Source: Crocinitomicaceae bacterium
GTDB taxonomy: Bacteria; Bacteroidota; Bacteroidia; Flavobacteriales_D; Crocinitomicaceae
Length of the DNA: 64,000 nt
Direction: 5' to 3'
Assembly: GCA_024643545.1 (NCBI GenBank)
Contig: JAHEMR010000012.1
Coordinates: 1 to 64,000, forward strand
Under the pieces are notes generated by a model, which made no database searches, was not told where the DNA came from, and saw nothing but the letters and a program-made list of their open reading frames with translations. The translations under genes were made by a program, and so were the position numbers. Below, piece by piece: positions 1-64,000 of the stretch. Every line of letters begins with the position of its first letter. Positions within the stretch are counted from its first letter, which is position 1.

Positions 1-4
1 GCAT

Positions 5-33
5 AAAAAAACCCTGACAGTATCGTCAGGGTT
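5..33 (-). terminator. Rho-independent terminator of tRNA-Met
   Basis: Read on the minus strand this is a perfect 9-bp stem (AACCCTGAC pairs with GTCAGGGTT) with a 6-base loop, followed by a run of seven T. It starts 4 bases after the 3' end of the tRNA, so it ends that transcript. Confidence 0.9.
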
Positions 34-37
34 CTAG

Positions 38-111
38 TGGTCCCACACAGGCTCGAACTGTGGACCCACAGATTATGAGTCTGTTGCTCTAACCAACTGA
101 GCTATAGGACC
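38..111 (-). tRNA. tRNA-Met (CAU anticodon)
   Basis: The minus strand folds as a full cloverleaf. The 7-bp acceptor stem is GGTCCTA/TGGGACC with one T-G pair, and the discriminator base is A. The anticodon stem ACAGA/TCTGT closes the loop CTCATAA, giving anticodon CAU, and the T arm carries GTTCGAGC. The 3' CCA is not encoded. The acceptor stem is fully paired at position 1-72, which favours an elongator Met tRNA. A tRNA-Ile2 with a lysidine-modified CAU cannot be excluded by eye. The region upstream of its 5' end is very unusual (see the tandem repeat). Confidence 0.93.
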
Positions 112-363
112 GGGTTACATTTAAGTAACGGTTATAAATCTTTGTCGTCCTGTAGCGAAGTTGCTTGTCCCGTCGTTACGGGAAGCTATAGGACCGGGTT
201 ACATTTAAGTAACGGTTATAAATCTTTGTCGTCCTGTAGCGAAGTTGCTTGTCCCGTCGTTACGGGAAGCTATAGGACCGGGTTACATTTAAGTAACGGT
301 TATAAATCTTTGTCGTCCTGTAGCGAAGTTGCTTGTCCCGTCGTTACGGGAAGCTATAGGACC
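101..363. repeat. Three tandem 84-bp units copying the tRNA 5' end
   Basis: Identical 84-bp units begin at 101, 185 and 269, and an 11-bp partial fourth copy lies at 353-363. On the minus strand each junction is GGTCCTATAGC, the first 11 bases of the tRNA-Met gene. The other 73 bases hold the hairpin CCCGT-AACG-ACGGG, the sequence GCTACAGGAC (able to pair with the tRNA-derived GTCCTATAGC at 9 of 10 positions) and the palindrome GTTAC-N6-GTAAC just before the next copy. As 84 is a multiple of 3, a spurious open frame crosses the array on the plus strand. Either the tRNA start was duplicated together with its leader, or a 73-bp element was inserted three times with an 11-bp target. Confidence 0.92.
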
Positions 364-391
364 GGTTACAATGCTGTAACGTATTGGTTCG

Positions 392-421
392 CAAAAATAG
401 TAATTTCTTCCTTTTTTCAAA
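392..421 (-). promoter_or_regulatory. Promoter for the tRNA-Met transcript
   Basis: The minus strand carries TATTTTTG (392-399), a perfect match to the Bacteroidota -7 element TAnnTTTG, and TTTG (418-421) 18 bases upstream as the -33 element. Transcription would start near 386, before all the tRNA 5'-end copies, so the repeats would be part of the precursor. A GTTAC-N6-GTAAC palindrome follows at once. Confidence 0.7.
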
Positions 422-434
422 GGAAAGAAGGTAT

Positions 435-1358
435 CTATTTTTGATTTTGTTCAGAAGATAACATCGCCTGAATCTGCTTCATGGTTTTTTGCATGCCTTC
501 CGCGCTGCCGTCCAGGAAGATGGTGTTTCCTTTTCCGTATTCAGCGAAATTCTTGATGGCTTCTGTCCACATGGAGAAAAGGATTACGTTCGTGTCCAAG
601 TTTGCTTGCTTCATTTCTTCTGCCGCTTCGCTCATTCCTTTTGCTACCTCTTGACGGAATAAAGCCACTCCTTGTCCACGTAACATCGCTGCTTCTTTCT
701 CAGCTAATGCAGCGATTTTAATCGCGTTTCCTTCTGCTTCTGCTGCTTTGGTTTTAGTGATCAATAAGGCTTGACCTTCATTCTCTGCAGCTGCTTTTAA
801 GTTGTTCGATGCAACAACTTTACTCATGCTCTCAATGATCGCTTGGTCAAAGGTGATGTCGTTGATCTGTAAATCCAATAAATGGTATCCCCACGTTTCT
901 AAGGTGTGGTCAATTTGATTTTTCACACTTTCAACTAATTCGTGACGCAAACCAAGGATTTCAGATTGTTTCTGACTCGCTACATATGCACGAATCGATC
1001 CTTCAATGGTACGAATCAAGGCCTGCATTAAATCTTTGTTGCTGATGAATTTAAACGCGACTTTTTTAATGGTTTCTTCTTCTGCGTCCATCACACTGTA
1101 CAACAACATGCTTTTGAAATACACATTGGCTTGGTCAATGGTTACAGCTTGGAATTCCATTTCGATGCTTTGATTTTGAATGGAAATACGTCGGTACACT
1201 TGTTCCAAAAATGGAATCTTCATGCGGAGTCCGGGCGTTAAAATCCGTTGGTATTTGCCGAAAAGGGTAATTACGGCAATGGTTCCTTGAGTGATGGTTA
1301 ATAAGGAACTAAAAACGATGGCAAGTCCAATTCCTAGGACAATGTAAACAGCAGTCAT
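435..1358 (-). CDS. SPFH/band 7 (stomatin-like) membrane protein
   Basis: A 307-residue protein with one N-terminal membrane segment (about residues 5-27), then an SPFH domain starting at the phrase GTIAVITLFGKYQRIL, then a charged alanine/glutamate-rich coiled coil (about 190-240) typical of stomatins and prohibitins. Such proteins oligomerise in the inner membrane and organise membrane microdomains or control proteases; no specific substrate can be read here. No NfeD partner is adjacent, as is often found with bacterial SPFH genes. The ATG is followed directly by the membrane helix. A near-consensus -7 element (TACATTTA) lies shortly upstream, so it may have its own promoter. Confidence 0.85.
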   Translation of the reverse strand: MTAVYIVLGIGLAIVFSSLLTITQGTIAVITLFGKYQRILTPGLRMKIPFLEQVYRRISIQNQSIEMEFQAVTIDQANVYFKSMLLYSVMDAEEETIKKVAFKFISNKDLMQALIRTIEGSIRAYVASQKQSEILGLRHELVESVKNQIDHTLETWGYHLLDLQINDITFDQAIIESMSKVVASNNLKAAAENEGQALLITKTKAAEAEGNAIKIAALAEKEAAMLRGQGVALFRQEVAKGMSEAAEEMKQANLDTNVILFSMWTEAIKNFAEYGKGNTIFLDGSAEGMQKTMKQIQAMLSSEQNQK

Positions 1359-1410
1359 ATGCGTAAATTTTAGTTAAATGTAGGAATATTCTTCCTTGGA
1401 AACAAATGAA

Positions 1411-2547
1411 TTACTTTTCCTCTTTCCGTAAGGTGAAATGCGTGATTTCTGGGTAAATTCCTACACGTCCTGGAAAACCCAGGAAGCCAAATCCACGATT
1501 AACATATAAGTATTGTTTGCCAACTTGATAAAGTCCTGCCCATTTGCGGTATTTGAAGGAAACGGGACTGAATTTAACTCCAAAGCGCTCGATTCCGAAC
1601 TGCATTCCATGCGTATGTCCTGAAAGTGTTAAGTCTATGTCTGTATCTAGTACCTGCGCATCAAAGTGACTCGGGTCATGGGACAATAACAGTTTGAAAG
1701 CACCCGTTGGGACTTTCGCTAAGGTGTCACTTAATTTACCACTTTGACGAAAAGGTGCTTTTCCCCAGTTTTCAACGCCTAAAAGCCAAAATCCTTCACT
1801 TAACTCGACAGCATTGTTCAATAAAGGTTGAAATCCAATGGATTCATGAATGCGAATGAGCTTGGTTAAATTCGCTTGTTTTTCGTCTTGCTCATTCCAT
1901 TGTACATAATCGCCATAATCATGATTGCCAAGAATGCTGTATTTTCCTTTTTTCGCTTTTATGGATGAGAAAATAGGTTCCCAACCATGCATTTCATCGG
2001 CTTTGTTATTGACTAAATCACCCGTAAAAAACACATAATCCGCATCCTGTGCATTGATCAAATCGATGGCTTTCTGAACTTTGTGATAGCGGTTTAAGAA
2101 ACTTCCCACATGCACATCGCTGATTTGAATAAAGCGCAGTCCATCAATTGCTTTAGGTAAATTTGGATAGGAAATCGTTACATGGTGAACTTTCCAGTTC
2201 CATCGTCCGAATTGAATTCCGTATAAAATACCTAGGAATATTCCTACAGAGAAGATCCAACCAATGTATTGTAAATAGGGGAGTCCGAGTAGTAAGTAGG
2301 AAAGTCCTGGAATCAAATATACAAGCGCTGGAATTCCGGACGCAATGAACAAGCCCATGTAGGTGAACACCAAGCGATAATCTGCGTTTTGAGAGCGACG
2401 TCGAAAGTTAAAGAATAGTAATCCTACACTAGCAATGAATACGAATCCTTGGAATCCAGCTAGGACATACAAGGAATGTTCAATCAATCCGTGAAGGAAG
2501 ATCCATTCAGCGACAATGATTAAAAGGAGAGAGAAAATAAAAATCAT
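1411..2547 (-). CDS. Membrane-anchored metallophosphoesterase
   Basis: The 378-residue protein starts with about four hydrophobic segments (residues 1-115) and ends in a calcineurin-like phosphoesterase domain. The metal-binding blocks are in order: ISDVHVG, FFTGDLVNNK, LGNHDYG, LLSHDP and SGHTHGMQ. This architecture matches the YaeI/YkuE group, whose members hydrolyse phosphodiester or pyrophosphate bonds at the membrane face, for example in lipid metabolism. The substrate is not known here. It lies 45 bp after the aldolase gene on the same strand and may be cotranscribed. Confidence 0.86.
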   Translation of the reverse strand: MIFIFSLLLIIVAEWIFLHGLIEHSLYVLAGFQGFVFIASVGLLFFNFRRRSQNADYRLVFTYMGLFIASGIPALVYLIPGLSYLLLGLPYLQYIGWIFSVGIFLGILYGIQFGRWNWKVHHVTISYPNLPKAIDGLRFIQISDVHVGSFLNRYHKVQKAIDLINAQDADYVFFTGDLVNNKADEMHGWEPIFSSIKAKKGKYSILGNHDYGDYVQWNEQDEKQANLTKLIRIHESIGFQPLLNNAVELSEGFWLLGVENWGKAPFRQSGKLSDTLAKVPTGAFKLLLSHDPSHFDAQVLDTDIDLTLSGHTHGMQFGIERFGVKFSPVSFKYRKWAGLYQVGKQYLYVNRGFGFLGFPGRVGIYPEITHFTLRKEEK

Positions 2548-2592
2548 GTCAAGTTTTTGAAGAAGTAAATAAGGAGGAAAGGTGACTGAGAA

Positions 2593-3150
2593 TTACATCC
2601 AAGATCCACCCACGGAGATGATATTGTCCATCGCTAAGTAATCGGAATGCGTTTCTTCGGTAATTCCGCCCGTTGGACAAAATTTCACCGCTGGAAATAC
2701 TTGACCGTATGCTTTCAATGCAGCGAGTCCACCGAATAAGTTTGCCGGAAAAAATTTGAAGGTATCCCAACCAAATTGCAATCCTTCAATGATTTCACTT
2801 GGTGTTGCAACTCCGGGAATAAACGCGATTCCGCTCGATTCAAATGCTGGTGCAAGTGTGGCATTTAATCCTGGACTCACCATGAAGTCAATTCCTAATT
2901 CCACCGCTTTGTCAATTTGACTCACGGAAACAACCGTTCCCATTCCAATGGAACAACGAACTCCATACAATCTTTTCGCTTCAGCAATACAATCAAAAGC
3001 AGCAGGTGTGCGCAACGTGATTTCAATACAGAATATCCCATCGGCGATTAATTGTTCCATTTTTGGAGCTACTTCTTCAACCGAATGAAACGTTACTACA
3101 GGAATAACTGGGTGTTTGGAAAGTACTGCGCGGATGTTATTTTGTTTCAT
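2593..3150 (-). CDS. eda: KDPG/KHG-type aldolase, short C-terminus
   Basis: A class I aldolase of the 2-dehydro-3-deoxy-phosphogluconate / 4-hydroxy-2-oxoglutarate family. Visible catalytic features are Glu43 and Arg47 in EITLRT, the Schiff-base Lys132 in FKFFPA, and the phosphate-binding end GGITEE and GGSW. The start at 3150 (MKQNNIRAVL) fits the family; an in-frame extension upstream lacks homology. The protein is 185 residues against the usual 205-215, because the stop follows GGSWM directly, so the last helix is missing. No 6-phosphogluconate dehydratase gene is in the window, so the substrate is uncertain. Confidence 0.83.
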   Translation of the reverse strand: MKQNNIRAVLSKHPVIPVVTFHSVEEVAPKMEQLIADGIFCIEITLRTPAAFDCIAEAKRLYGVRCSIGMGTVVSVSQIDKAVELGIDFMVSPGLNATLAPAFESSGIAFIPGVATPSEIIEGLQFGWDTFKFFPANLFGGLAALKAYGQVFPAVKFCPTGGITEETHSDYLAMDNIISVGGSWM

Positions 3151-3190
3151 GGGGTGAATTTGACACAAAGGTCGTAATTTCTTTGTTTCG

Positions 3191-4771
3191 TTAGAGCAGA
3201 ATGAACTGAAAATCACTTAAAAATGGATCCATTTCACTTTTCATATGTTCAATACGCGCATATACGTGTCCATCGGCGCAAAAAGAGAAAAGATTGGAGC
3301 TGCGCTCTTGAAGTTCTCCTTTTGGTAAGCATTTGGAAGAAATGGCGTCAATTAACTTCAGTTGTTTATCGAATTTTCCTTTGCGAATCTTTTCCAAGCG
3401 ATCTTTTAATTGAAACAATTGCTTCGAAATACGGGTCAATTCTGCTTCCACCATACTCACTTGATTGGAATCTACTTCGTGGGTTAACTGTGTCCATTTG
3501 GAACTCAATTTCAATGTCAATTCATCTAATTCGCTGAAATCAATGGCTTGACTGCCTTCGCGTTCCAAAAATTCATGCTTTAAATCTTGCGGATTACGCC
3601 ATAAATCTTGCGTAGAAAATCCCATCGCTTGCCATTCATTCCAGTTTTTTTCTTCCAATAACAGAATGCTTGTTCTGGCTTGAATCAGCGGAAAAAGAAC
3701 ATTCGCTTCTTGAAAGACTGCTTTCAACTGCAACCAATACATGATTTCACCGGGACCTCCAACATAACATAGGTTCGGTAAAAGAAATTCTTGGTAAACT
3801 GGACGCAAAACCACATTCGGGGAAAATGACTCAGGATGGTTTTTTAATTCCAACAGTATGCTTTCGGTATCCAATTTTTTGGAGCCAATTTGAAAACCGG
3901 TTTCCGTTCGTTGGATGCGTTCGCGCTTTTCGGGACTCAAATAAAACAAATTCGTATCCTTGGCTTCAACTTGAAGTGGAAATCCCGCTTGACTTAACGA
4001 TTGATTCGTTTGTTTCACCGCTTTCGATGAAAATCCCGTGATCAGTTCTTGTTTTAAAATAGGGGAGAATGCTTCTTTCCACATCGGTAAGTCGCCATCC
4101 ATGATGATCAAGCCGTAGTGTCCGAATAGTTCGTTTACGAATTGAAAAAAGGCTGCGCCATAGTTTTCTCCTGACATCGCATCCATCAAGGTGTGAATTT
4201 CACTGTCTGGATGATTTTGGAATTTCGTATGAATCTCTGAAATAACTTTTTCGAGTCCGTCTAGGTTCATGCGTCCAACTGCACCGCCGTTAGAACGATC
4301 CCATTTCAAGATCTGTTGGAACAATTGAACCGATTGAATCTCGGCAAAATCGTGGTCCTCGGATGCCATCCAATAAACAGGGACGAATTCGTATTCCGGA
4401 TAACTTACTTTTAGTTCCTCACACTGTTTAATGACGTGAAGGATTTTATAAATGAAAAACAATGGTCCAGTAGCCAAACTCAATTGATGTCCTGTGGTTA
4501 CCGTAAAACAGTTGACTTGACTTAGTTTCTCGATATTCGTTTGTACTTGCTCAGATCGCAGGACATCCGCATATAATTCTTCGAGTCCTTCTTGCAACAA
4601 ATAACGTTGAACAGAGCCATACACGGCTTGCTTTTCGGTCAATTGTTCCAAGAACGCATCTTTCGAAAATGGACGTTGAATCCATTCAGATAAGGCCGCT
4701 TGATTTTCGGTAAAAAGTCGCTGTTTCTCATTGAAAAATGGCGTGGAAGAACGTGGTATGTCTATGCGCAT
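3191..4771 (-). CDS. bshC: Bacillithiol biosynthesis protein BshC
   Basis: A 526-residue protein of the BshC family, the proposed cysteine-adding enzyme that completes bacillithiol from GlcN-malate. Recognisable blocks are TGHQLSLATGPLFFIYKI (about residues 95-112), ASEDHDFAEI (about 145-155) and a C-terminal coiled-coil region ending in HVYARIEHMKSEMDPF. The start at 4771 (MRIDIPRSST) gives the normal family N-terminus. It follows icmF by 7 bp and precedes the aldolase by 40 bp. The bshA and bshB genes needed for the pathway are not in this window. Confidence 0.93.
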   Translation of the reverse strand: MRIDIPRSSTPFFNEKQRLFTENQAALSEWIQRPFSKDAFLEQLTEKQAVYGSVQRYLLQEGLEELYADVLRSEQVQTNIEKLSQVNCFTVTTGHQLSLATGPLFFIYKILHVIKQCEELKVSYPEYEFVPVYWMASEDHDFAEIQSVQLFQQILKWDRSNGGAVGRMNLDGLEKVISEIHTKFQNHPDSEIHTLMDAMSGENYGAAFFQFVNELFGHYGLIIMDGDLPMWKEAFSPILKQELITGFSSKAVKQTNQSLSQAGFPLQVEAKDTNLFYLSPEKRERIQRTETGFQIGSKKLDTESILLELKNHPESFSPNVVLRPVYQEFLLPNLCYVGGPGEIMYWLQLKAVFQEANVLFPLIQARTSILLLEEKNWNEWQAMGFSTQDLWRNPQDLKHEFLEREGSQAIDFSELDELTLKLSSKWTQLTHEVDSNQVSMVEAELTRISKQLFQLKDRLEKIRKGKFDKQLKLIDAISSKCLPKGELQERSSNLFSFCADGHVYARIEHMKSEMDPFLSDFQFILL

Positions 4772-4778
4772 CTGTGGA

Positions 4779-7700
4779 TTACATGTTGCGTCGGTACTGT
4801 CCACCTACTTCAAATAATGCGGAAGTAATTTGTCCTAATGAAGCGAACTTACACGTTTCCATCAATTCTTCAAACATGTTTCGGTTGTTAATCGCAGCAT
4901 CTTGAATTTTCGCAATACCATTCAACGCCTGTGCTTCATTTCCTTTTTGAAGGTGCTGTAGCATCGTAATTTGGTATTCTTTCTCTTCTTCAGTTGCACG
5001 GATGACTTCTTTCGGTAAGACTGTTGGAGATCCTTTCGAACTTAAGAAGGTATTAACACCAATAATTGGGAATTCTCCTGTGTGTTTTAAGGTCTCGTAA
5101 TACAAGGATTCTTCTTGGATTTTAGATCGTTGGTACATGGTTTCCATCGCTCCTAAAACACCTCCGCGTTCCGTGATGCGATCGAATTCTGTTAAAACAG
5201 CTGATTCCACTAAATCCGTTAATTCGTCGATGATGAATGATCCTTGTAATGGATTCTCGTTTTTCGCTAATCCAAGTTCTCGATTAATGATCAACTGAAT
5301 GGCCATCGCTCTGCGCACAGATTCTTCAGTTGGCGTCGTAATCGCCTCGTCATACGCATTCGTATGTAGGGAATTACAGTTGTCGTAAATCGCATACAAT
5401 GCTTGTAATGTCGTACGAATGTCGTTGAAGTCAATTTCTTGTGCGTGTAGGGAGCGTCCGGACGTTTGAATGTGGTATTTCAACATCTGCGCACGTGGAT
5501 TCGCACCGTATTTCTTCGCTAAAGCTTTCGCCCACAAACGACGAGCAACGCGTCCAATCACTGCATATTCTGGATCAATTCCATTTGAGAAGAAGAAGGA
5601 CAAGTTCGGACCGAAGTCGTTGATGTCCATGCCACGGCTTAAATAGTATTCTACGTAAGTGAATCCATTCGCTAAGGTGAATGCCAATTGTGTAATTGGA
5701 TTCGCTCCAGCTTCCGCAATGTGGTATCCTGAAATGGAAACGGAGTAGAAGTTACGCACACCATTTTGAATGAAATACTGTTGCACATCTCCCATCAAGC
5801 GCAATGCGAATTCAGTTGAGAAAATACACGTATTCTGTGCCTGATCTTCTTTTAAAATATCTGCTTGAACAGTTCCGCGAACTTGCTTCAAGGTTTCCGT
5901 TTTGATGTCTAAATAAACATCTGCAGGAAGTACTTGGTCTCCTGTAACACCGAGTAACATCAATCCTAATCCGTTGTTTCCTTCTGGTAATTCACCTTGG
6001 TAACTTGGACGCTCAACGCCTTTTGCTTTGTAAATAGCCGCAATTTTTGCTTCCACTTCCGCTTCAAGTCCGTTGGAAATGATGTACTTTTCACAATTTT
6101 GATCGATGGCTGCATTCATGAAGAAGGCCAACAACATCGGTGCTGGACCATTAATCGTCATGGAAACAGAAGTCGCTGGATGACTTAAGTCAAATCCTGA
6201 ATATAATTTTTTCGCGTCATCTAAACAACAGATGGAAACACCTGAATTTCCGATTTTCCCATAAATATCAGGTCGAATCGCGGGATCATTTCCATACAAG
6301 GTCACGGAGTCAAATGCCGTTGAAAGTCGTTTCGCTGGCATGCCCAAACTCACGTAGTGAAAACGTTTGTTTGTGCGCTCTGGTCCACCTTCACCTGCAA
6401 ACATGCGCGTCGGATCTTCTCCTTCGCGTTTGAATGGGAACAATCCAGAAGTATACGGGAATTCACCTGGGAAATTCTCTTGAAGAACCCATCGTAAAAT
6501 ATCACCCCAACTGCTGTATCTCGGTGAAGCAACTTTCGGGATTTGAGAATGAGAAAGTGATTCTGTATGTGTTTGAATGCTCAACACTTTGTCGCGTACT
6601 TTGAATTCGTAAGCCGGATTTTTAAAAGATTGTTTCTTTGCTTCCCAGTTTTGAAGGATTTCCCAGTTACGAGGATCGAAGTTTAATTTTTCTTTTTCAA
6701 ACGCTTCTTGTAATCCTTTGATCAAACGGTCTTTGTCCTCAATGCTTGAATTTTCCAATGTCGCTATAGATGACTGAAGGCCTTGTAGTTTTTCCGCTAC
6801 TTTCACTTGCTCATTCACCCATTTGTCGTAAGCTCTGTTGTTTTCTGAAATTTCAGAAAGGTAACGCGTTCTTTCCGGTGGAATCACATAGATTTTTTCG
6901 GACATCTCACGTGTGATTTGGAAGGTCGAATGCATTGCTGCTCCCGTTTTTTCCACCATTTTATCCATAATGACTTTGTACAAGGAATTCATCCCTGGGT
7001 CATTAAATTGGGAAGCGATCGTTCCATAAACCGGCATGTCATCCACATTGGAATCCCACAGGTTATGGTTACGTTGGTATTGTTTGCGTACATCGCGTAA
7101 TGCATCTAAAGCACCACGTTTGTCGAATTTATTTAATGCAATCACATCAGCGAAATCCAACATGTCGATTTTCTCTAATTGTGTGGCAGCACCGTATTCT
7201 GGCGTCATCACATACAAGGAAACATCTGAGTGATCTAAGATTTCCGTATCCGATTGACCAATTCCAGAAGTTTCTAGGATGATCAAATCATAGTTTGCTG
7301 CTTTCAAAATACTGATTGCTTCCGCTACGTGTTTCGATAAAGCCAAATTTGATTGACGCGTTGCCAATGAGCGCATGTACACGCGTTCACTTTTGATGGA
7401 GTTCATGCGGATTCGGTCACCCAACAAGGCTCCGCCCGTTTTGCGTTTTGATGGATCTACAGAAACTACTGCAATTTGTTTGTCTGTAAAGTCAATCAAG
7501 AAACGTCGAACCAATTCATCCACGAGGGAAGATTTTCCTGCTCCACCTGTTCCCGTAATTCCGAGTACAGGAATCGTTGATTTATCTGAAATCGCATGGA
7601 TTTCTTTCAAAAGAGCACTGTTTTCTGCAGGGAAATTTTCTGCTCCAGAAATGACACGTGCAATCGTTGGAACGAATTTCTCCGACAACTTTGTCAGAAC

Positions 7701-8174
7701 TTCAGGTGTACTTGGCAATGAACTTGGTTCACCAACTGGGAAATCGCATTTTCGGATGAGGTCGTTAATCATTCCTTGTAATCCCATTGATCTTCCATCA
7801 TCAGGATGGTAGATGCGGGTAATCCCGTATCCTTGCAATTCAGCAATTTCAGATGGAAGAATCGTTCCACCTCCACCACCAAAAATCTTCACATGTGGCG
7901 CTCCTTTTTCTTGAAGCAAATCGTACATATACTTGAAGTATTCAATGTGTCCACCTTGATAGGATGTCATCGCAATCGCTTGCGCATCCTCTTGAATCGC
8001 ACAATCCACCACTTCTTCTACGGATCGATCGTGTCCAAGGTGAATGACTTCACATCCTGTTGCTTGAATAATACGACGCATGATGTTTATGGCTGCGTCG
8101 TGTCCATCAAATAAGGAGGCTGCTGTTACAATGCGGATTTTATTAACTGGTATGTAAGGAGCTTCTTGTTCCAT
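4779..8174 (-). CDS. icmF: IcmF, fused B12-dependent isobutyryl-CoA mutase
   Basis: The 1131-residue fusion interconverts branched and linear short acyl-CoAs (classically isobutyryl- and n-butyryl-CoA) with adenosylcobalamin. Domains in order: B12-binding Rossmann domain with DGHD (His25 the expected cobalt ligand); a MeaB-like GTPase chaperone with P-loop [12 protein letters not shown] at 205-216; a linker; then the mutase TIM barrel. The barrel block [18 protein letters not shown] is the IcmF signature and differs from methylmalonyl-CoA mutase. Start 8174 is chosen because a TAnnTTTG promoter lies at 8201-8208, inside the longer possible reading. It heads the icmF-bshC-aldolase group. Confidence 0.93.
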
Positions 8175-8200
8175 GCTATTTATACGTGTTGTTTGATGGA

Positions 8201-8208
8201 CAAAACTA
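8201..8208 (-). promoter_or_regulatory. Promoter -7 element for icmF
   Basis: TAGTTTTG on the minus strand matches TAnnTTTG. It lies 26 bases before the icmF ATG, giving a predicted leader of about 20 bases. The -33 TTG is not at the usual distance, so the match is partial. Confidence 0.5.
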
Positions 8209-8259
8209 CGCAAAAAATGCTGATTTCAGGGAACAATTAGGATGAAATCCAAACAGCGT

Positions 8260-8514
8260 CTATGCTTGTTTAGGAGTTGTGTTTTCCATTCCGATTGACT
8301 CAAAGTCCTTTTTGGTAGAAAGCAAGAATCCCTCTGTACAATCGAGCATGTCTTGAATGCGTAGGATTTCAGGATATTGTTTCGCTTCTATTTCGATAGT
8401 AAACACTTGTTTTCCAATGATTTGTTTTTCTGTGAAATGACGATCATCGCGAATCTCGTAATGCGATTTCTCGTTAGCTAATTTGCGGTATTGTGGAAAA
8501 TCTAAAACTGACAT
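8260..8514 (-). CDS. Small protein of unknown function
   Basis: An 84-residue soluble, charged protein not recognised as any family; it has no signal peptide or membrane segment. Its ATG overlaps the stop of the upstream flavoprotein gene (TAATG), indicating translational coupling, so the two products probably work together or at fixed ratio. It could be a small accessory or regulatory subunit of the flavoprotein; that is inference only. The 85 bp between its stop and icmF contain the icmF promoter. Confidence 0.7.
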   Translation of the reverse strand: MSVLDFPQYRKLANEKSHYEIRDDRHFTEKQIIGKQVFTIEIEAKQYPEILRIQDMLDCTEGFLLSTKKDFESIGMENTTPKQA

Positions 8515-10004
8515 TAGAGTCGTTCGAGTGGAGTTTTTACACCATCCACCAGGGAATAACAGGCTAATTTATCCTTGAATACCGAAGATTTGAAGATGGA
8601 TCGATTCAACAACATGCGCACACATTCCTGAATTCCTTCTACTATCGATGGATGCGGGTGAATCAATTCGGAAAGCACCTCAATTGGCATGTTCAATTTG
8701 ATGAGTAGTCCAACTGCTTGAATTGCCGTTGACGCATGTGCTCCAACGACACGCATTCCTAAAATGCGCATCTCTTTGTCATTTGTCACAATGATTTTAA
8801 AGAATCCCTGTGTCTTACGCATGGCAATTGCTCTAGTAATCAACGAATAATCGATTTTTACCACTTTTACTGGAATGCTTTGTTCAACGCATTGTTGTTC
8901 GTTCAAACCTACCGATGCTACTTCAGGAGATAGAAACATGATGGTACATACATTGTCGTAATTCAAGCGTTCCGGAATGTTTCCAAATGCTTTTTCTACT
9001 GCGTGTCTTGCTTCAATCTCACCCATATTTACTAACGCGATTCTTCCAGAGACATCTCCAACAGCATAAATGTTTGGAACACTGGTAACCGTATCGTCGT
9101 CACCAATGTGAACACCTCTTTGAGACATTACCACACCGGCATTTTCCAAGCCTAGGTTTTCAACATTGGGAATTCTTCCAACGGATAAGAGTGCTTTCTC
9201 AACACGAATGATTTCATGACTTCCATCTGGATACGAAAGTTCATATTCAACTTCTCCGTCAATTTTTTCTAAACGCTCTAATTTCGCGTTGGAGTGAATG
9301 GTTACACCATGTTTTTTCATGTTGCTTTCCACGAGCGAAGAAATATCCTCATCTTCAAAGGGTAGAATGCGTTCTTGTCGGTCAATCAAATACACTTTTG
9401 TTTTTCCGAAATTGGAAAAAATGGTCGCATATTCACAACCGATTACACCTGCTCCGACAATCACTAAACTTTTCGGAAAATCATTGATGTGATCGATTCC
9501 GTCACTCGTTAAAATGATTTCTTCATCGACTTCAATATTTGGAAGTGACCTCGGACGACTTCCAGTAGCTAAAATGATTTTTTCTCCACGAATGACCTTC
9601 TTTTCACCTTCATGGTCAATCTCAACTTCATGCTTTGACAACAATTTTGCTTGTCCACGCTCATATTGAAGTAGTTTGTTCATCGTTTCCGTTTGCAAAA
9701 GCTTAATGTGCGCAGCGTATTGAAATTTGCGCTCAAAGATGGCTTCGGAAAGATTTTTTCGGACATCGTCCCACGTTAATTCAAATTTGGTTCTTCCTTT
9801 CGAAACAATCATGTCGTTAATGTCGGATACGCGACTTGAAAGTTCCCACAAAGTCTTGGAGGATAATGCACCATTGTACACGCCTGCACCACCAACTCTG
9901 TCTTTTTCGATGAGGCAAACGTTCTTGCCAAAATCAATTCCGCGCATGGCCGCTGCATAACCTGCAGGACCTCCACCTATCACTATTAAATCAAATTCTT
10001 CCAT
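8514..10004 (-). CDS. Lpd-like flavoprotein lacking the redox cysteines
   Basis: A 496-residue FAD/NAD(P) oxidoreductase of the dihydrolipoyl dehydrogenase/transhydrogenase family. It has FAD-binding GGGPAG (residues 10-15), NAD(P)-binding VIVGAGVIGCEYA, the second FAD motif YAVGDVSG and the C-terminal HPHPS. However, the disulfide block that reads GGxCLNxGCIPSK in active enzymes is GGAGVYNGALSSK, with Gly41 and Ala46 in place of both cysteines. It therefore cannot do dithiol chemistry. A soluble transhydrogenase (SthA-like) or other NAD(P)H-FAD role is possible. The window has a normal lpdA at 22759-24150. Start 10004 fits the family and the upstream promoter. Confidence 0.87.
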   Translation of the reverse strand: MEEFDLIVIGGGPAGYAAAMRGIDFGKNVCLIEKDRVGGAGVYNGALSSKTLWELSSRVSDINDMIVSKGRTKFELTWDDVRKNLSEAIFERKFQYAAHIKLLQTETMNKLLQYERGQAKLLSKHEVEIDHEGEKKVIRGEKIILATGSRPRSLPNIEVDEEIILTSDGIDHINDFPKSLVIVGAGVIGCEYATIFSNFGKTKVYLIDRQERILPFEDEDISSLVESNMKKHGVTIHSNAKLERLEKIDGEVEYELSYPDGSHEIIRVEKALLSVGRIPNVENLGLENAGVVMSQRGVHIGDDDTVTSVPNIYAVGDVSGRIALVNMGEIEARHAVEKAFGNIPERLNYDNVCTIMFLSPEVASVGLNEQQCVEQSIPVKVVKIDYSLITRAIAMRKTQGFFKIIVTNDKEMRILGMRVVGAHASTAIQAVGLLIKLNMPIEVLSELIHPHPSIVEGIQECVRMLLNRSIFKSSVFKDKLACYSLVDGVKTPLERL

Positions 10005-10022
10005 GAATGTGTAAATTCGCGT

Positions 10023-10051
10023 CAAAGATACAGAGAAAAGAGATGAGTCAA
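10023..10051 (-). promoter_or_regulatory. Promoter for the Lpd-like flavoprotein operon
   Basis: The minus strand reads TTG (10049-10051), 18 bases, then TATCTTTG (10023-10030): a full Bacteroidota promoter. Eighteen bases separate the -7 element from the ATG, giving a leader of about 12 bases. The -33 box lies inside the first codons of the divergent gene. Confidence 0.75.
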
Positions 10052-10537
10052 TTGAAGGAAAACGATCAAAATGCCTTGGAGTTAGCAAAACAGCAACTCG
10101 AACAGACAAAAAAGACATTTCGTAAGTGGAAACAAAGCAAGCCAAAAGAATTGGACCAACGTTTTCATCAGGCACATGCGCAAGAATTCCAAAAGATGGA
10201 TTGTTTGACATGTGCAAATTGCTGTAAAACCACGAGTCCAATTTTCCGCGATGCAGATATTCGTCGCATTGCCAAACGTCTGCGAATAAAGGAAGCTCAG
10301 TTGATCGATCAGTACCTAAAAATGGACGAGGAAAGTGATTATGTCTTGAAAAAGTCTCCGTGTTCCTTCTTGTACGACGATAATACCTGTTCGATTTACG
10401 AGGATCGTCCCTTGGCCTGTCGCGAATACCCGCATACAGACCGCAAAAACATGTTTCAAATCTTGGAACTCACGGCAACCAATACAACGGTTTGTCCAGC
10501 CGTGGCTAGAATCGTTGAGAAAATCACCAATTCATGA
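10043..10537 (+). CDS. YkgJ-family cysteine cluster protein
   Basis: A 164-residue protein with the YkgJ-type cysteine pattern: CLTCANCC (about residues 56-63), then CSFLYDDNTCSIYEDRPLAC and a late Cys near VCPAVA. These probably bind an Fe-S cluster or zinc; the function is not established. The N-terminal 45 residues are a charged helix. Start 10043 (MSQLKEND) is preferred over an upstream in-frame ATG, since a one-mismatch -7 element (TAAATTCG) lies at 10012-10019. The stop overlaps the next gene in ATGA, so the two are coupled. Confidence 0.8.
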   Translation: MSQLKENDQNALELAKQQLEQTKKTFRKWKQSKPKELDQRFHQAHAQEFQKMDCLTCANCCKTTSPIFRDADIRRIAKRLRIKEAQLIDQYLKMDEESDYVLKKSPCSFLYDDNTCSIYEDRPLACREYPHTDRKNMFQILELTATNTTVCPAVARIVEKITNS

Positions 10538-11430
10538 TCGCTTTTCATCCCATTTATGTGCACCCTTTGCCGGAAAATCACCGTTTTCCAATGGAGAAGT
10601 ATGTTTTATTGCCCAAGCAATTACTCCACGAAGGAACGGCAAACGAAGCGGATTTTTTTGAACCAGGAATTCTTTCAGAGGAGCACATTCTAGCTGTTCA
10701 CACAGAGGATTATTGGCAGAATTTGGTCGGGTTGAACATCAGTCAAAGGGAACAACGTGTTTCTGGATTTGTCCATTCAAACGAACTCATTGAACGCGAA
10801 AGGTGCATCATGGAAGGTACAGTTCGTGCCGCAGAAATGGCCTTGAAAAAGAAAATTGGATTCAACATTGCCGGTGGAACGCATCACGCGTTTGCAGATC
10901 GGGGAGAGGGTTTCTGTTTGTTGAATGACCAAGTCATCGCTTCGAATTATTTACTCAATAATCATGGATTGAATAAAATCCTCATCATTGATTTGGATGT
11001 CCACCAGGGAAATGGAACGGCTGCTTTAGCGCGAGGAGACGAACGTATTTTCACCTTTAGCATGCATGGACGAAATAATTACCCACTTCAAAAGGAACAA
11101 TCGGATGTGGATGTAGAATTGGAGGACGGAATCCAGGACAAAGAATACCTAGCACTGCTCGCGAAAAACCTTGATCAAATCTTGAATAAGATGCACCCAG
11201 ACTTCGTTTTTTACCAATGCGGTGTGGATATTTTAGCAACGGATAAATTGGGAAAGTTGGCTGTCAGCATGAATGGTTGCCGAGAACGAGATCGTTTCGT
11301 ATTTGATCGAATTCGCCAAATTGGCGTCCCAGTTGTTTGCACGATGGGTGGTGGATATAGTCCACGGATCAAAGACATCGTGGAAGCACATGCTCAAACC
11401 TTTCGAACCGCCATGTACCTTTTGCTCTAA
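10534..11430 (+). CDS. Histone deacetylase-family amidohydrolase
   Basis: A 298-residue member of the arginase/deacetylase fold group. The zinc and catalytic signatures are present: the His pair in GGTHHAF, the metal-binding IDLDVHQGNGTA, the late CGVD (usually G-x-D) and MGGGYS. Bacterial relatives include acetoin-utilisation AcuC-like and acetylpolyamine amidohydrolases that remove acetyl groups from lysine or polyamines; the substrate here is not known. It overlaps the cysteine cluster gene by 4 bp, suggesting a two-gene operon, and ends close to the promoter of the next gene. Confidence 0.88.
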   Translation: MIAFHPIYVHPLPENHRFPMEKYVLLPKQLLHEGTANEADFFEPGILSEEHILAVHTEDYWQNLVGLNISQREQRVSGFVHSNELIERERCIMEGTVRAAEMALKKKIGFNIAGGTHHAFADRGEGFCLLNDQVIASNYLLNNHGLNKILIIDLDVHQGNGTAALARGDERIFTFSMHGRNNYPLQKEQSDVDVELEDGIQDKEYLALLAKNLDQILNKMHPDFVFYQCGVDILATDKLGKLAVSMNGCRERDRFVFDRIRQIGVPVVCTMGGGYSPRIKDIVEAHAQTFRTAMYLLL

Positions 11431-11438
11431 GAATTGCG

Positions 11439-11446
11439 TATTTTTG
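11439..11446 (+). promoter_or_regulatory. Promoter -7 element for the 11464 gene
   Basis: TATTTTTG matches TAnnTTTG 17 bases before the ATG at 11464. It starts 8 bp after the deacetylase stop, so transcription probably restarts here. No clear TTG at the standard distance. Confidence 0.5.
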
Positions 11447-11463
11447 ACTCCAAATTTAATCGA

Positions 11464-12327
11464 ATGAAATTCCTCTTATTGCTTTTACTTTTTGTCAGCG
11501 CACCGACATTGTTCGCACAGAAAAGCATGATTCAATTGCAGTTGAAAAAAGGAAAAACGTATTGCCATGCCTTGGATTCTCATTCAGAAGTTTTTCAAAA
11601 AACCAATGGGAAAACCACAAAAACGAACATGCACATTTCGGCGAGAATTACCTATAAAGTAAAATCCATCAAGAAGGGCGTGTATAACTTGGAAACGCAA
11701 TACACCAAAATGAACATTTCCATGGTGCAAGGGGATGGTAATGAGCTCAGTTATCAATCGGATAAACCTTCGGAGGATATTTTATCGAATTTTTTTTACC
11801 AAATGTGTAAAACACCATTTTACATCACGATGAATTCTTTTGGTGAAATTCTCTCCGTGAAGGGAATTGATCGAGTGGTAGAAAATGGAGTGAAAGGACT
11901 TGATTTAAGTGCAGAACAAATAGTGAAAATCAAAGATAAATTGAATGAATCTTACGGTGAAAAAGCCTTCAAAGGCAACTTTGAAATCATCACCTTGATC
12001 TATCCTAAAATTGCAGTTGCCTTGAATGAATCGTGGTTTACAGAAACGGCTATTTACTCGGGTCAAATTCAGGCGAAGCTTAAAACAAATTACCGATTAC
12101 TCGAAGTAAATGCAGACTATTTAAAGGTGCAAGGTGAGTCTGAAATGATTTCGGATGAACAAACTGAATCATTAAAGTTGCTTGGTTCTGGGGACATCAA
12201 CTTATCTTTGGATAAAAATACTGGATGGATTCATTCAGCAAAAGTGGATCAAGTCCTGCGGATAGGAAACAAGGAAGATGCGAATTATTCTTTTACGAAA
12301 GTAAAAACGACGTATTCGGATCAATAA
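11464..12327 (+). CDS. Secreted protein of unknown function
   Basis: A 287-residue protein with a clear signal peptide (MKFLLLLLLFVSAPTLFAQ). The rest is rich in short beta-type stretches, lysine and threonine, and has no catalytic motif I can recognise. It resembles periplasmic Bacteroidota proteins of the DUF6263 type (low certainty). Start 11464 begins the signal peptide and lies 17 bases after a TAnnTTTG element; the longer in-frame reading would start at that element. It is followed by a short-chain dehydrogenase gene 27 bp away. Confidence 0.75.
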   Translation: MKFLLLLLLFVSAPTLFAQKSMIQLQLKKGKTYCHALDSHSEVFQKTNGKTTKTNMHISARITYKVKSIKKGVYNLETQYTKMNISMVQGDGNELSYQSDKPSEDILSNFFYQMCKTPFYITMNSFGEILSVKGIDRVVENGVKGLDLSAEQIVKIKDKLNESYGEKAFKGNFEIITLIYPKIAVALNESWFTETAIYSGQIQAKLKTNYRLLEVNADYLKVQGESEMISDEQTESLKLLGSGDINLSLDKNTGWIHSAKVDQVLRIGNKEDANYSFTKVKTTYSDQ

Positions 12328-12354
12328 TCGAACAATAAATAACTAGAAAATATT

Positions 12355-13134
12355 ATGAAAACAGCACTTATAACTGGAGCATCAAGTGGAATTGGAAAAG
12401 AACTTGCACGCATTCATGCGTCAAAAGGTGGCAACTTGATTTTAGTCGCGCGTCGAACGGAAGCGTTGGAAGCATTGAAAGAAGAATTAGAGTCGACATA
12501 CAAAGTGCAGGTTTCGACATTTACACAGGACTTAACTCAGTTGCACGCAGCAAAAAAAGTGTATGATTTCGTCAATCATTCAGGTTTAGAGGTAGACTAC
12601 TTAATGAATAACGCTGGTTTCGGTGGACATGGAAATTTTGTTGATCGTCCACTGGAAAAAGACTTGGAAATGATTCAATTAAACGTCACCGCTCTTGTGG
12701 AATTAACACATTTGTTCCTTCAGGACATGAAAGCACGTGGACATGGAAAAATCCTAAACACAGCAAGTACGGCAGGATTCCTTCCTGGCCCCTTGCAAGC
12801 AACTTATTTCGCTACTAAGGCATTTGTCGTTTCATTCACCGAAGGACTTTCCTACGAATTAAGAAATGCGGGCGTTACCGTTACAGCGCTTTGTCCTGGT
12901 CCGGTTAAAACCGAATTTGAACACGTTGCCGGACTAGAAGGCGGAAACATGTTTGATAAAGGAGCATCAGCTTACAAAACAGCAAAATCGGGTTACGACG
13001 GAATGATGAAAGGTAAAGTGATTCAGATTTCTGAATTTTCATTATCACTATTGATACGCGTGTTCCTTCCAATTATTCCATTAAAATGGCTTTCTGCGGT
13101 GGTTGAAAAAATGCAAACGGTTCCGAAGAAGTGA
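12355..13134 (+). CDS. Short-chain dehydrogenase/reductase
   Basis: A 259-residue classical SDR. It shows the cofactor loop TGASSGIG (residues 7-14), an Arg-Arg pair after the second strand (VARRTE) favouring NADP(H), the NNAG motif, the catalytic Ser in NTASTAG, and YFATK giving the Tyr-Lys pair. The C-terminal 30 residues include a hydrophobic stretch (LLIRVFLPIIPLKWL) that may dock to membrane or lipid, as in DltE/YqjQ-type SDRs. The substrate is unknown. An A-rich leader precedes the ATG; no separate promoter is seen, so it may be read from the gene before. Confidence 0.88.
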   Translation: MKTALITGASSGIGKELARIHASKGGNLILVARRTEALEALKEELESTYKVQVSTFTQDLTQLHAAKKVYDFVNHSGLEVDYLMNNAGFGGHGNFVDRPLEKDLEMIQLNVTALVELTHLFLQDMKARGHGKILNTASTAGFLPGPLQATYFATKAFVVSFTEGLSYELRNAGVTVTALCPGPVKTEFEHVAGLEGGNMFDKGASAYKTAKSGYDGMMKGKVIQISEFSLSLLIRVFLPIIPLKWLSAVVEKMQTVPKK

Positions 13135-13154
13135 TAGGTTCAATAAAATAATCA

Positions 13155-13162
13155 TACCTTTG
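13155..13162 (+). promoter_or_regulatory. Promoter -7 element for tatA, leaderless layout
   Basis: TACCTTTG matches TAnnTTTG, and only four bases separate it from the ATG at 13167. Transcription should start at or within a base or two of the start codon, giving a leaderless mRNA. Confidence 0.6.
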
Positions 13163-13166
13163 TTTT

Positions 13167-13613
13167 ATGTACGTACTACCATTGTTTTTAGGCGATGTGG
13201 CAGGATCAGAAATCGTTGTCATTTTAATCGTGATTTTGTTGTTTTTTGGATCAAAAAGCATTCCTGGTATCGCGAAAACGATGGGGCAAGCCATGTATCA
13301 AATTCGCAATGCATCCAATGAATTACAGCAGGAGATCAAAAAATCTGGTGTAGGAATTAAAGAAGAATTAAACATTAATTCCATCCTGAAAGAATCCCAG
13401 GAACAATTGGTGCAACCACTCGACCAAATGTATTCGGATGTAGAGAACAGCATGCATTACACCGGACGTCCTCAAACACCCATCGAAAAAGCAACTGCAC
13501 AGGATGAACTTCCAACATCGGAAGAAACGCCTGTAATTGAAGCAGAACAAAAGTCAGAAACAACATCAGTTGCAGAAGAAAAAAGCACAGAACCTAATAA
13601 ACCAATTGAATAA
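13167..13613 (+). CDS. tatA: TatA/TatB-type twin-arginine translocase subunit
   Basis: A 148-residue protein with the TatA/B plan: a short periplasmic N-terminus, one membrane helix (about residues 14-28, [13 protein letters not shown]), the hinge FGSKSIPG, an amphipathic helix ([15 protein letters not shown]), then a long acidic Glu/Thr/Pro-rich tail of about 70 residues. This tail is longer than a usual TatA and is closer to TatB in size. It builds the pore of the Tat pathway for folded proteins; the asparaginase at 53361 carries a Tat-like signal. Its stop overlaps the purE start (TAATG). Confidence 0.83.
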
Positions 13614-14098
13614 TGATACAAGTTGGAATCATCATGGGCAGCAAATCAGATTTGCCAATTATGAAGGAAGCAAAACTCATTTTGGACGAATTTGGCATTC
13701 AATCCGAAGTCGAAATCGTTTCTGCGCATCGAACACCGGAGAAAATGGTTAGTTATGCAAAAGAAGCTGCAGGAAGAGGAATCAAAGTGATCATCGCTGG
13801 AGCTGGAGGCGCTGCGCATCTTCCAGGAATGACCGCTTCCATGACATCTTTACCTGTGATTGGTGTGCCAATTAAATCTTCTAATTCCATTGATGGTTGG
13901 GATTCAATCTTGAGTATTCTTCAAATGCCAAATGGAATTCCTGTAGCTACCGTAGCTTTAAATGCAGCGAAAAACGCTGGAATCTTAGCGGCACGAATCA
14001 TTGGTTCTTTTGATCCACAAGTGCAAGCGAAAATGGATGCTTATGCTATTTCTATGAAGGAAATGGTGGAAGAAAGCGGGAAAAACCTAGGGATTTAA
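13613..14098 (+). CDS. purE: N5-carboxyaminoimidazole ribonucleotide mutase
   Basis: A 161-residue class I PurE, which converts N5-CAIR to CAIR in purine synthesis. The family blocks [10 protein letters not shown], the catalytic His in [18 protein letters not shown] and [10 protein letters not shown] are complete. It is coupled to tatA by a TAATG overlap and meets the muramidase gene tail to tail with a 4-bp overlap. purK is not adjacent; another purine gene (purL) lies at 24385. Confidence 0.96.
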
Positions 14099-15393
14099 TC
14101 GTACAAAAGGTACTTTTTACGCGTCAACATAAACGCATCGATTCCGGGTTTCCAAGTTTCCCTGATTTCCTTTGCCGACCAACCTTTGTAAAGTTGTTCT
14201 TTTAAGGTTGCCGTTCCAGCTAATCGGTTGAAAAATGAATTTTGATCGATGAATACCGCAGAATCACCTAATAAATCGCGTGCTTGAATCAGGTAGTTTA
14301 AATTGATCTCATAGTTTCTCTTTGTTGTTGTATTCGATAGGTTGTAACCGTTACAAAGCTTATTCATTTGGGGAGGTGTTTTTGCTCCCGGCGTTGGCAT
14401 CGGTGTAAATGAAAATCCTGTTTTTGGAAAACGTGGATGTCCAAATACTTCAAACGGCAGGTCTGTCCCTCTTCCAATACTCACGGTCGTCGCCTCAAAC
14501 AAACACAAGGATGGATACAAGGATATTGCGCCCTCAGTTCGTAAATTGGGCGATGGAGCAACCGGCAAGGTATATTTCAGTTTGTGTTTGTAGTTTTTAC
14601 ACGGAATAACTAATAAATTACATTGAACCCCATTGTTTAACCATTTCTCGCCATTAATCATCAAGGCGTATTCTCCAATGGTCATCCCGTAAACAATGGG
14701 AACGGGATGCATTCCAACGAATGATTTGTATTCTTTCTCTAGAATAGGTCCGTCTACGTAATGCGCATTCGGATTTGGACGATCCAGAACGACTACTTTT
14801 TTGTTGTTTTCAGCACAAGCTTCCATGACGTAATGCAAAGTGGAGATAAACGTGTAAAAACGCACGCCAACATCTTGAATGTCATAAATGACAATATCGA
14901 TGTCCTCCAATTGTTGTGGACTTGGTTTTTTGTTATTTCCATACAATGAAACCAAAGGAATTCCAGTTTTTTCATCAACGGAATGATTGACTTTCTCTCC
15001 AGCATCAACATCCCCTCGGAAACCATGTTCGGGTGAAAATACTTTCACAACGTTTAGCTTTAAGGAAAGTAATGTATCTACGAGGTGAACGCCTTTCACA
15101 ACAGATGTTTGGTTTCCTACCACCGCTATTCGCTTCCCTTGCAAGGAATCAATAAATAAATGAAGACGGTCAATTCCAAGTAATGGTTTTTTTACATCTT
15201 GCCGATCTGTGGGATAAAGGTTTCTTCCCATTTTTAGGTTCGGGCCGGGGGAAATGTTTCCGCTTATTCCGTTATCTCCAGTGGCATTTTGAGCACAGCT
15301 AAAAAGTAAAAACACGGAAATTGTTTTCAAGCACAGAAGCTTTGTGTATTTTTGAACCTTAAATAAAAACAATTTGTCTTTCGAAATTTTCAT
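14095..15393 (-). CDS. NamZ-like (DUF1343) exo-muramidase lipoprotein
   Basis: A 432-residue DUF1343 protein. Members studied in Bacillus and Tannerella (NamZ) are exo-beta-N-acetylmuramidases that release MurNAc from peptidoglycan fragments. Family blocks seen: [62 protein letters not shown] and [11 protein letters not shown] lipobox-like LLFSC near residue 30 predicts a lipoprotein. The ATG at 15393 lies 20 bases inside the divergent permease gene, so the two 5' ends overlap. A start further in cannot be excluded, but would lose the signal peptide. Confidence 0.85.
15347..15354 (+). promoter_or_regulatory. Promoter -7 element for the permease operon
   Basis: TATTTTTG matches TAnnTTTG 19 bases before the TTG start at 15374. 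It lies within the 5' part of the divergent muramidase gene. Confidence 0.55.
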
Positions 15394-17047
15394 ATCACGT
15401 CGTCTCATCCAAAATAAGCTACAAGGTATTAAAGTTTCTAAACCGATTGTGCGTATATCTATCCTAAGTATTGCACTAGCAATTGTTGTTAACCTCGTAA
15501 CAGTAGCTATAGTCACAGGATTTCAACATGAGGTACGCAATAAAATTACCGGTTTTAATGCCCCTTTATTTATTTCGAAAAAAGGAACAAAGCAAATTTT
15601 TGAAGGTGATGCCGTTTTAAAGGACCAAAAGGCATTGAGTGAATTATCGGCAATAAGTGGATTAAAAGGAATTTCCCCCGTGGTTTTTAAACCAGCAATG
15701 TTGCAATCTTCTCGTTTTTCAGATACCATAAAATTAGCCAGTGGTAAAGATTCATTGATCAGTCGTCAGGATATTTTAGGCGTGGTGATGAAGGGTGTTG
15801 ATAAGGAGTATGATTGGACGTTTATCAAAGAACATTTGGTGGAGGGACGTGTCCTTCATTTTCAAGCGAAACAAGAGGAATTGGTCTTATCGAGAAGAAT
15901 GGCAGATCAGTTGAATTACCAATTGAATGATACGATTTCAGTTTATTACGTGAAGAATCAACCCGTTTTACGAAAATATAAGGTAGTCGGGATTTATCAA
16001 ACAGGACTTGAGGAATACGACCAGAAATTGGTCTTTTGTCGCTTGCCAGAAGTTCAAAAAATGAACGATTTCGGCATAAAAACAAAAATTGTTATTGATG
16101 ATAAATTGGTTAATGGGAAGATTGTTTTAAAAGCTGCCGTGGAAGGTAAAGCAACAAACTTACTATACGACTGGGGTTCTGGACCTGATATTTATGGCGG
16201 ATTCTATTTATCATACTTGTGTGATACGAATTTCCGCTTAATTGTTTATCAGTCCGACCCATTAAAAGGGACACAATTCCCTATTGATACGAGCTATTTG
16301 AAGGTTGATTGTACACAACCTTTTGTTTCTTCCACGGAAATCATCAAAGATGAGGAAGGCGCTTTACTGAAAACAGAAGTTCAGGTGAACATGTACCAAT
16401 TTTCAACGCTCCAGGGAAAGGTAAATGTTACAGAAACGGAAGGAATTGGTACCGGAAAGAATTTTGTTTCAGGTTTTGAAGTGCAAATAGATGATTGGGA
16501 TAATTTAACCCATGTCGAAGACGAGATTCGATCCATCATTGAAATGCGTCCAAACGAAAACAATGAACTCATGCAGGTCAATAGTATTTTAGCTACCGAA
16601 CGAGACCTTTTTGCTTGGTTAAGTTTCTTGGATTACAATGTCTACATAATCATTTTCTTAATGTTGCTAATCGGAGTCATCAATGTTGGTTCGGCTATGC
16701 TTGTGCTCATCGTCGTCCGAACGAATTTAATTGGAATGTTAAAAGCAATGGGCGCAAGGGATTGGTCCATACGCAAGTTGTTTTTATACCAAGCCGCGCA
16801 TCTAATTGGGCGTGGATTACTGTATGGGAATCTCATCGGATTTTCACTTTGCTTCCTTCAAATGAAATTTGCTATTTTGAAACTAGATCCGCTGGTTTAT
16901 TATTTGGATAAAGTGCCCGTTGAAATCAATCCAATGTCCTGGTTTTTAGTCAACTTAGTGACATTTGTGGTGTGCATGATATCCTTGATTGTTCCGAGTT
17001 ATGTCGTGACGAAAATTAGTCCAACAAAAGCAATTCGATTCAATTAA
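15374..17047 (+). CDS. LolC/FtsX-type ABC transporter permease, TTG start
   Basis: A 557-residue MacB/FtsX-fold permease: N-terminal block [10 protein letters not shown], a membrane helix (about 28-48), a very large periplasmic region (about 50-410), then three helices (about 415-440, 475-500, 520-545) ending in SPTKAIRFN. LolC/E relatives extract lipoproteins from the inner membrane with an ATPase partner, which is not nearby. It is about 150 residues longer than E. coli LolC because of the periplasmic part. Only TTG at 15374 gives the conserved N-terminus; an in-frame stop lies just upstream. The Smr gene follows 3 bp after. Confidence 0.85.
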   Translation: MSFEIFISRRLIQNKLQGIKVSKPIVRISILSIALAIVVNLVTVAIVTGFQHEVRNKITGFNAPLFISKKGTKQIFEGDAVLKDQKALSELSAISGLKGISPVVFKPAMLQSSRFSDTIKLASGKDSLISRQDILGVVMKGVDKEYDWTFIKEHLVEGRVLHFQAKQEELVLSRRMADQLNYQLNDTISVYYVKNQPVLRKYKVVGIYQTGLEEYDQKLVFCRLPEVQKMNDFGIKTKIVIDDKLVNGKIVLKAAVEGKATNLLYDWGSGPDIYGGFYLSYLCDTNFRLIVYQSDPLKGTQFPIDTSYLKVDCTQPFVSSTEIIKDEEGALLKTEVQVNMYQFSTLQGKVNVTETEGIGTGKNFVSGFEVQIDDWDNLTHVEDEIRSIIEMRPNENNELMQVNSILATERDLFAWLSFLDYNVYIIIFLMLLIGVINVGSAMLVLIVVRTNLIGMLKAMGARDWSIRKLFLYQAAHLIGRGLLYGNLIGFSLCFLQMKFAILKLDPLVYYLDKVPVEINPMSWFLVNLVTFVVCMISLIVPSYVVTKISPTKAIRFN

Positions 17048-17050
17048 ACC

Positions 17051-17572
17051 ATGCACTTTCAGCAAAACGAAGAAGTAAGCATCTTAAACGAAGCGGGTAT
17101 TTATCGGGTGCTTCGTGCGGAAGGGTCGTTTTTGTGGTTGGAAGACGAGCATGGATTTGACCGAAAAGTTGCGGTGGAGTTTGTGGTACGACGCAAGCAA
17201 ATCAACGTTCAAAAAGTCACAAACAAGGATAATTCAGCCGTTCATTCCTCCAAAAAGGCCATGAAGAACGAACAAATCCCATCCATTGATCTTCATCACC
17301 ATGAATTAAATTTGGATGAGCGATTCTTAAGTAAACACGAGATTTTGACAGCTCAATTGGATTCGTTCAAGCAATTTTGCAACCGAATGATTCAACTGAA
17401 AACGAAACGCTTTCGAGTGGTTCATGGAATAGGAGAGGGGAAGTTAAAAATGGAACTTCGGACTTTAATACAAGCCAAAGACGGCCTATCCATGCACGAT
17501 GATCAAGTTACACGCGGTAAGGTTGGGGCATCGTTAATTGAAATTCAACTTTCTGTTGCTCGTCCATTTTAG
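17051..17572 (+). CDS. Smr-domain protein (DUF2027-like)
   Basis: A 173-residue protein with an N-terminal beta-barrel-like region (residues 1-50, resembling the DUF2027 module of Bacteroidota) and a C-terminal Smr domain. The Smr signatures are IDLHHHELN (about residue 79) and HGIGEGKLKMELR. Smr domains, also at the end of MutS2, are nucleases or nucleic-acid binders that act on branched DNA or stalled mRNA. It follows the permease by 3 bp in the same operon, and overlaps the hydrolase gene by 4 bp tail to tail. Confidence 0.85.
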   Translation: MHFQQNEEVSILNEAGIYRVLRAEGSFLWLEDEHGFDRKVAVEFVVRRKQINVQKVTNKDNSAVHSSKKAMKNEQIPSIDLHHHELNLDERFLSKHEILTAQLDSFKQFCNRMIQLKTKRFRVVHGIGEGKLKMELRTLIQAKDGLSMHDDQVTRGKVGASLIEIQLSVARPF

Positions 17573-19767
17573 TTCTGACGAATAAATCCTTTTTTCCCTT
17601 GTGGGATATCAAAAATCCATGTGTAATAGCCAATAAAGTGACTTTTTGTGAATCCCATGTTTTTTGCGTTTGAAATGGGAAAAATGACGCGCTGATTGGA
17701 AGAAAGTCCTTTAATTAGTGATTGTGGTGCAACTCCGTCTTGCTGACAAGGATAGTTTTTTATTTTTCCGTTCCTCGATGTCCCGTATTGCCACACATTT
17801 CTCCACTGACTGCTTTCAAAAGTCTTCCCAATAGGATTTTCTGGAGCGATGGCATAATAATCACCAAAGATTAATTGTCCTTTTAAAACAGACAACATTC
17901 CCATGGCATACGCGTGTCCCATGCTGTGAGAAACAATGTAAAGTGTGTCATTTGCAGAATAATTGGGGGCCTCGTTCAATACTTGCAGTAAATTTATTCC
18001 TGCGATTTTACCACGTTTATAGCGAAGGTTGAAGCCATCGTAGTTTGGATTCGTTGCCAATAAACTCAGGGTGGCTACGCGTTGATTCGAAGGAAGTGTG
18101 GTATGGTAACAATGGTGCTTTGCAGTTTCACATAGTTTCGGGTAAATAGCGGCTGTTCCGGCGAATTTAACGACGGAACCGTGATTGGATGTTGAAACGG
18201 AATGATGTCCGTCGGCATACCAAATTTCATCTGCATGAATGCGCTCTTGAAAACGCATGTTAAATTGTTTCCAAGGTTCCCAATATGCATAGCGGTCCAT
18301 TGAAAATAATTGGTTTTTTGAATCGGGAAACTCAACGCCTTTTTCTTGAAACGTGGCAAGGAAGTCCGACATTGATTGATTCGTAGAAACCGGACGGTAG
18401 CCATTCACAAAAACTAAAATTCGTTTGGCAGGATCGGGAAGCAACAATTTCTTTGTTAACTCAAATCCCATGTGATTGTATACTTTTTCGCTCGTAATTT
18501 CATCATTGGCATCATGAAAACGAAAGACCACAAAATGACTACTTGTTCTTTTGCGATAGGGGATGGTGCTCAGTTCCAAAATATTTCGTGAATGGAGAAA
18601 ACGCGCATGATTGGTCGAATCGACATCGAAATAAAGCACTCGGTCCTCACGCTGGGCGTACCAACTCCCATCAATTTGACGGAATACTTGGCTTTTTGTG
18701 AACAATGCATCTTGCGTCATGAACTGATCTATGTTATCCAAATTGTGTTGAAGTACGGATTGGCTTTTGCCATGATAACTGGTGATTTCATGAAACTTCA
18801 TGTGGTAATTGGAATAGTAGAACTCTGTTGCGTAAAATGCGAAGAGATTCGAGCAGATGGCCAAGGCCCAAATAATGATTTTTGCAAAACGGTAAGACAT
18901 TCGCTTGAAAAAACGGCTGTCTAACATGCGTTTATTGATCTTTCGGAAAGTTAAAAACTGCAGAATGAGCGTTAGAATGACGGCTAATAAATGTACCAGG
19001 CATATGTGGTATCCAAGGACATTAAATCGAGGTTTGAAAAACGGATTAGTGACATCAAGGTAGACGTAAAAATGGTTTTGCTTGAAGGGATGAGTCAATC
19101 CTTCCATGGGATTACTGGGATTTACAAGAAAAGTCCCGTCTGGATTTTCATTCCAAAAATAAAAGGCAACACGACCGTTTGAAGTTTGAATGCTTTCATA
19201 ATCATCGCTAAAACGAAAAGGGATGAGGTTGCTTTGTAGTTGATTGAGTTGATTGGTGGACAATTGTCCGTTAAGGGCGAATGAATCAATGTCTTTAGGT
19301 GAAACGCCAAATTGAACAAGCAGTGTTTTTTGAATACTTAGTAACGAGATCAGTCCATTTTTAACACCGACAAAGCCAACGGATTTATTTGGAATGGCAA
19401 AGAATTGCTGGGTGTCCGCTGGTATACAATACAGGTAAAGTTGTTGAGGGTCGTTCGGAAAACCATTCGGAAAATCGAGGTCACGCCATTCTTTTTGTTG
19501 ACGGGTAAATTGATTTGTTCCAATCGTTGGGAATTCCCATTTAAGGGTTTCTTTTGTTCGATTTTTACGGGTTTGAAATTGGACAAACAATTCAATGCCG
19601 GCTTTTTGAAAAGTAGCTTGTATGGAACTAAGATCAACGGACTTTTGTTGATCGGATAAAACTATGTTTAACTGATATGGAGTTGAATGAATGTCGTTCT
19701 GTGCACTTCCCAAAAAAGAAGTTCCGAGACAAAAGATTACCAATAAAAGGAAGGTAACCTGTTTCAT
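17569..19767 (-). CDS. Unrecognised membrane protein with a lipase-like motif
   Basis: A 732-residue protein with a signal peptide (cleavage likely after GSAQ), a periplasmic region of about 235 residues, two membrane helices (about 262-285 and 303-325) and a large C-terminal domain. The C-terminal part has IVSHSMGHAYAMGM (Ser about residue 613), resembling the nucleophile elbow of alpha/beta hydrolases, preceded by ILVFVNGYRP, which may form the oxyanion-hole strand. This suggests an esterase or lipase on the far side of the membrane; the family is not recognised. It begins 9 bp after the ferredoxin gene and probably shares its promoter. Confidence 0.7.
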   Translation of the reverse strand: MKQVTFLLLVIFCLGTSFLGSAQNDIHSTPYQLNIVLSDQQKSVDLSSIQATFQKAGIELFVQFQTRKNRTKETLKWEFPTIGTNQFTRQQKEWRDLDFPNGFPNDPQQLYLYCIPADTQQFFAIPNKSVGFVGVKNGLISLLSIQKTLLVQFGVSPKDIDSFALNGQLSTNQLNQLQSNLIPFRFSDDYESIQTSNGRVAFYFWNENPDGTFLVNPSNPMEGLTHPFKQNHFYVYLDVTNPFFKPRFNVLGYHICLVHLLAVILTLILQFLTFRKINKRMLDSRFFKRMSYRFAKIIIWALAICSNLFAFYATEFYYSNYHMKFHEITSYHGKSQSVLQHNLDNIDQFMTQDALFTKSQVFRQIDGSWYAQREDRVLYFDVDSTNHARFLHSRNILELSTIPYRKRTSSHFVVFRFHDANDEITSEKVYNHMGFELTKKLLLPDPAKRILVFVNGYRPVSTNQSMSDFLATFQEKGVEFPDSKNQLFSMDRYAYWEPWKQFNMRFQERIHADEIWYADGHHSVSTSNHGSVVKFAGTAAIYPKLCETAKHHCYHTTLPSNQRVATLSLLATNPNYDGFNLRYKRGKIAGINLLQVLNEAPNYSANDTLYIVSHSMGHAYAMGMLSVLKGQLIFGDYYAIAPENPIGKTFESSQWRNVWQYGTSRNGKIKNYPCQQDGVAPQSLIKGLSSNQRVIFPISNAKNMGFTKSHFIGYYTWIFDIPQGKKGFIRQN

Positions 19768-19776
19768 AGCAGGTAC

Positions 19777-20124
19777 TTACAGGTGTAAGAAGTTCTTTTT
19801 CGCTAAAAGCTCATCTTCTGATTCACGGTAATCTGGATCATCTACGCAACAATCAACTGGACAAACAGCAGCACATTGTGGTTCATCATGGAAACCAACA
19901 CACTCTGTACATTTATCGTGAGCGATGTAATAAACATCCATATTCACAGGTTCAAACTGGTGATCTGCTGAAACTTCTTCTCCGTCCAAAGTAGTGATCA
20001 TTCCCTTTAAAGACGTGCCATCAGCATATTTCCATTCTGCGCCACCTTCGTAAATTGCATTGTTTGGACATTCAGGTTCGCAAGCCCCGCAATTGATACA
20101 TTCGTCTGTGATAATGATTGCCAT
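19777..20124 (-). CDS. 2[4Fe-4S] ferredoxin
   Basis: A 115-residue bacterial-type ferredoxin. The first cluster motif is [12 protein letters not shown] (residues 9-20); the second is [21 protein letters not shown], with a wide insertion between the second and third cysteines as in Azotobacter FdI/Allochromatium-type proteins. About 45 residues lie between the motifs. It carries low-potential electrons; the partner is unknown. It is divergent from the LuxC-type reductase gene and leads into the membrane hydrolase. Confidence 0.92.
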
Positions 20125-20141
20125 AAAATCAAAAATTTGTA

Positions 20142-20149
20142 CAAAGATA
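20142..20149 (-). promoter_or_regulatory. Promoter -7 element for the ferredoxin operon
   Basis: TATCTTTG on the minus strand matches TAnnTTTG, 17 bases before the ferredoxin ATG. Predicted leader about 12 bases. Confidence 0.6.
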
Positions 20150-20201
20150 ATAAGCCTAGTTGGATTGTTCTGTTTGATGAGGTAAAAAAAGAGAAGTTAT
20201 G

Positions 20202-20209
20202 TACTTTTG
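20202..20209 (+). promoter_or_regulatory. Promoter -7 element for the acyl-CoA reductase, leaderless layout
   Basis: TACTTTTG matches TAnnTTTG and is followed after four bases by GTG (20214). An in-frame ATG at 20199 lies upstream of this element and so would not be transcribed from it. Confidence 0.55.
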
Positions 20210-20213
20210 TACC

Positions 20214-21257
20214 GTGGAAAAGTCAAGAATAATCAATGCATTTGTTGTCCTGGGGACAATTTTGAAGGAACTCAGTGAAAATAATCAATACTCTTCTGCT
20301 GTTTCGATGCTAACTGAAGAGGAATATGCAGAAGTAAACGAAGTGATTTGCCGAGAGTTTCATCACAATGGTTGGTTTACGGAGGATTCCATTCGTCAAG
20401 CTTTTGGTGAAATTGCCTGTTGGCTGACGACAGAAAAACTGAACGAATGGACTAGTCGATACCCTGAAAACAATGACAAGAAAAATATTGCAGTCATTAT
20501 GGCTGGAAATATTCCACTAGTAGGATTTCATGATTTCTTGTGTGTGTTGTTATCCGGACATCAAGTCATCTGTAAACAAAGTTCGGAGGATGCACGACTT
20601 CTTCCGGCACTTGTAAAGATGTTGCTGTTGTTTGAACCTGATTTGACCGAGCGAATTCGATTCTCTGACCGAAAATTAGTGGATTACCAAGCTGTTATCG
20701 CGACTGGAAGCAACAGTAGCATGTTGCATTTTGAACAGTATTTTTCTCATGTTCCACATTTGTTTCGTGGACACCGTACCTCAGTTGCAGTACTAACAGG
20801 GAACGAATCGAAAGAGGAGTTGAGAGCGCTTGGTGTTGATTGCTTAACTTATTTCGGACGTGGTTGTCGAAATGTAACACACCTGCTTTTTCCCGAAGGA
20901 TTTGACTTAAATCGCTTTTTCGAGGCAATCGTTGATTTATCAGATGTAGTAAACAATAAAAAATACGGCAATAATTACGATTACAACAAAGCAGTTCATT
21001 TAATGAATTTGAGTAAGTTTCTGGATAACAACTTCTTACTAATGAAGGAGTCGGATCAATTGTTTTCACCTTTGTCTATGCTTCATTACCAATTTTACAA
21101 AAGTTCGGAAGAAGTTAAGGCCTTTTTAGAGGAACACCAGTCTCAAATTCAATGTGTTGTTGGACAGGAATTTATTCCTTTCGGACAAGCGCAATGTCCT
21201 TCGTTGATGGATTATCCCGATGGAATGGATACCATGCATTTTTTAGCAACTTGCTAA
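20214..21257 (+). CDS. LuxC-type acyl-CoA reductase
   Basis: A 347-residue member of the LuxC family, NADPH-dependent reductases making fatty aldehydes from acyl-CoA or acyl-enzyme. Family blocks: NIPLVGFHDFLCVLLSGH (about residues 92-109), the cofactor-region ATGSNSS, LFRGHRTSVAVL, and FGRGCRNVTHLLFPEGFD, whose Cys is the likely acyl-accepting nucleophile. It is shorter than luminous-bacterium LuxC (about 480 residues), as expected for the Bacteroidota form. No luciferase genes are present. The GTG start at 20214 is chosen from promoter position; an ATG at 20199 is the alternative. Confidence 0.83.
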   Translation: MEKSRIINAFVVLGTILKELSENNQYSSAVSMLTEEEYAEVNEVICREFHHNGWFTEDSIRQAFGEIACWLTTEKLNEWTSRYPENNDKKNIAVIMAGNIPLVGFHDFLCVLLSGHQVICKQSSEDARLLPALVKMLLLFEPDLTERIRFSDRKLVDYQAVIATGSNSSMLHFEQYFSHVPHLFRGHRTSVAVLTGNESKEELRALGVDCLTYFGRGCRNVTHLLFPEGFDLNRFFEAIVDLSDVVNNKKYGNNYDYNKAVHLMNLSKFLDNNFLLMKESDQLFSPLSMLHYQFYKSSEEVKAFLEEHQSQIQCVVGQEFIPFGQAQCPSLMDYPDGMDTMHFLATC

Positions 21258-21289
21258 TTTAATCTCAAGGAGGATTCAATCCGTTTCCG

Positions 21290-21297
21290 TATCTTTG
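21290..21297 (+). promoter_or_regulatory. Promoter -7 element for map
   Basis: TATCTTTG matches TAnnTTTG. An in-frame ATG lies 3 bases downstream (21301) and the family-like ATG 24 bases downstream (21322), so it could serve a leaderless or a short-leader mRNA. Confidence 0.6.
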
Positions 21298-21321
21298 CAC
21301 ATGTCTTTTCTAGAAAAAATA

Positions 21322-22095
21322 ATGATCAAGTACAAAACACCACAGGAAATTGAAATCATGCGTGAAGCAGCGCAAATCGTAAGTCGAACACTTGGATTAG
21401 TTGCGAAACACATGAAACCAGGTGTTACACCAAAGTTTTTAGATAAGTTAGCGGAAGACTATATCCGTTCACAAAATGCCATCCCAGGATTTCTTGGTTT
21501 GTACGGTTGTCCTAGTACCTTGTTGATTTCTGTCAACGAACAAGTGGTGCACGGATTACCAACAGATCGTCCATTTCAAGATGGAGACATCGTTTCGGTG
21601 GATTGTGGATCCGTTTACAAAGGATATTATGGTGATCATGCCTATACGTTTGAAGTAGGTGATGTGAAACCAGAAGTGAAAAAATTGCTCGAAGTAACAA
21701 AAGAGTGTTTGTACCTTGGGATTGCTCAAGCTACCATTGCAAATCGCATCGAAGACATTGGTTGGGCGATTCAACAACACGCCGAGAAACACGGATATGG
21801 TGTGGTGCGTGATTTAGTTGGACACGGTTTAGGAAAAGAATTACACGAAGAGCCGCAAGTGCCAAATTATGGTCGTCGTGGACGCGGAAAGAAAATCCAA
21901 AACGGACTAACAATTGCGATTGAGCCGATGATTAACATGGGAACAGAAAAAGTGAAAACTTTGGATGACCAATGGACCATTGTTACGGCGGATGGAATGC
22001 CAAGTGCGCATTTCGAACACGATATCGCCGTGGTAGATGGTGAACCAGTGATTCTTTCCACCTTTGATTTCATTTACGAATCCCTTGGAAAATAA
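21322..22095 (+). CDS. map: Methionine aminopeptidase, type I
   Basis: A 257-residue enzyme that removes N-terminal Met from nascent proteins. The five metal ligands lie in VDCGSVYKGYYGDHAYT (two Asp), GHGLGKELHEEP (His), IAIEPM (Glu) and FEHDIAV (Glu). Start 21322 (MIKYKTPQEIEIM) matches the family; ATG 21301 would add MSFLEKI and sits where a leaderless transcript would begin. Both are plausible. The downstream membrane protein gene overlaps its end by 11 bp. Confidence 0.94.
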   Translation: MIKYKTPQEIEIMREAAQIVSRTLGLVAKHMKPGVTPKFLDKLAEDYIRSQNAIPGFLGLYGCPSTLLISVNEQVVHGLPTDRPFQDGDIVSVDCGSVYKGYYGDHAYTFEVGDVKPEVKKLLEVTKECLYLGIAQATIANRIEDIGWAIQQHAEKHGYGVVRDLVGHGLGKELHEEPQVPNYGRRGRGKKIQNGLTIAIEPMINMGTEKVKTLDDQWTIVTADGMPSAHFEHDIAVVDGEPVILSTFDFIYESLGK

Positions 22096-22702
22096 ACTTC
22101 AATTCGAACGAGTTTGGGTGCAACGTAGCATTGCCCTCGTTTTGTTGTTTATGTTTTGGAATGGATTTACAGATGTTTTTTGGACTGCTCCGTCTCTTCT
22201 TTTTGATCCTTTATTGCTTGTTTTGTGGTTGTTTTTTGTCGTTCTTTATCGAAATGAGTTAAAAAACCTAAGGTTCGTTTGGGTGCTTGGAATTGCTATT
22301 TTACTGAACAATGTACTTCATTTTAGTCATTTTTCTGACTTGATTAATCGAACGGTCTTGTTACAAAGTGAGAATTCCTTTTTGGTAGAACCTATTTCAG
22401 GACTACTTTCAAACTTGTTGACCTCAATAGGATGGGGGATGTTTTTGTGGAAATTGCTCTTGAATCACCCATATCGAAACTATTGGATGCTTCTTTTTGT
22501 GCTATTCTCCTTGCCAATTCTGTTTTTTTGGATTCCGGCAGTTTTGTTTTTTAACGGGCTATTGCTAGCGATTTTCATTTGGCAAAGTAAGGAACGAAAG
22601 CCATTCCATTGGTTTTTGATTGCGCAATTTATTACCGTTTGTATGGCTGTTTTTCAAATGTTCGCATGGTTCATTTCTTTCTCTCCTGGAGGAAAAGGTT
22701 AA
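22085..22702 (+). CDS. Polytopic membrane protein of unknown function
   Basis: A 205-residue, strongly hydrophobic protein with five or six predicted membrane helices and short charged loops; no family recognised. No ATG is suitable near the N-terminus. A TTG at 22085 (reading LENKLQFERVW) overlaps the end of map by 11 bp and suggests coupled translation; a second TTG at 22064 is possible. It ends just before a strong bidirectional terminator. Confidence 0.68.
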   Translation: MENKLQFERVWVQRSIALVLLFMFWNGFTDVFWTAPSLLFDPLLLVLWLFFVVLYRNELKNLRFVWVLGIAILLNNVLHFSHFSDLINRTVLLQSENSFLVEPISGLLSNLLTSIGWGMFLWKLLLNHPYRNYWMLLFVLFSLPILFFWIPAVLFFNGLLLAIFIWQSKERKPFHWFLIAQFITVCMAVFQMFAWFISFSPGGKG

Positions 22703-22710
22703 ACAAAAAA

Positions 22711-22736
22711 AAAGAACGCAATTGCTTGCGTTCTTT
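22711..22736. terminator. Bidirectional rho-independent terminator
   Basis: A perfect 11-bp stem (AAAGAACGCAA/TTGCGTTCTTT) with a 4-base loop lies between two converging genes. An A run precedes it on the plus strand and T residues follow, so it can stop the map operon (plus) and lpdA (minus). Confidence 0.88.
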
Positions 22737-22758
22737 CCATTATGCTATTTCTTAAATC

Positions 22759-24150
22759 TTATAAGTGAATCACTTCGCCGTATGCTGCAGCAGCAGCTTC
22801 CATGATTGCTTCAGACATCGTTGGGTGAGGGTGAACCGTTTTGATTAACTCTTCTCCGGTTGTTTCTAATTTACGAACAGCTACTAATTCAGCCACCATT
22901 TCGGTTACATTCGCACCGATCATGTGTCCACCAAGTAACTCACCGTATTTCGCGTCGAAAATCAATTTCACAAATCCATCTTTCGCTCCAGCAGCACTTG
23001 CTTTACCTGAAGCAGAGAATGGGAATTTACCAACTTTGATATCGTATCCAGCTTCCTTCGCTGCTTTTTCTGTCATTCCAACAGAAGCAATCTCTGGTGA
23101 GCAATATGTACATCCCGGGATGTTTCCGTAGTTCAATGGTTCTGGATGATGTCCAGCAATTTTCTCTACACAAATGATTCCTTCCGCAGAAGCAACGTGT
23201 GCCAATGCTGGTCCAGGAACAACATCGCCAATTGCATAGTATCCTGGGATATTTGTTTGGTAGTAATCATTTACAAGGATGCGTCCTTTGTCTACAACGA
23301 TTCCAACTTCCTCTAAACCAATGTTTTCGATGTTCGCTTGAATTCCAACTGCAGAAAGAACTACATCACATTCGATTTTCTCTTCTCCTTTTGCTGTTTT
23401 CACGGTAACAACACATCCTTTTCCAGAAGTATCAACAGATTCAACAGAAGCATTGGTCATGATGTTAACACCTGCTTTCTTGAACGATTTCTCCAATTGT
23501 TTAGAAACGTCTTCGTCCTCAACCGGAACAATGTTTGGAAGGTATTCAACCACCGTTACTTCGGTTCCAAGTGCATTGTAGAAATAAGCGAACTCAATTC
23601 CGATAGCTCCAGATCCAACAACGACCAATTTTTTCGGTTGTGTTGGTAAAGTCATTGCCTGACGGTATCCAATAATTTTCTCACCATCTTGAGGTAAGTT
23701 TGGAAGGACACGAGAGCGCGCTCCAGTGGCAATGATTAAAGCTTTACTAGCTGTATAATCGGTTGTTGCTCCAGCTTCGTCTGTAACTGAAACTGTTTTT
23801 CCAGCTTTGATTACACCGTTTCCTTTCAATACATCGATTTTGTTCTTTTTCATTAAAAACTGAATCCCGTTGCTCATGCCATTAGCAACATCGCGGCTTC
23901 TTTTGATCATCGCTCCGAAATCCGCAGTAGCTTCTTTAACGGTAATCCCATAATCACTTGCGTGCGTTAGGTATTCGAAAACATTCGCAGATTTCAAAAG
24001 TGCTTTAGTAGGAATACACCCCCAATTTAAGCAGATTCCACCGAGTGACTCACGCTCTACGATAGCTGTTTTAAGTCCTAATTGAGAGGCGCGAATAGCA
24101 GTAACATATCCACCTGGGCCACTTCCCACAACAATGATGTCGTAATTCAT
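22759..24150 (-). CDS. lpdA: Dihydrolipoyl dehydrogenase
   Basis: A 463-residue E3 flavoenzyme that reoxidises dihydrolipoamide in 2-oxoacid dehydrogenase and glycine cleavage complexes. FAD-binding GSGPGG (9-14), redox pair Cys40/Cys45 in GGICLNWGCIPTK, NAD-binding VVGSGAIGIEFA, YAIGDV, and the C-terminal HPHPTMSE with the catalytic His-Glu are all intact. gcvT at 36417 encodes another glycine cleavage component. It has its own TAnnTTTG promoter. Contrast with the Cys-less paralogue at 8514-10004. Confidence 0.97.
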   Translation of the reverse strand: MNYDIIVVGSGPGGYVTAIRASQLGLKTAIVERESLGGICLNWGCIPTKALLKSANVFEYLTHASDYGITVKEATADFGAMIKRSRDVANGMSNGIQFLMKKNKIDVLKGNGVIKAGKTVSVTDEAGATTDYTASKALIIATGARSRVLPNLPQDGEKIIGYRQAMTLPTQPKKLVVVGSGAIGIEFAYFYNALGTEVTVVEYLPNIVPVEDEDVSKQLEKSFKKAGVNIMTNASVESVDTSGKGCVVTVKTAKGEEKIECDVVLSAVGIQANIENIGLEEVGIVVDKGRILVNDYYQTNIPGYYAIGDVVPGPALAHVASAEGIICVEKIAGHHPEPLNYGNIPGCTYCSPEIASVGMTEKAAKEAGYDIKVGKFPFSASGKASAAGAKDGFVKLIFDAKYGELLGGHMIGANVTEMVAELVAVRKLETTGEELIKTVHPHPTMSEAIMEAAAAAYGEVIHL

Positions 24151-24169
24151 ATGATTCGTTTTTAGGGTA

Positions 24170-24199
24170 CAAATTTACGTTTTTTCGCGAAAAATACAA
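24170..24199 (-). promoter_or_regulatory. Promoter for lpdA
   Basis: The minus strand reads TTG (24197-24199), 19 bases, TAAATTTG (24170-24177), then 19 bases to the ATG. This is a full consensus promoter with a leader of about 13 bases. Confidence 0.75.
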
Positions 24200-24358
24200 G
24201 GTTATTGCCTTTTGAATTGAGCTGAATTTTAGTGGAAACAGAACAAAATCAGTCATTTTTTTTACGAATACGAATTCGGATTGGAAGATTGCGGATAAAA
24301 TGTTAAAAAATCGTTGGTAAACAAGGTGGATTCCAAACGCAGTTCCTATTAAAATATG

Positions 24359-24366
24359 TACTTTTG
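24359..24366 (+). promoter_or_regulatory. Promoter -7 element for purL
   Basis: TACTTTTG matches TAnnTTTG 18 bases before the purL ATG, predicting a leader of about 12 bases and fixing the start downstream of an in-frame ATG at the element itself. Confidence 0.6.
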
Positions 24367-24384
24367 TTTCAGAAAATTCAAAGA

Positions 24385-26622
24385 ATGGAAAGTACCCTGC
24401 AAAAAGAAGCGACGCTTGAACAAGCAATTGATTTAGGACTACGTGCGGATGAGTTTGAACAGATCAAAGGAATCCTCGGTCGAACACCGAATTTTACAGA
24501 AACAGCTGTTTACTCCGTAATGTGGAGCGAGCACTGTTCGTATAAAAACTCAATCCTTTGGTTGAAAACACTTCCGAAAGATGGACCACATATGTTGGTG
24601 AAAGCGGGTGAAGAAAACGCAGGATTAGTAGATATCGGTGATGGATTAGGGTGTGTATTCAAAATTGAATCCCACAACCACCCAAGTGCGTTGGAACCAT
24701 ATCAAGGTGCAGCGACAGGTGTTGGTGGAATCAACCGTGACATCTTTACGATGGGCGCGCGTCCAATTGCACAACTAAACTCTTTGCGTTTCGGAAACAT
24801 CGAAGAAGCGCGCACGAAATGGTTAGTGAAAGGTGTGGTGAAAGGAATTGGCGATTATGGAAATGCCTTTGGTATTCCAATCGTTGGTGGCGAAGTATTT
24901 TTTGATGAGTCATACAATACAAATCCCTTGGTGAATGCTTTCTCTGCAGGAATCATCGATACGAAAAAAATTATCTCAGCAACAGCGAAAGGACCAGGAA
25001 ATCCTGTGTTTATTGTTGGTTCAGCGACCGGAAAAGATGGAATTGCGGGAGCGGCTTTCGCTTCCAAAGACATTACAGAAGATTCAGCTTCTGATTTACC
25101 GTCGGTACAAGTTGGTGATCCATTCATGGAGAAATTATTGTTGGAGGCAACCATGGAATTGTCTGAAACAGATGCAATCGTTGGAATGCAAGACATGGGT
25201 GCGGCAGGAATTACCTGTTCAACGTGCGAAATGAGTGCGGCTGGAAATGTTGGGATGGAAATTTATTTGGATAAAGTTCCAACCCGTCAAGATAACATGT
25301 TGCCTTATGAGATTTTGCTTTCTGAATCCCAAGAACGCATGTTGGTGGTAGTGCAAAAAGGAAAAGAATCTGTGGTGAAACGCATTTTTGACAAATGGGA
25401 CTTACATGCAGAGGAAATCGGACATGTGACAGATACGGGTCGCGTTCGCTACTATATGGACGGAGAAATGGTAGGAGATGTCCCTGCTGAATCGTTGGTT
25501 CTGGGTGGAGGTGCGCCTCAAAATGTTCGTGAATATTCTGAGCCAGCTTATTACCAAGAATTTAAGAAATTTAACATAAGCGAAGTTCCACAACCGGAAA
25601 ACTTGAAAGAAGTCGGCTATGCATTATTGCAATTGCCAAATATCGCGTCTAAAAAATGGGTCTACGAACAGTATGATTCCATGGTTGGAACGCGCACCAT
25701 GACAACGAATCGTCCATCGGATGCAGGTGTTGTCAACATCAAAGGAACAAACAAAGCATTGGCAATGACGGTGGATTGTAATTCACGCTACGTGAATGCA
25801 GATCCAGAAGTTGGAACAATGATTGCCGTTTCTGAAGCCGCACGTAACATCGTTTGTGCGGGTGGTGTTCCAAGTGCAATTACGAACTGTTTGAATTTCG
25901 GAAATCCATACAATCCAGAGTCTTACTGGCAATTTGTTGGGGCGATCAAGGGAATGTCAGCAGCATGTTTGAAATTTGAAACACCGGTAACAGGTGGAAA
26001 CGTTTCGTTCTACAACCAAACATCGATGAATGGAGTAGAGGTTCCAGTTTTCCCAACACCAACGATCGGAATGATTGGATTAGTTGAAGATAAAGAGAAA
26101 GTAATGTCCTTGGACTTCAAACAAAAAGGTGATCTGATTTTCTTGGTGGGTGAATACAAAGAAGACATCGCTTCTTCTGAATATTTGGCAACTTATCATG
26201 GAATTAAAGCATCTCCAGCGCCGTATTTTGATTTAGAGGAAGAATTTAACATGCAGAATGCGGTTAAAGGCTTGATCGAAAATAATTTAGTGAATGCAGT
26301 ACATGATGTGTCCGACGGAGGATTATTCGTAAGTTTGGTCGAAATGTCAATGCCACGTGAACTTGGATTTGACATTGTTACAGATTCTGAAATTCGTGAG
26401 GACGCCTTTTTATTCGGTGAAGGACAAGGTCGTGTGGTTGTATCGGTAACGGAAGAACAAGAGGAGTTATTCCTTGAATATACGGTGAATTCTGGGGTAA
26501 ACATTACTTTACTCGGACATGTAACCAAAGGAAAAATGCAAATCGATGAGGAGCATTTTGGATTTATAACTGAAGCGAAGCACTTGTTCGACACAGCGCT
26601 TGGTAAACACTTTGAAAATTGA
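24385..26622 (+). CDS. purL: Phosphoribosylformylglycinamidine synthase, small PurL
   Basis: A 745-residue PurL of the small type, which needs separate PurS and PurQ subunits to convert FGAR to FGAM with ATP and glutamine-derived ammonia. Blocks seen: [65 protein letters not shown] and HDVSDGGL. Start 24385 (MESTLQKEA) lies 18 bases after the promoter. The DUF4290 gene starts 11 bp after its stop, followed by murA and a thioredoxin gene. purS and purQ are not nearby. Confidence 0.96.
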
Positions 26623-26633
26623 AAATAGAAAAC

Positions 26634-27275
26634 ATGGAATACAACACCACAAGAGGGAAGTTGATATTGCCAGAATATGGTCGTAATGTGCAGAACATGA
26701 TTGCACACGCAATGGAAATTGCGGACCGAACAGAACGGAACCGTGCGGCACAGGCAATAATTGAGGTGATGGGACAATTGAATCCGCATTTAAGAGATGT
26801 AGATGATTACCGCCATAAATTATGGACACACTTATTTGTTATGTCCGATTTTCAATTGGAGGTAGATTCACCTTATGAAATTCCGAAACAAGAAGTCCTG
26901 AACGAAAAACCGGAGCGACTTGTTTATCCGAAAAGTTCCATTCGCTATGGTCACTACGGTAAATACACACAAACGATTTTAGAGGAATCGAAAAACACAC
27001 AGGATCCAGCTGAAAAGGAGTACTTAAAAACTTCAATGGCTAATTTCATGAAAAAACAATACTTGTCCCACAACAATGACGCGGTGGAAAACAATGTAAT
27101 TGCTGACCACTTGAAGGAATTGTCTAAAGGTGAGTTAATTCTTGAAAATCCAGATGATTTGGTAAACACGAATACCTTGCTTCGTACACTAGGAATAGGT
27201 GCGAACAACAAGAAATTTGTGAAAACCAATAATTTCAAACAAAAACAAAAAAAGAAATTCCAAAAAAAGCAATAA
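26634..27275 (+). CDS. DUF4290 protein
   Basis: A 213-residue soluble protein recognised as DUF4290, a family found in Bacteroidota. It opens with MEYNTTRGKLILPEYGRN, has a helical body with LNPHLRDVDDYRHKLWTHLF, and ends in a strongly basic Lys/Gln tail (residues 195-213) that could bind nucleic acid. The function is unknown. It lies 11 bp after purL and 3 bp before murA; this fixed position suggests a housekeeping role. Confidence 0.85.
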   Translation: MEYNTTRGKLILPEYGRNVQNMIAHAMEIADRTERNRAAQAIIEVMGQLNPHLRDVDDYRHKLWTHLFVMSDFQLEVDSPYEIPKQEVLNEKPERLVYPKSSIRYGHYGKYTQTILEESKNTQDPAEKEYLKTSMANFMKKQYLSHNNDAVENNVIADHLKELSKGELILENPDDLVNTNTLLRTLGIGANNKKFVKTNNFKQKQKKKFQKKQ

Positions 27276-27278
27276 ACG

Positions 27279-28586
27279 ATGGCTTCATTTGAAATATATG
27301 GTGGTAAACCACTAAAAGGTGAATTGATTCCACAAGGAGCAAAAAATGAAGCATTGCAAGTGCTTTGCGCACCTTTATTAACAGAGGAGAAAGTTACGAT
27401 TTCCAATATTCCGGATATTGTTGACGTCAACAAATTGATTGCCTTGTTGCAGACAATGGGCGTGAAGGTGGAAAAAGTGGAAAAAGGAACGTATATTTTT
27501 CAAGCGAAAGACATCGATTTAAAGTATTTGGAATCAGAAGATTTTAAAATGAGAGCTTCCTCATTGCGCGGTTCTATTATGATTGTTGGACCTTTATTGG
27601 CGCGTTATGGAGTTGGATTTATTCCAAAACCAGGAGGAGATAAAATCGGTCGCCGTCGGTTAGATACGCACTTCGAAGGATTTACTATGCTGGGTGCAAA
27701 GTTTAATTACGATGCAGGTGAACACTTTTATTCAATTGAAGGAAAGAACTTAAAAGGAACCTACATCCACTTGGATGAAGCATCGGTAACTGGAACAGCA
27801 AATATTTTAATGGCTGCTGTAATGGCGGAAGGTGAAACGACATTCTACAATGCTGCTTGTGAACCATACATCCAGCAATTATGTAAAATGTTGAATTCCA
27901 TGGGAGCAAACATTACAGGAATTGGTTCAAATATGTTGATCATTAATGGAGTGAAAAAACTAGGTGGATGTTTCCATCGCATTCTTCCAGATATGATTGA
28001 AATCGGAAGCTTCATTGGTTTAGCGGCCATGACGAAGTCTGAAATTACAATCAAAGATGTGAGCTGGGAAAATTTAGGGATTATCCCAAATGTGTTCCGT
28101 CGTTTAGGAATCAAATTAGAGCGTCGAGGTGATGACATCTACATACCTGCTCAAGAGTCTTACGAAATTGATACGTTCATCGATGGTTCTATTTTAACCA
28201 TCTACGATGCACCTTGGCCTGGATTTACGCCTGATTTGCTTTCCATTATTTTGGTGGTCGCTTCTCAAGCAAAAGGATCTGTATTGATTCACCAGAAAAT
28301 GTTTGAGTCTCGTTTATTCTTTGTGGATAAATTAATTGATATGGGCGCTCAAATCATTTTATGTGATCCACATAGAGCAACGGTTATCGGATTGAATCGC
28401 GAACACGATTTACGTGGTATTACGATGTCTTCCCCAGATATTCGTGCTGGAGTTTCATTGTTAATCGCGGCCTTATCTGCGAAAGGTAAAAGTGTCATTG
28501 AAAACATCGAACAAATCGACCGTGGATACCAAGACATTGAATTGCGTTTAAATAACATTGGTGCGGACATTCGTCGCGTTGGATAA
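27279..28586 (+). CDS. murA: UDP-GlcNAc enolpyruvyl transferase with Asp at the fosfomycin site
   Basis: A 435-residue MurA, first step of peptidoglycan precursor synthesis (enolpyruvyl transfer from PEP to UDP-GlcNAc). N-terminal PQGAKNEALQ holds the conserved Lys-Asn pair, and SGSILTIYDAPWPGFTPDLLS-type residues cover the domain interface. The catalytic loop reads PGGDKIGRRRLDTHF: Asp121 stands where E. coli has Cys115, the residue alkylated by fosfomycin. This change is known from Mycobacterium and Chlamydia and predicts intrinsic fosfomycin resistance. The stop overlaps the next start (TAATG). Confidence 0.95.
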   Translation: MASFEIYGGKPLKGELIPQGAKNEALQVLCAPLLTEEKVTISNIPDIVDVNKLIALLQTMGVKVEKVEKGTYIFQAKDIDLKYLESEDFKMRASSLRGSIMIVGPLLARYGVGFIPKPGGDKIGRRRLDTHFEGFTMLGAKFNYDAGEHFYSIEGKNLKGTYIHLDEASVTGTANILMAAVMAEGETTFYNAACEPYIQQLCKMLNSMGANITGIGSNMLIINGVKKLGGCFHRILPDMIEIGSFIGLAAMTKSEITIKDVSWENLGIIPNVFRRLGIKLERRGDDIYIPAQESYEIDTFIDGSILTIYDAPWPGFTPDLLSIILVVASQAKGSVLIHQKMFESRLFFVDKLIDMGAQIILCDPHRATVIGLNREHDLRGITMSSPDIRAGVSLLIAALSAKGKSVIENIEQIDRGYQDIELRLNNIGADIRRVG

Positions 28587-29104
28587 TGAAGAAACAACTC
28601 ATTTTTGGACTCGTTTTTATCGCAGCTTACACCTGCTATGCGCTGTGTTTTCGATCAGATAAATCATTTGATTCAAAGGATCTAGCTCCAGAAATTAAGT
28701 TACTTGGAACGAATGGAAAAGTTCGTAAGTTGTCAGAATTACGTGGCAAATTAGTGCTTGTGGATTTTTGGGCTTCTTGGTGTGGACCTTGTAGAAGGGA
28801 AAGTCCAAATGTTGTAGAGGCATACGCCAAATACAAATCCAAGGAATTTAAAAATGCAAAGGGATTTGAGGTTTTTAGTGTGTCGATCGACAAAGATGAA
28901 AAAGCATGGAAACAAGCCATCAAAGAGGATCATTTATCGTGGAAAAACCATGTAATCGATAAAGATGGAATTGCTTCAGCAAATTATGGAGTGTCCTCTA
29001 TTCCAACGGCTTTTTTAATCGATGGAGAAGGTCATGTATTGGCGAGTGGGGGTGAGTTAAGGGGAATCCAATTACACATTCAAATCGACAAACAGCTCAA
29101 GTAG
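28586..29104 (+). CDS. TlpA-type thioredoxin-fold protein
   Basis: A 172-residue periplasmic thioredoxin-like protein: an N-terminal signal or anchor (residues 3-20), then a TlpA/AhpC-TSA fold with the redox motif WASWCGPCRRE (about residues 58-68), and the cis-proline region SSIPTAFLID. It probably reduces disulfides in exported proteins. Coupled to murA by TAATG and ends directly against the converging phosphorylase gene, with no space between the stops. Confidence 0.9.
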   Translation: MKKQLIFGLVFIAAYTCYALCFRSDKSFDSKDLAPEIKLLGTNGKVRKLSELRGKLVLVDFWASWCGPCRRESPNVVEAYAKYKSKEFKNAKGFEVFSVSIDKDEKAWKQAIKEDHLSWKNHVIDKDGIASANYGVSSIPTAFLIDGEGHVLASGGELRGIQLHIQIDKQLK

Positions 29105-29968
29105 TTAGATTCGTTTTAGAACGTACGAAATCAATTCATTCATTTCTCTTTCACATCCGGTCGAAAATTCCATGTTGGGACGATTGGCTACTCCTAAACA
29201 GATCGTTGCGCAGGCGTGTCCAAGTTGTCTTCCTAAAGCAAAAATGGCAGAACTCTCCATCTCGAAATTGACAATTTTCGTGTCGGCTTCACGAAAGTTT
29301 CCAAGTTTGACGTGAATATCTTTAATCTTGCTCTCTAATCGTAAACTACGTCCTTGTGGACCATAGAAGCCAGAACTTGTCACAGTTATTCCCGAGTGGG
29401 TTAATGAGGAGCTTAAACGATTCGTTAGGGTTTTATCGGCCGAAATGAGGTAGGGGGTAATTCCGTACGGCAAATCTAAATGTTTATCGATGTTTTTTCG
29501 AAGTTGAATTTCTTGTTCCGTATAATCAATTGGGTAAAAGTGCGCCACATTATCGAAGCCGTAGGCATGTGATGACAACATGTACGAGTGAAGTGGAATA
29601 TCACTTTGCAAGATGCCACACGTCCCGATGCGAACGATTTCCAATGCTGTTTTGAGAAGTTTTTCTGTACGATTTTCTAAATCGATGTTGACTAATGCAT
29701 CAAGTTCTTGTATGCAAATATCGATATTGTCGGTTCCGATCCCAGTAGAAAGAACACTGATTCTTTTTCCTTCGAAGCTACCGGTATGACAGACAAATTC
29801 TCTGTGTTGACTTCGGTGTTCAATCTCATCGAAAAAGGACGAAATAAGTGCAACTCGATCTTGGTCCCCAACCAGAATAACTTTATGCGCAAGTTGATTC
29901 GGTTTTAAGGCCAAATGATACACTTCGTTTCGCTCGTTTAATACGAGTTCTGTAGCGGGAAAATACAT
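29105..29968 (-). CDS. Nucleoside phosphorylase (uridine phosphorylase-like)
   Basis: A 287-residue PNP/UDP family protein cleaving nucleosides with phosphate. Visible blocks: VGDQDRVALIS near the N-terminus, STGIGTDNIDICIQELDAL, RIGTCGILQ, and the substrate-binding FEMESSAIFALGRQLGH. It is longer than E. coli Udp (253) and base specificity cannot be read. It is third in the adhesin-DUF4197-phosphorylase operon, with gaps of only 2-3 bp. Confidence 0.88.
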   Translation of the reverse strand: MYFPATELVLNERNEVYHLALKPNQLAHKVILVGDQDRVALISSFFDEIEHRSQHREFVCHTGSFEGKRISVLSTGIGTDNIDICIQELDALVNIDLENRTEKLLKTALEIVRIGTCGILQSDIPLHSYMLSSHAYGFDNVAHFYPIDYTEQEIQLRKNIDKHLDLPYGITPYLISADKTLTNRLSSSLTHSGITVTSSGFYGPQGRSLRLESKIKDIHVKLGNFREADTKIVNFEMESSAIFALGRQLGHACATICLGVANRPNMEFSTGCEREMNELISYVLKRI

Positions 29969-29971
29969 GAA

Positions 29972-30703
29972 TTAAAGACTGCCAAATACTTTTGCTAATA
30001 ACTCTGTTACGCGAGCTGCTGGATCTTTTCGGATTTTATTTTCCTCTTCTTCGACCATTTTGAATAGTCCTTCAATCGCTTTTTGAGTAACGTAGGCATT
30101 CAAGTCGGGATTGATTTTCTCGCCACCTGTTAAATTCATGGCTGCGTTATACTTCGTCATAATTGGACTCCAGTATTCCGTTAATTTAACACGGGAAATA
30201 GCTTCTGCAACTTTTGGTGAGAATGCAGTTGTTAATTTCGACGTTGTTTGGTCTTTCAAAAATTTCGTCGCTGCTCCGTTTCCGCCATTCAAAATGGCGA
30301 ATCCATCTTGTACACTCATATTCGTAATCGCATCCACAAAAATCGGAAGAGCTTCTTTTGCGGCTTCTTCAGCTGCGCGGTTCAAGGTTGTTTCAAACTT
30401 ATCTACCTGAGCGGTCATTCCCAATTCAATGGCCTTTTGACGTGCTTTAAGGGCATCAGGTGGGAAAGCCAGGCGAATGGCTTCGTTTTTTAGAAATCCA
30501 TCAGTTACGGACGTTACATTTACCGCATTCTTAATTCCAACTTGCAACGCTTCTTTTAATCCTGAGATCACCTCTTGATTGCTCAATTTTGGAGCTGTAG
30601 GTGCTGTTGTTGTTGGAACATAAGCACTTAGTGCGTTCAAATCAACCTTTGAACATGTACCAACAAACAAGGAAAGTGTTGAGAATGCTAAAATTTTAAA
30701 CAT
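29972..30703 (-). CDS. DUF4197 lipoprotein
   Basis: A 243-residue protein with a signal peptide and lipobox-like FVGTCS (Cys near residue 17), followed by a helical DUF4197 domain (LKEALQVGIKNAVNVTSVTDGF, IRLAFP, AVSPKVAEAIS-like segment, YWSPIMTKYNA). The function is unknown. A Thr/Pro linker joins the lipid anchor to the domain. It is positioned 2 bp after the giant adhesin gene and 3 bp before the phosphorylase. Confidence 0.83.
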   Translation of the reverse strand: MFKILAFSTLSLFVGTCSKVDLNALSAYVPTTTAPTAPKLSNQEVISGLKEALQVGIKNAVNVTSVTDGFLKNEAIRLAFPPDALKARQKAIELGMTAQVDKFETTLNRAAEEAAKEALPIFVDAITNMSVQDGFAILNGGNGAATKFLKDQTTSKLTTAFSPKVAEAISRVKLTEYWSPIMTKYNAAMNLTGGEKINPDLNAYVTQKAIEGLFKMVEEEENKIRKDPAARVTELLAKVFGSL

Positions 30704-30705
30704 AA

Positions 30706-33411
30706 TTAACGAATGACATTAATGATTCCTGATCTTTCTGTTTTACCATCTGTGTCAAGCTCTTTATACCAAGCTTTCCATGTGTAGATTCCTGGTTGAA
30801 CTTTTTGTCCATTATAGTAACCATCCCAGTATGCATTAACGTCATGTGTTTCCCAAACGACTTCACCCCAACGGTTGTGAACGGTTAATTCAAAGTTTGC
30901 TTTGTCGATTCCTTCCACGTAGAACATCCAAACTTGGTTGTGTTCATCGTCATCTGGTGTAAATGCTGTAGGAGCGTAGAAGATCACATCAGAAACTACC
31001 TGAATTGGGTACGTTACAGAATCTGAACATCCTAAGTTTGTGGTAACAATCAAGGTAATATCGTATGTTCCCATAACCCCTTCAGGGTAAGTAATCATAG
31101 CGCTTCCGCCGTTGTTAACGATACTCGTCGCACCTGGACTCACCCAATTGTAATTCGCGATGTTACCAGAAGAAATGTCATTGGTTTGTACATTCGTTTC
31201 AAACCATGTCAAAGGACTTTTGGACATCGTAAAATCTGCAGTAGGTAAAGGCGTAACTTCGACAATATCTTGGAAGTGACCGAAATACAAACAACCATGT
31301 ACTGACGTAACAACCATATCTACGGAGTAAGTACCTGGATTAGGTAATGTGTGCGGTAATGGATCTAAAGCATTTGTTGTAAAGGATTCTCCTGTTGAGA
31401 AAATATACTGTGTGGTGGCAACATCTACACCATTCGTAGACATGTTGCTAAACACGAAGTCACCTGGTAAACATCGTTGAGAAAAGTCTGGAACTGTATT
31501 TGGAATAATTTCTAATGGGAATACAATCGTCATACATTCAGTAGTTGCTGGAGAACCACAAGCTTCACTAAGTGTCACACAATAAACTGTTCCGGAATTT
31601 ATTGGATCTACTGTTAATGAACTGCCGTTTCCAATTGGTAAACCATCTTCTGTCCATGTGTAGGTGTATGCAGATGATCCGCCCGCACCCGTTGCAGTTA
31701 ATAAAATAGCATCTTCCGAACAAATCATGGTGTCTTGTGTCAAGAAAGTGATATCAAGAGGTAAAGGTTCGTTTATTAAAACATCCAACGTTTGAATACA
31801 ACCATTCATATCTGTTACAGTAACGGTGTGCAATCCTACGCCTAAATCTAATGCTGTCGCTGCCGAAGCTGTGGATCCTGACCAACTGTAAGAATAGTTT
31901 GGCGTTCCTTGTGTAACATTAACTGTAGCTTGACCGTTCGCAATCGTGTAGCAATTTGCATCCACAACATTGGTCATCGTTAAGACCATTGCTGGAATTT
32001 CCGTAACGGTTACATAAATTGTATCCTGACATCCGCTAGCCGTCGTTGCGTAACACCAATAGTTTCCAGCACTTAATCCAGTTGCTGTTTGAGTAGATTG
32101 TCCATTGCTCCATTGAAAGTTCACTGGGCCTGTTACTGGTGTGACGATTGCTGTTGCGGTTCCATCGCTACCACCCGGACAAGAAACCGGAGTTGTTGTA
32201 CCGTTAAATGTTGCAGGATTATCTGTGATAATTGCTGTACCTGTTGCAGTACATCCGTTTCCGTTTACTACCGAAACAGTATATGTGCCTGCTAATAATC
32301 CTGTTGCTGTTGCTCCAGTTTGACCATTGCTCCATAGGTAGGTATATGGTGGAGGAGAACCCGCGCCTGGAACTGCTGTTGCTGTCCCAATTCCTTGAGA
32401 ACAAATATCTGGAACAGTGGTTGTTGTTAAGGTCGGATTCGATACAGTCAACCAAGTAGTATCGTTGGTAATCGAACCAACACTCGTACCACAAGCCGCA
32501 CCAGTTAAGAAATATCCTGTTGTTCCAGATGGAACCGGATTGACATTTAAGGTACCATTGTTATAAGGGAACGTTTGTCCCAATGTATTTGCCCAAAGGA
32601 AATTACTTCCTGGACTATTAACCATGACATATGGAATTTGCGAAATGGTATATGCATTTGTATTTGCCGGAGCAGTAGGTAAAAATCTTCGTCCATCTTG
32701 GTTCGCACTCCAAACAGAAACATTTCGTCCTGGTGTGATGTGCGCCACAGTCATTGGATTGTTTTCAGAACCCTGAATTGCTAAACTGCTGTTCCAAGTT
32801 CCACAAATTGGTTTGTTTCCAATATGTAATTCAAAAATATTTGAGGTTTCGTAAAGGATAATCGCCAAGTAATTACATTGCGTAGTACATCCAAACATGG
32901 CTACATTTTTATACAACACAACAAACTTACGGTTCGGAGCTGTACCAATTGTTTGGTATTGCACTTGTCCAGCGGTGGACGGATTCAAATCTTGATAAGC
33001 AATCATAATGGAGTTTCGAGCAGATGGGAAAGCCATGTTTGGCAATGGAGCCACACCGTTTAATGACCAAGGACAATATCCACCTGCATTTGCGGTTACA
33101 AAGGAAATGAGTCCATTGGAACCAATCACACAATTCGAATAACTTGTCCCATAAAAACTAAATGGAAATCCGATTGGAACAGATCCAGACCAAACGTCGT
33201 CACTTAAAAACACACTTGTGGGTGCATTTAAATATACTCCTGCTGCTGTTCCTGGGTTTACACCTGAATTACAGTTGTTGATTGTCACTGTTTGACCAGC
33301 ACAAACCGTTGCATCTTGTCCAAGGCACAAAACAACGTTGCTTTGACTATACGAATTTAGCTGTGTGGCTAAAACCAATAAAAATGCAAGGGATAATTTA
33401 ATGTAATTCAT
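30706..33411 (-). CDS. Secreted SprB-repeat protein with gliding-motility (T9SS type B) C-terminus
   Basis: A 901-residue secreted protein. It has a signal peptide (MNYIKLSLAFLLVLATQLNSYSQ), a Cys-containing N-terminal domain, about three SprB-like repeats (roughly residues 330-560, each with a motif like YTYLWSNGQT and GTYTVTVTD), a PKD-like region (about 720-800), and a C-terminal module (FTPDDDEHN, WGEVVWET, PGIYTWKAWY) that is the CHU_C/gliding-motility-associated sorting domain. Such proteins are exported by the type IX system and may act in adhesion or gliding. Start 33411 begins the signal peptide; an upstream in-frame ATG adds only 8 residues. Confidence 0.93.
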   Translation of the reverse strand: MNYIKLSLAFLLVLATQLNSYSQSNVVLCLGQDATVCAGQTVTINNCNSGVNPGTAAGVYLNAPTSVFLSDDVWSGSVPIGFPFSFYGTSYSNCVIGSNGLISFVTANAGGYCPWSLNGVAPLPNMAFPSARNSIMIAYQDLNPSTAGQVQYQTIGTAPNRKFVVLYKNVAMFGCTTQCNYLAIILYETSNIFELHIGNKPICGTWNSSLAIQGSENNPMTVAHITPGRNVSVWSANQDGRRFLPTAPANTNAYTISQIPYVMVNSPGSNFLWANTLGQTFPYNNGTLNVNPVPSGTTGYFLTGAACGTSVGSITNDTTWLTVSNPTLTTTTVPDICSQGIGTATAVPGAGSPPPYTYLWSNGQTGATATGLLAGTYTVSVVNGNGCTATGTAIITDNPATFNGTTTPVSCPGGSDGTATAIVTPVTGPVNFQWSNGQSTQTATGLSAGNYWCYATTASGCQDTIYVTVTEIPAMVLTMTNVVDANCYTIANGQATVNVTQGTPNYSYSWSGSTASAATALDLGVGLHTVTVTDMNGCIQTLDVLINEPLPLDITFLTQDTMICSEDAILLTATGAGGSSAYTYTWTEDGLPIGNGSSLTVDPINSGTVYCVTLSEACGSPATTECMTIVFPLEIIPNTVPDFSQRCLPGDFVFSNMSTNGVDVATTQYIFSTGESFTTNALDPLPHTLPNPGTYSVDMVVTSVHGCLYFGHFQDIVEVTPLPTADFTMSKSPLTWFETNVQTNDISSGNIANYNWVSPGATSIVNNGGSAMITYPEGVMGTYDITLIVTTNLGCSDSVTYPIQVVSDVIFYAPTAFTPDDDEHNQVWMFYVEGIDKANFELTVHNRWGEVVWETHDVNAYWDGYYNGQKVQPGIYTWKAWYKELDTDGKTERSGIINVIR

Positions 33412-33505
33412 ACTTTTTGATGTTCTATGTAACATGTTTTCGATATCTAGTAGTTAGTTCTGAGCCATAAACGACAATAAATTGTCTGTGGTTGCTTAGG
33501 TGGAC

Positions 33506-33536
33506 CAAAAATATGAAAAAAAGATTCGTTTCACAA
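33506..33536 (-). promoter_or_regulatory. Promoter for the SprB-repeat protein operon
   Basis: The minus strand reads TTG (33534-33536), 20 bases, TATTTTTG (33506-33513). The ATG is 94 bases downstream, the longest leader inferred in the window, so regulation in the untranslated region is possible. Confidence 0.6.
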
Positions 33537-33602
33537 GGTTGAAGCATGAGATTTCCCTCTTTTAATGGGTGATTTTTTGAACTGATCGCTAGATTGAGGT
33601 AA

Positions 33603-35057
<1,455 letters not shown>

Positions 35058-35076
35058 TATCCAATAGATAAAAATG

Positions 35077-35107
35077 AAAATCCCGTCTTTGGCGGGATTT
35101 TTTTTTG
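35077..35107 (+). terminator. Rho-independent terminator of gdhA
   Basis: AAAATCCCGTC, a 3-base TTT loop and GGCGGGATTTT form an 11-bp stem with one T-G pair, running into nine T residues, 20 bp after the gdhA stop. Confidence 0.9.
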
Positions 35108-35144
35108 TTTCTATTTTCGGAATTTTCAGCACCTTTGTGAGGTA

Positions 35145-35642
35145 ATGATTCGACGACTAATTTGCTGTTTTTTTCTTTTTCAACTCTTGTTCTGTCAAGC
35201 ACAAGAACATAGCTTTAGCGATGTCTGGAGGGTTGGATTCACTCAAGAATTTCAGAAATTCGATCAGTTTTCAAGCATCCGCATTCAAGGTGAGCGAAAT
35301 AAAAATATGTTAGCCGTCAACATTGGACTTTCTCCTCAAAAGGTGACTCAAAACATCTTTGCTCCAGGCTTCTCGATTGACTATGCTAAATTGTGGAAAA
35401 TTCAACACGTGTTTATTGGTCCAGTTATCGTTGTTTCTGCAGATACGCATGTTTTTGGAACGCGTTTTACGTACCTTCATGCATCCGGAGGCTATCGTTT
35501 TGTATTCGGTAAGCAATGGCAGTTTTTTCAAGAAACAAGCTTCGGTCCGACGACGGAAACGTTCACTTATTTGAATCAAAAAATGCAGCACTTCACATGG
35601 AATTACCATGTTAATCTTGGACTTCAGTATGCGCTTCGTTAA
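35145..35642 (+). CDS. Secreted or outer-membrane protein of unknown function
   Basis: A 165-residue protein with a signal peptide (MIRRLICCFFLFQLLFCQAQ). The rest alternates aromatic and polar residues and ends with LGLQYALR, a pattern like a small outer-membrane beta barrel or a lipocalin-like fold; no family recognised. A one-mismatch -7 element (CACCTTTG, 35130-35137) lies 7 bases before the ATG. Its end overlaps the phosphodiesterase gene by 14 bp. Confidence 0.72.
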   Translation: MIRRLICCFFLFQLLFCQAQEHSFSDVWRVGFTQEFQKFDQFSSIRIQGERNKNMLAVNIGLSPQKVTQNIFAPGFSIDYAKLWKIQHVFIGPVIVVSADTHVFGTRFTYLHASGGYRFVFGKQWQFFQETSFGPTTETFTYLNQKMQHFTWNYHVNLGLQYALR

Positions 35643-36429
35643 ATTTCCCTTATTGATTTGCATCCTTTTTGCTTGCACGAAAAGCGAACAAGTGAAAAAC
35701 ATTCTCGTTTTTGGTCATGCCGGAATGGGTTTGAGTATGGATAATTCGATCTATCACGACAATTCGAAAGAAGCAATTTCATTGGCTTTGAATTTACCGA
35801 CATCAAATGGGGTAGAGGTAGATGTTCGTTTAAGTGCAGATGGAACTTTGTGGTTATATCACGATGAATATTTGGAAGCTGAAACGAATGGTAAAGGGTG
35901 TGTTTCCGAATTAGGTGATTCGGAATTATCCGAACTTTCGTATCGTTCAGTGAAACATGAAAAGCTTGTGAAATTGATCGATGTGTTGCCTCTTCTTAAT
36001 GAAGATCAAACGTTATTTCTAGATTTGAAACAGGTGAATTCTTGTCGGAATGAAAACGTTGATTTTGAAGAATTAATGGAAGCATTTGAAGATCAATTAG
36101 CGGGATATCAAACACGGGTGAAAATAATCTGTTCCTATAAATATTGGTTGAATGATTTAGCACAGCATTACGCAGTCCTCTATTCAACGGATGATATCGA
36201 AGAAGGAAAAGAAATCGTTCTGAATGAACCCTTGATAAACGGATTAGTTGTGCGAAATTCCGCGATGAACACAGAAGAAGTTTCTTGGGTAAAGGATCAA
36301 GGAAAAGTAGTTTATTTATACGACATCCGATCCTTGAAAGGAATCCGACAAGCGTATGCTAAAAATCCGACTGGAATCTTTGCAGATGAACTAAGAAAGG
36401 CTTTAGCAGAAAGAGGTTATGCTTTGTAG
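35629..36429 (+). CDS. Glycerophosphodiester phosphodiesterase-like lipoprotein
   Basis: A 266-residue GDPD-fold protein with lipobox LLICILFAC (Cys about residue 16). The active-site order of the family is present: FGHAGMG in place of the usual [23 protein letters not shown] with the metal-binding E-x-D and the HD pair, and FLDLK. The first catalytic motif is HAG not HRG, so an altered phosphate pocket is possible. Start 35629 lies inside the end of the preceding gene; its tail overlaps gcvT by 13 bp. Confidence 0.83.
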
Positions 36430-37499
36430 AAAGGCAATTTAACAACCTTTGCTTTAACACCTTTTTCGCGAATTTCAATAAAGATTTCGTTATCCAATTT
36501 ACTGTTATCAACGGTTACGTAACCAAGTCCAATTCCTAATTTCATGCTTGGAGACATTGTACCAGAAGTAACTTTTCCAATAACCGTTCCAGCTGCATCT
36601 AAAATTGGGTAATCGTGACGTGGAATTCCGCGGTCAATCATTTCGAAAGCCACTAATTTACGGCTAACTCCTGACTCTTTTTGTTTCGCTAGGAATGTTG
36701 AATCGGTAAAATCTTTCGTGAATTTCGTAATCCATCCCAAACCTGCTTCTAAAGGAGAAGTTGTGTCGTCGATGTCATTTCCATATAAACAGAAGCCCAT
36801 TTCTAAGCGAAGTGTGTCACGTGCAGCAAGTCCGATTGGTTTGATGCCAAAATCAGCTCCAGCAGCAAAAACAGCGTCCCACAATTTGTTTGCGTCTTCA
36901 TTTTTTACATAGACTTCGAAGCCACCTGAACCAGTGTATCCAGTAGCTGAAATCATGACGTTTTCAATTCCTGCGAATGTTCCATGTTGGAAGGTGTAAT
37001 AGGTCATGTTTGACAAATCAATATTTGTCAACGATTGCATAGCTTCCGCGGCTTTTGGACCTTGGATTGCCAATAAACTGTATTGATCAGATAGGTTTTC
37101 CATTTCAACACCTAAGTCGTTCAAAGAAGAAATCCAATTCCAATCCTTTTCAATGTTTGAGGCATTTACCACAATGAAATATTCTTCCGAATTTACACGG
37201 TAGATTATTAAATCATCCACAATTCCTCCTTTGCCATTTGGCATGCAAGAATACTGTGCTTTTCCATCAAACAAAACAGACGCATCGTTGGATGCAAACT
37301 TTTGAATTAATGCCAATGCATTTGGGCCGCGTAAAACAAACTCTCCCATGTGAGAAACATCAAAAACACCCACCGCATTTCGAACTGTTTCATGTTCTGC
37401 ATTCACACCTTCGTATTGAACAGGCATGTTGTATCCTGCAAATGGAACCATTTTAGCTCCTAGATCGATGTGTTTTTGGGTTAGTGCTGTATTTCTCAT
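36417..37499 (-). CDS. gcvT: Glycine cleavage system T protein (aminomethyltransferase)
   Basis: A 360-residue GcvT, moving the methylene group from the lipoyl H protein to tetrahydrofolate with release of ammonia. Blocks: [28 protein letters not shown] with the catalytic Asp region, [43 protein letters not shown] and [17 protein letters not shown]. It follows efp by 38 bp and has no separate TAnnTTTG element, so the two are probably cotranscribed. gcvH and gcvP are not in the window. Confidence 0.96.
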
Positions 37500-37537
37500 A
37501 ATTTGGTGTTGCTAATTTTTCAGTGGGTAAATTTGGT

Positions 37538-38104
37538 TTAGTTTTTCACGCGCTCAACGTAAACACCAGTGCGAGTGTCGATTTTAATCACTTCTCCATT
37601 ATCGATAAATAAAGGAACTTTTACTTCTGCTCCTGTAGCAATTGTTGCTGGTTTCATAGAGTTGGTTGCGGTATCACCTTTTACCCCTGGTTCTGTGTAG
37701 GTAACTTCAGAAATGATGTACATTGGAAGTTCAACGACAAGCGGCATCTCTTCTTCAGCGTGAAAAAGAATATTAACAATCATTCCTTCTTGCAAGAATC
37801 CTGGTTTTTCAACCATTTTCAATGGGATGTTTACTTGTTCATATGTTTCATTGTTCATGAATACATATGATTCAGCTTCTTGGTATAGGTATTGGTACTC
37901 GCGGTTTTCAATACGTACTGGGTCGATTTTATGTCCAGCGGAAAACGTATTGTCAAGCACTTTTCCAGACTCGATTTGACGCATTTTCGTGCGCACAAAT
38001 GCAGGTCCTTTTCCAGGTTTAACGTGTTGAAATTCGATGATTTGATAAAGTTTATCATTGTGACGGATGCACAATCCATTTCGGATGTCGGAAGTATTAG
38101 CCAT
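37538..38104 (-). CDS. efp: Elongation factor P
   Basis: A 188-residue EF-P that rescues ribosomes stalled at polyproline. The tip loop HVKPGKGPAFVRTK carries Lys32, the equivalent of E. coli Lys34 that is modified in many bacteria; the modifying enzymes are not in this window. The C-terminal OB domain ends in the normal IDTRTGVYVERV. Promoter at 38126-38155. Confidence 0.97.
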   Translation of the reverse strand: MANTSDIRNGLCIRHNDKLYQIIEFQHVKPGKGPAFVRTKMRQIESGKVLDNTFSAGHKIDPVRIENREYQYLYQEAESYVFMNNETYEQVNIPLKMVEKPGFLQEGMIVNILFHAEEEMPLVVELPMYIISEVTYTEPGVKGDTATNSMKPATIATGAEVKVPLFIDNGEVIKIDTRTGVYVERVKN

Positions 38105-38125
38105 GGTTCAATTCAAATTTGGAGG

Positions 38126-38155
38126 CAAATATAGGATTTTGAGCGGAAATCACAA
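38126..38155 (-). promoter_or_regulatory. Promoter for efp-gcvT
   Basis: The minus strand has TTG (38153-38155), 19 bases, TATATTTG (38126-38133), and 21 bases to the efp ATG. Confidence 0.72.
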
Positions 38156-38303
38156 TTGTTTCGACTGAATTTCCTTCGAAATTGGACTGTGCTTCGTGAA
38201 CTTTTGATCGATTTCAACTTAGTTCTTGAAATAAAGGCCTTTATCAACGGAAATTCGTTCATAAAAAAGCGACTTTTCATGTGTTTTCAGTGCTTCTAAA
38301 AGT

Positions 38304-38311
38304 TATTTTTG
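38304..38311 (+). promoter_or_regulatory. Promoter -7 element for parE-parC
   Basis: TATTTTTG matches TAnnTTTG 26 bases before the ATG at 38338. Confidence 0.58.
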
Positions 38312-38337
38312 TTATTGCGAAAATCTCAAAAATCGAA

Positions 38338-40224
38338 ATGGCAGAAAATCAATATACGGAAGACAATATACGTTCCCTCGATTGGAAGGAGCACATTCGT
38401 CTTCGTCCCGGAATGTACATCGGGAAATTAGGTGATGGTGCAGCAGCTGATGACGGGATCTATATCCTTGTGAAAGAAGTCGTGGATAACTGTATCGACG
38501 AATTTGTCATGGGGAATGGAAAACGTGTTGACATTAAAATCAAGGATGGAAAAGTTTCTGTTCGCGATTATGGACGTGGAATTCCCCTTGGGAAGGTTGT
38601 TGAAGTTGTTTCCAAAATGAATACCGGCGGTAAATACGACTCAAAAGCATTTAAGAAATCAGTTGGATTAAATGGAGTTGGAACAAAAGCAGTGAATGCA
38701 CTTTCTTCTCATTTTATGGTTTATTCCGTGCGCGAGGGAGAAAAAGTTGCAGCTGAATTTTCGAAAGGAGAGTTAATTAAGGAATATCCAATTGAGAAAA
38801 CGGATGAAGTCAATGGCACGTATGTTGAGTTCATTCCAGATGAAACAATCTTCAAGAAATATGCTTTCAAGACAGCGTATTTAGATAAAATGATGTGGAA
38901 TTATTGCTATTTGAATCGTGGTTTAGCCATGTATTACAATGGGGAGAAATTCCAATCAAAAGATGGACTAAAGGATTTGTTGGAAAACAACATGGACGGA
39001 GATCCACTTTACCCAATCATTCATTTGGAAGATGAGGACATTGAAGTGGCATTTACGCATGGAAGAACATACGGAGAAGATTATTATTCCTTCGTTAATG
39101 GTCAACATACCACACAAGGTGGAACACATCAAAGTGCTTTCCGTGAATCCGTAGCAAAGGTCATTCGTGATTTTTACAATAAAAACTACGAAGCATCGGA
39201 CATTCGTCAGTCCATTGTGGCGGCGATTGCAGTGAAAGTAATCGAGCCAGTCTTCGAATCGCAAACGAAAACAAAACTTGGGTCGCAAGAAATTGAACCA
39301 GGAGGAAAGTCCATGCGGGCGTTCATCAATGATTTCTTAAAGGATAAGTTAGATAATTACCTACACCGAAATCCGGATGTAGCTGAAACCATCGAAAAGA
39401 AAATTAAGCAATCCGAACGCGAGCGTAAGGAATTGGCTGGAATTCGTAAAATAGCACGTGATCGCTCCAAAAAAGCGAATTTACACAACAAGAAATTACG
39501 CGATTGTCGTACGCACTTGACGGACCTTAAAGACGAAAAACGCGAAGAAACGACACTCTTTATTACGGAGGGAGACTCAGCGAGTGGATCGATTACTAAG
39601 TCAAGAGATGTGAGTACGCAAGCAGTATTCTCCTTGCGTGGTAAGCCATTAAATTGTTATGGTCTAACGAAAAAAGTCGTGTATGAGAATGAGGAGTTTA
39701 ACCTGATTCAAGCGGCTTTGGACATCGAAGACGACATGGATAACTTGCGGTACAATAAAATTGTTATTGCAACCGATGCCGATGTCGACGGAATGCACAT
39801 CCGAATGTTGTTGTTAACGTTTTTCCTTCAGTTCTTCCCTGATTTAGTGAAACGTAACCATGTATATGTGCTTCAGACGCCGTTGTTCCGCGTCCGCAAT
39901 AAAAAGAAAACGATTTATTGTTATTCGGATGAGGAGCGAAAAAATGCCATCGAAGAAATTGGAAAAGGTGCAGAGATTACACGATTTAAAGGACTCGGAG
40001 AGATTTCACCGGATGAGTTTATCCACTTTATTGGTGCGGACATTCGTCTGGAGCCTGTATTGTTGACAAAAGACAATTCGATTGATTCGATCCTTTCCTA
40101 TTTTATGGGTAAAAACACCCAAGAACGTCAAGAATTTATCATTGATAATCTGCGCGTCGAGAAGGATGTGGTAGATCAAGGGAAATCGGAACTTAGTACA
40201 AATGAAATTGAAATTGCATCCTAA
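38338..40224 (+). CDS. parE: DNA topoisomerase IV subunit B
   Basis: A 628-residue type IIA topoisomerase ATPase subunit. The GHKL ATP pocket shows [16 protein letters not shown] and [14 protein letters not shown]; the TOPRIM part shows EGDSASG and [10 protein letters not shown]. The gene pair parE-parC (3 bp apart) and the ParC-type partner support topoisomerase IV, decatenating daughter chromosomes, over gyrase; gyrB cannot be ruled out from one subunit alone. Start 38338 (MAENQYTED) lies after the promoter. Confidence 0.92.
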
Positions 40225-40227
40225 ATC

Positions 40228-42927
40228 ATGGCGGAAGACGAAATAGAAGACTTAAATCCATCCTTGGGAGATGAACACAATCCATTTGAAAATAAGCAAG
40301 TGGATGAGAAAATCATTCCTGTCGGTGGTTTATACCAAAATTGGTTCTTGGATTATGCGAGTTATGTAATTCTTGAAAGAGCCGTTCCAGCGTTGAATGA
40401 TGGACTAAAACCTGTTCAACGACGCATTCTCCACTCGATGAGAGAGTTGGAAGATGGACGTTACAATAAAGTAGCGAATATTATTGGTAACACCATGAAA
40501 TATCACCCGCATGGGGATGCTTCGATTGGTGATGCACTCGTGCAACTTGGTCAAAAAGATTTATTGATTGATTGCCAAGGAAACTGGGGAAATACCTTAA
40601 CAGGTGATGGAGCTGCGGCGCCTCGTTACATTGAAGCACGGTTGTCGAAATTTGCGCTTCATGTGGCTTTTAACCCCAAAACAACGAATTGGTTGTTGAG
40701 TTACGATGGACGTAACAAAGAACCAGAACAGCTTCCAATGAAATTCCCGCTTTTGCTCGCTCAAGGTGCAGAAGGAATTGCAGTCGGAATGGCGTGTAAG
40801 TTTTTACCACACAACTTTATTGAATTAATTGATCAGTCCATTAATCATTTACGCGGGAAGAAAGTTGAATTACTACCGGATTTCCCGAATGGTGGTATGG
40901 CTGATTTCACGGGATACAATGATGGATTACGTGGTGGACGCGTGCGCGTTCGTGCGAAGATTAAAAAGGTAGACAATAAAACCTTGACGATCCACGAAAT
41001 TCCTTTTGGAACAACGACCGGATCCTTGATTGAGTCTGTGATCAAAGCCAACGACAAAGGAAAAATCAAGATTAAGAAAATCGAAGACAATACGTCTTCG
41101 GAGGCGGAAATCATCGTGCATCTATTCCCGGGTGTTTCTCCTGATAAAACGATTGACGCACTTTATGCTTTCACCGATTGTGAAGTATCGATGGCACCAA
41201 ATTCATCGATTATCGATGGTGATAAACCACGTTTTTTAGGTGTAACAGAAATTCTGAAAATCAATACTGACAATACTGTTCGCTTGTTGAAACTCGAATT
41301 GCAAATACGTTTAGATGAGTTGGAACGTCAATGGCATTTCTCAACGTTGGAGAAGTTGTTCATTAACAACGAGATGTACATCGACTTTAAGCACTACAGC
41401 GATCGTGAGGCTTTGTACGAATATTTATACAAGCGTTTTGAACCATTCAAAAAGTTATTGATCCGTGCGATTGAGGATGAAGATTTGCAGAAATTGACGC
41501 AAATTCCAATGATTCGTATCACGCGATTTGATTCCACGAAAGCAGATGATGCATTGTTGAAAATCGAGGAAGAAATCGAGGCGGTGAAAGCGCATTTGAA
41601 CAACCTTGTGGAATATGCGATTGATTATTACAAAGATTTGAAAAAGCGTTTTGGTGCTGGAAAAGAGCGTAAAACGGAAATCAAAGTATTTGATAACATC
41701 AGTGCGACTAAGGTGATTATTGCAAACCGCAAATTATACGTCGATTACGAAGAAGGATTTATTGGATATGGATTGAAGAAAAATGAACCTATTGGTGATT
41801 GTTCTGAAATCGATGACATCATTTGTTTCTTTGCGTCCGGTAAAATGATGGTGACCAAAGTTTCGGATAAGAAGTTTGTTGGGAAGGACTTGATTTTTGC
41901 AAGTGTTTGGAAAAAAGGAGATACACGTACCATTTACCACTTGTTCTATCAAGATGGCCTTGGAGGTGCTACCATGATGAAGCGTTTTTACGTGAATTCC
42001 ATCACCCGAGATTCAGAGTATGACTTAACAAAAGGAACTAAAGGTTCTAAAATGTTGTATTTCTCCGTTCATCCAAACGGGGAACGTGAGGTAATTACGG
42101 TATTGTTGCGTCCACGACCACACTTGAAACGCTTACGCTTCGATGTGGATTTGGGAGAATTACTGATCAAAGGAAGAAATTCAGCAGGTAATCGCGTAAC
42201 GAAAGAAATCATTCAGAAAATCGTTCAAAAAGAAGTTGGTGGTTCAACATTGGCAGCTCGTAAGATTTGGTACGATTCCATTGTTGGAAGGTTGAATGAT
42301 GAAGGACGTGGGAAATTCTTAGGTTCATTTAAAGGGGATGACCGTATTTTGACTTTGTATCGAAATGGAGAATACCGTTTGAGTTCGTTTGATTTAGCGA
42401 CGCATTTCGATGAAGACATGGTGCACATCGAAAAATGGATTCAAGACCGCCCAATAGCTACGGTTTACTTTGACGCGGAAAAAGAAATGCATTACGTAAA
42501 GCGATTTATATGTGAAGTTCTTTCGGATAAACGTGTTTCTTTCATCAGCGAATCAGCTGGCTCGTACATGGATGTTGTTTCAACAGCTTTTCGTCCAGAA
42601 GCGAAAATCGTTTACAATAAGCTACTGAAGGAAACGAAGAATTTACCGGATAATGTGGTCAATTTAGCCGATTTGATTGATGTGAAAGGAATGAAAGCAC
42701 AAGGAAATCAAATGACGAAACTCAAAGTGAAAGAAATTGTGTTGACTCACCCAATCGATGAAAGTCCAGAGCCATGGCCAGATCAGAAACTATCAGCGGA
42801 TGCCGGAGAGGGAGCTGAAGCAGAAATCTTAGATGACGACGATGAAGCAGGACCAACTCCATCGATGGAATGGGATTTAACCAAAAAAGAAGAGGAAGAC
42901 AATCAGGATCAGATTAAGTTGTTTTAG
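40228..42927 (+). CDS. parC: DNA topoisomerase IV subunit A
   Basis: An 899-residue breakage-reunion subunit. The catalytic Tyr134 is in AAAPRYIEARLS, and the quinolone region reads YHPHGDASIGDALVQLGQ. At the position of the E. coli GyrA Ser83 there is Ala98, so drug binding through the water-metal bridge may be weak. The C-terminal region is a beta-propeller-like domain lacking an evident GyrA box, followed by an acidic Glu/Asp tail (about residues 855-899). It is the second gene of the parE-parC operon. Confidence 0.92.
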   Translation: MAEDEIEDLNPSLGDEHNPFENKQVDEKIIPVGGLYQNWFLDYASYVILERAVPALNDGLKPVQRRILHSMRELEDGRYNKVANIIGNTMKYHPHGDASIGDALVQLGQKDLLIDCQGNWGNTLTGDGAAAPRYIEARLSKFALHVAFNPKTTNWLLSYDGRNKEPEQLPMKFPLLLAQGAEGIAVGMACKFLPHNFIELIDQSINHLRGKKVELLPDFPNGGMADFTGYNDGLRGGRVRVRAKIKKVDNKTLTIHEIPFGTTTGSLIESVIKANDKGKIKIKKIEDNTSSEAEIIVHLFPGVSPDKTIDALYAFTDCEVSMAPNSSIIDGDKPRFLGVTEILKINTDNTVRLLKLELQIRLDELERQWHFSTLEKLFINNEMYIDFKHYSDREALYEYLYKRFEPFKKLLIRAIEDEDLQKLTQIPMIRITRFDSTKADDALLKIEEEIEAVKAHLNNLVEYAIDYYKDLKKRFGAGKERKTEIKVFDNISATKVIIANRKLYVDYEEGFIGYGLKKNEPIGDCSEIDDIICFFASGKMMVTKVSDKKFVGKDLIFASVWKKGDTRTIYHLFYQDGLGGATMMKRFYVNSITRDSEYDLTKGTKGSKMLYFSVHPNGEREVITVLLRPRPHLKRLRFDVDLGELLIKGRNSAGNRVTKEIIQKIVQKEVGGSTLAARKIWYDSIVGRLNDEGRGKFLGSFKGDDRILTLYRNGEYRLSSFDLATHFDEDMVHIEKWIQDRPIATVYFDAEKEMHYVKRFICEVLSDKRVSFISESAGSYMDVVSTAFRPEAKIVYNKLLKETKNLPDNVVNLADLIDVKGMKAQGNQMTKLKVKEIVLTHPIDESPEPWPDQKLSADAGEGAEAEILDDDDEAGPTPSMEWDLTKKEEEDNQDQIKLF

Positions 42928-42955
42928 AATGAATATGTGAAATCAGCTTATGTAG

Positions 42956-43240
42956 ATGGATAGAGTAGACAAACTTACAAAAAAATGGAGAGTCAGTTCA
43001 TTCCTAAATCCAATACTTGTCTTGCTGCTTGTTGTTCTCGAACGTCAATTATCGATGGAAATTCTATTCTTTTCAGTTTTGGTTTCTATTGGTTTATTAA
43101 TCTTGGAAGTGATCTTCTTTATTCGAAAAAGGCACGCTTCATTTTCAAGGTATTTATCGATTAGTTTAAATTTAGTTAGTTTTCTTGTGGTGGTCGTCAT
43201 GTGTATATTCCATCTCATGATCGCTAACTTCGCTCGTTGA
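42956..43240 (+). CDS. Small membrane protein of unknown function
   Basis: A 94-residue protein with a short basic N-terminus (MDRVDKLTKKW) and three predicted membrane helices (about 17-31, 36-55, 70-90). No family recognised. Hydrophobicity, clear charge pattern and a place between real genes support it as coding; no TAnnTTTG element was seen before it. It is followed 24 bp later by another tiny membrane protein. Confidence 0.6.
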   Translation: MDRVDKLTKKWRVSSFLNPILVLLLVVLERQLSMEILFFSVLVSIGLLILEVIFFIRKRHASFSRYLSISLNLVSFLVVVVMCIFHLMIANFAR

Positions 43241-43264
43241 TAAATGAACTAAAATAGATTTAAA

Positions 43265-43459
43265 ATGGATTTAATCGGTGAAATATGTTGGTATCTGATT
43301 TTTGTCACGCCATTCATTTGCATCCCAATGGTTTGGAAAATTAGCACACAAAACAATGGCGTCAAGTTGCTCTTCGGATTGCTTTTATCTTTTTCAATAT
43401 CTGTATTCTTTTTGCTTTTCAGTCTAGCCATCGTTGTTAGAAATGGCATGGGTCCTTGA
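43265..43459 (+). CDS. Tiny two-helix membrane protein
   Basis: A 64-residue protein with two membrane helices (about 6-24 and 34-58) separated by KISTQNNGVK. This layout recalls PLDc_N/PspC-like small membrane proteins, but no motif is diagnostic. It is followed by a strong terminator, which supports its being the last gene of a small transcript with the 94-residue protein. Confidence 0.55.
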   Translation: MDLIGEICWYLIFVTPFICIPMVWKISTQNNGVKLLFGLLLSFSISVFFLLFSLAIVVRNGMGP

Positions 43460-43519
43460 TCTGGAAAAAGTTAAACAGAGGTTATAGAAACCCATTCAAT
43501 CTTAGAATCTTTCTATATA

Positions 43520-43548
43520 GCCATCGAAAGTTTCGGTGGCTTTTTTTT
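43520..43548 (+). terminator. Rho-independent terminator after the small membrane genes
   Basis: GCCATCGAA, loop AGT, TTCGGTGGC: a 9-bp stem with one T-G pair followed by eight T residues, between the 64-residue gene and the next promoter. Confidence 0.85.
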
Positions 43549-43563
43549 AGCTATTATTTTCGT

Positions 43564-43571
43564 TAAATTTG
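43564..43571 (+). promoter_or_regulatory. Promoter -7 element for the 43591 gene
   Basis: TAAATTTG matches TAnnTTTG 19 bases before the ATG, just behind the terminator. Confidence 0.6.
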
Positions 43572-43590
43572 TTAGATAAAATCAACCAAC

Positions 43591-44928
43591 ATGAATGCAT
43601 TAAGAGAAGACAAAATCAATTACGCCAACATTGGATTAATGCTTATTACAGCAGTACTTGCATATTTTTATCCTTTTGAAACATTCTTATTGGCATACGC
43701 TTATTTAGGTCCCCTGCATTATTTGACGGAAATAAGTTGGTTGCACGACCGCAATTATTATGCGAAAGGGAAATATGATTTCGTTGTTTTACTGTTGGTT
43801 GGAATCCTACTTTCCTATGCGGCATTTGCTAAGGACTTCGGTGTCAGCGTCGAAGTATATGATTACTTTGTGAAAATGAATTTGTTCGATAAACTCTTGG
43901 TTTTCGCCTTGTTTAGCGCCATATTATTCGCCTTGGTGAAAAACTTGTTCGTGAAAATCATTGCCATTTTATTCTTATTTGTATTTGTTTCTGGATGGTT
44001 GAGTCCAGATAACTCAATTGCCAATTCAGAAAGCACGACTGTTTTCGCTTTAACATCTCTGGTGCCAACATTAATTCACGTGTATTTATTTACTGGACTC
44101 TTCATGTTGTTTGGGTCATTGAAAACAAGAAGTGTTTCAGGAATGTGGCAAATGGTTGGTTTCGTTGTTGTTCCCTTGCTTTTGGTTTTTGCTTTGCCTG
44201 TTGACTCTAAAGCAAAAGTTTCTGAATTTGGAAGAAACGCACATTATGCGAAAGGAGATGGATTCTACGCTACGAATATTAGCATTTTGGACCATTTTGA
44301 TTTGATTAATGACCCCGTTTATACCAATGCTGATTTTGTGTCTTTCGTGAAGAAAAAAGACTTTAAACAAGCGAATGCGCAATACAATTTTATTACAAAG
44401 GCAAACTTAAATTTGTTAGTGGATAGTCTTTCGAAAATCCCAAATAAAGCATATTTGATGAAGAAACAACCGTTGAATCCTAATTTTCAGGTGGACAATA
44501 TTTTGTTGCTTTTCTCTAAAGAGGGCATGTTGGATGAATACCAAATGAAACCAATTCCGGCTAAATTGTTTACAGGTTATTCCTTGGAGAAATATGCATC
44601 CCTTGTATATAATTCAACGATCGGAATCATGTTGATGCGCTTCATCGCCTTCGCTTATTTATACCACTACTTAAACTGGTTCAGTAAAACGGAAATCATT
44701 CGTTGGCACCAAGTACCAAAATTGCGTTTTGCGGCAGTGATCTTACTTTGGGTTGTTGCCAGTGTGTTCTATGCATACGATTATTCTTTGGGATTGAGTT
44801 TGTTGTTCTTTTTATCCTTCTCACACGTATTGTTGGAATTCCCATTGAATATCATCTCGATTGTTGGAATTGGAAAAGAATCCTTGTCGATAATGAAAAA
44901 TGGATTCAAAGCTCCAACAGTCAAATAA
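43591..44928 (+). CDS. Unrecognised polytopic membrane protein
   Basis: A 445-residue integral membrane protein with about nine or ten helices and one large soluble insert (residues 205-345). Two helices carry similar histidine-acid motifs: GPLHYLTEISWLHDR (about residue 41) near the N-terminus and FSHVLLEFPLN (about residue 418) near the C-terminus. These could ligate a metal or be a duplicated half, though I recognise no family. It is followed 17 bp later by a DUF2891 gene, so the two may share a transcript. Confidence 0.78.
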   Translation: MNALREDKINYANIGLMLITAVLAYFYPFETFLLAYAYLGPLHYLTEISWLHDRNYYAKGKYDFVVLLLVGILLSYAAFAKDFGVSVEVYDYFVKMNLFDKLLVFALFSAILFALVKNLFVKIIAILFLFVFVSGWLSPDNSIANSESTTVFALTSLVPTLIHVYLFTGLFMLFGSLKTRSVSGMWQMVGFVVVPLLLVFALPVDSKAKVSEFGRNAHYAKGDGFYATNISILDHFDLINDPVYTNADFVSFVKKKDFKQANAQYNFITKANLNLLVDSLSKIPNKAYLMKKQPLNPNFQVDNILLLFSKEGMLDEYQMKPIPAKLFTGYSLEKYASLVYNSTIGIMLMRFIAFAYLYHYLNWFSKTEIIRWHQVPKLRFAAVILLWVVASVFYAYDYSLGLSLLFFLSFSHVLLEFPLNIISIVGIGKESLSIMKNGFKAPTVK

Positions 44929-44945
44929 CACCTCATTTAGATATT

Positions 44946-46091
44946 ATGAAACACTTACTTTTTCTATTTCTGTTCATTGGATTCTCCACTTCGGCTCAAG
45001 AAGTTTCCAGTTTAATTCTGAATACGGGTAATAATAAGCTGGTTACAACTTTGCCGGATGGACGCTATTCGCTATCTGATGAAGGTGCTTCATATTTTGC
45101 AAAATTATCGTTGGACTGCGCCTCGAAATCAAGTCCACACTACTATTTTAAAGCGCTTCGTAAGAAAGGTGATACCGATGGTCCGCGCGATGTCTGGCCT
45201 TCGTTTTATGGTTGCTACGATTGGCACAGTGCGGTTCACAACCATTGGTGCATGATCAAAATCTTGAAGTTGCATCCAAACATTCCAGAAGCGGCAGAGT
45301 TGCGTCAGCGTTTGAAAGAAAGTTTTTCGTCTGAAAAAATTAAGAAAGAGCTTGCGTACGTACAGTCCCACGAAAATGGTCTTTTTGAATTTCCTTACGG
45401 ACAATCCTGGGTGTTAAAAGTGGCTGATGAATTGCATTCTTGGGATGATCCGGAAGCGAAAGAATGGTTGAGAAACCTAATGCCACTGTCTAACTACATT
45501 GCGTTTGTTCATACCGTTGTTTGGAAACAAGTGAACGAGGTTGAATTATCTGGAAGCCATGATAGTCCCGCAATGGGCTTATCATTTGCATATGATTATG
45601 CAATCGCTTTTGGAGATAAAAAATTAAAGAAAGTTGTGGCTTCTGCAGCGATGAAGTATTATGGAAAACTAGAAAATGTAGCCATTGAAAAAGAACCATA
45701 CGAATACGATTTCATGTCGGCAAGTTTGTTAGTGGCTGATTTAATGCGGAAAGTAATGTCTCCTGAGAAATTTGTTAAATGGAGCAAAAAATATTGTCCA
45801 GATTTGTTTGTGGCAGATCGTGTGAAAATTCCTTTGCAAATCAAACGATCAGCGAAGCATGATGGCTACGAATCACATTGGGATGGGTATCACTTGAACC
45901 GAATTTGGTGTTTGAACGGAATGTTAAAAACCATGCCGGCAGGAACCTTGGACGATGCAACGAAAAAAGAGTGGGTGAAAGCCATGAATGACATGTGGGA
46001 TTACGCTCAAGAAAGTATTGGAAAAGGAAATTACGACATTGACCATTGGTTGTCGTCCTTCTCGGTATTTGCTTTAATTGGTTACGAGTAA
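44946..46091 (+). CDS. DUF2891 secreted protein
   Basis: A 381-residue protein with signal peptide (MKHLLFLFLFIGFSTSAQ) and a DUF2891 domain. The typical block FYGCYDWHSAVHNHWCMIKIL and the later EFPYGQSWVLKVADEL and LSGSHDSPAMGLSFAYDYA resemble alpha/alpha-barrel sugar-active enzymes, but activity is unproven. The start at 44946 begins the signal peptide; a longer reading lies inside the preceding gene and is rejected. It ends within the cmk gene (18-bp tail-to-tail overlap). Confidence 0.85.
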   Translation: MKHLLFLFLFIGFSTSAQEVSSLILNTGNNKLVTTLPDGRYSLSDEGASYFAKLSLDCASKSSPHYYFKALRKKGDTDGPRDVWPSFYGCYDWHSAVHNHWCMIKILKLHPNIPEAAELRQRLKESFSSEKIKKELAYVQSHENGLFEFPYGQSWVLKVADELHSWDDPEAKEWLRNLMPLSNYIAFVHTVVWKQVNEVELSGSHDSPAMGLSFAYDYAIAFGDKKLKKVVASAAMKYYGKLENVAIEKEPYEYDFMSASLLVADLMRKVMSPEKFVKWSKKYCPDLFVADRVKIPLQIKRSAKHDGYESHWDGYHLNRIWCLNGMLKTMPAGTLDDATKKEWVKAMNDMWDYAQESIGKGNYDIDHWLSSFSVFALIGYE

Positions 46092-46763
46092 ATTCACCTT
46101 CGCCAAAACCCAGTCTAACTGTTCTTCTTTTGTAAGTTGCGAATTGTCTAATACAAGTGCATCTTTCACTTGAATCAGTGGACTTTCCTCCCTTGTTGAA
46201 TCTAAATGGTCCCGTTCTGCTAGGTTTTTTCGAACTTCGTCGACATTCATTTGAATTCCTTTTGCTTCCATTTCAGCTAGTCGACGTTGTACGCGGATTT
46301 CAGGTTTAGCTGTGACAAATAACTTCAGTTCGGCATTGGGAAAGACAACAGAACCAATGTCACGTCCGTCCATGACGATTCCTCCTTGTTTCCCCATTTT
46401 TTGCTGCGCTTCCACTAATTTTTCTCGGATAGGTTTGTAAGAAGCAACGATGGAGACAATTCCAGCAACTTCTGGTTGACGTATCTCCTCCGAAACGTCT
46501 GTGCCGTTCAGAAAAACATGTGGTTCTTGTTGAATCAGTTCAAAATGAATTTCTATTGCACTCAATTGTGCATTGATTTCTTCCTTTGCTAATTCACCGT
46601 TTTGAATCAACTGATGATTAAGGCAATATAGCGCAGCTGCTCGGTACATAGCACCTGAATCAATAAAAACATAATCTAATCGTTTGGCGAGGTCTTTTGC
46701 AAGGGTACTTTTTCCACACGCTGAAAATCCGTCAATGGCGATGGTAATTCTTTTTTGATTCAT
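46074..46763 (-). CDS. cmk: Cytidylate kinase
   Basis: A 229-residue (d)CMP kinase using ATP. P-loop GFSACGKSTLAKDL (residues 12-25), the FIDSGAMYRAAALY nucleotide-monophosphate site, and DGRDIGSVVFPNAELKLFVTA with the conserved Arg-Asp are all present. A TAnnTTTG element lies only 4 bases before the ATG, predicting a leaderless transcript. Confidence 0.95.
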   Translation of the reverse strand: MNQKRITIAIDGFSACGKSTLAKDLAKRLDYVFIDSGAMYRAAALYCLNHQLIQNGELAKEEINAQLSAIEIHFELIQQEPHVFLNGTDVSEEIRQPEVAGIVSIVASYKPIREKLVEAQQKMGKQGGIVMDGRDIGSVVFPNAELKLFVTAKPEIRVQRRLAEMEAKGIQMNVDEVRKNLAERDHLDSTREESPLIQVKDALVLDNSQLTKEEQLDWVLAKVNLLVTN

Positions 46764-46767
46764 GTCT

Positions 46768-46775
46768 CAAAAATA
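46768..46775 (-). promoter_or_regulatory. Promoter -7 element for cmk, leaderless layout
   Basis: TATTTTTG on the minus strand matches TAnnTTTG and is separated from the cmk ATG by only AGAC. Confidence 0.55.
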
Positions 46776-46827
46776 ATTGTTTTGACTTGATTCCATCCTT
46801 CTTCCTTCCAAAGTTTGAAAAAAAGTC

Positions 46828-46854
46828 AAAAAAAAGCCTCCCGGAGGAGGCTTT
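46828..46854 (-). terminator. Rho-independent terminator of the GAPDH gene
   Basis: A 9-bp stem (AAAGCCTCC/GGAGGCTTT) with a 4-base loop lies 4 bp after the GAPDH stop, followed on the minus strand by further T residues. Confidence 0.9.
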
Positions 46855-46857
46855 CAA

Positions 46858-48303
46858 TTAATAGTAAATTGCTCTTCGAACTTTCGAGATGTATTTAGCT
46901 AGTCGAATAACTTGTTTCGTGTAACCGAATTCGTTGTCGTACCATGCGTACAAAACAACGTTTCTACCGTCAACCGATGCAATCGTCGCGTTGGAATCGA
47001 AAACCGAACAACACGTGTTGCCGATGATGTCACTCGAAACCAATTCTGGATCGAATGAATAGTGGATTTGATTCACTAATTCGCCGTTTAATGCAGCATC
47101 TTTAATTGCAGCATTCACATCCTCCACGGTTGTTCCTTTTCCAAGTTCTAAACTTAAGATGGCCAAAGATCCATTTGGTGTTGGGACACGAACCGCATTC
47201 GCAGTTAATTTATCTTTTAAATCTGGAATAACTTTCGTTACTGCGCTACCAGCTCCTGTAGATGTGATGACCATGTTTATCGCAGCTGAACGTCCACGAC
47301 GCACTTTTTTGTGCATGTTATCCAACAAGTTTTGGTCATTCGTATAGGCGTGAACTGTTTCGATGTGTCCTTTAACCACGCCAAATTTATCGTTAACCAC
47401 CTTTAAAATTGGGGAGATGGCATTCGTTGTACAAGAAGCAGCAGAGAAAATATTTTCATTTTCAATGTCTAATGTTCCTTGGTTAATGCCATAAACGATG
47501 TTTGGAACTTCTTTTCCTGGTGCGGTCAATAATACTTTTGAAACACCTTTCGCTTGTAAGTGACGAGATAATTGCTCACGGTTTGTGAAAACACCTGTAT
47601 TGTCGATGATTAAAGCATTGTTAATGCCAAACTGAGTATAATCGATATCCTCTGGATTGGATGCGTCAATCATGTGAACGATTTGTCCATTGATAACAAG
47701 GCTTTTATTCGCTAAATCCTCAATAACGGTTCCTTTGAATGCACCATGAACAGAGTCATTACGCAACAATGAAGCACGTTTAATGATGTCTGCATCACTG
47801 GATCCACGTGTAACGATTGCTCTTAAGCGCAATTGTTGTCCCTTTCCAGCTTGTTTGATTAATTCGCGGGCAGCCAAACGTCCAATTCGACCAAAACCAT
47901 ACAAAACCACATCACGCGGTTCGATTGCCTGTTGCGCTGGAAGTTGTCCAAGTTTTTTAGCTAAAAAGTCTGCTTTTGAGGCATAGTTTGCTTGTTCAGC
48001 TAACCATTCACTTGCCAGTTTTCCAATGTCCAATTTAGATGCTGTTACATCCATGGTCATTAAAGCAACCGCCAATTCAGAAGTGGTAAACACATCAATT
48101 GGTTTGTTTACTACTTTCTTCGCGTACTCGTGAAGATTTAGAATTTCTGAAATGGTGACATCCGTCAAGTGATTGCGGAATAACACCAATTCAATTCCTT
48201 TGTCGTACAATAATTCGCCGACCTTACTTTGCAACGTTACCGCTGCGCGCTCCTGCTCAATGTGCGAGTGAAGCTCTTTTTCATAGCCATCTTTCGATTC
48301 CAT
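46858..48303 (-). CDS. gap: Glyceraldehyde-3-phosphate dehydrogenase, N-terminally extended
   Basis: A 481-residue GAPDH. The normal enzyme core begins near residue 132 (VVLYGFGRIGRLAARELI, the NAD-binding loop) and has the catalytic Cys in FSAASCTTNAISP and DNEFGYTKQVIRLA at the end. The first about 130 residues form a helical extension absent from the standard 330-residue GAPDH; extended forms of this size occur in Bacteroidota and some proteobacteria. Its role is unknown. Single gene between two terminators. Confidence 0.93.
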   Translation of the reverse strand: MESKDGYEKELHSHIEQERAAVTLQSKVGELLYDKGIELVLFRNHLTDVTISEILNLHEYAKKVVNKPIDVFTTSELAVALMTMDVTASKLDIGKLASEWLAEQANYASKADFLAKKLGQLPAQQAIEPRDVVLYGFGRIGRLAARELIKQAGKGQQLRLRAIVTRGSSDADIIKRASLLRNDSVHGAFKGTVIEDLANKSLVINGQIVHMIDASNPEDIDYTQFGINNALIIDNTGVFTNREQLSRHLQAKGVSKVLLTAPGKEVPNIVYGINQGTLDIENENIFSAASCTTNAISPILKVVNDKFGVVKGHIETVHAYTNDQNLLDNMHKKVRRGRSAAINMVITSTGAGSAVTKVIPDLKDKLTANAVRVPTPNGSLAILSLELGKGTTVEDVNAAIKDAALNGELVNQIHYSFDPELVSSDIIGNTCCSVFDSNATIASVDGRNVVLYAWYDNEFGYTKQVIRLAKYISKVRRAIYY

Positions 48304-48353
48304 TCTTTTTTGTTTATGTGTTGATTGATTGTTGATTCTAAAAAATAGGGAAG

Positions 48354-48387
48354 AAAAAAAGGCTGTCCACTTTCGCAGACAGCCTTT
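48354..48387 (-). terminator. Rho-independent terminator of rpoD
   Basis: A perfect 10-bp stem (AAAGGCTGTC/GACAGCCTTT) with a 10-base loop follows the sigma factor stop on the minus strand and runs into seven T. Confidence 0.9.
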
Positions 48388-48394
48388 ACAATGA

Positions 48395-49261
48395 TTATCC
48401 TAAGTAGGACTTCAGTAATTTATTTCGAGAGGTGTGTCGCAGTCGTCGAATTGCTTTTTCTTTGATTTGACGAACACGCTCGCGAGTCAAGTTGAATTTC
48501 GCTCCGATTTCCTCTAACGTTAAACCGTGATTCATTCCGATTCCGAAGAACAAACGAATAATCTCACGCTCTTTATCTGTTAGCGTACTCAACGAACGCT
48601 CAATTTCTTTTTGAAGAGACTCAGCCATAAGGGCTTGGTCTGTGCGAGGTGCATCTGTGTTTGCCATGACATCCATTAATGTTCCACCGTCTTCGTTTGA
48701 AGATAATGGTGCATCCATTGATACGTGGCGTCCAGATACATTTAAGCTCTCTTTGATTTTGTCTTCAGGAACTTCCAAAGCTTCTGCTAATTCTTCAGCT
48801 GAAGGTGGACGTTCGAATTCTTGTTCAAGTCGAGAGAATGCCTTGTTGATTTTATTCAAAGAACCTACTTGGTTCAATGGAAGTCGTACAATTCGTGCTT
48901 GTTCAGCTAATGCTTGCAAGATTGATTGACGAATCCACCAAACGGCGTATGAGATAAATTTGAATCCACGAGTTTCATCAAATTTCTGTGCTGCTTTGAT
49001 TAATCCAAGGTTTCCTTCGTTGATTAAGTCGGGAAGAGTCAACCCTTGATTTTGGTATTGTTTCGCTACGGAAACGACAAAACGTAAATTCGCTCTTGTC
49101 AGTTTTTCCAAAGCTTTTTGATCACCGGCTTTTATCTTTCTGGCTAATTCTACTTCTTCCTCTGCTGTAATCAGTTCTTCACGACCAATATCTTGAAGAT
49201 ATTTGTCTAAAGACTGACTTTCTCTGTTTGTTATCGATTTGGTGATTTTGAGCTGTCTCAT
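48395..49261 (-). CDS. rpoD: Primary sigma factor RpoD/SigA
   Basis: A 288-residue group 1-type sigma factor. Regions 1.2 ([10 protein letters not shown]), 2 ([29 protein letters not shown], ... [13 protein letters not shown]), 3 and 4 ([29 protein letters not shown]) are complete, but region 1.1 and the long non-conserved insert are absent, as expected for Bacteroidota. This protein recognises TTG/TAnnTTTG promoters, which are abundant in this window. Its own upstream region has only a near match (TTACTTTG at 49323-49330). Confidence 0.95.
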
Positions 49262-49422
49262 GCCGCTGAATACCTCTTTATTTGTTAGTTAATAATCTTG
49301 TTCTTGTTGTTTGTATTGGAAGCAAAGTAACGCCAAAAATTGGGATTGAAAAAATTAAGTTTCCACAATTTATTAACTATTTCCAAAGAGTTCTCAACCC
49401 TGCTTTTTCTACTGAAATCCTT

Positions 49423-50889
49423 TTATAAACCTAATCCTTTATATTCCCGTTTCCCGCTCTCAGTCATGATTTCAAGTAAAACACCTCTGTTCACGCCACT
49501 CAATTTACCGCTTAATTGTTCAATGGTTTCGATGGGTTCATTGTTCACTTTTAAGATAACATCCCCTTCCATTAATCCGATCGATTTTAACTTGCCTGCA
49601 CCAATCGATTTTATTTTTACACCATAAGCGATATTTAACTCTTTTTTCTCCTTGTCGGTCATTTCAGTAAAAATGGCTCCGAGTGCTTGACTTTTGTTAA
49701 TTTCTTCCTTGGACATCAACGCGGTCTCTCCTTCTTTGTTACGCAATACCAATTCTCGAATCACTTCTTCACCATCTTTCTTGCGAACCGTCAGCGAAAT
49801 TTTATCACCAGGACGTCGTTTTCCAATTTCTTCCTGAAGTGCAGAAACTGAATTCACTTCTTTGCTTCCGATTTTCAAAATGACATCTCCGTCTTTTAGT
49901 CCAGCTTTGTCTGCGCTTCCGTCTTCAATTACTTTCGCTAAAAACACTCCTTTTAAATTTGGAAGTTTATTTTTTTCCTTGATTTCTTGAGAGACATCGG
50001 AAATTTGAACACCTAAATAACCACGTTGAACAATTCCGTAATCAATTAAGTCGCTCATGACTTTGTGTACCAAGTTAACCGGTACTGCAAAGGAATATCC
50101 ACTGTAACTTCCCGTTTGTGATGCGATGGCAGTGTTAATCCCTACAAGTTCTCCTTGTGTGTTAACCAGTGCTCCACCACTATTGCCAGGATTCACAGCC
50201 GCATCTGTTTGAATAAATGATTCAATAGGAACGATGTCCTGCCCATTTCTTTCGCTTAATAAATTGATGTTACGCGCTTTTGCGGAAACAATTCCCGCTG
50301 TTACGGTGGATGTTAAATTAAATGGATTTCCTACTGCAAGGACCCATTCGCCAATTTTCAAATCGTCACTGTTTCCTAATGGAATGGGTGTGAAACCGGA
50401 TCCTTCAATTTTTAACACCGCGATATCAGTTGCTGGATCAGCGCCAATAACCTTTGCTGTATACTTCGAATTATCATTTAAGATGACTTCGATTTCACTG
50501 GCGTTTTCAATCACGTGGTTATTTGTGACAATGTATCCTTCAGATGACACGATGACACCAGAACCAGAACTTGCCCCATATTGCTTGAATTCACGTCCAC
50601 CTGCCCCAGGACCGTAAAATAACTCTTGGAACGGATCGCGTTGAAAAGTAGTGGAAACCACTTTTGTTGTAATGTGAACCACTGAGTTAATGGTATTTGC
50701 GGAAGCTTCTGTAAAATCAGCCCCCGGAGGAACGCCACTCATCGAAACTTGACGTGCAAAACGATTTCCATCTAATACTTGTTCTGAAAGTGTCGTGGAG
50801 GAATGTTCTATAATGACATAAGTGGCTAGAGGTAAGGTTCCACCAAGTATGCCTAATCCTAACATTTTAAAGTAACTTAAGAAATTCAT
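49423..50889 (-). CDS. DegP/DegQ-type periplasmic serine protease
   Basis: A 488-residue HtrA protease: signal or anchor at the N-terminus, trypsin-like domain with His in TNNHVIEN, Asp in ATDIAVLKI and Ser in NPGNSGGALV, then two PDZ domains (about 285-375 and 400-480). It degrades or refolds damaged envelope proteins. Start 50889 (MNFLSYFKML) begins the membrane segment. No exact TAnnTTTG element is present before it, in keeping with a stress-type promoter. Confidence 0.94.
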   Translation of the reverse strand: MNFLSYFKMLGLGILGGTLPLATYVIIEHSSTTLSEQVLDGNRFARQVSMSGVPPGADFTEASANTINSVVHITTKVVSTTFQRDPFQELFYGPGAGGREFKQYGASSGSGVIVSSEGYIVTNNHVIENASEIEVILNDNSKYTAKVIGADPATDIAVLKIEGSGFTPIPLGNSDDLKIGEWVLAVGNPFNLTSTVTAGIVSAKARNINLLSERNGQDIVPIESFIQTDAAVNPGNSGGALVNTQGELVGINTAIASQTGSYSGYSFAVPVNLVHKVMSDLIDYGIVQRGYLGVQISDVSQEIKEKNKLPNLKGVFLAKVIEDGSADKAGLKDGDVILKIGSKEVNSVSALQEEIGKRRPGDKISLTVRKKDGEEVIRELVLRNKEGETALMSKEEINKSQALGAIFTEMTDKEKKELNIAYGVKIKSIGAGKLKSIGLMEGDVILKVNNEPIETIEQLSGKLSGVNRGVLLEIMTESGKREYKGLGL

Positions 50890-50993
50890 AATAAAACAGT
50901 TTTTAAATAGTTCGGTTTCTAAACGCAAATAGCATTCCAAAAATTGCCTCAAAAATGTTAAATTTTGTTAAGAAATGATATTGATTTATTCGA

Positions 50994-51001
50994 TACTTTT
51001 G
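50994..51001 (+). promoter_or_regulatory. Promoter -7 element for the dapF operon
   Basis: TACTTTTG matches TAnnTTTG 10 bases before the dapF ATG, giving a leader of about five bases. Confidence 0.55.
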
Positions 51002-51011
51002 TTCAAGCTTT

Positions 51012-51788
51012 ATGCAGATTGAATTTTCGAAATATCAAGGAACAGGGAACGATTTTATTTTAATCGATAATCGTCATGGACAATGTGACAATTTGTCTCA
51101 GTCTGACATACAATTTTATTGTGACAGGCGCTTTGGTATAGGTGCTGATGGACTGATTTTAATTCAGTTGTGTTCAGATGCAGCCTTTGAAATGGTGTAT
51201 TTTAACGCAGATGGTTCTCAATCCTTTTGTGGGAATGGCGCACGTTGTGCGGTTCATTTTGCAGGGAGTTTGGGAATAGATACACGTTCCGTTCAATTCA
51301 AAGCGATTGATGGATTTCATCACGCTGCACAATGTGGCGATGAGGTGAAAATTCACATGCAAGATGTTCATGAAATTGTCAAAGACGGTCAGGATTTTGT
51401 TTTAAACACGGGTTCTCCGCATTACGTAAATTTTAATAGTGATCATTCCACTGAGACGGTTGTTGACTTTGGTAAATCAATCAGGTATTCGGAGAAATAT
51501 AGAAGCGAAGGAATCAATGTGAATTTGCTTTCGGTAGAAAATGACGTAATTCGCGTAGCGACGTATGAACGTGGAGTGGAAGACGAGACATTGTCCTGTG
51601 GGACAGGTGTTACCGCTTGTGCGCTTGTATATGCACTTGAATCACAAACCATGAATCACCGTGTGAAAGTCCGAACAAAAGGTGGTAACCTAGAGGTTTT
51701 CTGGGAAAGAACGCAACATGGTTTCGATCAAATCTATTTGGTTGGTCCAGCAACGTTTGTGTTTCAAGGTAAAATAGAACGATGTTAG
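51012..51788 (+). CDS. dapF: Diaminopimelate epimerase
   Basis: A 258-residue DapF, converting LL- to meso-diaminopimelate for lysine and peptidoglycan. YQGTGNDFILID opens the protein and the two catalytic cysteines are in FCGNGARC and LSCGTGVTA. First gene of an overlapping operon with a GNAT acetyltransferase, MltG, an asparaginase and a beta-mannosidase; the GNAT start lies 7 bp inside its end. Confidence 0.96.
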   Translation: MQIEFSKYQGTGNDFILIDNRHGQCDNLSQSDIQFYCDRRFGIGADGLILIQLCSDAAFEMVYFNADGSQSFCGNGARCAVHFAGSLGIDTRSVQFKAIDGFHHAAQCGDEVKIHMQDVHEIVKDGQDFVLNTGSPHYVNFNSDHSTETVVDFGKSIRYSEKYRSEGINVNLLSVENDVIRVATYERGVEDETLSCGTGVTACALVYALESQTMNHRVKVRTKGGNLEVFWERTQHGFDQIYLVGPATFVFQGKIERC

Positions 51789-52306
51789 TAGGAGAAAAAG
51801 TATACTTAAGAGCAGTGGAGAAATCCGATGCGACCACCATTTATATGTGGGAAAACAATCCGGAAAATTGGAAAGTTTCCAATACGGAAGTTCCTTTTTC
51901 CATGTTTGACATCATGGCTTTAATTGAGCATCAAGCTGATCTTCGGAAATCCGGACAACTGCGTTTTGTTATTATCGAAAAGGAAACAGAACGATCCGTT
52001 GGGGTAATCGATTTGTACGAGGTGAATTTCAAACATGGTTATGCCTCTGTTGGAATCTTAATTGCGATGGATTCTGATCGAGGTAAAGGATTTGCAATGG
52101 ATGCACTTCAAGAATTGATTAAGTACACCCGCGATTACTTGGAATTACGAAATTTACAGTGTTCCATTCATGGTGATAATCCAGCAAGTATTGCACTTTT
52201 TGAACGGATGAATTTCAGAAAAGTAGGTGTCCGCAAAGGTTGGCTTCGCTATAAAGGAAGTGAAATAGATGAAATAAGTTATCAGTTATGTCTAAAGGAA
52301 AATTAA
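51782..52306 (+). CDS. GNAT N-acetyltransferase
   Basis: A 174-residue acetyltransferase of the RimJ/SpeG-like group: VYLRAVEKSDA at the start, VGVIDLYEVN and the acetyl-CoA-binding segment around DSDRGKGFAMDALQEL, then GDNPASIALFERMNFRKVG. The acceptor is unknown. It overlaps dapF by 7 bp and mltG by 19 bp, so it is translated as part of the cell-wall operon. Confidence 0.88.
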   Translation: MLVGEKVYLRAVEKSDATTIYMWENNPENWKVSNTEVPFSMFDIMALIEHQADLRKSGQLRFVIIEKETERSVGVIDLYEVNFKHGYASVGILIAMDSDRGKGFAMDALQELIKYTRDYLELRNLQCSIHGDNPASIALFERMNFRKVGVRKGWLRYKGSEIDEISYQLCLKEN

Positions 52307-53364
52307 TCATTGTTGGTGGGATTTTAGCCGTTGTTGGATTGATTGTTGTCGCTCCAAAAGCGATGATTTACCTCGCGGGAAGCCACACAAGTCTCAATTC
52401 AGATTCGCAAGCTTTTTACATTGATGGATCGATGGATTTGAATCAATTAGCTGATCAATTAGTGAAGGATAAAATCATTGATGACGTTGAATCTTTTGTT
52501 TCAGTAGGCGAGTATAAAAATTTGACTGATAAAAAGATAGCTTCTGGAAAGTATGTGATTGAACCTGGAACAAACTACCGCACCTTGTTAAATGGATTCA
52601 CCATAAATTCCAATGGAAATGGGAATGCTGAAGTAGCAGTGGAAGTGACATTTAACAATTGCCGTGACATCTATCAAATGGCAGGGAAGGTGTCAAAATC
52701 GCTTGATATAGATAGCGCGAAGTTGATTACTTACCTACAATCTGGTGCCACGCTTTCAAAACTTGGATTTTCGATCGAGCAATTACCAGCTCTATTTATT
52801 CCAGATAGCTACCAAATGTATTGGGACACAAACGAGGAAATGTTCGTTGAACGAATGGCTGATGAATTTAAAAAATTCTGGACTCCTGAACGAAAAAATA
52901 GTTTAAGTAAAATTGGCTTGAAGTCTCCTAGTCAAGCGGTTACTTTGGCGAGTATTGTTTACTCTGAGCAGTCGGTTAACTCTGATGAGTGGCCAATTAT
53001 CGCGGGATTGTATTTGAACCGTGTCAATCAAGGCGTTCGTTTGCAGTCCGATCCAACGTTTAAATTCTGTTGGGGAGATCAACTGAAAGGTGTTCAACGT
53101 TTGTTGGCAGTCCACAGGGACATTGATTGTCCTTACAATACGTACAAAATTAAAGGTCTTCCTCCGGGACCAATTTGCTTGCCTTCACCGAAAGTTGTGG
53201 ATGCGGTTTTGAATCGAGCGGATGTAGATTACATTTTTATGTGCGCCAAACCAGATTATTCCGGTCGACATAATTTCGCTGTTACAGGTGCAGAACACAT
53301 GCGCAATGCGGATGCTTTTCAATCCTGGTTGGCAAATGAACTCAGAAAAAAGAACGCACGATGA
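52288..53364 (+). CDS. mltG: Endolytic transglycosylase MltG
   Basis: A 358-residue inner-membrane MltG (YceG-like), cutting nascent glycan strands to set their length. One N-terminal helix (about 7-28), a LysM-like region, then the catalytic domain: PALFIPDSYQMYW, LASIVYSEQSV, AGLYLNRVNQGVRLQSDPT and YNTYKIKGLPPGPICLPS. In most relatives the second block is ASIVExE; here Tyr225 replaces the first Glu while Glu227 is kept. The stop overlaps the asparaginase start (ATGA). Confidence 0.93.
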   Translation: MSKGKLIIVGGILAVVGLIVVAPKAMIYLAGSHTSLNSDSQAFYIDGSMDLNQLADQLVKDKIIDDVESFVSVGEYKNLTDKKIASGKYVIEPGTNYRTLLNGFTINSNGNGNAEVAVEVTFNNCRDIYQMAGKVSKSLDIDSAKLITYLQSGATLSKLGFSIEQLPALFIPDSYQMYWDTNEEMFVERMADEFKKFWTPERKNSLSKIGLKSPSQAVTLASIVYSEQSVNSDEWPIIAGLYLNRVNQGVRLQSDPTFKFCWGDQLKGVQRLLAVHRDIDCPYNTYKIKGLPPGPICLPSPKVVDAVLNRADVDYIFMCAKPDYSGRHNFAVTGAEHMRNADAFQSWLANELRKKNAR

Positions 53365-54350
53365 AAAGAAGAAATTTCCTTAAACTAGGCGCTGCCACAG
53401 GATTACTCAGTCTGGTTGAACCATCGAAAGCAGCCAATATCGTTGCAACATCCGCCAGTGGGAAAATCAAAGGTCCGATTGTATTGTCGACCTGGATTCA
53501 CGGACTTGATGCAAATAAAGCAGCTTGGGAAGTACTTAAAAACGGCGGGTCAGCATTGGACGCAGTTGAAAAAGGTGTTCGTGTCACAGAATCGGACATT
53601 ACAAATCGTAGTGTTGGAATTGGTGGTCGCCCAGATCGCGATGGACACGTGACCTTGGATGCATGTATCATGGATGAACGTTCGCGTTGCGGTTCGGTGG
53701 CATGTTTGGAAGGAATTGCACATCCCATTTCTGTCGCTCGTGCGGTGATGGAAAAAACACAACATGTCATGCTTGTTGGAGATGGAGCGCGTCAATTTGC
53801 ATTGGATTATGGATTTGACACCATTAAGACACCCATTCCAGAAGTTAAAAAGGACTACGAAAAGTGGAAAAAAGAAAACAAGGACGTTTTTAAAAAACCA
53901 GAAATCAACCATGAAAACCATGATACAATTGGAATGATTGCCATGGATGCGAAAGGAAACCTAAGTGGCGCATGTACCACAAGTGGTTGGGCATACAAAA
54001 TGCATGGACGCGTGGGAGATTCGCCAATAATTGGTGCTGGCTTATTCATCGATCAAGAAATTGGTGCGGCGACGTCTACTGGACTTGGAGAGGCGATTAT
54101 TCGCGTTGCAGGAAGTCATACAGTGGTAGAATTAATGCGCCATGGATATTCTCCGATGGATGCATGTAAGGAAGCGTGTATGCGGATCATTAAAAAACAC
54201 GACGATCTTACTGGTTTACAATGCGGATTTATTGCCTTGGATAAGGATGGGAATTACGGAGCTTATTCCATTTATGCAGGATTCAACTTCGCATTAAGAA
54301 CGATGGAAGAAGAAAAGATGGTCGATGCAACTTTTGATCGTAACTGGTAA
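53361..54350 (+). CDS. Isoaspartyl peptidase/N4-glycosylasparaginase with Tat-like signal
   Basis: A 329-residue Ntn-hydrolase of the glycosylasparaginase family, which releases sugars from Asn or hydrolyses isoaspartyl bonds. It has the Tat-like signal MKRRNFLKLGAATGLLSL, and the autoproteolytic site with Thr nucleophile is in HDTIGMIAMD (about residue 190). Following GRVGDSPIIGAG and STGLGEAIIR are family blocks. Export of a folded protein by Tat fits a tatA gene at 13167. It is coupled to mltG and to the GH2 gene (TAATG), suggesting glycoprotein breakdown. Confidence 0.92.
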   Translation: MKRRNFLKLGAATGLLSLVEPSKAANIVATSASGKIKGPIVLSTWIHGLDANKAAWEVLKNGGSALDAVEKGVRVTESDITNRSVGIGGRPDRDGHVTLDACIMDERSRCGSVACLEGIAHPISVARAVMEKTQHVMLVGDGARQFALDYGFDTIKTPIPEVKKDYEKWKKENKDVFKKPEINHENHDTIGMIAMDAKGNLSGACTTSGWAYKMHGRVGDSPIIGAGLFIDQEIGAATSTGLGEAIIRVAGSHTVVELMRHGYSPMDACKEACMRIIKKHDDLTGLQCGFIALDKDGNYGAYSIYAGFNFALRTMEEEKMVDATFDRNW

Positions 54351-56818
54351 TGAGTAAATGGTTCTTTTTCATTTTTTGTAACATGGTCGGACTTGTCAAT
54401 GGTCAAACTGTGCTTAGTTGGAGTTACAAAAATCCAAAAACGAACGAATGGAATGCCTTTGGTGAAACTGGGAGCATTCAAGAAAAATTCTTTCAATCCG
54501 GACAATTGCCAGATCCATTTTATGGAAAGAACGAAGAGCTTTACCAGTGGATCGAAACGTATAAATGGGAGTTTAAATCACAATTCTATTTAACGGAGGA
54601 GCAATTTACAGCAAAAAAAATAGCGATACATTTTCCGAATGTTGATACCTACGCAGATGTTTATGTCAATGGAAAACTCGTTGGTCAAACAGATAATTTC
54701 TTTCACCCATTTAGTTTTGAAATCAGGTCTCATCTGCAATGTGGCTACAATGACGTGCGCGTCGTTTTTACACCTCCAATTCTTTACCACGAAAAAAGAT
54801 ATGAATCTGAGTCCTTTCATTTTCCAGCGCCAAATGATGTTGCAAAATTAAAAGTTGCTCCGTTGAGTAGAAAACCACAGTATCAATTTGGTTGGGATTG
54901 GGCATTGCGAATGAATACGATGGGATTTTCTAAACCAGTGGAAATTCGCCTTGAAAAAGAGAATGAGATCAGTGCTGCTACCATTCAAACCTTAACGATT
55001 CCGAAAGAAGAATTATTTGCGCGTTTGAAATATGTGCTTTCTGTGAAAGATACTTCTACTGAATTTAACATTCAATCAACATTATATGGCGAACTTCCTA
55101 TTAAGTTGAATCCTTCAACTGGAAATTTCGAGGCAGAAATCATTCAATACAATCCACAATTATGGTGGCCAGCTGGAATCAGTGAGCCAAATCTTTACCA
55201 GGATACACTTCGATTGTTTGTCCATGGAAAATTAGTTGATGAGAAACCAATTCAATTTGGTATTCGTACAGCTGAATTGGTGCAAAAAAAGGATCAATGG
55301 GGAACATCGTATGAATTTCACGTAAATGGACTTCCAATTTTTTGCAAAGGGGCGGATTTTATTCCGCCATCTGTTTTTCCTGCTTCGATAAGTGAGGAAG
55401 ATTGGACAAATCAAGTTGAACAAATGTCTAAGGCAAACTTCAACATGGTGCGTATTTGGGGTGGGGGATTTTATCCCGACGAGGCGTTCTTTCGTGCATG
55501 CGATGAAAAAGGAATCATGGTTTGGCAGGATTTCATGTTTGCGTGTGCTATGTATCCTGGTGACGAAGCATTTCTAAAAACGGTAGAAGCTGAATTCAAT
55601 TACCAAATCCCGCGCATTTCTGCCCATCCTTCGGTCGTATTATTTAATGGAAACAACGAAGTGGACGTTGCTTGGAAAAATTGGGGATTTCAAAGTCAAT
55701 ACGATTTATCGTCTAGTGAGCAAGAAATCATTTTAAAAGCCTACAACGACTTATTCAAAGGATTGGCTCCAAAGATTGTTTCCAACTGGACCAATACCAA
55801 TTACATTCATACATCTCCATTGAGCAATTGGGGAAATGATGATTTCTATAATCATGGATCCCAGCATTATTGGGGAGTTTGGCATGGAAAAGATCCAATG
55901 TCCAATTTCGCAACAAAAATTGGACGCTTCAATGCCGAATATGGTTTCCAAAGTTTTCCTGAATTTTCGACGCTGAAATCGTTTGCTGAACCCAAGGATT
56001 TTACCTTGAACAGTGCTGTGATGAAACACCATCAAAAAAGTTATGTTGGAAATGGAATGATTCAAAAACATTCGGATTTACTTTATGGTTCTACAAAAGA
56101 CTTCAATCGCTTCGTTTATTATTCACAATTAACACAGCGTCATGCAGTTTCGAGTGCTGTTTCTGGTCATCGTTTGGATGCACCACGTTGCATGGGAACA
56201 TTGTATTGGCAATTAAACGACTGTTGGCCTGCACCAACCTGGTCAAGCATTGATTATCAGGGAAATTGGAAAGCCTTGCATTATGCGATGCGTGATGACT
56301 ACCAACCTGTTGCAATTTTGCAGAAAACCATGGAAAAAGGTGAAGTGCAACTTTATGTGAAGTCCGATGTCATGGAAAATCAGGTTTTCGGTTATAAAGT
56401 ATTGGTTTATGCATTGAACGGAAGCGCTCGTTCGGCATCACCTTTGAATATAAGTGGTGACGCAACGGTTGGTTATCAAGAAAATCATTTAATCTGGAGT
56501 GTCATTCCGAAAAGCGAACAATTGATTCGCGTTGAATTATCCAATGGAATTACCCGTGATTTTTTGATAGGTCCTTCACCTAAAAAACGATCTGTTCAAA
56601 TTGACCTCACCATTAAAAATGTCGATAAATTGAATAAAACAGCTGAGATTTGGGTGAAAAACAGTGCTTTTTGCGCCGATTTCTGGCTTTTTTCGTCGAA
56701 ATCAGGAATTTCCTTTGAACGTAATTTTGTTCACTTACTACCAGGTGAGCACCTCATTCGCATCTTGTATGAAGGGGATGTTCCGTCGGTTGCAGATTTT
56801 TCTTTTCTCTACCATTAA
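54350..56818 (+). CDS. GH2 beta-mannosidase
   Basis: An 822-residue secreted enzyme of glycoside hydrolase family 2, mannosidase branch. Signal peptide (FFFIFCNMVGLVNGQ), sugar-binding jelly-roll domain (about 30-200, with FGWDWALRMNTMG), Ig-like domain, TIM barrel with the acid/base Glu in FNGNNEVDVAW (about 430) and nucleophile Glu in NAEYGFQSFPEF (about 530), then C-terminal Ig domains. It removes terminal beta-mannose, for example from N-glycans. The adjacent asparaginase acts on Asn-linked glycan cores, supporting joint N-glycan breakdown. Confidence 0.93.
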   Translation: MSKWFFFIFCNMVGLVNGQTVLSWSYKNPKTNEWNAFGETGSIQEKFFQSGQLPDPFYGKNEELYQWIETYKWEFKSQFYLTEEQFTAKKIAIHFPNVDTYADVYVNGKLVGQTDNFFHPFSFEIRSHLQCGYNDVRVVFTPPILYHEKRYESESFHFPAPNDVAKLKVAPLSRKPQYQFGWDWALRMNTMGFSKPVEIRLEKENEISAATIQTLTIPKEELFARLKYVLSVKDTSTEFNIQSTLYGELPIKLNPSTGNFEAEIIQYNPQLWWPAGISEPNLYQDTLRLFVHGKLVDEKPIQFGIRTAELVQKKDQWGTSYEFHVNGLPIFCKGADFIPPSVFPASISEEDWTNQVEQMSKANFNMVRIWGGGFYPDEAFFRACDEKGIMVWQDFMFACAMYPGDEAFLKTVEAEFNYQIPRISAHPSVVLFNGNNEVDVAWKNWGFQSQYDLSSSEQEIILKAYNDLFKGLAPKIVSNWTNTNYIHTSPLSNWGNDDFYNHGSQHYWGVWHGKDPMSNFATKIGRFNAEYGFQSFPEFSTLKSFAEPKDFTLNSAVMKHHQKSYVGNGMIQKHSDLLYGSTKDFNRFVYYSQLTQRHAVSSAVSGHRLDAPRCMGTLYWQLNDCWPAPTWSSIDYQGNWKALHYAMRDDYQPVAILQKTMEKGEVQLYVKSDVMENQVFGYKVLVYALNGSARSASPLNISGDATVGYQENHLIWSVIPKSEQLIRVELSNGITRDFLIGPSPKKRSVQIDLTIKNVDKLNKTAEIWVKNSAFCADFWLFSSKSGISFERNFVHLLPGEHLIRILYEGDVPSVADFSFLYH

Positions 56819-56841
56819 ATAGGTATTTTCAATCCATAGGA

Positions 56842-56871
56842 TTGTTGCCTGATTTTCCTTGCGTAATTTTG
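56842..56871 (+). promoter_or_regulatory. Promoter for the TonB-dependent receptor
   Basis: TTG (56842-56844), 19 bases, TAATTTTG (56864-56871), then 15 bases of A-rich leader to the ATG at 56887. A full consensus promoter. Confidence 0.75.
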
Positions 56872-56886
56872 CAAAAAAAAAATGAA

Positions 56887-58728
56887 ATGAAAAAAATCTC
56901 CATTCTTCTTTTCACTTGTGCATTTGCATTTCACGCTTTTACGCAACGAGACGTTATAAAAACATTGACGGTAAATGACATCATTATTACGGGAAGGGGA
57001 AATCCGATAGATTATTTTCAACGAAATCAATCGATGACTTTATTGAAAGCCGATAAATTGGCATTGTTGCCCTCTCGAAGTTTGAGCGAAGCATTGAGCT
57101 ACACTTCCGGCGTAGATGTTCGTCAACGTGGTTTGAACGGAATGCAAGCGGACATTGGAATTCGGGGAGGAAGTTTCGAACAGACCTTGATTTTGGTGAA
57201 TGGATTTAAAATGGTTGATCCACAAACGGGACATCATGCCATGAATATTCCGTTCACCGTTAATGCCATCGATCAAATTGAAGTGATAAAAGGTCCCGCA
57301 ACACAGTTGTTCGGACAAAGTGCACTTGCTGGTGCGGTGAATTTTGTGTCTTTACTTTCTAGTAAAACATTTGTGAAAGCGCAATCATATACAGGCTCAT
57401 TTGGGACAACTGGAATCAACGCCACGTTGAGCGCACCGATTAAAGGTTGGAATCAAAAGTTATCCATGGGATTTGATCGTTCAAACGGACATTGGTCAAA
57501 TTCAGATTTTGACAATAAACAGATTTCGTACGAAGGAGGAAAATCTTTTAAAAATCAGTATTTATTGGTCATGTTGGCCTATTCAGACCGTAAATTCGGC
57601 GCAAATGGATATTATTCAAACAAATTTCCGGATCAGTGGGAAAGTACCCAAAATGCCTTTGCTGGCGTACGTTACAATGTTTCCTTTAGAAAAGCAACAT
57701 GGGTCAATCGTTTGAGTACCCGAACCAATCGCGATGAATTTCGATTGAAACGCAATGATCCAGGATTTTATACCAATCGTCATTTCTCCGAAACGTATAG
57801 TTTGGAAAGTATATTAAATGGAAAATTTGGGAGTAATTGGCAGTACCATCTTGGTTTTGAACATCGATTTGAGGCCTTAAATAGCTCTAATTTAGGATTG
57901 CGTAACAGGCAGTATTCTAGTGGTTTTGGTGATGTAACTTTTAAAATAGGCAAGTTAACAGCGACTTCAAGTTTACTCGCTTTCCAATATTCAGATGTTC
58001 CGTTGAAAGTCTTGCCAAGCATTCAAGGTGCATATCAATTGAACGATGTAAACCGTGTTTACGCAAACCTTTCAAAAAGCAACCGAATCCCTACGTATAC
58101 AGAATTGTATTATTCCGATCCTTCAAATATGGGGAATGCAGCGTTAAAACCGGAATATGCCAATGCTGCAGAGTTAGGATGGTTTAAAATTGGAAAATTG
58201 TACATGGAAGCAAATGTGTTTTACCGTCAAACATACAATATGATTGACTGGGTGCGTGATTCTTCTAGTGTGATTCCAAATCCCAATAAATGGCAACCAG
58301 TGAACATTGCAGAAGTTCGATTTTATGGTTTAGAAGGAACGGTACGTAAGACATTTGTTTATACGGCTAAATTCAAACCGAACTTCGTAGATGTGTCATA
58401 TACGTACATTCAGGCGACACACGTATTCGATGCGAATTTGGAGTCCCGCTATGCCTATTCAAATTTGAAACATCAACTTATCGCGAAGATTAATTTTCAA
58501 TTGAGTAAATACGGGATGCTGCAAGTGAATTACCGTTTCCTTCAGCGCGTTTCAAATCCGGCTTATCAGTTATTGGATTTAAAACTACATTCCGAATCAG
58601 TAAAAGGGTTCTCGTTCTTCGCTGAAGTCAATAACATTTTAAATACACAATACGTCGAAGCAGGATATGTTCAAATGCCTGGGAGATGGTTTAAAGTCGG
58701 TTTGAATTATCGTTGGTCGAAAGGATAA
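56887..58728 (+). CDS. TonB-dependent outer membrane receptor
   Basis: A 613-residue receptor: signal peptide, plug domain (about 30-155, with LSEALSYTSGVDVRQRG, ADIGIRGGSFEQTLILVNGF and VIKGPATQLFGQSALAGAVNFV) and a 22-strand barrel ending in GRWFKVGLNYRW. There is no N-terminal carboxypeptidase-like domain and no SusD neighbour, so it is more like a siderophore, metal or cobalamin receptor than a SusC. The ligand is unknown. Confidence 0.93.
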   Translation: MKKISILLFTCAFAFHAFTQRDVIKTLTVNDIIITGRGNPIDYFQRNQSMTLLKADKLALLPSRSLSEALSYTSGVDVRQRGLNGMQADIGIRGGSFEQTLILVNGFKMVDPQTGHHAMNIPFTVNAIDQIEVIKGPATQLFGQSALAGAVNFVSLLSSKTFVKAQSYTGSFGTTGINATLSAPIKGWNQKLSMGFDRSNGHWSNSDFDNKQISYEGGKSFKNQYLLVMLAYSDRKFGANGYYSNKFPDQWESTQNAFAGVRYNVSFRKATWVNRLSTRTNRDEFRLKRNDPGFYTNRHFSETYSLESILNGKFGSNWQYHLGFEHRFEALNSSNLGLRNRQYSSGFGDVTFKIGKLTATSSLLAFQYSDVPLKVLPSIQGAYQLNDVNRVYANLSKSNRIPTYTELYYSDPSNMGNAALKPEYANAAELGWFKIGKLYMEANVFYRQTYNMIDWVRDSSSVIPNPNKWQPVNIAEVRFYGLEGTVRKTFVYTAKFKPNFVDVSYTYIQATHVFDANLESRYAYSNLKHQLIAKINFQLSKYGMLQVNYRFLQRVSNPAYQLLDLKLHSESVKGFSFFAEVNNILNTQYVEAGYVQMPGRWFKVGLNYRWSKG

Positions 58729-58853
58729 TTGAATAATATCCTTCTTGACTTAGTTCATTTGTTATTCTACATTTAAACGAAGAATAAAAAATGATTTCTT
58801 TCGTTTTCATAGTTCATGTGTTCAGTTTGAATCCATCAGAAAACGAATAAAAA

Positions 58854-59938
58854 ATGAGCCATTCTTTAGATAACTTAGTTTCTCAAATTAGTTTTTTGGA
58901 TCGTCAGATGACGAGTCAAGCGGTAAAATCCATTGATCGCTTGTTAACCATTCGAAATTGGATGATAGGTTGTTACATTTTTGAATATGAGCAAAATGGT
59001 TCTGACCGAGCGAATTATGGTTCCAAATTAGAGCAAGCTATATCTGAAAATCTTGGCAGAAAAGGATTGTCTGAGCGAAACTTAAAACTATTCAAACAGT
59101 TTTATATCTGTTATCCTCAAATGATGCAGACAGTGTCTGCACAATTCAAATTACCAGAAAAGATAATGCAGACAACGTCTGCATTATCTGCAACATACAT
59201 CGGTTCAGATGAGGATGTTTCGAAGTTAATTGACAATCTCTCTTTTTCCCACCTCACGGAATTAATGAAAATTAAGGATAAGGATAGCCGCAATTCTATG
59301 AGCTTCAAGCAGTAAAAGGAACGTGGTCCATTCGTGATTTAAGGCGACAAATTAATAGTTTAACTTATGAAAGAACGGTTCTGTCCAATGGTAATAGAAC
59401 GGTTAAAGAATCAACAGCGTCTAACGAGTTACAAAGTGTTCAGTCCCTTATAAAAACTTCATTTGTTTTTGATTTTCCAGATTTTCCTGACAGTGCTTTA
59501 GCAGTTGAATCTGACTTTGAAAATGCACTCATAAGTAATCTTAAAAATTTCATGTTAGAACTTGGACATGGCTTCTGTTTTGAAGGACAACAAAAGAGAA
59601 TTGTCATTGGAGGTGAGTATTTTTTTGTGGACTTGGTTTTTTATCATCGCATACTGAAATGTCATGTTTTGATTGAATTAAAAGTAGATGAGTTCAATTA
59701 TTCAAATGTTGGACAATTAAACACTTACCTTCAATTTTACAAGCGAAAAATTAAGGAATCAAATGATAATCCACCAATAGGAATTTTATTGTGTACTGAT
59801 AAAAACACTGAATTAGTTGAGTATGCGTTAGGGGGAATGGATCAAAATTTATTTGTTTCAACTTATCAAACCGTACTGCCAAGTTATGATCAATTAAAGC
59901 AATTCTTACAGAATGCAAAAAGTAAAATAAGTGACTAA
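58854..59938 (+). pseudogene. Frameshifted YhcG/DUF1016-type PDDEXK nuclease gene
   Basis: The first frame (58854-59315, 153 residues) encodes the N-terminal DUF1016 half. One base is missing near 59292: reading from 59294 in the next frame continues as FYELQAVKGTWSIRDLRRQINS and runs to 59938, including the nuclease core (VDLVFYHRILKCHVLIELK, an Asp ... Glu-x-Lys pattern). Together about 361 residues, the usual family length. It was probably full length until recently, or a sequencing error split it. Within the first half lie two 17-bp palindromes (59125-59141 and 59167-59183). Such nucleases are often in mobile or defence regions. Confidence 0.87.
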
Positions 59939-59979
59939 GCCGTTCCTTTAAAAAAGCACTTTCTTCTGTTGAAAATTAC

Positions 59980-60948
59980 TTAATACCCAACCTTCGTTCG
60001 AACGCGTTTTAAAACACCGCTTGCCACGTGACGAGCTTTTTCCGCGCCAATTTGTAATGCTGCATCAATTTCACTAGGATTCGCCATTAATTCATCGAAA
60101 CGCGAGCGTTGTTTTTCAAATTTGTTTAAAATCAGTTCGAAAAGTGCTTGTTTGGCGTGTCCAAAACCATAGCCACCATTCACGTAATTGCTACGCATTT
60201 CGGCTACTTGTTCTGTTGATGCTAGTAATTTGTACAAAGCAAAAGTATGGCAGGTATCTGGGTTCTTTGGTTCCTCTAGTGGAGTGCTATCCGAAACAAT
60301 AGACATGATTTGCTTTCTCAGTTGTTTTTCCGGCAAAAAGATATCGATGTAATTCCCTCTGGATTTACTCATTTTTTCTCCGTCTGTTCCTGGAATTAAC
60401 ATGGTGTCCTCACGGATTTGGTCCTCCGGTAATACCAATGTTTCGCCGTAAGCTAAATTGAAACGATTAGCCACATCGCGTGTCATTTCAATGTGTTGTT
60501 TTTGGTCTTTTCCAACTGGAACGATTTCCGCATCAAACAACAAAATATCAGCAGCCATTAAAATCGGGTAGGAGAAGAGTCCACCATTGACATCGTCTAA
60601 ACGATCGGATTTATCCTTGAAACTGTGCGCAAGTGTCAAACGGTTATACGGAAACATGCACAACAAATACCACATGAGTTCCGTCACTTCGGGAACATCA
60701 CTTTGACGGTAGAAAACCGTTTTGGAACTATCTAAACCGAAAGCGAGCCAAGTTGCAGCAGTTGCGTATGTATTATTACGTAAGGTTTCTCCGTCTTTAA
60801 TTTGCGTTAATGAATGCATGTCCGCAATAAATAAGAAAGACTCATTTGCTGGATTCGAGGCCAATTCAATGGCAGGAAGAATCGCACCGAGGATGTTTCC
60901 TAAATGTGGTGTCCCTGTACTTTGAATTCCGGTTAAAATGCGCGCCAT
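59980..60948 (-). CDS. trpS: Tryptophan-tRNA ligase
   Basis: A 322-residue class I synthetase charging tRNA-Trp. Signatures: TGIQSTGTPHLGN (HIGH region), and the KMSKS loop GEKMSKSRGN. The start at 60948 (MARILTG) is chosen because the -7 element TAATTTTG (60966-60973) lies inside the longer reading from 60978. The end faces the nuclease pseudogene with 41 bp between. Confidence 0.96.
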   Translation of the reverse strand: MARILTGIQSTGTPHLGNILGAILPAIELASNPANESFLFIADMHSLTQIKDGETLRNNTYATAATWLAFGLDSSKTVFYRQSDVPEVTELMWYLLCMFPYNRLTLAHSFKDKSDRLDDVNGGLFSYPILMAADILLFDAEIVPVGKDQKQHIEMTRDVANRFNLAYGETLVLPEDQIREDTMLIPGTDGEKMSKSRGNYIDIFLPEKQLRKQIMSIVSDSTPLEEPKNPDTCHTFALYKLLASTEQVAEMRSNYVNGGYGFGHAKQALFELILNKFEKQRSRFDELMANPSEIDAALQIGAEKARHVASGVLKRVRTKVGY

Positions 60949-60965
60949 TGGTAATTTCTTTTTTT

Positions 60966-60973
60966 CAAAATTA
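60966..60973 (-). promoter_or_regulatory. Promoter -7 element for trpS
   Basis: TAATTTTG on the minus strand matches TAnnTTTG, 17 bases before the chosen ATG. Confidence 0.58.
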
Positions 60974-61018
60974 CTCATTTCTGCGGAATCGAAGGATTCA
61001 AAAGTGCATTGAAAAGCG

Positions 61019-61026
61019 TATCTTTG
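61019..61026 (+). promoter_or_regulatory. Promoter -7 element for plsC, leaderless layout
   Basis: TATCTTTG matches TAnnTTTG and only three bases (ACT) separate it from the plsC ATG at 61030. Confidence 0.58.
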
Positions 61027-61029
61027 ACT

Positions 61030-61800
61030 ATGCGTAATTTTTTCGGCGTATTTGGTTTAATTTGGAAGCTTTACATCGCGGTAGTGTTTGCCATTATTGC
61101 GTTGCTTTTCTATCCATTTTTCTTGGTCCTCATCATGAATCCTAAATGGAAGAAATTTAGTTTCAAACTGTTCATTATATGGAGTTGGTTGATGCGCATT
61201 TTTTGTTTCTATGGCGTTCGTGTTATGGAAAAAGCAACGTTACCGGAAGGACCATATATCATTGTCGCCAATCATACGTCCTATTTGGATATATTTTTAA
61301 TGCATTCCATCCTTCCGAAATTTCCATTTGTGTTTTTGGGGAAAAGTGAGATTTTGAAGTATCCCATTTTAGGAACGTATTTTAAAAATTTGAATATTCC
61401 TGTTTATCGCAAGGATAAAAGTAAAGCAGGACAAGCTTATTCTATGGCGAATAAAGCCGTAGCGGAAGGTTGGTCCATCGTGATTTTCCCTGAAGGAACG
61501 ATTCCAGATCACCAGTGTCCCAAAATGATTCCGTTTAAAGACGGTGCATTTAAAATGGCAAAAACCATGGGAATTCCTTTGTTGCCATTAACTTTTACCA
61601 ATAATTACAAGCTTTTTTCGGACCCAACAGAAATCTTGGGTCCTGCCCAACCAGGTATATCACGCGTATACATTCATCCCTATTTCACAGTGGAGGAATT
61701 GAATCGCATGGAAATAAGCGAAATTCGTCAAGCGTGTTTTGACCGAATTAATGCGCCAATTTTAAGCGAATATCCACACTTATTCGATGAAAATAAATAA
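61030..61800 (+). CDS. plsC: 1-acyl-glycerol-3-phosphate acyltransferase
   Basis: A 256-residue membrane acyltransferase adding the second fatty acid in phosphatidic acid synthesis. An N-terminal membrane segment (about 10-38) precedes the HX4D motif NHTSYLD, the glycerol-phosphate site GKSEILKYPILG and FPEGTIP, then PLLPLTF. The start at 61030 is the only Met ahead of the first helix and lies 3 bases after a TAnnTTTG element. gatC and a glycosyltransferase follow closely. Confidence 0.92.
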   Translation: MRNFFGVFGLIWKLYIAVVFAIIALLFYPFFLVLIMNPKWKKFSFKLFIIWSWLMRIFCFYGVRVMEKATLPEGPYIIVANHTSYLDIFLMHSILPKFPFVFLGKSEILKYPILGTYFKNLNIPVYRKDKSKAGQAYSMANKAVAEGWSIVIFPEGTIPDHQCPKMIPFKDGAFKMAKTMGIPLLPLTFTNNYKLFSDPTEILGPAQPGISRVYIHPYFTVEELNRMEISEIRQACFDRINAPILSEYPHLFDENK

Positions 61801-61809
61801 TTTTGACAC

Positions 61810-62100
61810 ATGAAAATCACAGAAGAATTAATTGATCACATTGCACACCTCGCGAGATTGGAGTTTCAAGGAGAAGATAAAGTGTCGATCCAGAAGGACA
61901 TGGAACGCATGATTGAATTCGTGGACAAACTTTCAGAGATTGATACAGCTAATGTGGAGCCCTTGATTTTCATGTCAGAAGAAATGAACCGTTTAAGAGA
62001 GGACGAACCAATCGTGACGGTAACGCATGAGGAGGCCTTGATGAATGCTCCTAAAAAGGACTCTGATTATTTCCGAATTCCAAAAGTATTGGATAAATAA
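61810..62100 (+). CDS. gatC: Asp/Glu-tRNA amidotransferase subunit C
   Basis: A 96-residue GatC, the linker subunit of the amidotransferase that makes Gln-tRNA and/or Asn-tRNA. It opens with ITEELIDHIAHLARLEF and ends with YFRIPKVLDK, both typical. gatA and gatB are not adjacent. It starts 9 bp after plsC and is followed 2 bp later by a glycosyltransferase. Confidence 0.93.
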   Translation: MKITEELIDHIAHLARLEFQGEDKVSIQKDMERMIEFVDKLSEIDTANVEPLIFMSEEMNRLREDEPIVTVTHEEALMNAPKKDSDYFRIPKVLDK

Positions 62101-62102
62101 AC

Positions 62103-62975
62103 GTGAAAGTCTCTGGATTTACGTTTATCCGAAATGCCATCAAGTTGGATTACCCAATTGTGGAGGCGATTCAGTCGATATTACCTTTGTGTGACGAAGT
62201 CATTGTTGCGGTAGGCAATTCAGAAGACGAGACACTCGCACTTATTCAATCCATTGATCCGTCGAAAATCCGCATCATTGAAACCATTTGGGATGATTCC
62301 AAGCGTGAAAACGGTGCTGTACTAGCGGATGAAACCAATAAAGCATTCCATGCAATTTCTTCAGACAGTGATTGGGCTTTTTACATCCAAGGTGATGAGG
62401 TCATTCACGAAGAAGATTACGCCGAAATCCGAGCAAAAATGCAAGCGTATGTGAATGACTTAGAGGTCGACGGGTTATTGTTTGCTTATCAGCATTTTTT
62501 CGGTTCCTACGATTTTATTGGTGCTTCCAATAATTGGTACAAAAACGAAATTCGAATCATTCGCAATCAAAAAAACATCTATTCTTATCGAGATGCCCAG
62601 GGATTCCGTAAGGATGATAATCAGAAATTAAACGTAGCCGCTATCAAAGCGAATGTTTACCATTATGGTTGGGTGAAAGATCCGAGAGCTATGCAAGCAA
62701 AGCAAACGTCTTTTCACAAACTGTGGCACGATGACGAATGGATGGAGAAGAACATTGAGGATGTAGAATTTTTTCCGTACGAAGACCACATTAATGGATT
62801 GGCGCGCTTCAAAGGAACCCATCCGGCCGTTATGCAACCGCGCATTGATCGTTTAAACTGGTCGTTTAAAGTGGAGCCAAGTCGAAATAAAAAATCCCTC
62901 AAAAATAAATTGAAGGATTTGTTGAAATTTATTGGAATTGATACGAATTACCGAAATTACAAGCAGGTTCGCTGA
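62103..62975 (+). CDS. Family 2 glycosyltransferase-like protein
   Basis: A 290-residue GT-A-fold protein with a GTG start (VKVSGFTFIRNAIKLDYPIVEAI). The N-terminal block CDEVIVAVGNSEDET and the acidic motif IQGDEVIHEEDY (in place of the usual DxD) support a family-2-like nucleotide-sugar transferase; the sugar and acceptor are unknown. The C-terminus is strongly basic (RNKKSLKNKLKDL). It overlaps nothing but ends directly against trmB, tail to tail. Confidence 0.82.
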   Translation: MKVSGFTFIRNAIKLDYPIVEAIQSILPLCDEVIVAVGNSEDETLALIQSIDPSKIRIIETIWDDSKRENGAVLADETNKAFHAISSDSDWAFYIQGDEVIHEEDYAEIRAKMQAYVNDLEVDGLLFAYQHFFGSYDFIGASNNWYKNEIRIIRNQKNIYSYRDAQGFRKDDNQKLNVAAIKANVYHYGWVKDPRAMQAKQTSFHKLWHDDEWMEKNIEDVEFFPYEDHINGLARFKGTHPAVMQPRIDRLNWSFKVEPSRNKKSLKNKLKDLLKFIGIDTNYRNYKQVR

Positions 62976-63644
62976 CTAAGAAATCTTGAATTTACAGTAC
63001 TTGATTTTGTGTCCACGTGAGGAAAATAATTTCTCGTAGTACGTTTGGATGTGGAAAATCTCTCTGGTATCTTGATCTAAATCCTCCGGGAGATTCGCGT
63101 ATAAGTCCCAAGTAGACTCTAAACACTCATATTTGTTTTCCTCTATTTGTTCCAAGGTATATTCGAATAGAATGTCACTATCCGTTTTCATGTGAACGAT
63201 GCCACCTGGTTTTAAAATTTTCTTGTAACGGTCTACGAATAGCGGAGATGACAATCGTTTACGGGCTTTATTCGGTTGTGGATCCGAAAAAGTCAACCAA
63301 ATCTCATCCACTTCATGTTCCCCAAAGTAATCGAGGATGAAGTCTATGCGCGTGCGCAAAAACGCGACATTGGTTAAATTCGTTTCCAAAGCATCTTTCG
63401 CCCCAATGTAAATGCGGTTTCCTTTTAAATCGACGCCGATAAAATTCTTTTCCGGGTATTTTCTTCCAAGTCCAACGGAGTATTCACCTTTGCCACAGCC
63501 TAATTCTAAAATAATGGGGTTGTCATTATGAAAAACCTCTTTGCGCCAATTTCCTTGGATGGGGAATGGTTCTCTGAAAACTGGTTCATAGACATTGGAG
63601 AATGATTTAATGGCTTCAAATCGTAAAAGTTTATCTTTTCCCAC
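62976..63644 (-). CDS. trmB: tRNA (guanine-46-N7)-methyltransferase
   Basis: A 222-residue TrmB, methylating G46 of tRNAs. SAM-binding ILELGCGKGEYSVGL, the acidic VDLKGNR, and the catalytic-region TFSDPQPNKARKRL are intact. The start codon is GTG at 63644, which gives the family N-terminus (MGKDKLLRFEAIK). No TAnnTTTG element lies directly upstream. Confidence 0.93.
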   Translation of the reverse strand: MGKDKLLRFEAIKSFSNVYEPVFREPFPIQGNWRKEVFHNDNPIILELGCGKGEYSVGLGRKYPEKNFIGVDLKGNRIYIGAKDALETNLTNVAFLRTRIDFILDYFGEHEVDEIWLTFSDPQPNKARKRLSSPLFVDRYKKILKPGGIVHMKTDSDILFEYTLEQIEENKYECLESTWDLYANLPEDLDQDTREIFHIQTYYEKLFSSRGHKIKYCKFKIS

Positions 63645-63740
63645 GTGTTGTTATTTTGGATAGGTTTGAATTCTTCAAAAGAAAAACGCGAAATTATAAC
63701 TTATTTTAGACTAAAGCAGCGTAGTCTCGCTTTCGCTGTA

Positions 63741-63748
63741 TAAATTTG
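63741..63748 (+). promoter_or_regulatory. Promoter -7 element for the right-edge gene, leaderless layout
   Basis: TAAATTTG matches TAnnTTTG and three bases (TCC) separate it from the ATG at 63752. Confidence 0.5.
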
Positions 63749-63751
63749 TCC

Positions 63752-64000
63752 ATGCATTTTGTCGAACCGTATTTTAACTGGCGTGGATACTACGTCGCTT
63801 CCGAGGATCCAATGTCCCCGTTTTTCGAACGTGAGTACAGTGAATTCGAGTTCACGAATAGCATATACGACTTCTACATTCATCCGCAATGGGATTCGAT
63901 TGGTTCACCGACTTTGTTTATCAAAATCCTCATGGTGGACTATGACGCAGCGTATGCGATTGTTGAATTAATTGGCGAATGGAACGATGCGATTGAAAAT
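63752..64000 (+). CDS. 5' part of an unrecognised gene cut by the window edge
   Basis: An open frame of at least 83 codons from ATG 63752 to the edge. It begins MHFVEPYFNWRGYYVASEDP and is rich in aromatic and acidic residues (FEREYSEFEFTNSIYDFYIHP). No family recognised. Start chosen because a TAnnTTTG element lies just 3 bases before it; the frame has no stop to the edge. The remainder lies outside the window. Confidence 0.65.
   Translation, partial: MHFVEPYFNWRGYYVASEDPMSPFFEREYSEFEFTNSIYDFYIHPQWDSIGSPTLFIKILMVDYDAAYAIVELIGEWNDAIEN

Follow-up and report, generated by a model that had tools for sequence, protein, structure and literature searches.

Tandem units bearing the 5′ end of tRNA-Met in the leader of a Crocinitomicaceae tRNA gene: a possible 5′-end version of tRNA-linked repeats

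The DNA analysed here, referred to as the window, is a 64,000-nucleotide stretch that forms the first 64 kb of contig C15 in the draft genome of a Crocinitomicaceae bacterium (G000; 2.75 Mb in 38 contigs). At its very start a tRNA-Met gene occupies the minus strand at 37-111, so that the tandem array at the higher coordinates stands 5′ of the tRNA. The features of the locus are as follows.

1..36, minus strand: terminator adjoining the tRNA-Met 3′ end; together with the tRNA 3′ end it is repeated in the 104-bp units that lie outside the window, at one end of contig C33
37..111, minus strand: tRNA-Met(CAT), from ARAGORN and the Rfam tRNA model (68.6 bits); the functional gene, whose nt 1-11 (F) are 101-111
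112..195, minus strand: unit nearest tRNA-Met, 84 bp, from exact-repeat comparison (match E 4e-38); F copy 185-195, hairpin 157-184, F reverse complement 147-156, spacer and leader copy 112-146
196..279, minus strand: second unit; F copy 269-279, hairpin 241-268, F reverse complement 231-240
280..363, minus strand: outermost unit; F copy 353-363, hairpin 325-352, F reverse complement 315-324
364..391, minus strand: native leader of the GTTACAATGCTGTAAC type, before the array; its homologue in G037, G030 and G047 is an uninterrupted leader
392..421, minus strand: probable promoter, TATTTTTG (392-399) and TTTG (418-421), spacing 18 bp

The tandem units bearing the tRNA-Met 5′ end are confirmed as real: three exact 84-bp units and a 13-bp remnant fill positions 100-365, between tRNA-Met and the probable promoter. 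TRF reports a period of 84 with 3.2 copies (99% matches, score 535, span 100-370), and an exact-repeat search of the window returns a 98-nt repeat three times (starts 100, 184 and 268, identity 100%). The recurrent unit with the tRNA 5′ end as its junction, and its three exact copies, stand as given in the preliminary description of this DNA; the remnant, put there at 11 bp, shares at least 13 bp, AGCTATAGGACCG. Read in the sense of the tRNA, each unit consists of F (GGTCCTATAGC, tRNA nt 1-11), a 28-bp hairpin segment (TTCCCG..CGGGA..ACTTC), an arm, GCTACAGGAC, that is a 10-bp reverse complement of F with one mismatch, a spacer, and a copy of the leader with its own hairpin (GTTAC..GTAAC). Bacteroidota promoters follow a consensus of the -7/-33 type, and the pair TATTTTTG/TTTG, judged from its letters, is probably a promoter fitting it; the same pair also precedes the arrays of relatives. 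Because this likely promoter lies beyond the array, the units should be transcribed within the pre-tRNA leader. An Rfam scan of window positions 1-3000 returned the tRNA and a sub-threshold antisense match of Plastid-ycf2 on tRNA-Met. Matches of this model below its cut-off fall on antisense tRNA strands at window 37-111 and in E. coli alike.

Queried against its own genome, the unit has full-length matches at the tRNA-Met locus only, the next match being 17 bp long (E 0.126). The pattern TTCCCG..CGGGA..CTTC occurs six times in the genome, always flanking tRNA-Met: three times in the 5′ array and three times, inverted, on the 3′ side, so that mirror-image units stand on both ends of one tRNA. 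On contig C33 the 3′ units, 104 bp long, consist of the tRNA-Met 3′ end (GCCTGTGTGGGACCAC) repeated from nt 59, the terminator, CAGGC, and GAGAAG with a hairpin. This contig starts with 53 bp identical to window 1-53, which places the assembly break inside the 3′-side repeats, and since short reads can miscount a 252-bp exact array, the copy number of three is not certain. A Zeta-toxin-like gene and a small reading frame lie past the outermost 3′ repeat (L084, 381-1107).

With all six pattern matches at tRNA-Met, a dispersed mobile core can be rejected. The 73-bp mobile element with an 11-bp target duplication that had been suggested at the outset finds no support: its core is undispersed, the repeated end differs by tRNA, and each unit holds a reverse complement of that end. 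Nor does a transposon with a target-site duplication describe the unit, which holds the neighbouring tRNA's own end together with its leader or terminator. Viral contigs contained none of the exact 5′ unit patterns, and the 24 matches of the 3′ core found there had no tRNA within 1.5 kb, so these pattern searches lend no support to a phage origin.

Relatives carry the locus with none to three units. We searched 86 genomes of the genus for the locus and counted the 66 members in which the 5′ flank reached 100 nt or more; four extra loci, one of which duplicated G079, had been taken out, and G008 was counted through an F-like match beside a different palindrome. One to three units lay within 330 nt of the tRNA 5′ end in 23 of the 66, and the same expressions found none in 43, these unit counts being lower bounds. 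A copy number fixed in every relative, named beforehand as an observation that would tell against the first interpretation, is therefore not what the genus displays. In G037, G030 and G047 the orthologous loci are unit-less, with the neighbouring gene kept and the leader uninterrupted, which is the state that the preliminary description had proposed to look for in close species. Across relatives the tRNA-Met units measure 66-115 bp; their hairpins vary and the order of parts is constant. G048, G025, G076 and G074 have the unit body in common whereas their native leaders before the array differ from it and among themselves, which argues against local duplication alone and against the duplicated tRNA leader first considered. 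The mean difference per 84 bases is 1.7 within arrays (13 pairs) versus 5.35 between species (158 pairs), in keeping with the recent formation or homogenisation already proposed for the identical copies. The arrays of G072, G056 and G045 have position-specific variants in common, and unit 1 of G072 is identical to unit 2 of G056. When named genomes were scanned for F plus TTCCCG, 25 stretches came up, of which 19 match contigs of the genus in length; three others (L109, L116 and L124) have the unit at tRNA-Met, and the remaining three (L105, L106 and L127) are presumed chance matches. On the 3′ side of tRNA-Met in G045, G048, G067 and others, a common sequence, CAAGTGGGGATTTTGGC.., follows the tRNA; read by eye, it is in some relatives the end of a reading frame resembling a large serine recombinase.

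The same layout is found at other tRNAs. Among Flavobacteriales the 17-mer GCGAGAAGTYTATSCCG is present in 25 of 399 genomes and 16 of 70 genera. A tRNA lies within 1.5 kb at 11 (two of them overlapping) of the 18 new loci read; the others comprise two with a matching tRNA-like end at a contig edge, one with tRNA-Gln 7.5 kb off, one inside a reading frame without a repeat, two at a protein gene and one with the end of an unassigned gene. Within the genus, allowing one mismatch, the 17-mer was found in 20 of 86 genomes, with a tRNA at 8 of 15 loci read. A downstream copy of the tRNA's own 3′ end is present at 21 of 100 tRNA loci, a non-random set, as against 17 of 2594 control pairs with another tRNA's end. 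Such repeats occur at Ala (6/6), Asn (3/5), Gln (2/3), Lys (2/2), Val-TAC (2/2) and Met (6/74) loci, and at none of the eight Arg, His, Leu and Val-GAC loci together. The junction of the 3′ units is TTCGA/GCC in the host T-loop (nt 58/59) and GGKAA/GCC in the units, and a block of identity runs from this fixed tRNA-loop point to the tRNA end, as in integrase-generated att arrays (IME/CIME). 5′ units are again seen at tRNA-Ala(GGC) of G033, G078 and G074 (L204, L215 and L222), in one, two and three copies, along with 3′ units; they measure 51-56 bp, with the hairpin replacing the D-loop and framed by nt 1-12 and approximately nt 20-27. Because the 5′-end copy test is loose (control 290/2594), these tRNA-Ala 5′ units rest on our reading of the sequence. 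In G237 (L258, L270, L281-L284) a SpoIIE-like phosphatase gene has its 3′ end repeated in tandem, with a hairpin of the same family and the break TTCGA/GC.

Does the arm follow the tRNA end that it accompanies? In 31 units, chosen by hand from 54 rows along with 5′ units and loci added later (only rows with a visible F were kept; one left arm was padded by a letter) and including related species whose kinship the shuffling ignores, 204 of 310 arm positions pair with the unit's own F versus 144.9 (sd 8.2) after shuffling, and none of 20000 shuffles reached as high. Without the first four positions, which are common, the same 31 units give 86 of 186 versus 51.9 (sd 6.4), again with no shuffle of 20000 as high. 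The weak rows are G269 (3/10) and G015 Met, G031, G088 and G048 (4/10 each), and both G000 and G028 have a mismatched arm. In equilibrium folding the acceptor stem of the real tRNA-Met has a predicted pairing probability of 0.993 without a unit versus about 0.0005 with one to three, a drop that follows from the ability of the arm and the tRNA start to pair: with a shuffled arm the probability averages 0.107, with a shuffled spacer it is 0.003. The idea that the arm shields tRNA folding was rejected, this outcome being the opposite. The modelled loss of folding may reflect an effect on tRNA supply, or it may be a sign that co-transcriptional folding matters.

We propose that the 5′ array consists of non-autonomous units that arose by recombination at conserved sites in tRNA loops and were then amplified by unequal exchange, a reading for which our confidence is evenly balanced. 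That the array is a 5′-end version of tRNA-linked repeats for which no cellular function is needed is held with the same middling confidence. On this view each unit would start with a tRNA 5′ end that has broken off; a hairpin caps it, and the reverse complement of the same end and a leader copy come next. In a first step, recombination at one constant position within the tRNA gene would join a unit bearing the same tRNA end; the junctions themselves are visible and would put this point in the D-arm for the 5′ version (TGA/GC, antisense) and in the T-loop for the 3′ version (TTCGA/GC, between nt 58 and 59). As the joined unit carries the same tRNA end, the tRNA would stay whole and the old end would be left outside the hairpin. 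Secondly, repeated joining, or unequal exchange of units, would give rise to the tandem arrays of variable copy number that are observed, and thirdly, homologous exchange would keep the units of one array alike, as the similarity within arrays indicates. The units encode nothing; a recombinase, probably of the type found in integrative elements whose targets are tRNA loops, would act or have acted in trans.

Several observations count for this recombination: the exact tRNA-specific junctions, an F that matches the neighbouring tRNA, a copy number of 0-3, unit bodies unlike the native leaders in some species, and the covariation of arm and F. In G085 the left half of the hairpin comes from one tRNA-Met type and the right half from another, as after a crossover, and this too counts in its favour. 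An element of about 7.4 kb in G088 (contig C5; L272, 3283-10900) carries a Pfam Phage_integrase gene and sits in a tRNA-Gln T-loop junction; on its other side is the displaced tRNA-Gln 3′ end and then one hairpin unit, and at its right junction a 7-bp arm, CTAGGGC, lies 54 nt before GCCCTAG. This one case ties the unit layout to integrase-type recombination. Other observations count against recombination. No dedicated recombinase was found in the source genome, where a profile search detected two Phage_integrase genes, both taken for putative Xer proteins; none of the 5′ units seen had cargo; loop length in the hairpin ranges from a few to about 50 nt, which would be strange in a double-strand recombinase site; a single hairpin family goes with many different tRNA ends, as ordinary integrase cores do not; and 5′ and 3′ unit numbers are often unequal (0/2, 0/3, 3/0), with the units in no viral contig.

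Genes adjoin the units or displaced ends at several loci, encoding Zeta-toxin-like (G000), GIY-YIG (G044), Fic (G046 and G072), nucleotidyltransferase/HepT (G072), AAA/DUF4143 (G020) and AbiEii (G075) products. An end copy on both sides of the adjoining gene is found in G069 and G044 only. In the former, a reading frame related to the Zeta-toxin-like gene sits between two F copies; in the latter (contig C33; L139, 1541-2150), the GIY-YIG gene has tRNA-Met on one side and on the other a displaced tRNA 3′ piece, which begins in the anticodon stem, with the palindrome TTCCGATAGCTATCGGAA replacing the loop.

The simplest alternative, plain tandem duplication of an old leader and tRNA start by slippage or unequal crossing over with no insertion event, is in our opinion unlikely. 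It agrees with the near-identity of units within arrays, the differing copy number among orthologous loci and the variants common to the G072, G056 and G045 arrays; nevertheless, it accounts for amplification and not for the hairpin, the reverse complement of F or the recurrence at other tRNAs and at 3′ ends, and the unit bodies of G048, G025, G076 and G074 are unlike the native leader. Distinctly unlikely is hairpin-primed template switching, whereby a strand would fold at the hairpin, copy the arm into F and rejoin its template with no recombinase. The arm always ends at the start of F, as self-templated copying would give, and loop length varies, but a hairpin kept between unrelated tRNAs and species (GCGAGAAGTYTATSCCG, in the Flavobacteriales genomes counted above) must be copied or moved between loci, and the approximately 10 nt between arm and hairpin would need to be skipped every time.

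A third possibility, very unlikely in our judgement, is that a resident tRNA was split in the middle by a whole incoming tRNA gene with leader and terminator, the resident's old 5′ end now lying upstream and its old 3′ end downstream. Equal 5′/3′ numbers in G000 (3/3), G020 (1/1) and G015 (1/1) would follow from such nesting, as would 3/3 at G074 tRNA-Ala provided that one degenerate 3′ hairpin counts, and the outermost 3′ piece of G085 comes from another tRNA-Met type than the inner gene. The strict form, in which both counts must be equal, is contradicted by eight loci: G047 (0/2), G037 (0/1), G033 Met (0/2), G031 Val (0/3), G085 Ala (0/3), G048 (2/0), G072 (3/0) and G046 (2/0). We think it highly unlikely that the array acts on tRNA-Met supply, its leader units competing with cloverleaf folding or being cut by RNase P. 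The predicted collapse of acceptor-stem pairing speaks for this; against it, 43 of the 66 genus members have no unit seen, the arm is mismatched in two genomes, equilibrium folding ignores co-transcriptional folding and tRNA modification, and the 3′ units stand behind terminators.

It is a long shot, too, that the unit is an addressable insertion module of a layout common to Bacteroidota and E. coli, with a conserved GAGAAG...hairpin scaffold, a 5-10-nt guide arm complementary to the insertion point, and a structure- or guide-directed enzyme placing units at either tRNA end; if that were true, the window's 5′ array would be the first such module observed to target the 5′ end of a tRNA. An assembly artefact is barely credible: position 1 of the window is a contig end and the assembly breaks in the 3′ repeats, but many separately deposited assemblies have one, two or three copies, some of them inside long contigs (G020, 650 kb; G072, 128 kb).

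How do the units proposed to result from recombination compare with known systems? In integron attC sites, two nested inverted arms enclose a variable loop, the sites form tandem arrays, some with cargo genes, and a conserved outer core is recognised by IntI. Such sites resemble the units in arms, variable loop, tandem arrays and occasional cargo genes; they differ in that the outer arm of the unit varies with the target tRNA and is not a fixed core. A search for an integron integrase found none. REP/RAYT elements likewise have a short hairpin with a conserved tag beside it, unlike the window units in being dispersed, and were rejected because there is neither dispersal nor an intact RAYT gene in the source genome; the only Y1_Tnp (RAYT-like) match (L102, G000 contig C11, approximately 92.7 kb) has an internal TGA, and no unit-type hairpin was seen beside this pseudogene.

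The tRNA-linked repeats (TLRs) of E. coli have been known since 1978. Among 49 tRNAs in twelve K-12 stretches we found 13 extra 3′-end copies, at tyr, lys and arg, all starting at nt 59, in a survey that left out eight tRNA entries without a recognised T-loop and missed the 5S repeat. In three tyr units the complementary arm is 10 bp long and leads into GAGAAG, the hexamer also found in the Flavobacteriales 3′ units; an arg unit has 8 bp of arm and then AACGTTGC. In four lys units and a further arg unit the arm is 5 bp, for which chance is possible, and four units have no arm of at least 5 bp. The common GAGAAG, being a single case, is suggestive only. Like the window units, TLRs (rtT/RttR, tyrT operon, Rfam RF00391) stand in tandem beside a tRNA, each with that tRNA's end, and the one to three copies seen here lie within the TLR range of one to five per locus at a tRNA or rRNA gene. 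Like the Flavobacteriales 3′ units, they break at nt 58/59 and have a complementary arm before the hairpin. TLRs, however, are downstream and bear the tRNA 3′ end, whereas the units of the window bear the 5′ end and are part of the leader. A 2021 Front Microbiol article (PMC8144298) counts 22 E. coli TLRs at ten loci, defines them by 18-19 bp identical to the upstream RNA 3′ end, and describes those of tRNA operons as without known function.

The 3′-side units of tRNA-Met agree with that 3′-end definition (GCCTGTGTGGGACCAC, 16 nt, CCA not encoded). The Rfam RtT model gave no match in window 1-3000 or at the Flavobacteriales loci L064, L203 and L218; in E. coli (L291) it gave four above the gathering score. 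The Flavobacteriales 3′ units thus fit the wording of the TLR definition and not the RtT model. The 5′ units of the window do not have the defining 3′-end feature and carry the tRNA 5′ end, and we therefore call them a 5′ counterpart working alike, not TLRs. A literature search largely without subscription papers turned up neither 5′ units nor Bacteroidota TLRs, which agrees with the initial remark that use of a tRNA 5′ end would be unusual. According to PMC3146451, Dehalococcoides islands are inserted in the ssrA T-loop in tandem, some without integration genes, and resemble the units in T-loop insertion, displaced 3′ ends as direct repeats and tandem accretion, a parallel that counts for the recombination reading; they differ in carrying genes and 20-bp repeats, while the units here are gene-less, 51-115 bp long and include 5′ ends.

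The comparison suggests that the break at nt 58/59, the hairpin and the arm complementary to the repeated tRNA end could define a class that extends beyond E. coli. To this the locus adds a mirror version, placed at the 5′ end of the tRNA within the transcribed leader, together with sister species that have 0, 1, 2 and 3 copies. With these, the origin of tRNA-linked repeats becomes a question that can be answered by comparison of strains and simple genetics.
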